Positions 1 to 64,000 of a stretch of DNA of 64,000 nucleotides are shown in pieces. Numbering within the stretch: position 1 is the first letter of the stretch; every line of letters begins with the position of its first letter. The translations under genes and the position numbers were made by a program. This stretch comes from Punctularia strigosozonata HHB-11173 SS5 (taxonomy: Eukaryota; Basidiomycota; Agaricomycetes; Corticiales; Punctulariaceae): the NCBI RefSeq assembly GCF_000264995.1, contig NW_006767458.1, positions 5,812-69,811 on the forward strand, in the 5' to 3' direction. The notes under the pieces were generated by a model. It searched no databases and was not told where the DNA came from. It saw only the letters and a list, made by a program, of their open reading frames with translations.

Positions 1-300
1 GGCTCACCGTGGCGATGCGGCACGTGCTTCGCATGGCTCACCGTGGCGGTGTTACGACGCGCGTTTGCCGAGCGGGCCGGGTCCCGCGTTCACCGTGGCG
101 GTGTCACGACGCGCGTCGCTCACCGTGGCAGTGCCTTGCCGCGCGTGGCGCCGAACAGACCGGGTCCCACGTTCACCGTGGCGGTGCTACGACGCGTGTT
201 TGCCGAGCAGGCCGTTTCCCACAATCACCGTGGCAGTGTCACGACGCGCGTTCTGACCCCCTGCCGAGCTCGCCGAAGTCCCACGATCACCGTGGCGGCG
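1..300. repeat. GC-rich minisatellite, cut by the window edge
   Basis: The core CACCGTGGC recurs at 5, 39, 91, 121, 174, 226 and 288. Spacings are 34, 52, 30, 53, 52 and 62 bases, so the full unit is about 52 bp and some units are truncated to 30-34 bp. Between cores, blocks reading ACGACGCGCGT, TGCCGAGC and GGGTCCC(A/G)CG recur with substitutions. All three forward frames stay open through it because the units are GC-rich, and the predicted peptides repeat with the DNA unit, so these frames are not taken as a gene. The left end is not in the window. Confidence 0.85.
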
Positions 301-1199
301 AGCAATCCTCCCGGCGACATCTCCACCAATATATTAGTGGAGACATGCCCACAGCGCCTTAAATCGCCAGAATATTCATGGAGGTACCCGTCATAGTTAC
401 GAAGAGGCGTTGTCAGACGGTGAGTAGCAATTCAATTGGGAACCGTCGAGAAAAATGGACGGTGAATTATGAGCATCATTTCTTTCGATTTAAAAAACCG
501 ATTGTTCGATAAATACTGCAATATATGAAGCTTCTAAAATCTTGAAAAAATGGCCAGTGGGAGGGGATTGGCGAACATGATTTTTTGACATACTAACCGT
601 GGGAATGTGATCCCTGGATAAATCCTCCAGGCCCTTCTCACCGTTTTAGGAGGATATGATGAATTACGGAACGACTGCCAATATAAAGCGAGGTGCGAGA
701 ATAGTTCTGGATTCAGTACTTCTGGGGCTATGCACTGACATCCCAAACATCCAAAACTGAGACGCCCGGAGGTCAGCCTGACCTCCTGGCTGGGACAGGG
801 CTAGGGTGGTGGGAGATCTAGTCCCTTCACCAATTCGTCCCCTTACCGATAAGTAGCGAACTCGCATACCTTCGACAGTGCAACGCACACTCTGATGGTC
901 AGTAGTGTGCATCGCAGGCGCGACATTCTCCGAGCTCGTCAATTGAAGTCGAGAGCACACATCATGGCGTCGCCCTCAGCGAAGACCCGCGGAGGGCGGA
1001 ATCGGAGATTGTCTTGTCCCAGCAATGAGATCAGATCTTCGCACCTTGTGAGAATGTGAGCCATCATCTCACAGCGTAGATCAACCGAGGGCAGCATCGA
1101 AGAGCAACGCACCAAGCCGCACATTGGATACGATTCATGGGCTTGTATCGACAGCCAACATCACTCCTTTGCGTACTGTACATGGATCAAGACGAGACG
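301..1199. other. No gene recognised
   Basis: About 900 bases between the minisatellite and the 3' end of the cupin gene. The left part (about 400-560) is AT-rich with runs such as TTTAAAAAA. The reading frames here are short and show no recognisable motif on either strand. Confidence 0.5.
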
Positions 1200-2067
1200 C
1201 TAAGCTTCCTTCACGAAACCCTTCAGCTCAGAGATACGTTCAGCCGCGCCCGGGGCGCCGCTGAAGAGTTCTTCAAGACCCCGCTGGGTAAGGAACTTGT
1301 GATCCTCCCAATGAAATCCTGGGACAACGACTTCAGTGATGAGGCATCCGGTTCGGTCGCTGAAACTATACAGTGAGTGCTGTCGAAAGCGACACGAAAG
1401 TGGAGACGCTACCGATCTTCCGCCGTCTGCGCTGCTTGGACGTCCTCTGGTGGAATACGTGACATCTTCCAGACGCCAGTGCCAACGAGCAGCTGACGCA
1501 CTTCTCCTTTGGATGCGTCCGTTCCCATGACGGCTTTCTCGATCCTGGGCGGCGATGTAGGATGGATAAGGGTATATTCGGCACGGCCTTGATGGAGAAC
1601 GTGATAGGTCTGGGTGGAGGTTCGAGATGCGCGCATCAAGCTTCAAGGGTCGAGGAGAGATGTGACTTACGAAGGATTTGTTCATGTGAAAATAGCCATT
1701 GGCGTCGTCATGGGTGAGGAGGTAGTAAATCGCAGTCGCGAGCGAACGAGAAGGGTTGCCCGCTATGGATTGAGCGTATGAGCGCCGATACGAAACAGGG
1801 AGATCGAGCCACGTACCGACAAATGGCGTAGGCACGTCGTGCGGCTGCCTATCCGTCTCGACGAAGTACCCTATGTTTATGCCAAAGCGGTATAGCGAAC
1901 GTCATCCGGGATTTCACGACAGGAACCCGCGGTGCGTAGAGAAGGCGGCATGATCAACCAGTGCAAGGAGCTTTACGGACACATCACGCACCTCCTTCTG
2001 GATGTTTGATGAGCTTGAGCTCTTCGACGAGCTGTGAGTTGGGTGTCGGATACGAGTACGGAGCCAT
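1200..2067 (-). CDS. Cupin_5 (DUF985) protein, YML079W-like
   Basis: Four exons on the minus strand, 1992-2067, 1671-1870, 1413-1609 and 1200-1365, sum to 639 nt, exactly 212 codons plus stop; yeast YML079W has about 201 residues. Each intron is GT-AG (1871-1991, 1610-1670, 1366-1412). Motifs in order are LKLIKHPEGGYFVETDR (its Gly-Gly codon split by intron 1), ATAIYYLLT, the FHMNKSF/TYHVLHQG strand pair, and near the C-terminus LITEVVVPGFHWEDHKFL. These match the small-molecule-binding jelly-roll family of YML079W and bacterial DUF985 proteins, whose substrate is unknown. The ATG at 2067 opens MAPYSYPTPNSQ and is the only in-frame start before the first donor. The alternative acceptor 5 nt downstream in intron 3 breaks the length arithmetic. 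The gene looks intact; its cellular role cannot be stated. Confidence 0.85.
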
Positions 2068-2533
2068 ATGGGTCGAAGTTGGATGAAGGCAAGTGGGCAC
2101 AGATAGCAATCTCGGTCAATGTACCGATAGCCTGGACGATGTAGACGCTGAGGGTGACAGCGTGGACTCGAGCAAGATGGCGCGGGACAGTGTGTGGGTG
2201 AAACCAATGTCAGGAATCATCTTGAGTTCGAGGTGGACGAGGCTATATCAGCGTTCATCAAGAGCTTCGCGCGGCATCGAGCGGGACGAAGCCAGGGACA
2301 CGGTCTTCGCCACGATGTTACGATCTGTGAGATGATCTGTGCCTCGGACGTCTTCGATGATAAACACGCACTCCTCTGCCAACCTCCATCTCCACCCCCG
2401 TCCCCTAAGGCTGCTCTATCTTGGTCCAGCTGTTCCTCGCTATCTCCTGGCCGACCGCGCCGCCATATTCGTCACCCTTTCTGGTCCCGAACCCGATAGT
2501 GGCGCGCAGCAACCCCCGTAGTCGAACATTGCT
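2068..2533. other. Divergent promoter region, cupin / DUF6533 gene
   Basis: 466 bases separating the starts of two divergent genes. Open frames here (for example 2194-2499 +) carry no recognised motif and overlap the expected 5' regions. No clear TATA box was picked out. Confidence 0.4.
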
Positions 2534-4762
2534 ATGTCGTCGGGGGAGACAAATGCAGAGTTGATTCAGATGGCGCGGGAGGCTTGGGCGGTGGATTGGG
2601 TGACGGGTGAGCTGCAGGAACATATTATCCTACCCCGAGGACACGGGTACTGACCATGTTGCTTGCCAGCTGTCTGCATGTCATGCTTGCTCTACGATTG
2701 GCTGATTACTCTCGACCAAGAGGTACGCTGAAACGTTTTATCGCGAGGCTGTCTAAGGTTGATACATATGTCGTGTTGCAGATCAACCGAATGTGGCCGT
2801 GAGCGACACAAGTAGCGAGCCTGCTTCCCAACACCGCCATTGACGCCTCGATCATCCCCGCAGGGCCCCTTTCTCGATACCAAAAGTATTGTTCTTTCTT
2901 AATCGATATGTTGTCGTGTGCATGCTCGTGTAAGTCTGGTGTTCATGCGCTCGTTGCGGCATCTCATCTTCCGATTCCTAGGTTCAATGCTATAGGTAAT
3001 CCACCGCGCCCACTTGTCCCCTGATCGATTCTGACGACCGAGACTAGCGTCATCTCTCACCCATCTCTCTATATCAGTGAGCACTGAGCATCACATGTTG
3101 CGCCCGTATGCTAAGCTCTCCCGACAGTTGTTCGTTATTCGCATACCTGCTTCGCCATAGCGACATCCATTCATGCGTATCAAATCAGTTGCAAAGGGTA
3201 CTTGCCATGGCTTGTCGTCACGATCACCGTGACCAACGCTGTAGTCGAAGGTCAGCTTCCGGACATCGATCCCGCTGATCCATCGCTCACGAGATCGTCA
3301 GGAATCCTCATCACGCGGGTGTGGGCGTTGTGTACGTATCCTCTTTCACTCCACCTCGCATTTATCCAGTCTGAACGCGACGTCACAGTCCGCAGTAATA
3401 AGGTAGAACGATTGCTATCGGAGTCGTATAGCGTTCAGCTGAGTTCGTACCAGCCGGTCTTATGGTTTGCGCTGTTCTTCTATGTTGGTGCGTGCTATGC
3501 TAGTCCGTTCGAGTTCACTCTACTCACGCGCGCCTTGGGTTCAGGCGGTATCATAACACTCGTCGGGCTCACAATCGACGATTACGTCGGAACTGGACCT
3601 GTCAAAGGTGAGTGATATACCCCTACTACTTCCATGTATCCTCCTGGATACATTCGTGGCATCCGACGCTGATCGTGCGCGTCTCTTTCCCTTCAGCCGT
3701 GAACGACTTCAACATCCTACCTGGATGTTATGCAGCGGGCGTGCCTCCTATCATCGCCGGATACTGGTAAGTACCAACCAATGAATCCCCAAAGATGATA
3801 TCAATCTCACCGTCTTCGTAGGATAGCCCCTGTTATCATCGAAAGTGCGACGTCCTGTACCGATTCCACGCAGAGACATAGCTAACGCATCACTCGCATC
3901 TACAGGCATAATGTTCGTGTTGATCGTTTCTCGCGTCATTATCTGGTGGCACAATCGAGAGCCTGTGCCTCCCACCCTGATTCTCATTGTTGGTCCCTTA
4001 GTATCAGTCGACTTATCCCTAAACTGACATCGCTCGCAACAGGCTCGCGATTCCGCAATCTATTACACTGCGTAGGTGTCTCCTATTGTCGCACTGGGTT
4101 ATTGCTTAACTTTCGCCTATTTGCGTCCAGTATATTCGGTAAGCGACCGTTCCCTCCGGTATCGAGATCCGACCTTCACGCTGTTTCCCTCCCCAGTTCT
4201 ACTCATGACAAATTTGTTCGTTTTCGAGTTCGCGTCACCATTCCTATCTTCGATGATGGTAACGTGAGTGGTCTTCCTGGCGCTCCACGGTGCTATGTTA
4301 CTGACGTACACGCGATGTTGCAGCCCATCCAACACAGTTGGTTCCATCGCCGTGAGCGCCTAGTTTTCGTGGTCTCCTTCGAGCGAATTCTCATTCATCC
4401 ACCAGGGATCGCGCATGTTGCTCAACCTCAGAGGAATAAACGACCCCGCTCTTACCGAATTTGAGCCGGGGACGACCGAGATCGAGTTCGCGCCCAACCC
4501 GGCCGCTCCTACCGCTACGATACGTGGACGGCGACGCGGCCCTCTCAGCTTCGCTGCCATACTGAGCGGCCTCTCCAGCGTCGGGACGGTATCCACTAGC
4601 ACGAGACTAGGGACGACCACTCGTGGTCGTGAACCCTCGACCACTATGACGGGAAGGGGAACGGAGACGATTCAGTTGGGCAAGCTAAGGGAGCCACGAT
4701 CTTCCGAGGCAATGTCAGAGGATCGCGCGATACCTCCCGGCGAGTTGGAGTCGGGTTTATAG
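2534..4762 (+). CDS. DUF6533 seven-helix membrane protein
   Basis: A many-intron gene starting at the ATG at 2534 (MSSGETNAEL) and ending at 4762. The N-terminal exons read CLLYDWLITLDQE, then FSIPKVLFFLNRYVVVCML, the typical start of the basidiomycete DUF6533 family (YD-x-LLT-x-D-x-E, then a W/P-x-K-x-LFxxNRY helix). Later exons read GILITRVWAL, NILPGCYA, YWIAPVIIE and finally RMLLNLRGIN, which sit in the same order in relatives. About seven hydrophobic helices are followed by a Thr/Arg-rich cytosolic tail with RGRRRGPLS. Some junctions around 2935-3180 are uncertain. The function of this large family is unknown; a receptor-like role is often guessed from topology only. No lesion was found in the exons I could place. 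Confidence 0.8.
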
Positions 4763-5204
4763 CCCCTGTTGCATCGTTCACGCGCTGCTATGTGACATAT
4801 TTATGTGCTATTATTGTACGAACGTCTGATGGGCTGTAGGTTAGCAGACCCATGTGTTGCTGTTGTCTTCAAGGGCACTCCCATCGTTGTCTGAAGAGAT
4901 GAAATGTCGCCGCCACGAGACCTTGAGACTATACGTAATATCTTGCCCCACAGACCTCTCAGTTGCAAGTTGCAAAGGTTCGTTTCCCAATATCCTCGCA
5001 AGAAGAGCCGATCCTAGGGCAATTAATTCATCGCGACTACCTGGTAAGCGAACTCCGTCCGACGTTATCGAACGTTGCGCCTGAAGTCTCTCACCACCAT
5101 GTTATTTTAGGAAGGCCCATATGCTTCTCTCCCGCGTGACGAGAAGCTATAATTTTCAAGACGAGCATTGCGGAGCGCCTGTTATCTCTTGACCTTTGCC
5201 GACG
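4763..5204. other. Intergenic, same-strand gap
   Basis: 442 bases between the DUF6533 gene stop and the MFS gene start, both on the plus strand. It holds the 3' region of one and the promoter of the other. Nothing else is recognised. Confidence 0.4.
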
Positions 5205-7649
5205 ATGCAGCCTGCGCAATCGCGTCCCGATGTAGACGAGAAACAAGCCCTTGACGTCCCCGAGGCTTACGAGGCCGAATCAAACGAGTTCGTGGACGAA
5301 GCCTTGCAGTTGGTCGGGCGAGAGAGACATGCGCTGTTTAGCGATGAATACAATCTGCAGCTCAGACGCAAGCTAGTGAGCAATGAGATATGCGTCGAAA
5401 TCATGGACTGACGGGGTTTAACTAGGATCTATGGATCCCACCTTTGTGTGGACTGGTCTACTTCACCCAGTTCTTGTGAGATGAGTCCCTTGCTTGTAAT
5501 ATATTTCTAATTTGCGTTCTGCGTCGTGTATCAGAGATAAAACGTCTATCAACTATGCGAGGTGAGAAGCTTGATCGTCCAAACAATACCAGCTGACGAA
5601 TGTGATTATTATAGCATTATGGGATTTCCGATTGTTGGACAAGTACGACCATTCATGCCGATGTAGCGACTTTCTAACCACACTAGCATTATAACCTCGT
5701 ATCCCTTGCGTTCTACCTTGGTAAGTACATCTGGAATTCTGTGGGAACGTACGCAAACCAGGGCTTTCTAGGATTTCTCATCTCCGAGTTCCCCACCGTG
5801 TACCTAGCACAGAGGATTGGCCGGATGTCCAAGTATCTTGGTACGTCTCGGACCCGTCCTAGCGTCACAGGATCTCTGAACGAGTTCCAAGGCGTCAATG
5901 TCATTGTCTGGGGTGTAATCCTCATGCTTCATGCAACTGCGTCATCATTCTCTGGCTTCTTCGCCTTGCGGTTTTTTCTCGGTGCCGTATCACAAGTTCC
6001 GAGATATTCGTACCATTCTGACACTATAAGATCAGGAATGTGTGAAAGCTGCGTCGCGCCCATACTCAATCTACTCATTTGCATGTTCTACAAGAAGAAT
6101 GAGCAGGTATGGACTGGTGCTGTATATCATACCCACCTTTTGACGATGCTCTCTCCCGCAGGCGCAGAGAATATCCTGGTTCTACTGCGGCGTTAGTTGC
6201 TCATTTGTTTGCGTGCGACTTCTGCGTTACATGCGTTCTACTCTCAGATCGGACTGGCCCAGATCGTCGGAGGCTTCGTCGCATACGTATGAGTATCATC
6301 TGGCGTTGACTACACATCGCTCATAACTCATTTATCGTTCCAGGGGATATCATTTTATCAAGGACCGCTGAGGCCAACGTACAAACTTCTATATGTGATC
6401 TTCGGCGGCCTCGCGATCCTGGTCGGGATCTGCGTACTGCTGCTCTTGCCAGACTCTCCTGTGCACGCGTCGCATCTGTCCAAGGAGGAGAAGATTGCGG
6501 TGCTGGAGCGCATACGTGACGAGCAAATAGGTACGGAGAATCGCAAGCTCAAGCGCGATCAGGTGCGCCGAGCTGTCTCCGGCAGTGATTGTTATGCGTA
6601 CCTGACAAAGCATAGATTCTTGAAGCGTTTTCGGACGTGCGTACCTGGCTGGTGGTCTTCATGACCATGATGACCAGCATTCCTCAAGGCGGTCTCGGAA
6701 GCTGTGGGTGATTCCTTGCTTTCGCAAGTCTGCTCATCATCTCCGTCCATGTTCAGTTAGCAACATCATCATACGTAACTTCGGATACACTGCGAAGGAG
6801 ACCCTCATCCTCGCCACTCCGCAAGGAGTAACTGCTATTCTTTCTGTTCTGCTTTGCGCGTGGTACGGGGATCGCAAGGTAGCTCCCTTCTCATAGCTCT
6901 CCTGATACTGCCTCGATGATTTTATGATGAAGGGTAACCGGATGATACCCATTGTGTTCGGATTGCTACCGACCATCCTTGGCACGGGTAAGTATGACCG
7001 TCAACGAATGTCTTTCACGACTGACGGGTGGAACAGCGCTGATGATCGGTTTCAACAAATCTGGGGATAAAGGAGTGCTGCTCTTCGGTACGATGTTGCG
7101 ATCTTCATCTGGCTTGTTTGGTTCTCACTTAAGCAGCGATCTATATCACAAACTCGTTCAGCAGCAGTTTATCGATGATATACGCGTACAACTCGTCAAA
7201 CACGGCTGGGCATTCAAAGAAGGCCCGTCCGGATCATACCATGTCGCTTGAATCGTATGCTGACCGTGGTCATGCAGACCACGATCAACGCACTGACGTT
7301 GACGTTCTTCTCGATCGGCAACATCGTCGGAACGGAAATCTTCCAGCCCATGGATGCTCCAGACTATATACCCGGCAAAGCAGCCATAATGATCTTCTGA
7401 CTCTTCAGATGATCCTCGCCTTGGCGCTACGATCCATCAACATCAGACTAAACGCCAAGAAGCGCAGGGTTCTTGTAGACGAAGCACGAAGGCGGGGCTG
7501 GACGGACGAGGACATCAAACGAGAACGTGACAAATCTGCATTCCTCGATCTGACGGACAAACAGTGCGTCGAACAGTCGGTGTCCTAATGAGGTGCTCAT
7601 GGCAACGTACCAATGGGACAGAAACCTGTTCTTCACGTACACCGCATAG
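5205..7649 (+). CDS. MFS transporter, allantoate-permease (ACS) type
   Basis: ATG at 5205 opens MQPAQSRPDVDEKQALDVPE; the last exon after a GT-AG intron reads NLFFTYTA then TAG at 7647-7649. Exons give LWIPPLCGLVYFTQFLDKTS, INYASIMGFPIVG, HYNLVSLAFYLG, FLISEFPTVYLAQRIGRMSK, GLAQIVGGFVAYGISFYQGP, NIVGTEIFQPMDAPDYIPGK and a C-terminal AFLDLTDKQN, all in the order of the Dal5-like anion:cation symporter family, with 12 predicted helices in two halves. It should sit in the plasma membrane and import an organic anion; members carry allantoate, nicotinate, pantothenate, biotin precursors and others, so the substrate cannot be named. At least ten short introns were followed and the frame holds through each junction I checked. 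The N-terminal splice after RRKL restores the LWIPP start of helix 1, which supports the start choice. Confidence 0.85.
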
Positions 7650-8241
7650 TAGTGTCATCGCCATTGCGGAGAGCAAAGAAGTGATCGCACTCGTCATCAG
7701 CTGTCCGATGTCTTCGCCGGCTCTCATGAGTTTAACATCGTTCAATTGCATGCTTGATTTTGCTGTCGCAAGCCATGATCGGAAGTAGAAACGCCTGCGT
7801 TGATGATGGCATCAGCGAAAATGCGAGACGCTTACATAGGCGCCCATCGTCAGTGGTGGCGGTGAAGCGGCGTTCACGCTTCCGCTTGCCCGCCTCCGGT
7901 CAACGAGGGGCAACCGCCATCATTTTCTCCATCTGCATCGCGGGCAAGCAGGCAACCTGGGAATCTCTTGGAAGATGATCTCCAGGATACATAAGTCCGC
8001 GATCATGCACGGCACACAGTTTCGCGTGTCCTGGTGGCTCTTCCCTCACCTTCTTCTCGGTTTCCGAAATCCTTTTCGTCCCGGAACGCTCAAGCGACCG
8101 GTCGACACACTTCTTTCGACGCACAGGCTCGCGTCTTGGTCTTTTGGGAATTCTCTTCATTCTCTCTCCGCGGTTTAGTCTCGTTCTGACGTTTGCGGCC
8201 TCATTCGTTTTCACGATCTTTCTCTTGGACAGCAGCGCGCC
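7650..8241. other. Promoter region of the secreted-protein gene
   Basis: 592 bases with no recognised gene. A pyrimidine-rich stretch (about 8030-8230, rich in TTCTC and CTTCT) lies just before the ATG of the next gene, as often seen before fungal start sites. Confidence 0.4.
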
Positions 8242-10931
8242 ATGCCCCACCGATCCCCACTCGCTATTTTCTTACTTTTGACCTGGATTACCACGTCTCA
8301 AGCCGCCGTGAACGACTGGACGAAACCCTGCTTCTCCGGAAGTTGTTCATACGACGTTGCCCCGTCCAGCCGTTCCGCCGCAGCCTCGCTGCAGATCTGG
8401 TCGACCAACAACAGCTCTATCTCGGATATAACAGAAGCGGCCGGATGGATAGTGCTCGGGTGCAACAACTCTACCACTCAAGATATCCGTCTTGTCTGCA
8501 ACAGCGATGACGCTGATGCCTCCGGTTGCAACCATGTATATCAAAGCGGCGCGGAGGACACTATTGTCCGTCTACCAGCGAGCGTAAGTGTCAGGTATTA
8601 CGCTTTTTACTGGGCTCATTTATGACACCTTCATTCTCAGTGCGGCATCCCATTCGCACGTGTGACTGCCGCGAAACCCGCTGAGGATCAGTCCCTTCCA
8701 GACTGGGCGGCATCCAAGCGGAAGGCGGGTAGCGGCACCGCGCCTGTCGTTCACTCTCTCACCTTGGATACCAACTGGGCGTCCGTGGACGCCAGCAAGT
8801 TAGTTCCTAGATCTAAAAGTCGGTTGTCGATAATTGACCGGGAGCCTAGGTTCGGTACTGTCTACTTCGGCATGAAGGGCACGTCCGCGCCTTCGCCTTC
8901 GTCCAACCTTGATAACATCCCGAAGCCTGTCGCACGTCGCTCCCGCGTCCGTTCTATGCGGTAGAGTGGTTTATTATTCTGAAATCTCTCCTGTTGTTAA
9001 GGGCCTCCATGCCATCCTGTAGTGGTATCAACGATCTCGAGCGTCGCGGTATATTGGACAGCATCAAGGACGGGTTCCAGAACGCTGTGTCGGGTAAGTA
9101 TAACCTCCGATCTCCAGCATCGCCCGCTGAAAAGGTCCTACATTAGATGTCTCTGATTTCTCCAAGTCCTTGAACAAGACTTTCGATCCCATCGATCTTA
9201 AAAAGGACTTCAACCTCGTCAACATCAAGACACCTTGCGACTTCGGCGATCTCGCGTTCAAAGTAAGCTTTCATGCCTTGCCTTGTGGTGGTGAGTTGAG
9301 CTGACGTCACCCTCAGGTTGATGTGGACGCGGACATCCACGCTCAGGCCAACTTTGGCTTCGTCGTCTCCGGATCCATCATCCCACCGAAGCTCACCGAG
9401 TTCGCTATCACCACGGGGATTGACGCGGATGTCGACACGGCCTTGGTGATTACAGCCAGCGCTTCTGTACGTTACGCTTGTCCCGCGCAGCCTCAGCGTT
9501 ACTGATTAAACAACCGTGAATCAAGAACTCTGATCTGAGCACTGGTGATATCTCTCTCTTCACCCTGGGTCTTCCTGGACTCGATATACCAGGGTACGTC
9601 TTCTCTATTCCTGCTACTTCGAACATCTTCGAGCTGATTGCACTCTAGCATCTTCGCAATCGGGCCGCAATTCATCCTGAAAGCGAGCGCGACTGCAAAA
9701 CTCGAAATCGATGCCGACGTCACTGTACAGATCGCCTACCACGTCAAGGGCGCCACTGCTACCTTCCCTCCGGATGATTCCCGCCCACCTGCTGGAGAGC
9801 CTCAACCGGATGATTCTCGTGAGTAGTCTCTACCCTCTACATTGTGTGTACCAACGTTGACCAACGTACGCTTGGTAGCTTTGAAGCTCTCAGTCAGCCC
9901 CGGTGTCCAGACCAAGGCAACGATCTCCGCTCATCTGACTCCCACCCTTGAGCTCGGCATTTCCGCTTTTGGTTCCAACGCTGGTGTCTTCGTCGATCTC
10001 GATGCATCCGCCAACCTCGTGCTTGAATTAGACGCCAACGCGAAGACCGGCATCAATCCTCGCGCGGAGCCCCGTGGATTCTTTGGGGACATCGCCAACG
10101 ATATCAAGGATGGCTTCGACGACGTCACGAGCTTTGTCGGTGCTCACAACCCCTTCGGCGATCATTCCAGCACCTCCGCACCGCCAGCGCCCACCGATAT
10201 CAGCGGAGACCTGGGCGAGGATAACTCCGAGGACACCAGTTCCTCCGCCGAGGCTTCGGTCACCTCCACGGAGGCACCATCTTCCACTTCGAAGGCGTCC
10301 ACTACTGCGGACTCTGCATCCTCCACGAAAGTCGCCACGAAGACATCCGCATCGGCTTCAGCCTCAGCCTCGTCCTCCGAAGTTGCAACATCAAGTGCCT
10401 CTACTGCCGCCGCGTCAAGCACCGCCGGCGTTCAAGGCTGCATCTGTAAGATGCACTCGTTCTGCTGACCAGTGTATCGCACTGACAGGATAATGCGCTC
10501 ACAGCTGCCAACGTGGCGCTACTTGGCCAAGTCGGAACGGACGCGAAGTTCTTCGATTTGTTTGACAAAAATACGAAGGCTACCATATTCCGCAAGACAT
10601 TCCAACTCTTCAAGGTATGCGTAGGGGCAGACAATTCTCGGACTGTCACTGATCCCGGTTCTCAGAAATGCCTTGGGAGTGCGCCGAACCCCAAGGGTGC
10701 CCGCGATCTGCACGATTGGCCGGTGCTCGAGCAGTCCTTCAGTCGTCGTTCTCGCGATGTGTTGACCGTCGGCCGACGGGATGACGATGGCCTTACATGC
10801 CCTGCTGCCCCAGCTGCATCGCCCGTTTCGGCTGTTGACGAGACTGTTCCGGCTGCCTCGTGAGTGATGTGCTTCCGACTGACTTCCGCATCGTGACTTA
10901 CGCGCGTTCGTTCAGGATCGAATCCGTTTAG
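8242..10931 (+). CDS. Secreted protein with Ser/Thr-rich tail, unknown function
   Basis: ATG at 8242 opens a signal peptide (MPHRSPLAIFLLLTWITTSQA, cleavage probably after QA). The mature part begins AVNDWTKPCFSGSCSYDV. The first section has paired Cys residues and repeated Asn-x-Ser/Thr sites; a middle section of beta-rich repeats (for example FGFVVSGSIIPP, TLGLPGLDIPGIFAIGPQF) alternates hydrophobic and polar residues; about 110 residues of Ser/Thr/Ala linker follow; then a C-terminal part with LLGQVGTDAKFFDLFDKN and a Cys-containing end. The last intron leaves a short exon ending IESV-stop at 10931. The organisation resembles basidiomycete secreted proteins of the DUF7029/DUF7223 kind, but I cannot confirm that by eye. 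The long Ser/Thr linker suggests heavy O-mannosylation and a wall or extracellular location. No GPI signal is evident. Confidence 0.7.
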
Positions 10932-11201
10932 GTACGGAAAAGTATCATATCGTGAACGCGGTGCCAGTTCTCGCGTTTTCAATGATGGACGTGTTTTCCC
11001 CAATATCATTACGCTTTCGTCGCGCACGCAACGAGTGGTCTCATACCCGGTACTATTATAGGATGTTACAAGGGCGCGCTACACTAATACAATTGTTTTG
11101 AGTATACCCTAAGCATTCGACGTGTCTCACGGCTTCATTCGGCTTCTTCGTCCACGACAAAAATCGATTCCACATCCGGCCATGGCACTACGCATTCAAT
11201 C

Positions 11202-14200
11202 TTAAGTCAGCGAAAAGCTCAGGTTTGCACATTGACATTCCGTACCGTTCCCGCCTGCAGCCCACACCTTCTCCCTTTCGCACCAATAAGCAAGCTGCTC
11301 TCCTGCTCTGGCAGGTGCCCAGACGCGCTCTCCAGTGTCAGCATCGGTTTGTGCGCTGAACCAGCGGGGGTTGTGAGGCGGAAGTTGACCTTCCTCTCGT
11401 AACTTGCGCGTCTTGCGCTGCTTCTCCTCCTGCATGCTCTTAAGGTCGTTTGCGCGAGTGTACCTTCCTTCTTCGAAGGCGCGTTGATCGGGGCGCAACC
11501 GGCAGTCTGTAGGGCATAGGTAGGGAAGTAGTGTGTCGCGAGGGCAGTCGTTCAGAGTGATAGCGAATGGCTATGGTATGTATGAGCTTCAGTTTCGCGG
11601 CATGGGATAGTACTCACGGTTAAATTGAACGGCGCCTTGGGTTTCTCCGAGTTCCTCCACAAGAGGATATACTCCGTGGAGTGGGAAGGTGAAGCAGGAC
11701 CGCCAACCGAAACGTCCGGGTTCAGCGAACCACGACCATTGCCGACTTGACGGGCAACTAGCTGGCTATTCCATCTGCCAGCGATTTCGTAGGTGACGCG
11801 TCCTGCGGCATCCATGACGTGGCCAGAGATTTCGAAGGCATCTTTACCACGCCAGCCTCGCGGCTTGAAGGTGAGCACACACCGATCTTTCGTACGTTGG
11901 TTGGTAATCTAGGAAAAACAGACGATGATGATCACGGCACGGTGTAGGATCGGGAAAGTGTACTTACGACCATTTCTCCGTAGTGATCTATCGTCGGGTT
12001 GGCAAGGATGAACCCCGATACGTTCGTTGTGACCTTCTTCCACGTGTAGTGCTCAGCTACTCGACCTTTAGCGAAGGGGCTCGTGGACTTCGGATACCCT
12101 GGACCCCACTCCTCCGGGAGGAGGAGCTCGGCGTGCGCTACACCAGTGGGACGGATCTCGAACGACTTGCCCATGAACTTGTTCTGAGCATCAACCTACC
12201 CCAATACACTGAGCATCAATATATGTCAACCTCATGTCTAGCCTTCTTACCTCTCCGTAATAGTGCCATCGTGGCGATTCGGCCCAGCAAGTAGTAATTG
12301 GGGGATGGTGGCTAACCTGCTCGGACACGTAGCGATACTCTTTATCGAGTCGAACATATTCGAAGGTCTCGCCCTGCGACACGCACCAGTTCATTAGCTG
12401 TACAAGACTATCGTGAACAAAGACTCACAAGCATAGGGTTAAACGGTTTCGCGATACGACCAATGGTCGACGAGTAGTTGGACATCGCGAAAGCCGCCAC
12501 AAATGCTATCCGACGGTGAGGGTCGCGCTCGTTGACAGCAGCGTCGAGGCATTCAGAAAATTCCATGTCTTCAGCCTGTGATGATACGTCAGCATATTAC
12601 CGCCTCAGGCTGTGGGACATCTACCATGCGCTGAAGCATGCTGGTCGGCTCGTTGAAGTAAACCGGGAAACTGATTTTCGTCAAATCCTTGCCGATACTT
12701 CCCTTTAGCACAGACCAAAGACTAGTCGACGGTCGATTATCGGCGTCAAGCATGAGTCGTGAGCGCAAGTGCTCGTAAGCCTTGTACTGATCCTTATTGA
12801 TGATGGCCATCTCTGGAGTCGGTTTGGCTGCCGAGATCAGGGATTTGTTGACGACGAGGTTAGGGAGAGTGTTCGACTCGATCGCGTCGAAGAACTCGTC
12901 TTCCTCATCCGTATCCCCTTCGTCCTCGTAGGCCGGTGATCCTGGCATAGCGGGAGAGAACTGGCGTGCCATGGCTAACCCGGCGGAGGGTAGTGGACCG
13001 AGCGATAGACCGGAGCTGGACGCGGGGAGACCGTCCTGAGCCTTCGGGGTGGGCAGATCCGCTGTCTCCACGAGCTGCGCCTCCGACGAGACACCCTCCC
13101 CAGTTTCGGATATGGGCAAGCCCTCTGGCATGCGGCGTGCCTTGAGCGTGCTGACAGGTCTGTCGATGATGACGGAGTCATGTATCCGGCTCGACCGTCG
13201 CCGACTTCGAGTCTTGAGCTCCCGTTCGAGTTCCTCGCCTTCCTTTACAACCATTCGGAGGCTCTCTTCCCATGCCTGTTGGCGCCGTCGCTCCGCCTCC
13301 ACGGCCCGTCTCCACCAGTCATCCCGATCCCTGGCCATCTGGATGTAATTCGACAGCATTTCCTGCACGGTGCCCATTGAGTCCCGGAGGGCTTTCTGAA
13401 GCTCCGCCGCATTGGTCGGTGCGCCAGGAGGGATGGGCATGCCCGCGAGAAGCTGAGCGGTGGCTTCCAACTGTGCTACCGCCGCGTTGCCGTGAAGGTC
13501 AAACTGAGGAGTGTGGGGTGGCACGGCCTTGGCGGCCTTCTCGCCTCCGTCAGAGAAGTTGGCTTCCGCATCTTGATCAGAATCGTCCTCTCGACCGCTG
13601 ATGGGCTCAGGTTCGGCCGTGACGTGATGCAAATCGGGCTCCGCGTCGCTCTCGTTCACGCTGGTCGGTTCAAGGTCCGTGTCTACCCCAAGGCTAGATG
13701 ATATTGAGGAAGTGATGCGGTTCCTCTTCTTGGACGACACGGCCGTGGCAGGTGCTAGTATAGTCATGGAGGCGTTACGGCTGGGGAACGTCGACATGGT
13801 TCGGGCACGGCTGATGAGGTTGGTCGATGACCGACCCTTCCCGCTGGTCTCGCTTTGTTCGCTATCCATGCTGCGTCGGCTGGGTGGGCGAGTAGGGTCC
13901 GACTGGCCTTGACCTTGCAAATCGCGATCCCGACTTCGATACCATTCGATGCTTCTTGCGATCGCCTGTGTCCAGCGTGCGGCCTCTACCGGATGGTTGG
14001 CTACGAAGACATCAGCCAAGGTCTGGTTCCGAGGGATGTGAACGAGGCATGCTTACCCTTGATGAACCACTTCTGGACGCTGGCACCTGCCCGAGGCGGG
14101 CTCGAGTGCACCTCGAAGCGCATCTTGTCGTCCGAGCGCAGCACAGCCGTCTTCATCGCGATTGATCCTCGAGACGCAACAGCTTCGTCTTCTTGATGCC

Positions 14201-15488
14201 TGTAATCTGGAGTAGGGTAACGATATGTTAGGGCCATTGTCAATGGAGGCAATGTGGGACCGTCACGCACAGGACAGAACGCCACCACGAAGGACGAACC
14301 AGCGCGTGCTGTAACCCTTCGCGACATTCGTGTATTTATTAAGGTAGCCCTTGAGGGTGGGTGGCTCCGCAGCGGAGTCTTGAGTTTCCAATAGCGCCGT
14401 ATCGCGATTCGTGACTGGATTCTACGATCAGCGAGGGTATACGAGAGTTTATGCATCAAAGCTTACATTGCCTCAGGAATGCTCTTACTCTCTCATCCTT
14501 ACCCGCCGCTTCCACAACTCCGCGACCACGGCGATCCCGAACGAAGACGTCGGCACCGGCACGAATAGCTAGTTCAATCAGTCGCAGGTCTTTACGAGCA
14601 GCTGCAGCGTGAAGCAAAGACAATCCGGTGGTATCGTCAAGATGCGAAAGATCGAGTAGTTTAGTGCGTGGTGAGGAGAGGATGGAGAGGAGGGCATTTG
14701 GCGGCGATGGTGGGCCAGGATCGTGGGCAGATGGTGCGGCAGGTGGTAGGGGAGACATTGCATAGGTTCTTAACAGCGAGCGATAAGAGGCAGTGAGGAA
14801 TGCTCGGGAGTCTGTATAATCGTCCGTTGAGTACCGAGCGGTGTGGCTTGCGCGCGGGACACACCATGGATAGCACGCACGACGTCTCTCCCCCGAGCAA
14901 CGTCCACAGCAGTCTTTCCCTTTTCATCTCTGAGCGTATCGTCGATCTCTTCTTGTTCGAGAAGTAACCGTACGACGTCGGCGCGTCCTAGCGAAGCGGC
15001 GAGGTGGAGAGCGGTCGTTCTCGATCCGGGTGGATGAACAGCATTCGGCGAAATGGCCTTATGCGACAGGACGAGGTTGACAGTGTCATCTAAAGGAGCA
15101 ACGCTCGTATTTGCGTGTATGACAGCGGCTGAGAGGGATGACACGCACAAGTGCCACATCGGATCGCAAGATGAAGGGCTGCCGGCGCGAGGCTGGAGTC
15201 GCCGAGGGTAGAGGTTGACGCTCTTCTCGACTGGTCCTTGCCGATATCAGCTAAGAATGGGTGGATCTGTGCAGGATCACCTGGACGAAACTCGTTACAC
15301 GGACACAGGGAACTCAGGCGAAGTGGCGGACATACCACTGCGTAACGCAGCCAGCAACTTTACTTGATACAACGGTTCTGCGGGACCTAATCGACGGAAA
15401 GTATGATGTCAAAGCCGCTCATCATGAAGAAAGTTGGCTCACCGGAAACATCGCTGCGTACACTGGCATTGCTGGCTTGGGTAGCCAT
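11202..15488 (-). CDS. OSH1: Oxysterol-binding protein, Osh1 type (ANK-PH-ORD)
   Basis: The start at 15488 gives [15 protein letters not shown], joined by splicing to [20 protein letters not shown], the conserved N-terminus of Osh1-type proteins. Ankyrin units follow ([40 protein letters not shown]), then a PH domain split by introns ([20 protein letters not shown] ... [20 protein letters not shown]), a long acidic linker, and the sterol-binding domain with the family signature EQVSHHPPI near 12,310-12,330. It ends with [16 protein letters not shown] and stop at 11202. In the linker EFFDAIE (12877-12897) is a perfect FFAT core with acidic residues just before it, so binding to ER VAP proteins is expected. 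The protein should exchange sterol and PI4P at ER contact sites. Estimated length is about 1,200 residues; no lesion was seen. Confidence 0.92.
12877..12897 (-). other. FFAT motif codons in the Osh1-type gene
   Basis: The seven codons spell EFFDAIE, the canonical FFAT core that binds the MSP domain of VAP/Scs2 proteins on the ER. The residues just before it (DTDEED) supply the usual acidic flank. Confidence 0.85.
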
Positions 15489-16407
15489 GGACGAAACACC
15501 GGCTCAGGCCGTTACGGACAATAGTTCCGCAAACCAATGGCAAACGTTATGATTTGTCGATATAGGTCGGTGGATACTGAGCTGAAGTTGTATGTACGTT
15601 GCGTAGGTGTTGTTGAGTCGTTGCGGGAATGGTGGTCAAGACTGAGCGTGTACTTAGTGAGATTGTGAATGAGATCACTGTCGCGCGTCGCGGAGACAGG
15701 CGGAGCCGGGAGACGATTGTCCGCCCTGATTTTTACTTATTCCTTCACCGCAATGCCAAACATGCCCTCATTCCATTACTACCATCGCATCCAAATGTTA
15801 CCGATCGTTATGAATGCTCTGAATTGCTGCGTGCTCTCGGTTTCCCTGTGCTCATCTGACAATCTGCTCGCCGTTAGCAATAGGCCTGCTGATGTTCCTT
15901 TCCCTGGATGCAAGGTATGCTCGCAGGAACCGCAGCGACAGATCTATAAACTCAGCTACCCACGAGCTCACCGGATGAAACTTGATGAATCTCTCATGCC
16001 CTCACCACCGACGCAATGCACCCTGGATCCCAGTGTAAGCCTCGACTTGCGGATCCGCCTCGATGGCCTCGATGGACATTGCGTTGACGACGTGTCTCAT
16101 TAAGCAGTTATTTGACAGTTATTTCGCTTTCATGAACTATCCGAAGCTGCATTAAGGTGATCGGGAAAAGAGTGCCTCCCACTGAGCTTCTGTCCTTCTC
16201 ATGCGAAAAACGACTTGAAGAACGGAAGTCCGTCTTTCCGACCGAATACGACTGGCGTCGGGCACCCCCTTGTGTGCTTGCTCTGAACCTTGCGCAATGT
16301 TATCTCTTCTGGATCCACAATCGCGTGCTCTGGTATCTTTCGCTGTATAACATCTCGTATGCACTGGGTGGCAGCAGGTGATACCGCCTTCTGTCGACAG
16401 CCTAGCC
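15489..16407. other. Divergent promoter region, OSH1 / peptide transporter
   Basis: 919 bases between two divergent start codons. Open frames in the stretch are short, overlap on both strands and carry no motif. No convincing TATA box or repeat was found. Confidence 0.45.
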
Positions 16408-18406
16408 ATGATCGGTCTGAGCCAGATTGGAGGCCCAACCAGTGCAGTCCCTACTGATATCGACGAGAAGCGATCCTCTAGCAACATCGATAAGGACATC
16501 GAAGATCTCGCTACCGCTGCCGCTCAAGATGAACTGGAATACCCTACCGATGAAGAACGTCAGACACTCCGTAGAGTTTCCGACGCGATTCCGTGGAACG
16601 CCTACTGTACGTTCATTACACATTCCCCTGCACACACATCTGAGCACTTGTCGTTTATCTGTCAGTGATTGCCATAATTGAGCTGGCAGAGCGTTTCTCC
16701 TACTACGGATCCACGGTCGTCTTCACCAACTTCATCCAGCAACCTCTTCCACTGTCATCTCGCACCGGAGCAGGCGGTCTGAATGGCCAAGCTGGGGCGC
16801 TAGGCCTCGGTCAGCGCACAGCGTTCGCCCTGACGACTTTCAACGCGTTTTGGGTCTACGTCATCCCGCTGTTCGGCGCGTACATCGCTGATACCTACTG
16901 GGGGCGCTACAAGACCGTCTGTGTCGCCGTGGGGATTGGGATGGTTGGACATGTCCTTCTCATCGTCTCAGCGCTTCCACCTGTTATCGCGCACACCCAG
17001 GGATCGTTGGCGTGCTTTGTCGTCGCGATAATCATAATGGGCCTAGGAACAGGAGGATTCAAGGCAAACATAAGTCCTCTTGTCGCAGAACAATATCAAA
17101 AATCGAAGCAATACATCCGAGCGACAACGACAGGGGAACGCGTCATCGTCGATCCTATGCTTACCACATCTCGTATCTATATGGTACGTTCGGAGTGTGC
17201 CTTGCGATTTCGATCTGGTATCGACATTCTGCCTACAGTATTTCTATCTCTTCATCAATATCGGAGCATTGGTTGGGCAGATCGGGATGACCTATTCCGA
17301 GAAGTTCATCGGCTTCTGGCTCTCCTTCACTCTCCCCACGATCGTATTCTTCCTGTGCCCGATCGTGCTCTACCTCGGCCGCCATCGTTATCGCCACTCT
17401 CCTCCCACCGGATCTATATTGTCCACCGTTCTCCGTCTCTGGCGCTTCGCAGCCCGTGGACGCTGGTCTGCCAACCCAATCAAGCTGTATAGAAACATGA
17501 CTGCCAGCGACTTCTGGGAATCGGCTAAGCCCAGCCACCAGTCCGCCGAATCCAAACCGCGCTGGATGACGTTCGACGACGCGTGGGTTGACGAGGTCAA
17601 GCGCGGGTTCAAGGCCTGCGCCGTATTCTGCTGGTACCCAATATATTGTACGTTCGGTCCGTCACCACATTGACTCCATTCTGACTTACATCTGACAGGG
17701 CTCGCATACAACCAACTGCACGGAAATCTGACATCCCAGGCAGCCACGTTAGAAACGCATGGACTGCCGAACGACGTGCTGGCAAACCTCGATCCGCTCG
17801 CGCTTATTATATTCATCCCAATCTGTGATCTCTTCATCTACCCGGGACTGCGACGGGTTGGGTTCAACCTGACTCCTCTCAAGAAGATCACTTTGGGCTT
17901 CTACACCGGCTGTGCTGGCATGATATGGGCCGCCGTCGTACAGCACTACATATACAAGGTGACGTATCCTGGTTGAACCTCGTAATCCCAGGCTGACGAC
18001 ACGGATGCAGACGAACCCTTGTGGGACACATGCAGCGACCTGCCGCGACGCGCACAACAACAAGCTCGTCTCCCCCCTAATTGTATGGATACAGACTGGA
18101 TCATACGTTCTCGTCGCCTTTTCCGAGATCTTCGCGTCGATCACCGGGCTCGAGTACGCGTTCACGAAGGCGCCGAAGAATATGCGCTCCCTCGTCATGT
18201 CCGTGTTCCTCTTCACCTCCGCCCTCTCATCCGCGCTAGGAGAAGCGTTCGTCAGCCTGTCGCAGGACCCTTTGCTAGTCTGGAACTATGGCGTGGTGGC
18301 CGTGATTGCGGGTGTGACCGGTACGCTATTCTGGCTTGCGCATCGAAAACTGGATGCCCAAGAAGATGAGCTTAACAATATGGACGAAGGGCATGTCACT
18401 CACTGA
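16408..18406 (+). CDS. PTR2: Proton-coupled peptide transporter, POT/PTR2 family
   Basis: The ATG at 16408 gives MIGLSQIGGPTSAVPT and an acidic cytosolic N-tail ending TLRRVSDAIPWNAY. The first helix carries the POT E-x-x-E-R motif in IELAERFSYYGSTVVF. Then come GAYIADTYWGRYKT (the FYxxINxGSL-family entry motif region), MGLGTGGFKANISPLVAEQY and YLFINIGALVGQIGM, ending ITGLEYAFTKAPKNMRS and a short tail to 18406. Twelve helices are expected; the role is plasma-membrane di/tripeptide uptake driven by protons. A few short introns interrupt it, and the frame is kept at all junctions checked. A damaged tandem copy follows at 18.76-20.65 kb, so this gene is probably the surviving functional member. 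Confidence 0.92.
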
Positions 18407-18757
18407 AGGACTATCAAAACTAGTTGTAACAAATCTATTCTCTTGTTCGCCTGACTGTGAATACATGAAAGGGGACGTCAACGTGTCTTCAGAAGTTCTC
18501 GATGGCCGCGCGATCCGCGTCAAGCCAATCAGGGAAGCTTCCCACGCCATGAGGAGACGAAAAGTTAGAACGTCGGGTCTCTGATTCTTCTTTCCAACCA
18601 CTGAGTTCTACCCGACATATCACAAATTGTATCTGTTGGCCTCATATGCCGCTGCTGGTCTGCTGGTCTTGTGCGATATCCATGTAACATCCGTAACGTC
18701 GTGCGACGATTGTCCAATGCGTACGGCCACGTACCTGGCGCCTGACTCTTCTTCATT
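18407..18757. other. Spacer between the two peptide-transporter copies
   Basis: 351 bases. It should contain the 3' region of the intact copy and any upstream remnant of the second copy. I could not find the first ~50 codons of the second copy here in a readable frame. Confidence 0.45.
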
Positions 18758-20650
18758 GATTATGAAGCACCAATGGATGAGGATCGCAGGGTATTGCGTC
18801 GAGTGTCAGATAACATCCCATGGAACGCATTCGGTGGGTGTTTCATCGGTCACCCGCCTACGACGAACATACGATTCCGGGTGGTGACACTCATAACATC
18901 TCCTCCTAGCCATTGCCTTCGTCGAACTTGCTGAACGTTTCTCGTCATACGGATCTACCGTCGTCTTCACCAACTTTATCCAGCAACTGCTTCCACAGTC
19001 TTCCGAAACAGGCTCGGCTGGACTACATGGCCAAGCGGGAGCACTCGGCTTTGGTCAGCGCACGGCTTTCGCTATGACCACCTTCAACGCGTTCTGTGTT
19101 TATGTCGTGCCTTTGCTCGGAGCCTATATCGCGGACACGTATTGGGGTCGCTTTAAGACCGTGTGTGTTGCGGTCGGGATTGGGATCATCAAGCACAGTC
19201 TGCTTGTCGTATAGTCTTTACCATCCGTTATCGCGCACCCTCAGGGATCACTGGCGTGCTTTGGCATCGCGGTTGTGATCATAGGTCTCGGCACTGGCTC
19301 TTTCAAGGCGAACATCAGTCCTCTCGTCGCGGAGCAGTACAATAATACCCAACAGTACATCCGGGTCCGCCCTAACGGCGAGTGTCATCGTCAATCCGAC
19401 GTTGACCACCTCCCGCATCTACATGGCGAGATCGATTCAGTTCCAAACTTCACGACCTATTTAACCTTTGAGCACAGTACTTCTACCTCTTTACCAGTAT
19501 CGGGGCTTTGGTCGGCCAGATCGGGATGACGTACTCCGAGAAATTCTTCGGATTTTGGCTCGCCTTCGCCTTACCGACGATCGTATTCTCCCTGTGTCCA
19601 ATGGTGCTCCTTGTTGGTCGTCGGTATTACCGACATTCTCCTCCAGCGGGCTCAGTCTTGCCTGTAGCGTTTCGCGTTTGGCAGTTCACGGCGCGGAAGC
19701 GCTGGACAAGAAACCCTCTAAAGTCATTACGAGATATGTCCACAGACGATTTCTGGGAGACGGCTAAGCCAGGTCGCCAGCTGGATGGCATGAAGCCGCA
19801 ATGGATGTCCTTTGACGTCAGTGAGTCGATGAAGTCAAACGGGGGTTCAAAGCCTGCACGGTATTCTGTTGGTTTCCCATCTACCGTACGATAACCTCTT
19901 GATTCCTTTCGCCCAAGTATAACTCCTATCATCCGTAGGGCTGGCGTACAACCAGTTACATGGCAATTTGACGTCGCAAGCGGCAACCTTCGACTCGCAT
20001 GGGCTACCTAACGACGTTTTGGCTAATCTCGCTCCATTAGCTCTGATGATTCTTATTCCCATTTGCGACATCCTCGTCTATCCGGGGCTTCGTCGCTGCG
20101 GCATCAACTCAACGCCTCTCAAGAGGGTTACCCTCGGCTTCTTTACCGGTGCCGCTGCGATGGCTTGGGCTGCCGTCGTACAGCATTACATCTACAAGGT
20201 ATGCATGCTTGCGATCTTCGAGTTTGCGTTGCCTTCTGATCAACGTGCTGCAGTGGAACCCGTGTGGCGACCACGCTGCGACCTGCCACGACGGCCATGG
20301 GAAGAAACTCGTCGCCCCATTGACGGGCTGGATTCAGACGGGCTCTTACGTCCTTATCGCCCTGTACGAGATCTTCGCGCTTGATTACGGGGCTTGAATA
20401 CGCGTTTACGAAAGCGCCGAAGAACATGCATTCACTTGTCATGTCCGTCTTCCTGTTCGCGTCCGCCGTGTCGTCGGCACTGGGTGAGGCCTTCGTCGAT
20501 CTCTCCCAGGATCCGTTGCTGGTTTGGAACTATGGGTTCATGGCCGTCCTCTCCGCATTTACGGGCGCGTTGTTTTGGCGATCCCACAGGAAGCTGGATG
20601 AGTTAGAGGATGAGTTGAACGGCATGGATGAGGGTCATGTGAACTGCTGA
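18758..20650 (+). pseudogene. Broken tandem copy of the PTR2-type transporter
   Basis: From EAPMDEDRRVLRRVSDNIPW onward it follows the intact upstream gene almost codon by codon (LAERFSSYGSTVVFTNFIQQ; GAYIADTYWGRFKTVCVAVG; IITGLEYAFTKAPKNM). It is damaged. The start and acidic N-tail are missing; near 19214 a TAG replaces the second-helix Ser/Ala codons (LLVV-stop-SLPS); near 19380 two bases are lost, so the GERVIVDP frame is broken; near 19815 one base is lost before the VDEVKRGF homologue; and near 20385 one base is gained before the ITGLEY segment. Intron positions match the first copy, so it arose by DNA-level tandem duplication, not by retroposition. Long intact stretches suggest decay is fairly recent or was slowed by gene conversion. 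Confidence 0.85.
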
Positions 20651-20712
20651 GGTAGACGTTAGCTTGTGATTCGCTATAACCTTCACCGTTTTCTGTATTC
20701 TTCTGCGTCCAT

Positions 20713-21312
20713 ATTCCGACTCCCCCGAAGGAGGGATTTTTTATTTTTACTTTCTGCGCATGGGCCTCGTCACAGTGACAGGACAGTGACCCCAGCCAAA
20801 ACGTTACATAAGCGTGATAAACAGTGATTGTCCGCTACAATCGGACTGCCGTGCGTTAGGACGCAGCAGCGTGACACTGTAGGTGTGAGCACGCTTACAT
20901 GATGTAGTGGTATCACTCTGTACGTGTGATGTATCAGTTGGCCAACCCGCCGAGGTCTTTTTCGCTCTTATCGATATCAGTTGCATAATCACAGTGTCTA
21001 CTGCGCTTTACTTTCTCTGCGTAATGATACTTTCCGTGTCTGGACGGAAATTTGAGCGCTTGTTCGACAAGATAAGATAAACCATGGCTACTCAAGACTT
21101 GTCCACGGATGTCCGCGGATAAGCCCTCTACTGACCGTGGCGAGTAACTTGTGTTACAAAAACATCCCATGGTCATAAATGATGTGTGAGTGCTCATGTA
21201 TGTGTCCTCAGGCTTCCTGATGTGTCCTCGCAACTACTCATACCACACCTATCTTGTAGATGCGCACTGATATAGATACATATACTCGAGCAAACTGCAA
21301 GGGAGGCGGAAT
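20713..21312 (+). repeat. Left unit of the inverted-repeat element
   Basis: This unit starts ATTCCGACTCCCCCG and ends GGGAGGCGGAAT, an inverted pair of about 13 bases, so it could be mobile on its own. Its sequence is the inverted copy of 21442-22335, minus the nested insert there. It gives the uninterrupted version of the site used by the nested element (GAGTAACTTGTGTTAC near 21146-21161). Confidence 0.75.
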
Positions 21313-21441
21313 GCGGCGCTTGGCGCCACCTTACTCACGTGGCTTTCAGAGTATCCATTACCCCTAGACTTGGGTTCCGTTCATCCCGGCTGCAGGCTGG
21401 CTTGTGTGGTCGCAACGTGAGTAAGTGGCGTCAAGCGCCGC

Positions 21442-22335
21442 ATTCCGACTCCCCTTGCAGTTTGCTCGAGTAACTCCAAATCAGTGTGCATACAATACAG
21501 GTGTGGTACGATAAATGCAAGGACACAGCAGGAAGCCATGACATATACATGGGCACTCATGAATTGACCATATCACCGTGGGATGATCCGTCTGAACACA
21601 AGTTAAGACAGGGCCAGCGCAAACCCTGGTACATCACACCATCACGTGTTGGCGCCACAATGGTCTCTCGACCAATCACAGCCCTCGGATGAGCGGGATT
21701 CCCAGAGAATGGGCAGCTTGATTAGGATATCGCTGCTCACCCAGCACTCTCTCATAATATGTAGGACCGTCATATCATCGAGTCATTGTCTAGCTATGAT
21801 GTGACGGTAGTAGATATGTTGCAGCTTCTGTGCAGCGCACCAAATACAACAATTCTTGGCATTTCCTCGACAAATGCGACACGTGATGTACCAGGGTTTG
21901 CGCTGGCCCTGTCTTACTTGCCACGGTGGGTAGAGGGTTTACATCCGCGGACATATCGGCCGTTGCCATGGTTTATCTTATCTTATCGAACAAGCGCTCA
22001 AATTTCCGTCCAGACACGGAAAGTGTCATTACGCAGAGAAAGCAAAGCGCAGTAGACACTACGATTATGTAAATGATACCGATAAGGCCGAAACAGACTT
22101 CGGCGACTCGGCCAACTGATACATCACACGTACAGAGTGATACCAGTACATCATGTAAGCGTTCTCACACCTACAGTGTCACGCTGCTGCGTCCCATCTA
22201 GCGCTCGTCCGTCCGATATTCGCGGATTATCACGCTTTATCACGCTTTTGTAACGCTTTGGCTGGGGTCACATGTCTGTCACTGTGACGAGGCCCATGCG
22301 CAAAAACCAACTCCCTCCTTCGGGGGAGTCGGAAT
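21442..22335 (-). repeat. Right unit of the inverted-repeat element
   Basis: Inverted copy of the left unit, beginning ATTCCGACTCCCCTTGCAG and ending GGGGGAGTCGGAAT. It is 894 bp long because it holds the 309 bp nested element. Without that it would be about 583 bp against 600 bp for the left unit. The arms differ by scattered substitutions and small indels, so the palindrome is not newly made. Confidence 0.75.
21606..21914. mobile_element. Nested 309 bp MITE with 32 bp perfect TIRs
   Basis: Terminal inverted repeats AGACAGGGCCAGCGCAAACC... (21606-21637) and the exact inverse (21883-21914) match over 32 bases. The flanks are TA (or TTA) on both sides: AAGTTA before and TTACTTG after. The other arm of the surrounding palindrome gives the empty site, ACACAAGTTACTCGCCACGG, so the insert duplicated TA or TTA. 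This fits a Tc1/mariner-type (TA) or PIF/Harbinger-type (TWA) non-autonomous element. There is no coding capacity. Confidence 0.88.
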
Positions 22336-22336
22336 G

Positions 22337-23558
22337 ATGAACTCGTCCCAACAGGCGGCTCTCGCAATCCTTGCGTCGTACTTCATCGTCATCCTCACCC
22401 TATTTTCCTTGATATTTGCGACTATACCATGGAGGAATAACGGGAACACCTGGAGGAGATGCATATTTATGCTTTTGACGACTGCATCGCTTGCTCACAC
22501 ATGGTACTGTACGGCGTCTGGACACGCGTCGGTTGATTCGCATATACCTGATTTCTCACCATAGATATGTTCGCGTTCATGAAAGTACGTATACCTCCAA
22601 TGTTCCGAGGCTGTGTTGATTGCACCTGCAGTGGAGCTTTGATGACTACGAATCCAGCCATCTTGCCTCAACATCATCTCAGTACTTGGAGCGAATTGCA
22701 AACTGGCTCGTGGACACTGCACTCTTTGAGCAAGCTTGGGCTAGAGTGTGTGCCGGTCCGCTCAACTGGTGGTGGAGCGAGCAGATATGCATTTACACCG
22801 CTGGAGCGTGGACCGTATTTCTTGTCGTCGAAGGTACGTCTCTTTCTCGTTTAACTGTGGGCATCCTTAGGAGCATGACGATAGGTAGACGCCATGATAT
22901 CAAACACGTATGGGCGTACATGTTTCTGGGCCAGGTGGTCGCTATATCTGTTGCATCCAATGTGTTCTATCTCGCCCTCCTATACGCGAAGTCTTCCGAT
23001 GGTCCAGTTACTGCAGGCCAACGCGCAGCTTCTTCCCACTCCCGTGCCACTTCCCGGTCCCAGGGCTCAGGGATCCTCGTACTCTGCACCTCTCTATCTC
23101 TTGTCACGGTCGCTCTCACCCCGTACCTCTCTCAATACTGGTTCCTCCCAAACCTCCTCCTCATGCACGTGCTCCTCTTCATACCCCTCCTTGCTCCTGG
23201 ACCGACCTCGGAGAAAAGAGAGACGGGTTTGAGCATACGCACCCTCTACAGCCTGGTCACAGTGCTCGCCATTTTCCTCCGTGGTCGCACTGTCTACGAT
23301 GCCCTGTACTCAGCCGCAGCCGTTAGTAAGCAGGCGGACCTGCTACCCGCCCTCTGGAAGACGCTGCATGAACATCCTGCGCAGGCGAGCATCGGCTGGG
23401 ACGTCGTCTGGACCACGATTTCGTTCATATTCTGGGTCATGTCAGACCCACGCTTCAAGGATACAGGACTCCTCGCGATGTTGGCATCGCCCATCATGGT
23501 TGGCCCCGTTGGTTTCCTTGCGCCAGCGACGCTCAGGTGCCTGGAGGAGAGTTCATAG
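22337..23558 (+). CDS. Multi-helix membrane protein, fungal family of unknown function
   Basis: ATG at 22337 (an overlapping ATG at 22334 is in frame) opens MNSSQQAALAILASYFIVIL, a hydrophobic helix. Splicing after HTWY joins a 20-nt exon YMFAFMK to WSFDDYESSHL, and then SSQYLERIANWLVDTALFEQ, WWWSEQICIYTAGAWTVFLV, VEG/RRHDIKHVWAYMFLGQ (intron between G and R), SNVFYLALLYA and further helices ending at 23558. The W-L-x-D-T-x-L-x-x-x-A pattern followed by a WW-x-x-Q helix is known to me from uncharacterised Agaricomycete membrane proteins. About eight helices are expected. The start codon lies exactly at the end of the inverted-repeat element, so the 5' UTR and promoter must lie in that element. 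It converges with the pyranose-oxidase gene. The exons look undamaged. Confidence 0.7.
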
Positions 23559-23836
23559 TCACCATGCATTTTGGGCAACCCAGACAAGTGCTCTCGTATA
23601 TTACCCACAAGACGTATCGCTTACGATTTACGAACGCCGCAGCGTGATCGCACTTCATAATTAGCTGCCGGTAGAAACTCCCTCATGGTAACCTCAAGTG
23701 GCAAGAAGTCATTTGTATTTCCCAGGATTTTTGCATACACGGAACACGATTGTCATTTCATGAGTCCTCTCGTACTGTACCCTGACCCGTCAAAAGTACC
23801 GAGAGGTCGAGAATATTCAGGATATTGCAGGACAAT

Positions 23837-26621
23837 TCATTTGGCGCTCTCAAGGGCGTTGATGATGGATCTTGCGGAACGGATGGCGTACCCCATGGAG
23901 GTGAGGGTGGGATTGGCTGCATAGCCGGTTGGAATCACCCCATTGCCTCCGACGTAAAGGTTTGAGAAGTTGTAGACCTTGCAGTTCGTGTCCGCGACAT
24001 GCTCCTTCGAGTCGAGACTGCGGATGTTCATCAGGACATGGGATAAAGAATTGATGATTGCACTGACCCTGCGCGAACAGTGCCGCCTACGTTTGCAGAG
24101 GATCATCAGTCCCATATCATTTGCGTGTTATTGTGACTGACCAAGATGAAGAGCCAACCCCGGAGCCATGAACTGAGGCTCGGAGCCAGGCAACCAGCCT
24201 CCGAGTTCTTTAGCCACGTTGCACATGCTACACGTAGCGAGAATGATACCGTTATATGGTGGCCTGCACAAAAGAAACCCAATACTCACTCCGTCATCAT
24301 GTCATGAGCACGAGTCTTGTCGTCGTCGCTCATGCGGAATGTGAACGTGGGCTGGGGCATGCCATATCCGTCCTCGTACTTGGTCTCGAAGTCGATCCTA
24401 TTGGTTGCTTCGGGCTTCACGTATCCAAAGAATCTGAAGTCAACGATAGTCCGTGTGTCGATCGTCTCAGCAACAGCGCCGTATGAGAAGGCGTCGCGAT
24501 GGATCTTGCATTCACAATTAAAGCGGACAATTACTTCGCCAGCAAAGAGATGATATACCTGGGCGTGCCATGGTTTATCCTTTGTGAATAGCTTGGTTAC
24601 TTGCGGTTCTCCATCGCGGAAGGGGACTAGAGCAGTGTCATGAAGTCGCGTTCACGTTGACGAGTTTATACTTACATTTTAAAGGATCCTCCGGATGTTT
24701 CGCCTTCTGGTAATCGACCTAATATACACGTTAGAGGTGATCATGGCTGTGAACCCGATAACGTACCTTTTCCTTCCACCACGAGAGATTGTAAGGGTTG
24801 TTCGGGATGGTTTTGAGTAGACTGGTCTTGAGAACGATTTGGCAGAAGGACATGCTAAACAACATATCAGTCATGACGAGCGGTGGATCAGTTCAGAACG
24901 AACGGCTGCTCTGTTATATGCGTGCCCTGCGTGTATGTTAGAAAATTCCATATATCCCGGCTCCGCGACTTATACGTACCAAGTTATGGATGGTTGGAAG
25001 CATGGATGTAGTCATGGATGTAGTCGTCTTCCGCCCAAATCCTGAGTTGAATAAGATCTATGAAACACGGGTTATCAACGACATCAACACTTCGGTATGT
25101 TACGCACCTGCGGTGTAGCAACGGCACCCGCGGCGATGACATACATCTTCGCCTGAACGTACGAATGCTGCTCCTCGTGGTTGCTGACGTCTGCTAAGAA
25201 ATCCTTCACTTCAGCTGCGCCGATCGTCCACGTCCCATCAGCATGATGATCAGATACGGCCACACGGGTGCAACGATGGTTCGTGAGCAATCTGAATCTG
25301 GACTTCAGCTCGGGATTGGTGTATATCTTCTCCAGAATAACGTCCGTGCCGTGCCAGTAGACGTAGTCTGGGTTCGGCATGCGATGACACGCCAGCGGAA
25401 GAGGCCCAAAGTCGAGCTTGGGCTTCCCGTTCGTACCATTGAACGCATTTTGAAGGGTGCGGAGGACGAGCGTGTGGCGAATCGACTTGTCAAATGCGTG
25501 AGTGGTAGTCCCGATGAGTTTCATAGCTTCTTCGTATAGCTCTTCCCAGGCGTCGAAGTTCTCCTGTTCGTTCGACACAATTCGGGGGAGCTCTCCCTGG
25601 CGGTTGAACTTGGGGGTGGCGCAGGTCCAATGTGTCTGAAGAGAATGTCAGATCAAGCGGTGAGGTGAACTTCGTCACATACCGTCATTCCGCCCACACC
25701 GCGCGTCACTGCCTCTGCAGCCAGGTTTAGATTAGCCTCCTGCGATGGGTTCTTTCCGTTCGTAACTGGGAGCTCGTCCCCTCTATGGATTAGTAGGCAT
25801 GCGTCAAACATAGATACTATCTACAGCGATCTGGATAAAGTACGAACCCGGCTCCCCAAGACGTCGGGTCGAGCGTGTCTGACGTTACATTCTTGACGGG
25901 AACGGATACAACGCTGAGGGCACCCTTAAAGGAGGTCGTAAGTGAATGACGATAACCCACGTCGAGGACTTAGTAATACCTTTATCACACTTTGGAAGGT
26001 ATACAGTCTCGTCAACGGTGGACTCTGCATTCATGAAGGCTACATACTTAACAAAGCGGTCAATGTCCTGTGAATCGGTGAGCGACTTCAAAGTTCAATA
26101 TCGAATATAAGCCTTCCTCACCTTCTGATACTCGACTTCGTTCTTCTTGTGAGCGCCGGGGATGAATGCATCTCTGTTTGATATATGTTACAAACGAAGA
26201 CAAAAGTCACGATCCGAACTTACGCGCTTCCATCCTCGGTAGTGGTCGCCTTGAAGCTATCGCTGAATGACAACCGATCAGTCCCAAGCACTGTGCATAC
26301 TCACGCTATCACGCTCACGCAGCGCCGAGTTCACACATGACAACCTTGGATAATGTTCATCAGTTGGGTCCATGCCGCAGCAGAGAACACGCACCTTATA
26401 ACCAGCCTCGACGAGCAGAAGTGCATAGGTCGCACCGATAGGACCACTTCCGGCAATGAAGACCTTGAAGACAATACGTTTACAATGAACAACCTCATGC
26501 GTGATACGCGCAGGAGGCTTACGTCGGCTTGAAAGTCACGCAACTTCTTGTTGGGCTTGATTGAAGGGTTTATACCCGCAGAGCCCTCACGGAGGATCTC
26601 TTCGATGGACTTGGAGGACAT
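23837..26621 (-). CDS. Pyranose 2-oxidase-like flavoprotein with altered active site
   Basis: ATG at 26621 gives [16 protein letters not shown]. The next exon has the Rossmann motif [20 protein letters not shown]. Then come [29 protein letters not shown] joined by splicing to [10 protein letters not shown] (its His carries the covalent FAD in pyranose oxidases), DAFSYGAV (the substrate loop), [22 protein letters not shown] and the C-terminal [20 protein letters not shown], whose Asn is the second catalytic residue. All are in the order of P2Ox (GMC superfamily, C2 oxidation of glucose to glucosone with H2O2 release). The expected GGTHRMG, holding the catalytic His, reads GGTVRAG in a 19-nt exon (24068-24086) between a 55 nt and a 50 nt intron. 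Both junctions are canonical and the frame is kept. So this is a substitution, not a frameshift. About 14 introns; about 640 residues. It is divergent from the aldos-2-ulose dehydratase gene. Confidence 0.88.
24068..24086 (-). other. 19-nt microexon with His-to-Val change in the P2Ox-like gene
   Basis: Acceptor ...CGTAG, exon GCGGCACTGTTCGCGCAGG, donor GTCAGTG. It completes LHLG and continues to [11 protein letters not shown]. The codon at 24076-24078 (minus strand GTT, Val) occupies the place of the P2Ox catalytic His, and the following Met is Ala (GCA). Confidence 0.75.
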
Positions 26622-26701
26622 TGCGAGAGTTGGTTACGAGCTGAGCGAGCGAGTTACTGCCAGTGAGTGCAACTTAAGAGTAGTCGAGTACCCTTGTCTC
26701 G

Positions 26702-26712
26702 TTTATATATAA
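26702..26712 (-). promoter_or_regulatory. TATA box of the P2Ox-like gene
   Basis: CTTATATATAA on the minus strand, about 85 bases upstream of the ATG at 26621, the usual place for a fungal TATA element. Confidence 0.55.
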
Positions 26713-26920
26713 GATTGTACGGACGAGTCGCCGCACAAAAGCCACATAGTCACGCCAGCGAATGCATGCGTCCATAGCAGACATTGTTTGGTAATTGTGC
26801 GGCTGACTAGCCATTTGGCGTATACGTCAGAAGTTTTCAAGAACCCCATGACTTACCAGGGCGCATCTCCGTACATGATTTTGGGGTACGACGAATACAA
26901 GATGGCATACAGCTGTTCAA

Positions 26921-27187
26921 ATGACGTTCGATCCTAGAAGCCAATCGTGTGTCAGAGACAACTCCATCGCTGCCGGAGCTTGCGTACATCCGGACGTATT
27001 GGTGCGCTCGCATGGAGTGGAGCCAGTACCCGTGGGTCTGTCGACTATTGAGGAACAAGATTGTGTCAACAACAATTACATCGCAGACGGAGTATGCGTA
27101 CCTCCGACGATGAGTTCGTATGGCAGAAATGAACACCCGTTGACCATTGCAGGACGACAACGTGAGAGCTTGTTTGAGAGCGTATGA
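26921..27187 (+). CDS. Small open frame with a duplicated NxIAxGxCV motif, doubtful gene
   Basis: An 88-codon frame reads CVRDNSIAAGACVHPDV and, 38 codons later, CVNNNYIADGVCVPPTM. The two DNA copies (26948-26996 and 27062-27110) agree at about 35 of the first 45 positions, with the protein motif N-x-I-A-x-G-x-C-V kept. I do not recognise the family. It could be a fragment of a decayed gene or an exon of a small gene. There is no signal peptide or domain to support a function. It lies inside the shared promoter region of the P2Ox-like and AUDH genes, on the AUDH strand. Confidence 0.25.
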   Translation: MTFDPRSQSCVRDNSIAAGACVHPDVLVRSHGVEPVPVGLSTIEEQDCVNNNYIADGVCVPPTMSSYGRNEHPLTIAGRQRESLFESV

Positions 27188-28290
27188 GCCTGAAGACTGC
27201 CATGACGTGACGGAGACTGGATGAACTTTTTCATGTTCAAATCGGCCCGTATGTGTTACTCGGTGCCCTGTGCCTGCAAAAATGGTAGTGCGCCAGCTTC
27301 TCTATCTGAGTGGCATCCGGGGCACTGTAAGCCCCCTCCAGAACAATTAGGGTGGAAAGGAGGCCAAAGAAGGAACTGCAAGTGATAATCTTCGCGTTCC
27401 AGCGGGCGCAATCACCAGCACATTACGAGAACATGTGACAAACGCGGCATAGGTTATTGACATTTGCCACAGTCATTGTGGAAAACAGTGTTCTCGTGGT
27501 ACGCCATACTGATGGGCGAGAAGATCAGATGTCATGAATAGCTCTGGTCGGCGTCGAATGAGATCCGGTGGAGATGTTGATACTAACTAGTCTAGACTGC
27601 ATGACAAGGTCCGACTCCATCGACAGGCACGAAGAATCTTCTGTGAAGAGTTGTCAGTATGACACTTTTGAGAAAATACGAAGCGCACCCTGTGATGCGC
27701 CCCTCTTCAGCATAAGAACTATACAATGCCGACTGAACGGCGGAGACTCTCGACGGAATCAATGCAAGAGATCGAGTACTTGTGGCTGTATGATCGTCTG
27801 ATCGTGTTAATGGACTGGCATGCCGCAGGACTGCGTGCGATGAATAACTGCATCCCAACAATGCTAGATGAGCCTTTCGTTTAACTCATCAGTAAACACA
27901 CCAAAATGACGTACTGGGTGGTGCCTGCCCCATTGTTTCACAAGAGTCTACGCTCAATCTAGGGAGCAAGGACGGGGCACGCCCACGGTCGATCGGCGCT
28001 ACCGACTCTCCGAAGCTGCCCGAGCGCGGATGTAGAAGTACAGAAGTACACGTGATCGTGGTGCACAGTCGCGAACACGCGCTCGTCTCTCGTCTCCCTT
28101 CGATTATCCGCTCTTCCCCCATACTCCGAGCTGACAGGCCAACATTCTGGTCTCCGAACTCGGAAACAAGGGTGTATATATTACGCGCAGAAGCCACCCT
28201 CGAAATCCCAACGCGCCGCATAACCTACGCTTGAACACATGCAGACTCCTTATGTCAAGCGAGAACACCGCGACTGTCATCGGTGCGCAG

Positions 28291-28298
28291 ATAAATAC
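28291..28298 (+). promoter_or_regulatory. TATA-like element of the AUDH gene
   Basis: ATAAATAC lies 89 bases before the ATG at 28380. A second AT-rich site, TGTATATATTA (28173-28183), lies further upstream. Confidence 0.4.
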
Positions 28299-28379
28299 AC
28301 GCTGGCGACACTGTGGTGGATGGAAGTTGTGAACATACGTCCATCCGCACCCTCGGTTTTCACAAGGACTTAGGACGCC

Positions 28380-31300
28380 ATGCAACATTTTTCTAAGATC
28401 GAAGTTCAAGGGTCTCGCCCTGATGGCTACTGGGTCGAAGCCTTTCCATTCCATACCAAGGATACTCAGGCTCCTGATCTTGTCGGGTACGGGTTAGGCA
28501 CGTCTCAAGATGCGAGCAAGATTCATGTTTTCCGCAATCCTTATCGAAAGGGACAATCGTGAGCATCATACCTCCGTCGTAGCTGAGATTCCCTCATAGA
28601 CGTTCAGGTCTATACCGCCCCCTACGGGTGATTGGCAAAATATCCACGTTGCAACGCTCCAATTTCCGGTCGCTTTCTGCTGCGCCGATATATCTGGGAA
28701 TGGATATAACGACAGTCAGTATTCGTCTTATTCACAGGTGTCTCTCGATTCTAATGGTTGAATACGCATGCAGTCATTCTTTCTGACACCTATGGCTCCT
28801 CTATGAATGACATCTGGTCTGACGGCGGTAGAGTAAGGCGATATTGCAGTCACCCAATGGCCCATGCTGATTACGTCATCGTCAAATTGTACAGGTTAGT
28901 TGGTTTGAGAATACGGGCGACTACAACCGTGAGGTTTGGACGCAACGATATATAGGCCGCAGTCCCGGTATGCACCGACTGAAAAGTACGCGCCTACACA
29001 ACGTTCAGAAATCTCGCAAGGCTGACACCTTTTGCGCTAGCGGGTCATTTTACGACCAGCAACGCAGTCCAAATCATTGCCGTCCCTATCGTTATCAAGT
29101 CGGGTGATTTTGAGAGTCCTGCGCCGGTTATTATCTACACCGCTCCTCCAGATCCCAGGAGTCCCCAAGTGGACGGGGGCTGGCCTAACGAGATCGCTTT
29201 CAAGGACACGTTTCGCCTGGTTCATGAGATCACTGGTTTGTATACTTGTCCTGCATCGTACTTGACGAAAGCTTGCCTCATTACTATCACTAGTTATTCC
29301 CGGTGCGAACAATGGCCTGGATCAGGTATTACTGGCCGGTCGCGAGGGCATCAGCCTGATTTGGTATAATGAAACCTCCAAGAAGTGGATGTCTGAGCAC
29401 TTGGGATCTGGCCTTAGTCAAACTCGAGGAAATCCCTTTTGGGGATCCGGGTCAGGTCAGTAACCTCGCTTCTGGAGTGCATCCTGATCTTGACTGATCG
29501 AAATGTAGTGGATGTTGCGAAGGTCCACGACGACTCCGCGGGATATATCGCGTCGTGCGAGGTAATTCTAGGCTAGCTTGACTACCGTATATTTTACTCA
29601 TTTTCATGATAGGCGTTCCATGGCAATACTGTGTCGGTGTATACCAAACCGACCAATGCTCCCAAAAGCCAGCTTCGAGGAGTCAATTGGACTCGGCACG
29701 TCCTCGAAGATTTCGGTCCTCTCAACAAGGAACACACCGGCTCCATACATTACGTGGTCTGCGCTGACATCGATAACGATGGGGTTGAGGAGCTTCTAGT
29801 CGCGTTGATGGGCTCCGATCCACCGTCCTGGGAGAAGACGGGCGTGTGGTGCTACAAACGTGCCGTTCTTCGACATCGTCGCTTTGTATCTAATTAATAC
29901 TCTCCTCTGACAGCGGTCGACCTCCAGAAAGCCAAATTTTCCAAGAGGAAGCTCAGTGATAATTCAGCCGGTCGCATTGCCATAGCTGATTTCAAGAGCA
30001 CGGGCGTACTGGTATGATGTCCTTGATATTCTGTTCCACGCTAGTCCCATGACTGACTTCTTTTGCAAGGATTATGCGACTATCTCCTACTCCGTCCCAG
30101 GCTACTTCGTATCACCGAACCCATCTATTAACGCTTTTATCAATGCGCCTATCACAGCTGAAAGACTGAACGACGAGGTCCTCTTTCGTGTTCCGCGACC
30201 TACTGCGGCACCAGGCATCGACGAGGTTATGTTCCTCGATGTTGCTAGTCGTAAACTTGCACTCGTGGTGGTGCCCCCTCATCAAAAGTATGCGATTGCA
30301 CAAGGCGATGGAATCAAGGTCATCGCAGGGCGGGGTAGGTTTCGTAACTTGGTCAACATGTCGCACGGGGCTCACGAACCTTCCGTTTAGTGACTTGGAC
30401 GAATGCGAATGACACAACGCATGAACGTACCATTGCTACTGCACCATTCACAGCAGTATCCACCAAAATCGACGCAAAGGACGGGCATGTCTACACTCAG
30501 GCGGAGGGAGCCGTTTTCGTTCTCATGAAACACTCCACCACCTCCGGTGCCCCGCCCTACTCCAACATGAAGCAGCTGGCGGCGCATAACCTCTTTAACA
30601 GTCGCTTCCCCAAGGATCTACAACACATGTCATTTCCCTGGGTGAAGGTCGAGGATCGTCCTTGGGCTAATGGCGGTTTCAAGGTGAGCTCCGCACGACT
30701 TTCGCTTTCTGCCATCATTGATCAGACTTCCCAGGGCCTAGAATTCTACAATCTGACCGGATTTTATGTCCGCTATGCCGACGACAGCGATGATCTTATC
30801 TGCCACATCCAACTGTGGACCGCTGGAGTAGGCGTAAGCGCCGGGTTTCACAACCACACCGACAAGTCGTTCTGCGAAATCCATGCGTGTATAGTGAACG
30901 GGACGGGCAAGGGTGGGATGTATTGGGCGACGGTGGAGGACGAACTGTTTGATCCCGCGAAACCGGACGAGGACAAGTACACGGGAATCGCCGTACCAGA
31001 CATGAGCGAACATGGTCCGCTATGGCGAACGAGCGAGGACGGGCTGCCGCTCCTTCGTTCGAATGATACCGTGAACTATCCATGGCACGGTAAGTCACCA
31101 CGAAGGTCTTTCTAGACGCCTTGTTGACGAATCATCATATATCAAGCCTGGATTGCGGGCAAATCGCCAACAGCAGGGCAGAAATTCGATGTCTGGCTCG
31201 CGTTCGAATTCCCACCTTTCGTCGCCGAAGCCGAGCAAACCGCCAATATGGTGACCTTGAAACCTGGCAAGTATCGTATCTTCAATCCGGCCTCGCAGTT

Positions 31301-31861
31301 GGAGCTGCAAGTGCAAGGCGGAGAGTCGAAGGACGGTGCACCGGTGGTGGGGCATAAAAAGGGACCTGGATCGCAAGCGGTACATTTCCTCGCTCTCTGT
31401 CTCACTTCCGTACCCCACTGACCGGAAAAAATAGTGGGAGATATCTGTCATTCCCGGAACGCGCTTCCAGCTGTTCCATAATGACGTCAGTCGCTCCAAT
31501 GCCACGGTCGTGTGGCCTCCTACGGCTGGCCAGAAGGTAGTCGGCAGTCGCTCCGCGGCCCGCTTGGACCTCACTTCTGCTTGGGCACTCGCATCCGCTG
31601 GTGGAAACACGTATGAGTAAGCAAAGAGCGATCTGCTTAGACATCGCTGGCGATGCTCATTCGTTTTCACTGGTCGCAGGGTCAGGCTCATCGGAACCCA
31701 CCTCGTTCTGGAGGTTGATGCACATGGCAAAGTTCATGTCAGTGAGCACGATGACGCCCTTTCGTCAAGCTTACTGACGAAGTTTCCTTTAGATCTCGCC
31801 GAAGGATCTGGTACCAAGGGAGTCGCAGAAATGGCACTTCGAGGCTGTTTCGTCAACATGA
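28380..31861 (+). CDS. Aldos-2-ulose dehydratase (pyranosone dehydratase)
   Basis: ATG at 28380 opens MQHFSKIEVQGSRPDGYWVE, matching the start of Phanerochaete AUDH. Splicing gives FPVAFCCADISGNGYND, ILSDTYGSSMNDIWSDGGR/VSWFEN, RSPGMHRLK, GNPFWGSGS, CEAFHGNTVSVYTKP, LNKEHTGSIHYVVCADIDND and ATISYSVPGYF: the N-terminal beta-propeller. The cupin part has WTAGVGVSAGFHNHTDKSFC followed by EIHACI, with the HxH...E...H metal-ligand pattern, and SEHGPLWRTSEDGLPLLR. The C-terminal lectin-like part ends with ESQKWHFEAVSST and stop at 31861. Relatives are about 900 residues with the same ending; this one is similar. The enzyme dehydrates glucosone to cortalcerone and 1,5-anhydrofructose to microthecin. 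Around twelve introns were followed with the frame kept at every junction checked. A further open stretch at 31,880-32,173 in another frame might be an alternative 3' exon, but the SST end fits the family better. Confidence 0.92.
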
Positions 31862-32363
31862 ATGTGGGCAAAGTCAGGAATGGTCCTCTGAATGTGCGCC
31901 ACGAGAAGACGTTTACGTTGGGTACGATTAAACGCTCTAGAACTTTGCCGTCGTCGTATCATGATTCTATGGCACAATGAGGACGCCCATCGTTCTGAGT
32001 TTTTGTGTGATCTTTGTTTCACTAAGGCAAGCCACACGACGTCGATGCCGGTCAACCTCGCGCTGAGCCCTTTCGGAGGCGGTTGGCTGAGCGCTACAGA
32101 GGCATCACAGATCAAGCTCGAGGATGTACCCCGTACAGTGACGGCCATATCGATGTTTGGTTTTTGCGGTTAGGGTTACAGGACAACCGCAAGCTCTCCA
32201 GGACAACCACCACCAGCTGGTGGTGGTTGTCCTCCGGACGCCCGCATTGCCGATCAATGTCATTCTGCCTGAGGGTAGATCACTCGCGCGGGCTGGCTCC
32301 CGCTTCATCGCTCATGCCCCGAATCCCACCCACGGGGCTTTCCAACCCTCTCGACCCGCCGTC
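31862..32363. other. Convergent 3' region of AUDH and the alkyltransferase-like gene
   Basis: About 500 bases between two facing stop codons. It contains a possible spliced frame (ending FGGGWLSATEASQIKLED... and a TAG at about 32173) that looks somewhat protein-like but cannot be joined in phase to the AUDH gene. It also holds the 34-base palindrome at 32200. Confidence 0.45.
32200..32233. repeat. Perfect 34-base palindrome between two 3' ends
   Basis: AGGACAACCACCACCAG followed directly by its exact inverse, 17 + 17 bases with no loop. A partial third copy, AGGACAACCG, lies about 20 bases before it. It could form a cruciform, or a hairpin in transcripts from either side. Confidence 0.85.
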
Positions 32364-33067
32364 CTAAGCGCCCTCCTCGTCCGATTCCTCCAACTCCGTC
32401 AACTCGCTCTCGTCGCTCTCGTCTCCCTGCCCCTCTCCCTGCCCGCCCGCCACCTGCGCCGGGCCGAACTCGCCCAGATCCACGCTGCCCACCGCCGGAA
32501 ACCACCCGTACTCTCTCAGACGCACCCTCGCCTCCCCCTCTCCCCCGCGCCCGTCGACGACGACGACGCCCTCAGCCTCGAGCGCCTGACGCTGTCTCCG
32601 CGCACCGTCCGTGCCCGGTCCTCTCGACGCGATCGCGCCCGACGCGCTCACGACGCGGTGCCAGGGCACGGGCGGGGTCGTTTGCGGCGATAGGAACTTG
32701 AGCGCTGTGAAAACGGTGCATCAGCACACCACCCCTTACCCCTTTTTTTTCTCTCCTTCGGGAACGGAACGCAAGGAGCGGGAGTGAATGTGCTCACCTT
32801 GGCCGACGAGTCTCGCATGCCGCGGCATCCCAAGCAGCTTGGCGATATGACCTATAAGAGCACGTTAAGTAAAAGCATCCCCTCCCACCGCACAGAAGGT
32901 TGGGAGAGTCCGCAACACGCACCGTAGCTGGTCACCCTCTGGGGTGGTATTCGTCTCACAACATGGTAGACCTATGTACGCCGTCGCTTCATCTTCAATA
33001 CGCGTTCCGGGGGGAGGTTCTCGCATCAAGATGTATTCACCGCAGCATGGAACTCGGCCGCGTCCAT
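32364..33067 (-). CDS. Alkyltransferase-like protein (ATL, MGMT DNA-binding fold)
   Basis: Start at 33067. Exon 1 (33041-33067) encodes MDAAEFHAA, then VYHVVRRIPPQRVTSYG, HIAKLLGMPRHARLVGQ and ALKFLSPQTTPPVPWHRVVS. The MGMT active-site PCHR is PWHR here, so the protein cannot accept an alkyl group and belongs with the ATL group (fission yeast Atl1), which binds O6-alkylguanine and hands it to nucleotide excision repair. Then come SRGPGTDGARRQRQALEAEG, which includes the helix after the active site, and an unusual Gly/Gln/acid tail of about 35 residues ending ELTELEESDEEGA. All introns are GT-AG and in phase. The gene is intact. It converges with the AUDH gene; the palindrome at 32200 lies between their 3' ends. 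Confidence 0.9.
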
Positions 33068-33347
33068 AGTGAGGGTGAGTGAAGAAGGTCAAATGACAAG
33101 CGCGTACTTGGTGGCGTTCCAGTTCGCTGCAGGGATTTTCCAACCGGACCTGCGTTCATGTTGCAATAAAAATACAATCCGATTCCGTTCCAAAACCACC
33201 AACACGGTGCTATGACAAATCAAGAGCAGGAGCTACTGCCCCACGTATACTAGGATGTGTCACACAAAAAACGCCGGCACGCCTACATATCGGCGTAGTG
33301 ATATTTCCGTCCATCATCTCACCACGAACAGTCCTCCCTTCCTCTCC

Positions 33348-34548
33348 TCAATCCACGCGCTTCGGGATGTGCCCGAGCGGGAGCGTGAACCACGAATCGT
33401 CTGGCCTCAACAGCTCCGCCATCGCGCAGTAGTACGCGATCGCGGCCGTGAGCAAGCCAAAGCCACCGCCGGCCTTGGTGATCGTCACCGAATTCCTAAA
33501 TTCGGCTGCAAAGAAGCGTTGTTTATCAGCAAGAAGCGGCCGTAAATAACTTCAAGATGGACACGCACCGATCGCGAGGAGGAGGAAGGTGATGGTGAGG
33601 AAGAAGAGCAGGGCGATAAAGCCGACGTTACGCCGAAGAGCGGCAACACTGCCCCATTCAAACGCGCCGATCAGCATTTTTTGCGGACGTTCAGGGACGG
33701 GACGTGGAGAAGTGGTGAGCGGACGCACAACATGAGGGCGGTGAAGATGAACCAGCTGGTGAGGAAGATGCCGAGGGCGTTGTGCAGCTCGTTAGGGACC
33801 GAGTCGTACGCGGCGACGATGCCCGAACCCGGGATAAGGATCGTGGCGTACGAGAGCCAGAAGGTGCCGTAGGCCGAGAAGGCTGTTGTAACATACGCGG
33901 CGTCAGCGACTGCATGTCCATCCACGACGGAGAGGAGGAAACAGGGGGATCATGACGTGGGAACGGAGGCATTTCGGGCGGCGCGAGCACCGGCCCGCGT
34001 CGGGTCCGCCAAAAGCGGATCGTCGATTTCCTCGTATGGTATATCGATACTCACCGGTGGCGCCGAATGTGTTGCCGCAGGCAAACTCCCACATGCCTAC
34101 AATGCGTGCGTATGTGTCAGATAGACCGCCGCTATCGTCGACGGAGGGGGGAATGGCCACGCACCTGCGAGCAGTTGGGCGAGGCCGCCGACAAAGAGCG
34201 CCATGCCGACGACGACGTTCGGTTCGGTCACGCCGCGCGTTTGGACGTTGAAGAAGGATAAGACGAGCGTCGTCGACGCGAAGGATGTTAGTCCTCTGAA
34301 CGATAGAACCCAACAAGTTAGTCGATCAACCGCAGCAGATACATGGCGAAGTGTGCTCACAGAGGACCGGGGTTGCCCAGACGCCTAATGGGCTTATTTC
34401 CGATCTGGTTCCATGGGTGGAGGCCGTGGACGTGAGGCACCCCTGCTGCACCGTATGGTGCCTGCGCTCCGTTGGCGTTGGGATCCGCAGCAGCACCGGC
34501 AGCACTCTGCTCGTTGTACGCGACGCGTCCTTTCTCGATGTCGGCCAT
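33348..34548 (-). CDS. GPR1/FUN34/YaaH-family acetate transporter
   Basis: Start at 34548 gives MADIEKGRVAYNEQSAAGAA and a cytosolic tail ending IRRLGNPGPLG, the family's N-P-x-P-L-G signature before the first helix. Exons then read LTSFASTTLVLSFFNVQTRG, VGMALFVGGLAQLLAGMWEF, ACGNTFGATAFSAYGTFWLS, LGIFLTSWFIFTALM, VAALRRNVGFIALLFFLTIT and TKAGGGFGLLTAAIAYYCAM, ending FTLPLGHIPKRVD and stop at 33348-33350. Six helices are expected. Yeast Ato1/Ady2 relatives move acetate or ammonium at the plasma membrane. The short C-terminal tail ends soon after the sixth helix, as in relatives. All junctions checked keep the frame. The protein is about 250 residues, the normal size. Confidence 0.92.
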
Positions 34549-35658
34549 GTTCGTGGGTATGTCTCCTTATTCGATATGGGATGTTTCTATGGGTCGTACG
34601 GAGTAGGAGAGAGCGGGCCGACGAACGGGGTGGAGGGGCAAAGGATACACACCGTCCTCTCGTCGAGAAGTGAGTTACCCCGGTTTTATGTGGGGAAGGA
34701 GACGTTCAGGCGCTGAATGCCGGCGGAGTCCAAATCCGCGCGCATCTGACCTTCTCGAAGCCGCTGAGTGGACGCCACCCGTCACACATGGGTCACCCGT
34801 CTGCCCGTCACAAGATTGCCCTTGTAAGTCCGAGAATGATTGGAACGCGTTGTTTGGTATGGACGGGGCTTGTCGAATCGTCTTGCGTTGTCTCATCGCT
34901 GTGTCATATGAGCGTCAGCAACAGGAAATACTCCTGCGCAGAAGTTTACATTCGTGCGGTCACTGATTGGCTTTTCAGTCGGGGATATCCCGGGAGTCGC
35001 GGTCAGAGAAAAGCTCGAGCGCCCAAGATCCAGCCTCGGCCTTCCCCAGCCGCATTGCCCCACACAACATCCTATTCTGTGAGAAGTAAGTGTAGCGCGC
35101 TGCGATCGCGCGATGCCCGGCCACCGGCGGACTGCAATCATGTTCTTTTCAATCGCTCCTTCTTCTAAGACTGACAATCTGCTTGATTGCAGATCCGGGA
35201 AGGCTTCGCGGTCAACGGGCGTGGGCATTTCAGCGGGCGGAGGAGAGCACAACACAACGAGAGTTCGACACATTGAGAGGTGAGGATGCAGACGCATCCA
35301 TTTCCTATTGTGAGACGCATGATTTCTGTATTGGGCAGACGAGCTGAGAAGACAGAGTGACGTTGATATGACGGGTCTTCGCAATAAATAACGAGATACG
35401 AATACAGACAGTGGATGGAGGAAGTTGATAGATAGATAGTGGGTGTCGCAAGGGAGATGGAGACGAGTCAGATAGTAGGAGAGATCCAGATGGAGAGAGA
35501 GAGAGATACAAACGCCCAGCGCTAATGATGCATAGTACAACAAAGCGATGAAAGCAGAGAAAAGCAAAGAGAAAGATAGAGAGAAGAAAACAAGAGAGAG
35601 GGAAGAGAGAGAGAGAGAAAGAGTGAAGAGGGACGAATATATCGTCCACGAAAGTTCT
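34549..35658. other. 1.1 kb gap with purine-rich microsatellite
   Basis: No gene recognised. It starts with the promoter of the acetate-type transporter. From about 35,410 the plus strand becomes strongly purine-rich, with GATA units (35,430-35,440) and GA runs (listed separately). The open frames that span it (34,893-35,726 minus; 35,548-36,624 plus) follow the simple repeat and are not credible proteins. Confidence 0.5.
35490..35633 (+). repeat. GA-rich, nearly homopurine tract
   Basis: Runs of (GA)n at 35,492-35,505 and 35,593-35,619, joined by AAAG/AGAG-rich DNA with only a few pyrimidines on this strand. It ends about 25 bases before the stop codon of the minus-strand gene, so in that gene's transcript it would be a C/U-rich 3' region. 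Confidence 0.7.
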
Positions 35659-37219
35659 TCAGAACGGCTGCTTCCGGTAGTGACGGCGGTGTTCATCTTC
35701 CTCATCTTCGTCCGCGGAGTCCACAACGGTCGCCTCCGAGTCCGTCGACGAACCCGAGCGCAATCGTCGGGGTACAGGTCTGACAGCCACCCTCACAGTT
35801 GGCAGCTCGCCGCACGCGTCGCCGCCGTCCTCCTCGTCATCGCCGACGACCGTCTCCGCATCGGACAAGACCGTAACGTCAGACGTGCCCGTATCCCTTC
35901 TTCTCGGCACAGGCCGCACCGTCACGATCTCCTCGAAGTGCTTCTCCGCGCCGATCGCCTTCGCGATCTCCCACAGTTTGGAAAGGCGGCAGGACGGGCA
36001 GCATCCGCTCGAAGCGGGGACGGCGCACGGCGGCTGGTCGGTGTGCGACACGGTAGCGTCTTCCGCCGCGAGCAGCGCGCGGACGTGGTCCGTGTCGGGC
36101 TTGAGCTCGCCGAGCGTCGGGGCGAATACGTCTCGGAGCGTCTCGCCGTGGACGGTCCAGCTCGCGATGTAGACGAGGCAGGGGGCCTAAGGATAATAGA
36201 GAGCAGAGGATCAGCACCAGAAGAAGAATCGATTTCTGAGAAGAGGATCGCGTACGTCGCAGTGCGGGAGACGCTCGAGAAGAGTTTCTTCAATTACGGC
36301 CGGGTGCCACGACCCTTGATGCTTGGATGCCCAGGCGACCTGTCCGACCTACGAACCAGAACCGAGTCAGCATTCCCGGCTGGCCCGACTAGCGAGACCA
36401 CACAGTACTCACGGAGAAGATATAAGGCCAAGGCTGGCGCGCGCGCACGGGGTGAGCCAGACACGCCTCCCGCCCAAGCGTCAACGGGATCTCTTCTTCA
36501 GGCTCAGGCTCTTCCTCGACCTTGGCTTCGGCTTCGGCTTGATCCTCCGCCTCGGCCTGCGCCCAGTCGACCCAGAGGTGCGCCTGCGCGAGCAGATCGC
36601 GCGTGTGCGCGTCGTCCGGCTTGAGCGTCCCGAGCGCGGGCGCGAACTCGGCGCGGAGCGCGACGCCGTCCCGGTCGCGCCACTCGACGGTGTAATACGC
36701 CAGCTCGCGCTTCGCCTTCGTCTTCGTCTGCTCCTTCTCCTGCCGCTTCGGTCTCAGCCGCAGCTTGTGCTGTTTGCCGTCCCAGGGCAGACGATCGACG
36801 TGGAACGCGGCGCGCCAGCTGCCCCTCACCTATAATCAAACAATCCAATCATCAGCTTTCCTACTTCGCCGAGAAGGAGTTGCCGAAGGGGGGATTGGCC
36901 ACGCGCGTACCTCGCCCGCGAACCCGTCGTCGTACTCGCGCCGGACGACGGCGCCGTCGCCGACGACCGTCCCGCGCCTCCACACGGCGCCGAAGGTGTA
37001 CGCCCAAACTTTATCCCCCGGACGGAACGCGTACGGCCACGGTTGGCGCCAGCTCTCGGGCCGCGCCGCGCGTGGATCGCCGAGCGCGAGCGTCGGAAGC
37101 GCGATCGCCAGCAGACCATCGCGCACCGTCGTCTTCGCCTTCCTGTCCTCGACCTTGTCGTTGCCGTGACGGAGCTTGGCCGCGAGCGCGGAGAAGGGTT
37201 TGGTGGTAGTGGGTATCAT
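35659..37219 (-). CDS. Basidiomycete protein of unknown function, acidic C-terminus
   Basis: ATG at 37219 gives MIPTTTKPFSALAAKLRHGN, then WPYAFRPGDKVWAYTFGAVW, RRGTVVGDGAVVRREYDDGF, and after an intron VRGSWRAAFHVDRLPWDGKQ. The PGDKVWA...W..G.V pattern looks like a small beta-barrel (Tudor/SH3-like) segment, which is my inference. A Lys/Arg stretch (RLRPKRQEKEQTKTKAKREL) is followed by YTVEWRD, and then the phrase 'LKPDDAHTRDLLAQA' recurs as 'LKPDTDHVRALLAAE' in a later exon, so the protein holds two copies of a unit that begins W-R-x-x-x-x-x and ends L-K-P-D. Near the end are CCPSCRLSKLWEIAKAIGAE and a Val/Arg/acid-rich tail to 35659. The junction between about 36,200 and 36,400 is uncertain. 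No known family was recognised. Confidence 0.6.
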
Positions 37220-37895
37220 CGTGGATCGTGGTCGCTGGAAAGAGAATATACAACAGTGGTTAGAACGAAAAAGAGTACGGAGGCGTCGCGGGGTATGTGG
37301 TTGTTATGTGCAGGTGGACGGCAAGAAATGGGCAGGCAGGGAGGGGCCGAGTCAGGAAAGTCGACGAGAAAGACTCGAACTCTCGAGGGGAGAGAGGGAA
37401 GAGGGAGGTGCAACGAGCGCGGGGAAACAACGGCCGTGGCGAGAGGCCTTCTTATGGTGGAGCCTGTCATTCGTGCAAGGCCACGAAAGTGCGATATCGT
37501 GCCCGAGGTGGGCGCGCCAGAAGGAAGAAGGGGGCGTGGTCCGGTGTTGTGGCAGGGGGCTTCAAGGGCCTTCGCTTAACAGACAATGCCACAAGACAAG
37601 GCCCGTCACGGCCGGGCCTTGTCCGATCTGACCTGGATTATCCGCACCTGGGGCATTGTCTTGTAGGATTGCATTGTCGGAGCAGAAGTTCGCGTCGATG
37701 AATGGCGTTGCATAATGAAGAAGAAAGTACTGAAAACACCGGTCGGGTCACCCATACGTATAGCACTAAGCCACTCGCGGACCTGGCGAAAACCGATAAG
37801 CCACCCGTGGGCACGCCATGAAAGAACCCAAAAGAAGCCCTCACCTTCTCCACCCTCCCTCGCCCACACGCTCCAAGTTTCGAGTAAATGATTAA
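37220..37895. other. Gap with a nested hairpin
   Basis: 676 bases between two minus-strand genes. Open frames on the plus strand carry no motif. The hairpin at 37581-37661 is listed separately. Confidence 0.45.
37581..37661. repeat. Nested inverted repeats (foldback hairpin)
   Basis: An inner 11-base perfect stem, GACAAGGCCCG / CGGGCCTTGTC (37595-37605 with 37613-37623, 7-base loop), lies inside an outer 10-base perfect stem, AGACAATGCC / GGCATTGTCT (37581-37590 with 37652-37661). The two stems share the ACAA..GCC theme. No reading frame or RNA family was recognised. Confidence 0.7.
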
Positions 37896-38902
37896 TCACG
37901 GAAACTCGATGTGGTGCCCCTCTGTCCACCGGCGGGCCACCGACGAGTCGCCGACCAACCGCATCTCGACCTCCTCGAACACGCTCACCCTTTTCACGAC
38001 CGCGAACCCCATCTTCTCGAACAGCCGCACGCTGGCCTCGTTCGTCTCCCCGATCCGGACCGTCAGCGCGCGCGCGGGTACGGGTAGCGGAGCAGGGGAG
38101 GAACGCGAAGTGGCGTAGGCGAACATGAGCTGCAGCGCCTCGCGGGCGCGTCCGGAGCGGCGGTACGCGCGTTCTGACCGATGACTAGGGTTGAGAATCG
38201 GATTGGACGAAGACGGCGCGCGGGAGCGGGGAAGAGAGAGAAAGAGTGAGTGAGCGAGAAAGAAATCAACGAACCGGCGATCATGATCTCCACCTCGGCC
38301 TCATACTCATCGTCGTCCGCCGGATCTCCGTTCAGAAAGAGATTCACGTCCCCGATCATGGGCATCGCCTTGATCTCGTCCACGGACGGAGCGTCCGAGT
38401 TCGGCGCCGCAGGTTCGCGAGCGAGTATGATGAATGTCAGCTCTTGACCCAAAAAAACGATGTCAGTCATACTCTGCGCGGGAGATGAGCGAGAAATAGA
38501 GGACTACCCACTGTCTTCGTCCTCCTGCCATTTTCCTATTTATTTTTTCCGCACATCTTCAGCGTCACACAGGCACGAAGCCGAAGACGGCAGAAAGGGA
38601 GGCCTCACGCTGCATCTCGTACTCCTCCTCGATCGTAAGCGGCTCGCTCGCCGTCAGCTCTCTCAACTCGGGGTCGGCCATCCACTCGTGATATCTCTGT
38701 CCTGTTTCGCGTCACGATGGGTTGTTTTCACGGTGATATACGCGTATGATGAACGAACCGCGACATGTTCGCGTCTTTAGAAAATACAAAAGTGACGTTG
38801 TAAAGATGGTCCACGATGTCGAGAGCGGAAAAAGTAGCGTTACCTGTACGGGACCAGGACGACGCTCTCCCCGACGATAGCAGTGCGGTCGTTGGCTTTC
38901 AT
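37896..38902 (-). CDS. N-acetyltransferase 9-like (GNAT) protein
   Basis: ATG at 38902 gives MKANDRTAIVGESVVLVPYR. After an intron the frame reads YHEWMADPELRELTASEPLT and EEEYEMQ, the NAT9 start. Then come FLGQELTFIILA, MIGDVNLFLNG and EAEVEIMIA, the RRSGRAREALQLMFAYA helix that binds acetyl-CoA, and IGETNEASVRLFEKMGFAVV, VFEEVEMRL and HHIEFP before the stop at 37896. The motif order and spacing match NAT9 of animals and its fungal homologues (GNAT fold, about 200-230 residues). In animals NAT9 is a cytosolic, microtubule-associated protein of debated enzymatic role. Three or more short introns were seen and are in phase. A low-complexity Arg/Ala stretch lies just before the third exon but appears to be intronic. 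Confidence 0.85.
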
Positions 38903-39260
38903 GTTCCTTCGCTATGGTAGCAAGTATCGGAGCCAGCTGACGGCGGGAGAGGCTCAGAGTCGGGAAGCCGCGCTCGGAGATTCGCGGCCGATCGCTTTGG
39001 TCAGGCTCGCGGTAGCTTCGACTTCATCCCGTCTCACCGCGCGCTTTGTCTCCACTCCAACTACTGAAACTGTGGATGCATCGTATACAATTGGCGAAAT
39101 TGGCGAGAGGGAGAAAGATGATACAAAGAGACGGAGGAGGTATATAAGTAATACAAAGGACATTTTTGTTTCATCCAGCCCGATCCGCAAAGGCAAAAAA
39201 AACAAAACAGATCAAAATGCACGAAAATCGTCATCCCAACGGACACAAACGACCCTTCCT
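38903..39260. other. Short intergenic gap
   Basis: 358 bases between the NAT9-like start and the ALDH stop, both on the minus strand. It is A-rich near 39,110-39,240. Nothing else is recognised. Confidence 0.4.
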
Positions 39261-41129
39261 TCAGATCTTGTGCCCGAGGTTGACGTGGACCGCCTTCACG
39301 TTCGTATAATTCGCCAACGCGTACTCGCCCAACTCGCGGCCGATACCCGACTGCTTGAAGCCGCCGAACGGGATCTGGGGGTGCAGCATGTTCGCGCAGT
39401 TGACCCACGTCGTGCCGGCGTGCAACCGGTGGGCGACGGACAGCGCGCGGGTGACGTCGCGGGAGAAGACGGCGGCGGCGAGGCCGTAGACGGTCTCGTT
39501 GGCCTGGCGGATGACGTCTTCGTCGTCGTGGAACTTGATGACGACGCCGACGGGGCCGAAGATCTCCTCCTGGACGATCTTCATGTCCGGCCGGGTGTCG
39601 GTGAAGATGGTGGGCTCGATGAAGTAGCCCTCGTTGCCGACGCGTTTGCCGCCGAGGGTGACGGTCGCGCCTTGTTCCTTGCCCGAGTCGATATAGGACA
39701 TGATGCGCTAAAGGTGAAGAGGATGTTAGTAAAAAGAGGGGGGAGGGGGAGGGGGAAGACGCACGTCGTATTGCTGCTGCGAGACCTGCGGGCCCTGGTA
39801 CGAGTCGTGCTCGAAGGGGTCGCCGACCTTGATCGACTTTGTCTTGGCGACGAACCGCTTCAGGAACTCGTCGTAGATCTTCTCGTGCACGAAGATACGC
39901 GAGCCGGCGCAGCACGCCTGGCCGTGGTTCCAGCTGCGTCGCAAGGTAAGCGTGATTAAAGAGAGAGAAAAGGGACGGTGACGAGGACTGACAAGATACC
40001 GTGCGCGGCCCAGTTGACGGCCTCATCCAAATCGGCGTCGTCGAAGATCACGTTCGGGCTCTTACCGCCGAGCTCGAGCGTGACGTTCTTGAGGTTCGTG
40101 CGCGCGGCGGCCTCCATGATCTTCCTGCCGACGAGCGTCGAGCCCGTGAACGCGATCTTGTCGATGTCGAGGTGCTCGGCGATGGTCTGGCCGACGTCCT
40201 GGCCGTATCCGTTGACGATGTTGACGACGCCGGGGGGGAAGCCGGCCTCGTTGATGAGGGTGGTCATGTAGAGCGCGGTGAGGGGCGTGAACTCGGACGG
40301 CTTGAGGACGATGGTGTTGCCGGTGGCGAGCGCCGGGCCGAGCTTCCAGGAGAGCATGAGGACTGCGGGGGGGTGTGCATGATGTCAGAAGAAGGGCGGG
40401 GTAAGGGAAGAGAAGAGAAGAGAAGCAGCGCACGCGGGAAGTTCCAGGGGATGATCTGGCCCACGACGCCGACCGGTTCGTGGCGCGTGTAGCCGAGCTT
40501 GTCGTCGGTCGTCTGTGGGACGGGCGCATTTAGTCATCTCGTCGCCCGGAGAGGCAGCCGGCTCACCTCGATCGTCTGCCCGTGGTTCTTGTCCGCCCAG
40601 CCGGCGTAGTACCGGATCGTGTTCGTCGCGAACGCGACGTCGGTGCCCTTCGCCCAGCCGAAGGTCTTGCCGTTGTCGAGCGCCTCGAGCGCCGCGAGCC
40701 GGTCCGAGTGCTGCTCCATCAGCTCGGCGAGCTTGAATAGCAGGTGCGAGCGCTCGAAGCCGGGCGTCTTCGTGCCCCAGACGGTCTCGAACGCCTTGCG
40801 CGCGGCGGCGACGGCCTTGTCGACGTCCTTGGGCGAGCCTAAGGAGACCTGGACGACGGTCTTGCCGGTCGCTGTAATAATAGTAGCGTGGTGTTAGAAA
40901 TGGGAGGGGTGTGAGAGGGTGCGGGAATGGGAGCGTACTGGGGTTGATAACGCTGCAGACGCGCTTTGTTAGAGACGCATGGATGGACTGCAGCACTGCG
41001 ATGCGCTCACTCGATCGTTTTGCCATCCGATCCGTCCACCCACTTGCCATCGATGAAGAGGCCGGTGTTAAACTCGGCCTTGCCCTTGAAGACGGCGGTG
41101 TCAAACTCTTGGGTGTGGATCTTGGGCAT
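39261..41129 (-). CDS. NAD(P)-dependent aldehyde dehydrogenase
   Basis: ATG at 41129 opens [20 protein letters not shown] and [20 protein letters not shown]. The nucleotide-binding and catalytic motifs are [78 protein letters not shown] with the catalytic Glu, [20 protein letters not shown] with the catalytic Cys, [13 protein letters not shown], and the C-terminal [20 protein letters not shown] before stop at 39261. Length is about 500 residues, the normal size. This is the class 1/2-like cytosolic fungal type (no mitochondrial signal is visible), which turns acetaldehyde and other aldehydes to acids. A TATA box lies 86 bases upstream. Several short introns are in phase. Confidence 0.93.
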
Positions 41130-41214
41130 GACGACGAATGGACGGGTGACGAATGAGAGAGAGGGGATGGGAGAGAGGATGGGATACGGTGAGCTGCGCA
41201 AGTCACCTGGAGAT

Positions 41215-41221
41215 TATATAC
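41215..41221 (-). promoter_or_regulatory. TATA box of the ALDH gene
   Basis: TATATAA on the minus strand about 86 bases before the ATG at 41129. Confidence 0.6.
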
Positions 41222-42723
41222 GCGCGAGGGAGAGGGTGCGTACGCGTGAGCGCAATCGTAATCATGATTCGGAGACGAGGGGGGTGGGGCGGTCGCGGTT
41301 GGTCACCAGGTCCGGGGTGGGAAGGCCAACCCCGCATTCCCAACCCCTTCCCCGGCCCGATCCCCCCGCACTTAATTGCCTTGCGCTGATTAGATCCCCG
41401 CTATCTCTGTAACCCGCATCAGCGCCGGCGCGACGCTAAAACCCTGGCCGAGCTGGCATCCCCCCTCCACCCTCTCGCCCCTTGACTCAGCGCTGCTACC
41501 AACGGTGATCGCGCAACGTCGACGATTGTGGGGTACGCTAGAGTTTTTCGCGACTCCGGGGTTCCTTGGCGCTATCTTTGCGATCGGAGAACTCTGGCCG
41601 TATTTGGGTATGAGAAGGGATACCCATGACCATTCCGCGCAATAGCTTCACCCGGGACCCTCCATCGCTCGAGCTGACGCGGCGCTCCGGTATCAGCCTA
41701 CCCCCATCGGACGCACGGCAGAGGTCTGGAATCACGTCGATGGTCCGCGATTTTGAATCTGATAGCGTTTCGTGACACATGCACGGCCGCTCCGAGAACG
41801 CTTTTTCCGCAAGACTATAGTACAGGATCTGTCGGACTTGAACGCGCTCGATGGAAGACAAAATAAACCCCGCGGGGTGTGGAGCTAATGGCTTTGGAAT
41901 TCGATAATTTCGTGCTGCGTACAAGACAGCGGGTCGCCGAAGGAGCTGCAAGGGGCGCGCGACGGGATCGCCGCGTTGCTCCGCATCACCCTTTCAGAAG
42001 CCAACGGACGATTATCCTATCGTTTTCTCTTGGGTGTTCCTCTCGTCTTTTCCCCCGACTTCCCGCATCGGAGGTGGCCGGAACGCGGATCCGGTTTCGA
42101 ATGGGCCAATCGTTCGCCTGGGGCTTTTTGGCAAGAATCGAACGCCCGTATCAGCACCTTCCCCCCCGGTTCTGGGCTCCATAATCACCTTCTTTTCCCC
42201 TTCGGTTGAGGGCGATTTTTGTCGCGTGAGTAATTGAGTGCTTGTGGAAGGACGGGACGGTCTTGGTAGCGAATCAGCGAACCCATGCAGCCCTCGATCA
42301 ATCGGCCGGCGAGTTCAGGGGGCGGCCGTTCTCTCATGCCCGCAATTCACCAAGAACGTCGCGCGGGGGTAATCAGGGGATCGAAACGTGCTCGGCTATC
42401 CTCGATATACGCTCGACTCGGGAGACCGACGCTCGTTCGACCTTTTCCCCCCCTCTATTGCAGGCCAGGTCTCCAGGTCTCCAGTTTGACTGCGATGCGT
42501 GCCGTGCCGTGCGCTTTTTGTCATCGGCCTCCGCTTCCCGGTTCCTTCCCCGCATCGACGCAACTGCGGGGGTGCCCGGAACATGCATGCCAATGGAGTG
42601 CTATTGATTTGGCTATGATATTTGATCGAGCTTCGAGCCCCCGTCAAAGATAAGTAAACGCGCTGCACATCGATCACGAAGCCCGTTGTTGTATGACATC
42701 GGTCTGTTGTTCGAGCTTGGACA

Positions 42724-42730
42724 TATAAAA
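42724..42730 (+). promoter_or_regulatory. TATA-like element upstream of UBP14
   Basis: TATAAAA, 306 bases upstream of the ATG at 43030. An intervening 5' UTR or intron is possible. Confidence 0.3.
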
Positions 42731-43029
42731 AGCGACATCCCCACTCGAGGAGGTTGCCGATAGGATGTCTCTGCAGAATCCAGATGAACGAATCTTCGCT
42801 CGCCGCTGATGATCTTATCTCACGCCCCCCGTGGATCCATCGTATTCGTGAGAAATTGCATGAGAGTGACCACCGTCAGTCCGCGCATTCGCACGATCAG
42901 AACAGCTGCATTCTCACGGTAAGAAACGCTCCGACGCGCGATCGCGGACGGCGTGTTTGCCCCCCCTGCGGCTAAGTTTTTGCTCGCCATCGCCAACGAC
43001 GAACGAACGAGTCAAAGCACCGCACCGAG

Positions 43030-46000
43030 ATGGCCTCCTGCCCGCACCTCGCCGACCTCTCCCGCCTACAACCCCCGCGCCTCTCCCAGTCCGTCCACCG
43101 CGAAGAGTGCACCCAATGCTTCGACAACCAGGTGCGCGCGCCACACCGTACCCCTCCACGCCCTTTTCTCTGACGATCGCCGATGTCGAACGAAATGTCC
43201 AGGACGACCCGCTCGGGATAGACGTCTGCCTCGCCTGCTTCAACGGCGGCTGCCTCTCCAGCGCGCGGCACCACGCCCGCACGCACGCGCACAAGACCGG
43301 GCACGTCTTCGCGCTCAACGTCAAGCGCAAGCTCAAGCCGTCCGCCAACCGCGTACGTGTCCACCTTTCCCCTTCCTCATTTCCCATCCACTTGGGTCAG
43401 AGCTGAAAGAAACGTGGATGTATGCGCGAATCAGGTCGAGGACGAGGAGCCACCGTCGAAGATGACCAAGCTCGCGATCGTCGAAGAGCGCGAGGAGGAC
43501 AAGTACGACCGGCTCACGTCCCTCAAGTGCTGGAAATGCGACCCGGATAACGGCTTGGAGCTCGGGCCCGACGTCACCGCTCAGGTGCCCTTCATCTCAT
43601 AACCCATCAGCGCCGAGTGAGTGACCATATATGCGCGATGTTGCCAGGCCAAACCGCTCGTCGACGGCGTACTGTCCGCGATGTCGTCCGCGCGCCAGTC
43701 AGAAGTCAAAGCTTGGGAAGAAGAGATCCTCCCCTGCGAACACACCCTCACCCTCGAGCAACAAGCAACCGGTCCCATCGAAGCTTCTGGTACGCTCCAT
43801 CTCCCCTCCCCCGTCCTCCTTTCTCTTCCACTCAATTTTAACTTCCAACCTTGAAACGACGGCAGGCCTCGCGCATTGCTCCCAATGCGACCTGAAAGAA
43901 AACCTCTGGCTCTGCCTCACCTGCGGCTCCCTCGGCTGCGGCCGACAACAGTTCGGCGGCATCGGCGGGCACGGGCACGGCCTCCGCCACTACGAGCAGA
44001 CCCGGCACCCCGTCTCCGTCAAGCTCGGGACGATCACGCCCGAAGGCGGCGCCGGTACGCGCCCCTCTCTCCCTCCATACTTCATCGGTCTCTGAAACGT
44101 GATATTTCTTGTTTCATGCAAGATATATACTGCTACGCGTGCGACGACGCGAAGCAGGACCCGTCCCTCGCCGCGCACCTCGCCTCGTTCGGGATCAACG
44201 TCGCGGCGCAGACGAAGACGGAAAAGAGCATGACCGAGCTCGTACGTCCCCTTCTGTTCTCTCTCTCTACACGTTCAGTCCCTTGAACCATTCCTTTTTT
44301 TGTTATCATGCGCTAGCAAATCGAGCACAACCTCAAATACGACTTTTCGCTCACGGACGAATCGGGCAAGGCGCTCGAGCCCGTGTTCGGCCCCGGCCTC
44401 ACCGGTCTATCCAACCTCGGCAACAGGTGCGCGCCCTCGTATTTTCCCCGTGCCTTTAACTCGTGCTGACCCCCCATGGACGAACAGCTGCTACATGGCC
44501 TCCGTCCTTCAAACCGTCTTCGCCCTGCCCGCCTTCCGCGAGTTCTATTACCCGACGACGGGTGCGGGATCCAAGCCCGAAGACCACTGGCGGGCGTGCA
44601 CCGCGCCGCTCCCCGCCGACTGCGTCGACTGCCAGATGATCAAGCTCGCCGACGGCCTCCTCTCCGGGCGCTACTCGCACGCGCGCCATTCCCCCTCCCG
44701 TACGTCTCTCACCCACCGCCTCCCTCGTGCCCTCTCCTCGCGCCGTATCCGATCCTCGCTAAGACCCGCCTGTTTTGGATTTTGTTTCTTTTTTTTAGAC
44801 CCGCAGAGGACGAACCCGCTCGCACACGAGTCGCCGACGCCCGTGTTCCAGGAAGGCGTCCGGCCGAGCACGTTCAAGGCGCTCGTCGGCAAAGGCCACG
44901 AAGAGTTCGCGACGATGCGTCAGCAGGACGCCGAGGAGTTCTTCGCGCACCTCCTCACCGTCCTCCGCCGCCATTTCCACTCCAGAGGTTCGTCGTCCCC
45001 TCCCTCTCTCGCTTCCTGCCATCATCACCTCATCCTCGCATGAACGCTCACTATGTTCTGTGTGTGGGGGGTGGTCATTTTAGGTTTACCGAAGGACGCG
45101 GCGCCGACGGAGGTGTTCGCGTTTGGGATCGAGCAGCGGCTGCAGTGCGCCGAGTGCCGCCGCGTTCGGTACCGCGTCGACGCCGCCGACGCCGCGAGCG
45201 TGCCCGTGCCCGCGCGCGAGAAGGGGAAGGACGACGAGGGCCGGACGCTGTACGAGGAGGTGAGACTCGAGGAGTGCCTCGAGATCTTGATGGGCAGCGA
45301 GGCGCTCGAGTACGCGTGCCCCGCGTGCGCGAAGAGCGTGATCGCCACCAAGTGAGCGTGCCCCCCCTTTGCGCTCGTTCTCGAGAGCTGGGCGAGAAGC
45401 TGACGGGCGCGTGGTGTTGTGTGTGAATAAAGGCAGAGCCGGTTCGCGACGTTCCCGGAGGTGCTCGTGGTCCACGCGCGCAAGTTCCAGCTGGTGAACT
45501 GGGTGCCGTCCAAGCTCGGTACGTCATCCACGCTTTGGGAGCCCCTTTTTCGTGAAATTTATCGCCGGTGCTTGGCAGATATCCCTGTCATCTTGCCTCC
45601 GAACGATGAACTGTCCTTGGACGCGTATCTGGGATGCGGACTCCAACCTGGCGAAGAAGCCCTACCTGAAGATACCGCGGGTACGTCCTCCCTACCTCAT
45701 CACGGTCCCCATCGCTCACGTCCTCCCCAGCCGCTCCTGGCCTGCCGCAGTTCAACGAAGCCGCGATGGCCCAGCTCGAGGCAATGGGCTTCCCCACGAT
45801 CCGGTGCCAAAAGGCGCTCCTCGCGACGGGCAACTCGGACCCGGAGGCGGCCATGGAGTGGCTCTTCGCGCACATGGAGGATCCAGGTACGATCGAGCTT
45901 CGTCGCGAGCGAATCGTTCCTCGGCTGAGAACGCTTACGATATACCACAGATATCGACGCGCCCATCCAAACCTCCGCTGCGCCGTCGGGCCCGGAACCG

Positions 46001-46459
46001 TCGGCCGAGCAGGTGTCGATGCTCGCCGACATGGGCTTCACGGCCTCGCAAGCGCGCAAAGCTCTCCGCGAAACGGTAACCTCCGCTCTCGTCCGGCTTG
46101 TGCGGTCCCTTCTCACACCATTACGTTGTCGCTAGGGCGGGAACCCCGAACGCGCGGTCGAATGGCTCTTCTCGCACCCGGACGACACCGGCGACGACGG
46201 CCCCGCCCCCGCTACGGCGTCGTCCGCCCCCGCTCAGCCGGCCGTCGGGGGCACCTCCGTCCTGCCCGCGCGCTACCGGCTCAAGGCCTTCATCTCGCAC
46301 AAGGGCCCGAGCGTGCACTCGGGTCACTACGTCGCACACATCCTCACGGAGCAGGCCGGCTGGGTCCTCTTCAACGACGAGAAGGTGGTCAAGGCCGACG
46401 AGGAGAGCGTGCGCGAGCTCAAGAAGCTGGCGTATCTGTACGTGTTCGAGAAGATCTGA
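43030..46459 (+). CDS. UBP14: Ubiquitin C-terminal hydrolase, Ubp14/USP5 type
   Basis: ATG at 43030 gives MASCPHLADLSRLQPP. Two zinc-finger UBP parts follow: CTQCFDNQ...GIDVCLACFNGGCLS, and HCSQCDLKENLWLCLTCGSL with GCGRQQFGG and GHGHGLRHYEQTRHPV, which bind the free C-terminus of ubiquitin. The catalytic Cys box is GLTGLSNLGNSCYMASVLQ, then FATMRQQDAEEFFAHLL, PACAKSVIATKQSRFATFP and the His box GPSVHSGHYVAHILTE, ending LAYLYVFEKI and stop at 46457-46459. Between them are two UBA domains (AQLEAMGFPTIRCQKALLAT; VSMLADMGFTASQARKALRE). The family takes apart unanchored polyubiquitin chains to recycle ubiquitin. The domain order is complete, with about 840 residues and a dozen or more introns. 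Confidence 0.95.
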
Positions 46460-46610
46460 AGCCCAAGAACAGACAAAGATATTATCCAATGTACATTACA
46501 CTAAACGCAAGTCAGTTGGCTACCCACGGGACATGTACAGTGCACAGTCAATGCGAAGTGAGAACATTTGAAGCAAGGGAAGATATGGGATACAAATGAG
46601 TAACTTAGTA

Positions 46611-49600
46611 TCAGACGGTAGCAGACGGGCCGTCGACCGGTTTGTTTACGGCAGCCGCCAGCGCGCTGGCGATGACGTTTCCCAACGTGCCCTCCGGCAG
46701 AACCGAACCCGACGACTCCCTGGAGGCGGGTGTGGTTTCGATGCTGTCCGCCGGCGGGAGATGGTTTTCAGGGTCGAACTCCACGTCCGTCTCGCCCTCC
46801 GCATCTCTATCGGTCTCGGATATCACAGTGAGTGGAGACTCGGAGCGCTGCGGGTCGTATCGCGGTTCGTGCGGGTCGGGGACGAGGGACAAGCGCGGGA
46901 CGGGGTTTCGCGTGCGCCAGCGTAGGGCTGCAGAATTCCCGACAAAAAGCCGTCGTCGGGTGGTCTGCTGGAGGTCATCCCCGGGTTTGTGAGTAAGGGA
47001 GTCGGAAGGATTTTCATCGACAAGTGGGAGTACACGCCAACCGGGTAGAGGGGAGCCTATGAACAAGCGTTTGGAACCTCGTGCTTTTCGCTTCGTCCTG
47101 AGATCGATGCCAGGAACGATTACAGTGTTGTTCAGTGCCACGATGCCCGTACCAGCGCGTTGCCCCGATGTCAGGTACACGGTGCCCCACGACATTCCTG
47201 GTTCCGGATAGGCTACGATCGGGGCGATCTCCGCATCCTCTGGACCAAAGGCTTCGTCGTCTGATTCATATTCCCCAATTGACGAGGGTGTCACGCGCTT
47301 GCGGCGCTGTGTGCCACATGCGGGGGCTTTCTCGCTTCGTTTCGGTTGTTTGGGTTTCTTAGTGCCTTTGATCGCGGGATCCCTTGATCGCGGGCCGATG
47401 TATCGTTCGCCTCGCGCTCGAGTGTGGTGGGTGCAATTGCACACTCCCTCGCACGACGGGCAGACCCAATGCCTGAGCGAGGCATCGAAGACGATATGGG
47501 GATATCTGTCGTTGACATGGGCTTAGGAGAAGCGGAAGGGGCAAGCCCGAAAGGTTGCTCACCGATTATCAATGCAACGAACACAGAAAAGGAGTTTGCA
47601 GGGGTATCTTGCACAAGACATCTTGGGATATCGGGTTTTGCGGCGGCACTGGTGGCAGAATGACTCCTCGCCGGTCTCTGGTTGCTTCGTGCGAGCGGCT
47701 GTCTTAGTGAAGTCCGGCAACGGAAACGAGCGCACGGACACACTGCGCACACTAGCTTCCCTGAGCGTGCTTGAGCTCGCCACGTCGATCGATCGTAGGT
47801 CAACAGCGGATTTCGCCTTCGGCTGCTTCAGCTTCATGTTGACCTTCGGCAGTTGACTAGGTCCGCTCCTATTATCCGCGAACGTGATGCTGGCCTCAGA
47901 CCCCCAACGCTGCTTAGGAATGCGTCCGCGAGCGGATTTCCTCCGCGGTGGCGAAGCTTGATCGATCGGAGATTTGTCCGCCGGTCGTGGCTCGGCACCG
48001 TACTCCGACGCAGAAGAATCTGTGCTGGAATTACCTCCGTCGGAGTGGTACGCCTCGTCGTCGCTGTGTGGATGATACTGTTGTTCCTGATATGGAAGGA
48101 CGAATGAATGAGAGAATGATGTCGAAGGCGACTGAATCAGAACCAAGTCATCGACCTCCTTCGCCGGCAAAGAAACCGGAGGCGGCCCGCCGAGAAGGGA
48201 AGGGTCGACAGTGCCCGTGTAAATGGCAGAAGGCGCGATCGACGAGTAAGCAGACGTCGAAGGATGGGAGAGGGAATGCGAATCAAGTTGGGGGAGGGAA
48301 ACGGCGGACCCTCCGTCAATCCTGTTAGTCTCCATAAAATGCTGGAAGATGTCAATGTTGCGCGTCATGCCATTCATGTTGTCGGTCTGACTGATACCCG
48401 CGGCAGAAAGGGACTGCATCGCATCGTTCTCCGCACCAGGCATGGCCGCGACCGAGTACAACCAGTCGTCGTGCTGGGGGAGAGCCGCGTGCCCTAACAT
48501 CACGAAAGACGCACCCCCCTCCGTTGTTGACTGAAAGGACGGCATCCGAAATGGCGAGAGTTCCGGCCGATGCACGTCGAAATCGGGCTCCGGCTCTGGA
48601 GGAGGAGGCTCAACCGGTGCAACCACGTCCTGCTGCAGCTGCGAGCGCAATCTGCAGCTCACCATAACGTTGGCTTTTTCGACATGCTTCAAATACGCTT
48701 CAAGATCTTCCAGATGGCCAGCACCGAGAGTAGTATTGGTGTCATCGGCGATATCCATGAGACGGATAGTGCGATCCACGGAAAACTTGAGGGCTCGCGA
48801 ACTATCCGTAGCGTCCTCGAAAGGTTTTATCGGGATCTCCTCGAGGACCTCGAACCCGTCAAGATCCGAGGAATCGCTCAGAGAATAGGGCTGACCAGCT
48901 CTGTCTGCGTCGTAGCGAGGAGTGGTAGGAATCTGGCTTTGACCACGCGAGGCGGAGTCATACACCCCATCTTCATCGCAATTCTCGTTGGAAGCAGTCG
49001 CGGCGGCGTTGTTCGCAGCTTCCTCCAGCAAAGCGCCAGGAGTCGCGGAGGAGACGGGAGTAAGAGCAGACGTGAAATCATCAATAGATGAAGCCGAGGA
49101 CGCAACAGGGTCAGCCTCATCCAGTAAAATCGGTGCGCTCTTCGACCCGTCGCCGTTGCGAGCTTTCCTGGGGACAGGATTCTCGACGAACTCGATCTCG
49201 GGACTGCTCTGACGCGCCGAATCCTCGTCGTCCACCTTCCGCCGCTTCTGTCGTGCACGTGTCCCGTTGCGGCTGTCAACGGCCGATTGACGCCGTTTCG
49301 CCGTGCGCGAAGAGCCTTGCGCTGTTGGCTTGGGCGGCTGCGCCGTTTTGCGCTTATGGGCGCGCGATATAGATGGGACCCATTCGTCGTCCGCGTCATC
49401 CTGCTGTCGCAGATTGCGGAAAGTTGGGTCGTCTGCGCCGTAGTCATCCGGGTGAGTCGCCCACGTCTTGGCACGTTCTAACGCAAGACGCGGCAGCCTC
49501 CATTCGTAGTCATACCGTGTTTTTCCCCGTGGAAAGGGGGGTATGAGTACGAATGGCTTGGACCGTCGATGGCGGCGAGGACGTAGAGCTGGAAGAAGTT

Positions 49601-50431
49601 CGTCTTCGGAGGGGACAATCTCCACTGAAGATGATTCGGGTGAGCAGGAAGGGAGGAATAACGGTTCTGGGTTTCGGTGAATGGGGCGCGCCGGGGAGGA
49701 GGTAATGGGAATTTCGGGTGAGTTTGTTCGATGCCGGGACTGGAAGAAGGCATGAGCACTGATAACATGGGTAGGCGATGGATCTGACCTCTAGCTCGTT
49801 GTATACAGAGGTAAAAGAAACATCCGCCGACAGGTCGTATTGGCCCCGGTTGGATTCAGGGGTTTCTACGGTGGCATCCTCGTCCATTGCTGCCGGGGTC
49901 CGAGGGTGTTCCTCTGCTCGATCGTCGTCTTGGTCTTCACTCGAGAGTGAACCATCAAAGAGCCCAGAATCGATATCACTTTTAGGAGGCGAAACGCGTT
50001 CAGCTTGGTGTGTGTACTGGAGCAGATGTTCGCGTCAGCCGCACATTCCAAGAGCTAACGACTTGCTGAGTTTTCCGGGGATCTGGGCCCTTGGTGGCTT
50101 TCGTGGGTCGTTGATAAAGATACCACGTCGTCTGTATTTGACCCAGATGGCATGATGTGCGAGGCCATCGGTTCCTACCAAAAAAAGGTGAGGTCAAAAG
50201 CGAAAAATTATGGCGTATACACTCGCATACCTCGACATAATTCTGCCACGACCTGTTCTGCATCATCTTTGCCGACCCCCAAGCCACCGTCCTAGATCGC
50301 GTAGTAGCATTGTGCACGCTATATGCCCCGGGAGGGGTGATCGGCGGATGGGTCGGTATGATCGTCAAATCTCCGAACGAGCCGCCCTGGCTGCCGTCCC
50401 AGTTGGCAAGAGAGGAGCTAGCATGAGACAT
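46611..50431 (-). CDS. zf-4CXXC_R1 (CDCA7-like) zinc-finger protein
   Basis: ATG at 50431 gives MSHASSSLANWDGSQGGSFG. Exons give WQNYVE/GTDGLAHHAIWVKY, RRRGIFINDPRKPPRAQIPG, KLSKYTHQAERVSPPKSDID, then MDEDATVETPESNRG, SVYNELE/SRHRTNSPEIPI and a very long central exon of low-complexity, acidic and Ser-rich sequence. The zinc-finger starts in CHQCRRKTRYPKMSCARYPC and continues across an intron: FCVRCIDNR/YPHIVFDASL, HWVCPSCEGVCNCTHH. These are the C-x-x-C pairs of the zf-4CXXC_R1 domain shared with CDCA7. Animal and plant CDCA7 proteins activate the HELLS/DDM1 remodeller for DNA methylation upkeep. Whether this fungal relative does so is not shown. The C-terminal part has no recognised domain and ends AVNKPVDGPSATV at 46611. 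Confidence 0.8.
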
Positions 50432-50771
50432 TGATATTGGCTCGGCGGCGACGCATGTGCAGCATTCGAGACAATTGGAGGTCGACGTCCGAAACAACGA
50501 ACACGACGAAAAGAGCGGCGACGTCGCATTATTGGCCGCGGGGCCGGTAACCGTTTAGCGATTTGACACGTGACCGTCGCGTGCTTTGTGTGTTTTCTCC
50601 TTCTTTGGCAATTCCCGCCACCCCTGCCATCGTTACCCACAGCAGCGTGCCCTTCTTAGGTTAGCTTCCGTCCCCCTGATGCGCATAAGATAAGTTGGCG
50701 AAGATGAAGATGGAACCGATCTGATTGCGCTTCTGGCTTGATCGAACGAGATATGCTATGCAGGGCAACCT
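50432..50771. other. Gap between CDCA7-like start and HAD stop
   Basis: 340 bases on the 5' side of the CDCA7-like gene and the 3' side of the HAD gene (both minus strand). Nothing else is recognised. Confidence 0.4.
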
Positions 50772-51850
50772 CTACAGCTTCTCGCGCCCCTTGAGGAGGG
50801 CTTCGAGATCGACGAGGGAGTCAACTACGACATCTACTTCCCCGCCATCCGCTTTCGCCTTAACAGTGTCTCTCAGGCCGACATCCTCGCTGGTCCTGCG
50901 AACATAAATCGTCTTGTATCCGTGACTCGCTGCCGCGCGCAGGTCGTAGATATGCGCGGCGACCAACGCAACCTTGCTGGGAGGCAGCATAAGATACTTG
51001 GCCGCTCCGAGGTACGTCTGCGGATCTCTGAACTCCGGTATAACGTGAGACATTCATTCAGGCAATGTAGGGAAGTCCTTACGGCTTGTACGATCCGAGC
51101 ATCTCGCTCGAGAAGACGACATCCCATGGCAAGTCTGCGTGCTTGGCCTGGCGGGCAACGCACGCTCGTTAATCAGCCCCACCTCTCGCACAACGGCGTT
51201 ACATTACCATGTCAACGAGCAACCTGACGTTCCCATTGGATAGAGTTCCGATGACGAACCTCTTCTTTAGCTCATATAGCCCTTTCGATGAATCTGGCCA
51301 ACCTGTCCTCAGCGCAGGTCAACCTCCTGCATACTGAAGTCTTTCCGCATACGTACCGTCTATGAGGTGCCAGGAATATGTGAGAGTAGCGCGATCCTCT
51401 TCGTTAAATACTTTGGCCACATGACCCCATCGAGGGTTGGCCAGGATCTCTTCCAGGAGCTACCGTTTCGTTGTTCACTGAGTACTCGCAGAAAGATGGA
51501 GGAAGGCCGAACTTGACGATGCATTTCGTCTACATTCAAGGAGACATTCTTCGTCTTGGCATATTCCTTGCTGTTAGACGTTAATCGTTGAACGTTTCTA
51601 GAAGCGTGTGTGACACGTACGTGCTCCTCATGTAGCCCTCCCGCCACTCCACCGTGAAGGCAGTCCAATCTAGCAGTTGCGGTAAGTGATAGCATGCCAG
51701 TTAAGTGATCAGGAGACAACCTTCATCTGCATGAAAGCCCAGTTGTTGGGCTTTGGACTCGAGTGCGCGGGTTACGCTGCCCTTCCAGTCGACAACGGTA
51801 CCGAAGACGTCGAATAGCAATGCCTCTACACCTTCCAGGTTGTCCGCCAT
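50772..51850 (-). CDS. Haloacid dehalogenase-like hydrolase, type II family
   Basis: ATG at 51850 gives MADNLEGVEALLFDVFGTVV; the first Asp of LLFDVFGTVVDWKGSV is the HAD nucleophile. Later exons have VVFSSEMLGSYKP/DPQTYLG (the conserved Lys; donor and acceptor around the codon split K-P|D verified), then LPPSKVALVAAHIYDLRAAA and HGYKTIYVRRTSEDVGLRDT, ending LVDLEALLKGREKL at 50772. This fits the type II 2-haloacid dehalogenase family of fungi, usually about 240-260 residues, with a middle cap region between about 51,240 and 51,700. In that middle the exon limits are not fully resolved. The acid motif normally DAxGAxxAG/A is written HIYDLRAAA here. The substrate is not predictable; HAD type II members cleave halogenated or phosphorylated acids. 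Confidence 0.8.
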
Positions 51851-54137
51851 GGTGATCTCACGCAAATGGTCGTAGGAGAGATAAGACGAGAGAAGCTTGC
51901 GGTATGCATAATCAGGTGCTGCAGTGACGAGCCCGGGACTCCGTCATGCAGCTACAGGTTCGTGTGTTCGCATCGGTCATGCTGGGACCAGCCACCGGCT
52001 TCCCAGGACTGACCCTCTATCCTCCTCTGCTTCGCTTCAGACGACACTCGTGGACGTCCCCCGCAAATTTCATATGTATGCTGCGCAAAGTTGCGGCGAG
52101 GAAAGAAACAGCTTTGCGGTCGCGTGGGAATCGACCGGCGGCATATACACACGTGCTGACCTAACCACGACGGACGAACTGCTTGAAACCAGGCCTGATT
52201 ACTTACTCGTACATCTGTGTCATATTCAGGCATGGGCGCGGTTATAGGCGACCATGTTGCACCGTGAAAGCTATGGACATACGGCTACCATAATGTGCGA
52301 CGTACAACTCATCCTAACGTTCGACTCGATGAATGAGGGCGTCGTAGGGACTATCACGGACATGGCATAGATGGCAGAGGTGCGCCTACCTGCAGGCACA
52401 GACGCTCACTACGCTTCAAACAATTCTCACTATGGAACCTTCCAGGCCGCAAAAGCGGATCGGGATCCTTGGCAGCAGCTGGCTGAACTAACATTAAAAT
52501 TTGCTCTTGCTTCGTTCGCTCTCTCGATGACTGTAGCTCTGAGGACCATAGAATGGATCCTCAGATACGCGATGCTGTTATCGTTAGGCTCACTTTGAAC
52601 TATCCATGGGTTCAGCGTCCGTTCCCGTGGCCTCGACGAGACGCCTGAAGATAACAGTTGGACATCGCTTTGCACCGCCGCTTTGGAGCACGGACGGACA
52701 TACTTATACCGTTTCGTCAGGGCATTGCACCTGTGAATCCTTCCACAGCTCTAACGAACAGGACAAACTCGTTCACTATCTTCGTCCTTCCAGTCAGCGG
52801 TATCAGGAGTCGACCATATGGCAGATGTTCGTGGGCCGTGGATGCATACGATAAGACGGCTATATTTCTTTCCCCACAATCATAAGTCAGAGAATATTCG
52901 AGTCGGGTTCGGGTATCATGCAACAGACGAAGCCGGAGAAGATCATTCCACGACTCCTCCAGTGAATACAAGGGGAATCGGAGACGCTGGTCGGTCAAGA
53001 GGAAGCTAGAAGCCAACCGTCTTGAAAGGGGCTTTACACATGTTTCACTGCAATGAGCATTGAATGATGTGGCCAATGCTTGGGTGGTGTCGTCTCGTAG
53101 CCTCATGTTCAGGCACTGTGTTTTCCCGGTGTGGCGACTTCTTTGAGCTTCCATTGCGCACACTGATATTTGGTCCGTCACTCAGCGCTCAGCAACAAAA
53201 GCGGAGCTCGTGCGCATACGCCAAGCAATCCGGCGATTCGCGGTCTGGTCCCCGGCGTTGCCATGTGCCGACAGCTATTGCAGCCCCTATCTCATTTTTC
53301 TCCGCGCATCCTCACGACACGCATCCAAATGCGGTGACTACTGTATGTTGCCCGAGACTGCACCTATGCACTATGCCCATGAATTCGCCTGAGTTTCTAT
53401 TCCACTTTGCGTCTTACGAGGGGGGGGGGCGAATCTTCGATAGCCTGCAGCTCGATACATTGTTACTTTCACACAGTCACGATGCAGATTCCCACGATTA
53501 GATAAGCGCCTCGTCCGATCCGGCGGATAGCCCCACAACCAACTTCGCTCCACAACCACCATCCGGGACACAGGCCGCCCACAGCAGATACCGACCAGGC
53601 GAAATATCGCGGATGCAGTGATCGGCGGAATGCGACAATGCTCTCTCGAGAATGGATGCCATCGCCTTATGTGCTCGTGATACGCCCTTGCTAAACAGGG
53701 GCTTGAAGACGCCACGCTGGACACCACCACCTTCCATGTCGTCCCCCTTTTTCTCTTCGCTGAGCGTTGCGTACATGCAAGCTATTACTCGCGCACGCAA
53801 GGATTGTGTTGACGCATGGACCGGTCGAGGCCCTCAGCTTGTTGGGAGGAGTATCGCAGGACGATCGGGCCAGAGTGATCGCACCGCGCACCCAAAAGCG
53901 GATGCAGCCTCTTCCTCTCCGTCATTTACCTAACAGCTATCCCCGGGATGACCGAATGCGGGTCCCGGATATGGCCCGTTTTACAAAAGTGCACGAGTCC
54001 CAACGCCCTGTTTGCCGATCTCACCAACCCATCAACAACTCCACCGTTAAACCGTCTTCTATACCGTGCCTACTTCTATTTGACCGGGCGATTGGCTCAC
54101 TTCACTCAACAACGACATCCATACCAGCCGTCGTACC
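51851..54137. other. 2.3 kb stretch without recognised genes
   Basis: No protein family was recognised on either strand. The longest frame (52,717-53,181 minus, 154 codons) has no motif. A short frame at 52,371-52,598 is listed separately with low confidence. A run of nine G at 53,421-53,429 and an AT/GC composition close to the neighbouring CDCA7-like region are the only marks I see. Confidence 0.5.
52371..52598 (+). CDS. Possible small one-helix membrane protein, doubtful
   Basis: A 75-codon frame starting MAEVRLPAGTDAHYASNNSH with a C-terminal hydrophobic segment (FALASFALSMTVALRTIEW) that could span a membrane. No homology was recognised, and there is no intron or promoter evidence. It may be a chance frame. 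Confidence 0.2.
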   Translation: MAEVRLPAGTDAHYASNNSHYGTFQAAKADRDPWQQLAELTLKFALASFALSMTVALRTIEWILRYAMLLSLGSL

Positions 54138-55587
54138 ATGGACTTGTCACTTGCTTTCGGTGGTGCGCTCGAGCACTACACACAATACGCGGAATCGTCC
54201 TCTTCCTCGTCCTCATCGGAGCCTCTTCACCACGACTGGACGATGCAGCACCTAGCGTATCCTCCAGGTCCTTCGAGCGACATGCAGCACTTTACGTATG
54301 GCCTCCCGCTTTATGAAGCCACGATCCACCAGCCGGTCGGCATCCGCCCCATCCTCCCCCTCCTCGCAACGTATTCCACCTATCACAGGGCGTCGCCCGA
54401 CGACCTCCACCCTCCGCTCGACTTCGCCCAACCGTCGTATCCACCCGCCCCGCTCGATATGCACCCGCACTGGATCTCACACTCGCCAGAGGACGCGGAC
54501 GGGAACGGCCTCGAGGCGCCGCCCTCTCTCTACGGCGAAGCTTCGTCCGGAATACAAACCTCGCTCGACACACTACCAGAGTACGACGAGGAGATGGGCT
54601 CGCCCTCCAACCCGGTGATGCAGCTGAAGCCGCATGCGCTAGCACCCGAGCCGGGACCACTGGAAGGCGAGGCGGTTGCCGGGTCGCTCGACCTCACGAC
54701 GGGTCAGTTTTACCATAGCCAGGAGCATCCGCGGTTGCGGACCGCCCAGGCTTGCGACAAGTGCCGCATGCGCAAAGCGAAGGTAGCCCTCTAGTACCCA
54801 CATCCTGCTATGATTGTCAGCTAACGCAGGTCTTATCTTCCAGTGTTCCGGGGAGAGCCCGTGCAAGCGCTGCGTCGTGCGCGGCCTTGTCTGCGAGTAC
54901 ATCGGCGAGCGCAAGGTGCGGGGGTCCGTTAAGAACAGGAGTCGTCGCGGAAGCGTGCGCGATCGATCCGCGTCCGACGCCTCCACCGTCTCCACTGCAT
55001 CCACCTCGGCCACCTCCGACGACCCCGTCCCGTCGTCGCCCGACATGAGCGCCTTCTCCGACCTTGCGCAGGACATGTCCTCGCTCAGCGCATTCGAGAA
55101 GCCGCGGTCGATGTCGCTTCACATCGGGATGGAGTCGACGATCTACCATCGTCGCCGGAGCACGGCGTCGGACGCATCGGACAGTGGCAGTTGCTCGTCG
55201 TCAGAGGGTATCAGCGGCGGATTCTTGTCGCTTCCTGACGCTAACGCGAGCACGCTCCTATCGAGGAGACGCGCGCAGAGCCTAAGCTCGCCGATATTGT
55301 GAGTCAGGGGCACCTTCTTTCGTCCCTTTTTTTGTTGGGGTTTCTGATGTCGTTCCAGAACACCGCGGCCGATGCATGCCGCCGCCCGCTCCGCAGGGAC
55401 CATGCCGCCCAGCCCGCTCGGTCAATGGACGCCCATGACTCTCGCGTACCCGGAGTCGCAGGACTTTAGGTTCGGCAACCCCCCGCTCTTGCATGGAAAT
55501 TATCTCGAGGAGGTCACTCCTCGAGTCGATCAGGCTCAGCAAGCGTGGATCGAAACGAGCGCGGTCAATCCCTTCCCCGAGTACTAA
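54138..55587 (+). CDS. Zn2Cys6 fungal transcription factor
   Basis: ATG at 54138 gives MDLSLAFGGALEHYTQYAES, followed by a His/Pro/Tyr-rich activation-type N-terminus of about 200 residues. The DNA-binding domain reads QACDKCRMRKAKCSGESPC then KRCVVRGLVCEY across an intron at about 54,783-54,842: C-x2-C-x6-C-x5-C-x2-C-x6-C, the exact binuclear zinc-cluster spacing. A basic and Ser-rich linker (KNRSRRGSVRDRSASDASTV) follows, and after a second intron the tail ends TSAVNPFPEY at 55587. It lacks the large fungal-specific middle homology domain, and the DNA-binding domain sits in the middle of the protein, not at the N-terminus. It should bind CGG-type half sites. The targets are unknown. Confidence 0.85.
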
Positions 55588-56169
55588 ATACGGTCTTTGA
55601 TCTTTTCTGCCAGTTGTGTTCCACACACTTTGTTTGCTGGATTCCTACGGTAGCGCGATAGTGCGCGTCCGTCGATTTGCTTCTGTATCTTTGTCACACC
55701 GTCTCATGGTTATCTATTTCGATCATCACATAAATTCGCGTCATCGTCGTTAGACTTCAAGCTAGAGATGGCTTCCCATCCACTGTGAAAATCTGAACCA
55801 TCATATCGCCATTGCTCCTCGCTTGATTCATCCGCGGATATGGGAAATTCTGAGTACCTCGGATCATCAGTAGCAGCGTGAGGGCGAACGACCAGTAGGT
55901 ATCACTCAAGACTTTGAGTCTTGTGAATCGTTTCCATTTCTTCGAAAACGACCTTCAAAGTTCAGATTATTTGATTAGGATGAGCCTCAAACGCACAACG
56001 AGCTCGCACGACTGAGACTCGACGCCAGCGGCCAACGTGCAATCGCCAAAGGCCGGCCAGTCACGTGCGTACCCCATCGCGATTAGCTCCCCCCTCAGGT
56101 TTTGCAGCCTCCCCGCCTCTTTTTTACGTTCCAGCTTTTCTCTTTACCTCCAACCTCGACGACCCAGCC
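55588..56169. other. Intergenic gap before NAP1
   Basis: 582 bases between two plus-strand genes. Only 3' and promoter sequence is expected. A CT-rich run (56,100-56,150) precedes the NAP1 start. Confidence 0.4.
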
Positions 56170-57844
56170 ATGTCCGACAGTCTGCCCATCAATCCCACCG
56201 GCATCGCCGCGCCCACCCCGCAGAACACCCCGCTTCAAAACGCCCCCATTGCCCAAGGGCTCTCGCGCCCGACCGTGCCAGACATCACCGAGGGCGACGA
56301 GCCCGACGAAGACGAGGAGGACGCCGAGGACACCGCCTCCGGCTTCCAGGCCACGATGGCGGGCCTCGTCCAAGGCAAGCTCCAGAGCTTGCTCGGGAAG
56401 AGCTCCGGCTACGTCGAGAGCTTGCCGGTCGAGGTCAAGAAGAGCGTCGCGGGTTTGAAGGGTATCCAGGTCAAGCATACCGAGCTGCAGAACCAGTACA
56501 AGAAGGAGTGCCTCGAGCTTGAGAAGAAGGTGAGCAACTCGTCTTTCGCACTGTGGGCGTGAGCTCGATCTATCGTCGTCATTCGTGCCTCTCCCGTCCT
56601 TGTTCTGGCTTTTTTCGAACTCGCATCTCGTTGCATCTGCCAACGATCCAATGATATCGCACCTCCTCCACCGCGATATCCACGGTCGACGATTTTCCTT
56701 TCCATCTCTCGATCTTTTTTCTTTGTCTTCCTCTGTCTCGTGCCGCATCCATTCCCGATAGCTAACTCGTACTTCCGCGTGTAGTACCTCGAGCTCCAAA
56801 AACCGCTGTACGAGCGCCGTCACGCGATCGTCACCGGCCAGGCGCAACCCACGCCGGAAGAAATCGAGGAGGGCGAGAAGGTGGCCCAGGAAGACGACCC
56901 CGCGTACACCCCGCTTCCCGCAGACGCCGTCGCTGCCACTCCGGCCGCGGCCATCCCCGAGTTCTGGCTCACCGCGCTCCGGAACCACGTCGGCCTCTCG
57001 GAGATCATCACCGACCGCGACGCGGGCGCGCTCAAGCACCTGACCGACATCCGGATAGCCTACCTCTCCCCCCCGGAGGAGGACAAGCCCGGCTTCCGGC
57101 TCGAGTTCGAGTTTGAGGAGAACGAGTACTTTGAGAACAAGGTCCTCACGAAGACGTACTATTACCAGCCCGAGGTCGGATACTCGGGCGACTTCTTGTA
57201 CGAGCGTGCCGTCGGGACCGAGATCAAGTGGAAGGGCGACGACAAGGACCTCACCAAGGAGTACGAGATCAAAAAGCAGAGGAATAAAAGTGAGCATTGC
57301 TGTCGAGGTCTTGGGAGCGAGTTGCTTATACCGGGCGTTAGACACCAACCGCACGCGTCTCGTCCGCAAGTCGCGCCCGAGCGATTCGTTCTTCAACTTC
57401 TTCAGCCCCCCTGTCCCGCCTAGCGACGACGAGGAGGAGGAAGTGGACGCGGAGGATCTTGATGAGCTCGAGATGAAGCTCGAGGTCGACTACCAGATCG
57501 GCGAGGACATCAAGGAGAAGGTACTGCCTGGCCACTGGATCCCGCTGTGTCGCATACCTGATCAGACTCTTCGTAGATCATCCCTCGTGCTATCGACTAC
57601 TTCACCGGAAAGGCTCTCGAATACGAGTCTATGGATGAGGACGACGATGACTACGAGGACATTGACGACGACGAAGACGGGTTTGAGGATGAGGTGCGTG
57701 AATTCGACGAGAAATCCTCATCGCCATAGTCGCTCACGTCCTTCACAGGACTCTGACGAGGACGAGGCGCCGGCGAGGCGGCGTGGACCCCCTAAGGGCC
57801 GTGGCGCGAACAACGTCGACCCTGAAGAGTGCAAGCAGCAGTAA
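56170..57844 (+). CDS. NAP1: Nucleosome assembly protein NAP1
   Basis: ATG at 56170 gives [16 protein letters not shown] coiled region follows ([41 protein letters not shown]), then [92 protein letters not shown] and [20 protein letters not shown], with a long acidic C-terminus ([20 protein letters not shown]). These are the NAP-domain and acidic-tail features of NAP1, the H2A-H2B chaperone that shuttles between cytosol and nucleus. Length is about 420 residues, as usual. The introns are short and in phase. The last exon ends [20 protein letters not shown], with KQQ before the stop. Confidence 0.95.
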
Positions 57845-58099
57845 ACCTCTCGCATCGCGTTTCCCTCCCATCACACTCCCTCTCTTCGTCTTCCTCTCCT
57901 ATGTGGCTTCTCTACTCAAGGATGATATAACGGCGTCGAATAAACGGCAATCGCGATCCTCTCTCACTCGACCCACACCTAGCGCGCCTCCCAAACGTAG
58001 TTGCTTCCTCCCGATGTTTAATGAATATTGTGTCTGTAGGCGCCAAATAATGTATGACTATGACATTGAGAATGGGGGGAAGTACAGAAAGGATCGAGA
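57845..58099. terminator. Shared 3' ends of NAP1 and SSZ1
   Basis: 255 bases between convergent stop codons. No clear poly(A) signal was assigned. Confidence 0.35.
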
Positions 58100-60122
58100 T
58101 CAGGGAGCCGCGATCTTGAGGGAGTGCGGCTCGCCCTTGGCGGTATCGCTGACCTCCCAAGCGTCGACCTCCACCGCGCCGTCCGCACCGACGATAAACT
58201 GTACCTCCAACCGCGTCCTCCACCGCCCCTTATCCTTCGCCGCGAGCTTCGCCTCGAAGGCGACCGCGCCGAGCAGGTGCTGCTTGGTGACGATGCGCTC
58301 CTTCACCTCCTCCTCCGGCTCCTCCTCCTCCTCGTCCTCCGGCACCTCGTCCCCCTCGTCGTACTCGATCTTCGGCGGCTTCACGAGCTCGACCTTGACG
58401 TCCTCCTTCGCCTCCCACACCTCGAACCCGACCTTCTTCGCCTCGCCCCCGCCGAGGTCGACGTCGAACCGGACCGCGCGCCGGCACGGCACCGCCGTCT
58501 CCGCCTTGACGCCGGTCACCCAGAGCCCGCCGAGCGCCGCGTCCGCCGCGGCGCCCTTCTCCTCCGGGAACAGCACCCCCACCGCGGCGCCGGTCGCGCT
58601 TACCTCCGTCCACTTGCTGTTCGTATCGAACGCCCACCTCACCTCCTCGTCCTCGTCCGCGTCGCCGAGGTGGACGAGGAGCTGCGCCTGGAGCGCGCAG
58701 CCGCGCGCGAGCAGCGTCGTCGGGTCGCCCGCGCCGCCGCCGACGACGGTGCCGGCCGTGAACGGCGTGACGAGCGCGTCGCCGAACGCGGCCACGAGCG
58801 CCTCGTCCAGCCCGGGCAAGCTCGCGCTCCCGCCGGCGTACACGACCTCGTCCACCGCGAACGGGTCGAGCCCCGCCTGGTCCGTCACGAGCCTTGCCGC
58901 GGCGCGCGCGACGTGCGCGTACACGGCGCGGGCCTCCATGTCGAACCGCATGCGGTTCAGCGAGCCGGTGTAGTCGAGGCCGTGCTTGAGCGACTCGACG
59001 GCGCAGGTGGCGGCGCCGGCGGAGGCGGAGACGGTGCGCTTGGTGTGCTCGAGCGCGAGGCGGAGCTTGGCCTCGGCGCGCTGGTCGTGCGTGTCCGCGG
59101 CGGGGCAGACGGCGAGCGGCGTCTTGGTCTTCTTGGTGAAGTCCTTGGCGAAGAACTTGACGAGCGCGTCGTCGATCTTGTCGCCGCCGACGGCGGGGTC
59201 CGAGGCGCGGGCGAGGACGTGCGCGAGGCCGGCGCGGAGGGAGACGAGGGTGAGCTCGAGCGCGGACGCGCCGAGGTCGACGATGAGCTGCGTGCGGTCT
59301 GCGGGGAGGGAGGAGGCGGAGGAGGCGGTGGAGGCGGCGACGGCGGCGCCGGCTTCGTCGAGGAGCTGGAGGACCTTGACGCCGGCGGCCTCGGCGGCGT
59401 GCTGGAGCGCGAGACGCTGGTGCTCGTCGAACCAGGCCGGGACGCTGAGCACGGCGCCGTCGACGGGCTTGCCGAGGAAGGCGGTCGCGGAGCCGAGCAG
59501 GGATTTGAGGAAGAGCGTCGTCGCTTCGGCGACGGTCAGGATCCGGTCGGTCGGCGCGTCGGCGCCGACGGAGACTTTGAAGGCGGGCAGGTCGGCGTGG
59601 TCGGGGTGCTGGATGACGGGCGCGGAGACGGTCGGCTTGTCGTGCGGGAGCTCGGAGAACCTGAAGGCGGGGTGCGTGAGCGACGGGATCGCGCGGGCTG
59701 GGGGAGAAAGCGGTTACTTTTTGCCGAGGAGGTTGCGGAAGCCGGTGATGGTGTTGTGCGCGTTCTTGACGAGCTGCTGCTTGGCCCCGTTTCCGATGTA
59801 CTGTTCAGCGGAACGCGGTGAGTTGTGCGATTCCGTCGTCTATGGCGGCAACGGGTCCACGTACGACTTCATCGCCCTGGAACGCGATGGCGCAGGCGAT
59901 CTGGCGTTCGCCGTCTTCGTTCGCAATGCATTCCGCAAGGTTCTCCTGATGGCAGCGCAAGATGTAACGTCAGGCCACGAAGTCCACGATGACGAAAGAC
60001 GTCCGTACTTTCGTGAGGACCGCGATGGACGCGTACGAGTTGCCAAAGTTGATGCCGACGACGGTGGGGAGTCCGTTGACGTCGATAGGCGCGTCCGCCG
60101 TACCGTTCGGCGTCGAAGTCAT
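58100..60122 (-). CDS. SSZ1: Hsp70-like Ssz1, ribosome-associated complex
   Basis: ATG at 60122 gives MTSTPNGTADAPIDVN and VVGINFGNSYASIAVLTK, the Hsp70-type P-loop. Splicing then gives ENLAECIANEDGERQIACAI, YIGNGAKQQLVKNAHNTIT, FRNLLGKK/FSELPHDKPTVS (junction verified in phase), VLSVPAWFDEHQRLALQHAA, LIVDLGASALELTLVSLRAG, RASDPAVGGDKIDDALVKF and VVYAGGSASLPGLDEAL. The substrate-binding part is short, ending GEPHSLKIAAP at 58100, as in Ssz1, which lacks the usual lid. In yeast Ssz1 and Zuo1 form RAC, which works with Ssb on nascent chains. About 570 residues are expected. The coding sequence is very G+C rich, giving long open frames on the other strand that are not genes. Confidence 0.92.
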
Positions 60123-60971
60123 CGATTTTTTGTCTGTTTCCGGTCGTCTAGAAAACCAGAGAAAGGGCCCGTCTATGGAGTTCGTAAAGTGCAAAGCGAT
60201 GGGAGGGCTGATGGTGGCAAATTTCGAACGGATTGGCCGACCCTAGAGCGGGGTTTGTGGCGGTGCTTCATTGTGGCTCGTGTGGCGGGCCATGCGTCTC
60301 CTCGCCGTCTGCGGCGACGCCGAGTGCGTCCTGCTGCCGTCCGTGCTTGCGCTTTGTATATTTGAGTGACTCGTGCAGAGCCTGAACTTTGCTCAAGCCC
60401 GTGTCATTGCGCTTTGCGATTGCCTACTAGGTCTGCCTTCCATTTGCGTCGTACCGGATATTGATCGCCACGTCTGCGGTGAATGTGGATCGCAGCGTGG
60501 CACGCAGTACGGCAAGCGTAATAGCGCTGGTTACCTGCGGTCCTGACAATAAGGGTCGATAGCCTCGTGGGACGGCGCAACGCGAAGGCCGCAGGGCGTC
60601 GAAAAGGAACAATGGCCATCCCCGGCTAACCGACGCGCGCACAATAGGCTCTCCGGACAAAGGCCTCTCAGCGCCTTGCCTCCCCCTCCGACTATAAAGC
60701 ATCGATGTTTTTCGTTCTGCGACACTCCAGTCTCCTGCTCTGTGTTAGCTCTTTCCTTCTCGCTTCCCGTCTCCTCTCTCGACCTCGACGCCAGCTCTTG
60801 ACGAGTCTGCCCCTCGACACGACACCTGCCTCAGCCCCTCTTTGACGACATCTGCATCCGCTCCCCGTCTCCTCATCCCCATCGCCCCTGTCTGCTCGCA
60901 CCCCACCGCCCCTGATCCCACCGCTCTAGACCGCCACAGCTCCCGAGCCCCGATTCATTGGCCGCCCCACG
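60123..60971. promoter_or_regulatory. Divergent promoter, SSZ1 / AA9 gene
   Basis: 849 bases between the two starts. A TATAAAG at 60693 lies toward the AA9 gene. The last 200 bases before the AA9 ATG are rich in C and T (CTCTTTCCTTCTCGCTTCC), as for highly expressed fungal genes. Confidence 0.5.
60693..60699 (+). promoter_or_regulatory. TATA box of the AA9 gene
   Basis: TATAAAG in GACTATAAAGC, about 280 bases upstream of the ATG. A long C/T-rich leader follows. Confidence 0.5.
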
Positions 60972-62062
60972 ATGCCCAAGCTCACGTCGACCCTGCTCAC
61001 CCTCTCGGCCCTGCTCGCCGCCCTCGCCCCCGTGCCCGTCTCCGCCCACGGCTACGTCCGCAAGGTCGCGATCGACGGCCACTTCTACGCCGGCAACTCG
61101 CCCAACAACGAGACGATCGTCGCGTCCCCCATCCGGCGCATCGACGACCCGTCCCCGATCAAGGGCGCCGCCAACGCCGCCGTCAACTGCGGCAAGAACG
61201 CCGCGATCGCCCCCGTCGTCGCCCCCGCCAACCCGGGCAGCATGCTCACCTTCGACTGGGCCGGCGGCGACGACGGCAACTGGCCGCACAACACCGGTCC
61301 CATGCTCACCTACATGGCCTCGTGCGTCGATTCTCCTTCCTCCTTCCTTCCTCCTTCCCTTCTTTATTCACCGATCTCGTTGATAGGTGCGGAAACACGA
61401 CGTGCGACAGGTTCGACTCGGCGAACGCGTCCTGGTTCAAGATCGACGAGGTCGGCAAGAAACCCGACAACCACACCTGGTTCCAGGCCGACCTCATGCA
61501 AGGCCTCACGCACACCGTCCAGCTGCCCTCCGCGCTCTCCGCCGGCGACTACCTCGTCCGGCACGAGATCATCGCCCTCCACCTCGCCACCTCCAAGGGC
61601 GGCGCCGAGTTCTACGCGTCCTGCACCCAGCTCCGCGTCGGCGGGAACGGCACCGCCTCCCCGGCCTCGCTACCCGAGGGGGAGGTGGTGAAGCTCCCCG
61701 GCGCGTATAAGGACACCGACCCGGGCATCTTCGACCCGACCGTGTTCGACACCGGCGCGAACTACACGTTCCCCGGGCCGGACGTCGCGAAGGGGCTCGC
61801 GGCGGGCGCGAGCGCGATCACCGCCCCGTCCAACTCGACCGCCAGCGGGCGCGAGCCCACCGTCGCCTCCGTCTCGTCCTCTGCCTCCTCCTCTGCATCG
61901 TCGACGAAGAGCACGAAGACGGCGTCGTCGTCGTCATCGTCCGAGACGATGGCCCACTCGGCTCGCGCGCAGCGGTACTATCCTCGCCGCGTGTCGCGCG
62001 TGATGCGCGACTTGGTCGACTTTGACACCGACGGCCCGATCATCGCCGACCTCAAGTGGTGA
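60972..62062 (+). CDS. AA9 lytic polysaccharide monooxygenase
   Basis: ATG at 60972 opens a signal peptide (MPKLTSTLLTLSALLAALAP) cleaved after VSA, so the mature N-terminus is His in HGYVRKVAIDG, the copper-binding first residue. The second copper ligand is the His of NWPHNTGPMLTYMASC. Other motifs are KIDEVGKKPDNHTWFQADLM, DYLVRHEIIALHLATSKGGA and EFYASCTQLRVGG with the axial Tyr. The usual Q-x-Y is E-x-Y here (GAG at 61607-61609). After the catalytic domain a Ser/Ala/Thr linker (SSSASSSASSTKSTKTASSS) leads to a basic tail and no cellulose-binding module. One short intron splits SC/GNTTC. It acts outside the cell on cellulose or related glucans. Length is about 340 residues. Confidence 0.9.
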
Positions 62063-64000
62063 ACGCCGTCTTACCTCGTCGATCCAGCCCTCACGCTCTC
62101 TCCATGTCCCGGTCACGAACCCCCCCCCCCTTCCACCCTTCTTGCGACGGCCGGCTTCGTCGCATCGAAGCGGAGAGAGAAGAGAAACGACCCTGACGAA
62201 CGTCTGTCATTCTGTATCAACCTTGCTGGACATTTTGTGGGACTCGGTCTCAGACTGCTCGCATTCTTTGTATCATCATCATCATTTGCGTATATCATTA
62301 GCACGGGCCGAAGGTAAAGTAGAGAGCTAGCTATATAATGTACCGCACAGTCAATCATTACTTGCTGTTTTGCTATTATCTACCTCGAATGTTGGGCGGT
62401 GAAGCCTAAAGTCGAACGACGATCGCCGTCGGCTTCCCACGCCCGCTGGTCATCCTGAACGTTGACGACGGCGTTTTTTTTTCTGGCCAACCATGTTCTA
62501 CGAATGCGAGCATCTCTTTACGTCCCGGTATCCTTCTAGCCTCACCGATGATGACGTGTGCTTTCGACTCGCCAACCGCTGGAATGTCGCTCTAGACTCG
62601 CGTAAAAGACTCCAAGGGACTTGGTAGCCGGACGCGGCGAAGCGTCAATTTCAGCTCATGTAGGATCGAGACAAGGGTATATACTGTAAGCACCACCGTC
62701 GTCGTTCACGTTTGCGAATATAGAATACAACAGTCCGCTAACATGTTTTTGCGGGTTAGCAGCCACTCGACCCTATCCCGTATAGAGCACCTCTCGTTCT
62801 GCATGGTCGCACACGAAAGAAAAAACCCTCGACCAAGTCGATGCAACTAATGTACCACCAGCACGCGGCCCCGCAGATGTTGTTTGGATATGACGCTCCG
62901 TTGCTGATCGTGGGCCTTCTTTCCGAAGACGCGGAGTCCGTGCCCTTGCTGGAAGTCCCGTTGTGCCCTGGAATTCGTCGCGCATTGACCGCCCCCTCCA
63001 CTCGTCCCCTAGCGAGCCGGCGACACGTCGCGTGAATGTACCTGCGTCATGAGCTGGCAAGATCAAGCAACCCTACCACAGATGCGCCGCATACTCGCCG
63101 CGCAGCCTACCGACGATGGAACGCGAAATGGGGGGGCTGAATCGCGACGCTGGGGGGTGCTGTGGAGGTACGGTTGTCTTGAGGAAGATGCTGTTCGTCA
63201 GCATGGAGGTGCCAGGGTCGCGCGTGGTCGGAGACACGCGTACGGGTTCGGATGAGAAGGAGGACGTGGTTGAGCGCGAGGAGCTATGGGTTGTTCACGA
63301 GGCACCGAAGAGATGGAGACCGCATCCCCCTCCAGAGGTTCCGCACTTCATCACCTGCAAGGCGAGGCGCATTTCTTCTTCCGGCCGTCATGAACGGCCA
63401 TCTTTTCGGGTGCTTACTGCGTTCTCATCCCCCCCCCCCTCCCTCCTTCTCCTCACGTACCGTGTATCTTACACCCTGGAGTGGTTTATGTCAAGTTTTG
63501 ATCATCTTCTGAATCTGTTCCGGTTCCTCCGATTACAGTATATACACCACGTCATGGGCGCACACCCCTTGGCATCCATACCCCACACCGATTTCACTGA
63601 TTCCCACCCTCGATCGTCTCCACCACCAGTCCCATCTCTTGACAGGACGCGCACCCGGCGGCCATCCGAGGTCATCCGTCGCACTGCGGATGCTTCCGAG
63701 GCCTCCCGCCCGGTGATCTCCAGCCGCACAACGAAGGTTCTTTGTGTGCTACGGCGTCTCTTCCGCTCGCCGGGAATCATGCGATTCCCCGTACCTCGAT
63801 GTCTTCTCCCAAGATCGGGATTGTGGGGAAGGAGAGGGCCGGGGAAGGCGAGGCCGATCTTGGGTCGTCTCGCTTGGCTCGAGCTCCTTTCTCTGGCTGC
63901 GACGTCTGCCGCACCACCGAATGCAGGACCAACACATAATCACGCGCTATTCTTCATGTGAGTGATCCCCGGCGTGCTTTCCGCACCGTTCGTTGACGGG
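62063..64000. other. 1.9 kb at the window end, no gene supported
   Basis: A 281-codon plus frame (63,116-63,961) and minus frames at 62,756-63,066 and 63,502-63,780 are open by chance composition and show no family motif, no splice-consistent extension and no signal sequence. The 3' region of the AA9 gene is at the left; the right edge may be the start of the next gene. Confidence 0.4.

Follow-up and report, generated by a model that had tools for sequence, protein, structure and literature searches.

Gene content and gene models

The locus described here lies in a window (the whole stretch of DNA that was analysed, 64 kb in length) placed on contig C26; the assembly totals 33.57 Mb in 32 contigs and is fungal by its gene content. 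Two genes stand head to head, a predicted pyranose 2-oxidase (P2Ox) and a predicted aldos-2-ulose (pyranosone) dehydratase (AUDH), and a gene for a multi-helix membrane protein converges with the former:

22334..23558, plus strand: multi-helix membrane protein gene, 4 exons encoding 356 aa, converging on P2Ox
23837..26621, minus strand: P2Ox gene, intact, 19 exons encoding 606 aa; the start codon ATG is at 26621 and the stop codon ends at 23837
26622..28379, no strand: shared divergent upstream region, 1758 bp between the P2Ox and AUDH start codons
28380..31861, plus strand: AUDH gene, 881 aa, 16 exons, intact; ATG at 28380, TGA ending at 31861

The reading frame of the P2Ox model is unbroken, and all 18 of its introns have GT-AG boundaries. 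The predicted protein belongs to the pyranose 2-oxidases (AA3_4), as judged by its match to the curated equivalog profile TIGR02462 (pyranose_ox) over residues 33-602 of 606 (795.4 bits, 3.1e-239, against a cut-off of 544.9 bits). The top structural match is PDB 4mif (4.9e-195, residues 29-599 of 606), which we take to be the Phanerochaete chrysosporium enzyme; the two differ somewhat in length (606 residues here vs 620), and several loops are shorter in P2Ox in the alignment. The next matches, at about 1e-141, are presumably the Peniophora and Trametes enzymes. P2Ox appears to retain the residues for FAD linkage, catalysis and gating: by hand count, His166, Thr168, His539 and Asn582 align with His167, Thr169, His548 and Asn593 of PDB 3bg7 (presumably the Trametes enzyme), positions that we take to include the FAD-linking histidine and the catalytic His/Asn pair, carried by the histidine of THWTC, the histidine of LHLGG and the asparagine of NPTLT. 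The same count places Asp444, Phe446 and Tyr448 of the gating segment at Asp452, Phe454 and Tyr456 of 3bg7, where substitution is essentially not tolerated according to the accessible part of the published account (PMC4735113). Searches of the assembly with the whole P2Ox protein and with the TIGR02462 profile gave no second P2Ox place among the best candidates scored. A pseudogene had been suspected from the short exons and from a seemingly absent motif before the catalytic asparagine; once the 18 short introns were spliced out, all of the breaks were gone.

The final AUDH model aligns with PDB 4a7k over residues 8-834 (8e-283) and is 54% identical to it across the aligned region. We take 4a7k to be the P. 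chrysosporium AUDH; propeller and cupin domains are present in both proteins, whereas their lengths are 881 residues here and 900 in 4a7k, with the AUDH residues past 834 left unaligned by HMMER. Assignment of the predicted protein to the AUDH family follows from its beta-propeller and cupin domains (AUDH_Cupin, 372.5 bits, 2.4e-111, cut-off 25; AUDH_beta_propeller, 246.9 bits, 1.5e-73, cut-off 27), the scores being those of a 937-aa draft that departs from the final 881-aa model in its C-terminal part only, with both domains inside the common part. The cupin segment HNH...CEIH is invariant relative to the aligned 4a7k sequence. An intron 1 error and a faulty 3' end in two earlier AUDH models were corrected in the model that ends at 31861.

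When the assembly was searched with the first 726 AUDH residues and the AUDH_Cupin profile, no second AUDH place was found among the best candidates scored, and none of 14 control genomes had a match to the AUDH_Cupin family. Two contig scans for relatives in bacteria and archaea, which used 6 and 2 peptide patterns, returned 9 and 61 pattern matches, none of which was confirmed; because the patterns were so few, this absence is weak evidence.

Arrangement and shared upstream region

The two genes are immediately adjacent, as in the P2Ox-AUDH pair of wood-decay fungi. In-frame stops lie directly upstream of both starts, at 26636 for P2Ox and 28371 for AUDH. An earlier note on this DNA had named the two enzymes, placed their genes divergently with 1.76 kb between them and ended the dehydratase gene at 31861; the profile and structure matches, the intact models and the 1758-bp interval bear this out, and the end coordinate was exact.

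The shared region occupies a single place in the genome, with no second copy, and a six-frame search found no Pfam family in it at E 0.01. A motif scan detected a TATA-like box near each gene:

approximately 26704-26712, no strand: TATA-like box, P2Ox side
approximately 28175-28180, no strand: TATA-like box, AUDH side

Each gene could therefore have a core promoter of its own, in which case anything shared would be upstream elements. In our judgement 1.76 kb is long for a single core promoter, and this length, together with the TATA-like boxes, does not require common control. Joint control of the predicted pair is nonetheless plausible, and the region contains a repeat and a set of palindromes:

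26942-26992 and 27056-27106, no strand: diverged direct repeat, 51-nt units, 38 of 51 positions identical, spacing 114
starts at 26974, 27088, 27549, 27986 and 27994 (span 26974..28012), no strand: five CGG-N13-CCG palindromes, candidate zinc-cluster factor sites

The direct-repeat score was reached by none of 100 dinucleotide shuffles. Both 51-nt units contain CGGA-N11-TCCG, which is a form of CGG-N13-CCG, and zinc-cluster regulators of fungi typically bind CGG palindromes whose spacing is fixed. When spacings of 0-19 were scanned across the shared region, N13 gave five sites and every other spacing gave at most one. Five N13 sites were reached in 0.02% of 5000 dinucleotide shuffles, and five sites at any of 21 spacings in 0.1% of 5000. 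Since N13 had been taken from the repeat before the spacing scan, this spacing is tested just by the three sites that lie outside the repeat; in that portion (27107-28379) the shuffle mean was 0.26, and 0.12% of 5000 shuffles reached three.

Against background matched for CGG/CCG content, not one of 1123 windows reached even four sites at any spacing, a number to be read with the overlap of these windows in mind, as they correspond to no more than a few tens of independent stretches. In the unmatched background of the 64-kb window, at least four sites at some spacing occurred in 25.6% of 1175 windows, at least five in 11%, and at least three N13 sites in 3.2%. Two of the five palindromes stem from one duplication, and two others overlap. 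The 64-kb window shows no enrichment of CGGA-N11-TCCG (3 occurrences vs 2.40 expected, with 46 of 100 shuffles reaching 3). A genome search for CGGAGNNTGCGTACNTCCG with at most one mismatch found no place elsewhere, compared with one for the reversed control pattern, and therefore no regulon is seen. A text search of the literature for the palindrome motif in variant spellings retrieved no paper. With its controls mixed in this way, the palindrome array is a lead, a possibly new detail and a candidate shared regulatory site.

The shared region also holds an open reading frame (26879-27187, plus strand) that carries both repeat units in one frame and would encode QxCVxxNxIAxGxCVxP twice. Codon scoring gives it an intermediate -0.036 per codon in its own frame (-0.314 and -0.388 in the two alternatives), where intergenic sequence averages -0.304 (sd 0.122) and the minimum in the P2Ox/AUDH training-set windows is 0.122; the membrane protein gene scores just -0.147 in its last exon. 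No other genome match was obtained for this frame at E 1, nor any Pfam match. Codon positions 1/2/3 carry 2/6/5 of the differences between the units, a split unlike the pattern of a conserved protein. A hidden gene is an unsupported, at most possible reading of this frame, given how low the last exon of the membrane protein scores.

Neighbouring genes, repeats and genome content

The membrane protein gene does converge with the oxidase gene, as the earlier note had claimed, their last bases being 278 bp apart. The suggestion that it might be a third member of the cluster did not gain support: its only Pfam match, to DUF2834, is sub-threshold (21.5 bits vs 22.9), PDB offered no credible match (best E 0.53), and no paralog was found in the genome. 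A simple hydropathy scan marks six hydrophobic stretches in the protein.

A peptide-transporter gene is separated from the membrane protein gene by two inverted copies of a repeat (20713-22335), whose arms are 83-88% alike; among the 110 matches listed, contig C1 carries two copies of the repeat (617 and 619 bp) that are up to 96% alike in parts. In its terminal bases this repeat overlaps the initial ATG of the membrane protein gene, whose upstream region thus appears to be repeat-derived. Inside a copy of the repeat sits a 313-bp element (21604-21916) with perfect 34-bp inverted ends, most of whose length is matched at 97-99% by four other genomic places among the matches listed; it is probably a recent nested insertion, because the two C1 copies of the outer repeat are without it.

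Further out in the window are the following:

approximately 14896-15045, minus strand: ankyrin-repeat matches
approximately 16900-18400 and 19475-20650: tandem pair of PTR2/POT peptide-transporter genes, 3' parts 72-73% alike
approximately 32565-32678, minus strand: DNA-binding domain of a 6-O-methylguanine DNA methyltransferase, lying downstream of AUDH and opposite to it in strand (position of the Pfam match)
approximately 33363-33910, minus strand: GPR1/FUN34/YaaH family membrane protein, past the methyltransferase domain (position of the Pfam match)

Across the whole 64-kb window, no Rfam family reached its gathering score.

A family search of the assembly returned 11 Peroxidase_ext matches, every one of them above cut-off. 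We take this family to be a marker of fungal class II peroxidases, and the matches point to a host of the white-rot type, as far as gene content can indicate it. For the glyoxal oxidase family (Glyoxal_oxid_N) there are 18 exon-level matches in the genome, 9 of which are marked above cut-off. Peroxide thus has both an obvious use and other possible sources in this genome.

A probable divergent pair for the cortalcerone pathway

With both genes intact, divergent and each in a single place, and with the active-site residues of the oxidase kept, we regard the locus as, with high probability, a two-gene metabolic pair for the cortalcerone pathway. P2Ox would act at C-2 of glucose, as of related pyranoses, forming glucosone and passing the electrons to O2, which yields H2O2; AUDH would then remove water from glucosone to form the pyrone antibiotic cortalcerone. 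Class II peroxidases in the same fungus could draw on the H2O2 from P2Ox. The shared 1.76-kb region probably drives expression of both genes together, and their linkage has probably been kept because AUDH would dispose of the reactive product of P2Ox. The consecutive steps that the earlier note proposed agree with the biochemistry in the accessible parts of the literature, in which glucose and O2 give glucosone and H2O2, and glucosone gives cortalcerone (sources including PMC4256170).

The linkage has also been described before, which answers a question that the earlier note had raised. In Phlebiopsis gigantea, the P2O and pyranosone dehydratase genes (Phlgi1_130349 and Phlgi1_16096) are immediately adjacent, and the same adjacency occurs in several other wood-decay fungi, according to the available part of that report (Hori et al., 2014; PMC4256170). 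The P. gigantea pair and the present one consist of the same two adjacent genes, and for both the proposed route leads from glucose to cortalcerone; relative to the accessible text of that report, orientation and spacing are given here alone. In the accessible texts consulted on both enzymes and the pathway, linkage is discussed nowhere besides that one paper (Hori et al., 2014).

Several other accounts of the pair deserve weighing. P2Ox might chiefly supply peroxide for lignin decay, with AUDH merely detoxifying glucosone and the antibiotic cortalcerone arising as a by-product. The 11 Peroxidase_ext matches fit this account, as does the role usually assigned to P2Ox in the accessible literature, namely H2O2 supply; however, the Glyoxal_oxid_N matches represent other possible makers of H2O2, and the retention of AUDH beside P2Ox argues that the AUDH step matters. 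We consider this account possible but somewhat improbable as the main explanation, and it is compatible with the cortalcerone reading rather than exclusive of it.

The P. chrysosporium dehydratase also acts on anhydrofructose. If 1,5-anhydrofructose, from the starch/glycogen lyase pathway, were the main substrate of AUDH here, leading to ascopyrone M or microthecin, the neighbours would not be consecutive enzymes in vivo. The structure of the P. chrysosporium enzyme, whose title describes a bifunctional dehydratase/isomerase with ascopyrone M (Claesson, 2012), lends this idea some substance, but adjacency to a glucosone-forming enzyme, both here and in the published wood-decay fungi, favours glucosone, and we judge a main role on anhydrofructose distinctly unlikely. 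That the two are chance or relic neighbours, one of them decayed or misnamed, is very improbable: each of the two predicted genes has a complete frame with GT-AG introns and matches strongly along almost all of its length, so that the intact models already contradict such a view, and the accessible literature has the P2Ox-AUDH pairing recurring in other fungi.

Within the cortalcerone reading, which is very probably right, the shared region might act as a two-way switch, its palindrome array (two members of which lie in the duplicated 51-nt module) being bound by a Zn2Cys6 regulator that would induce both genes and be pathway-specific for cortalcerone. We hold this more detailed scheme to be speculative and rather unlikely.

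Significance

Since the linkage was reported in 2014, the pair is a sound but largely ordinary finding. It is a clean, intact example of a known wood-decay linkage, set in a genome whose gene content is of the white-rot kind and provided with exact gene models, and by itself it changes little. If the palindrome array were functional, it would offer a handle on the joint switching of peroxide supply and cortalcerone formation.
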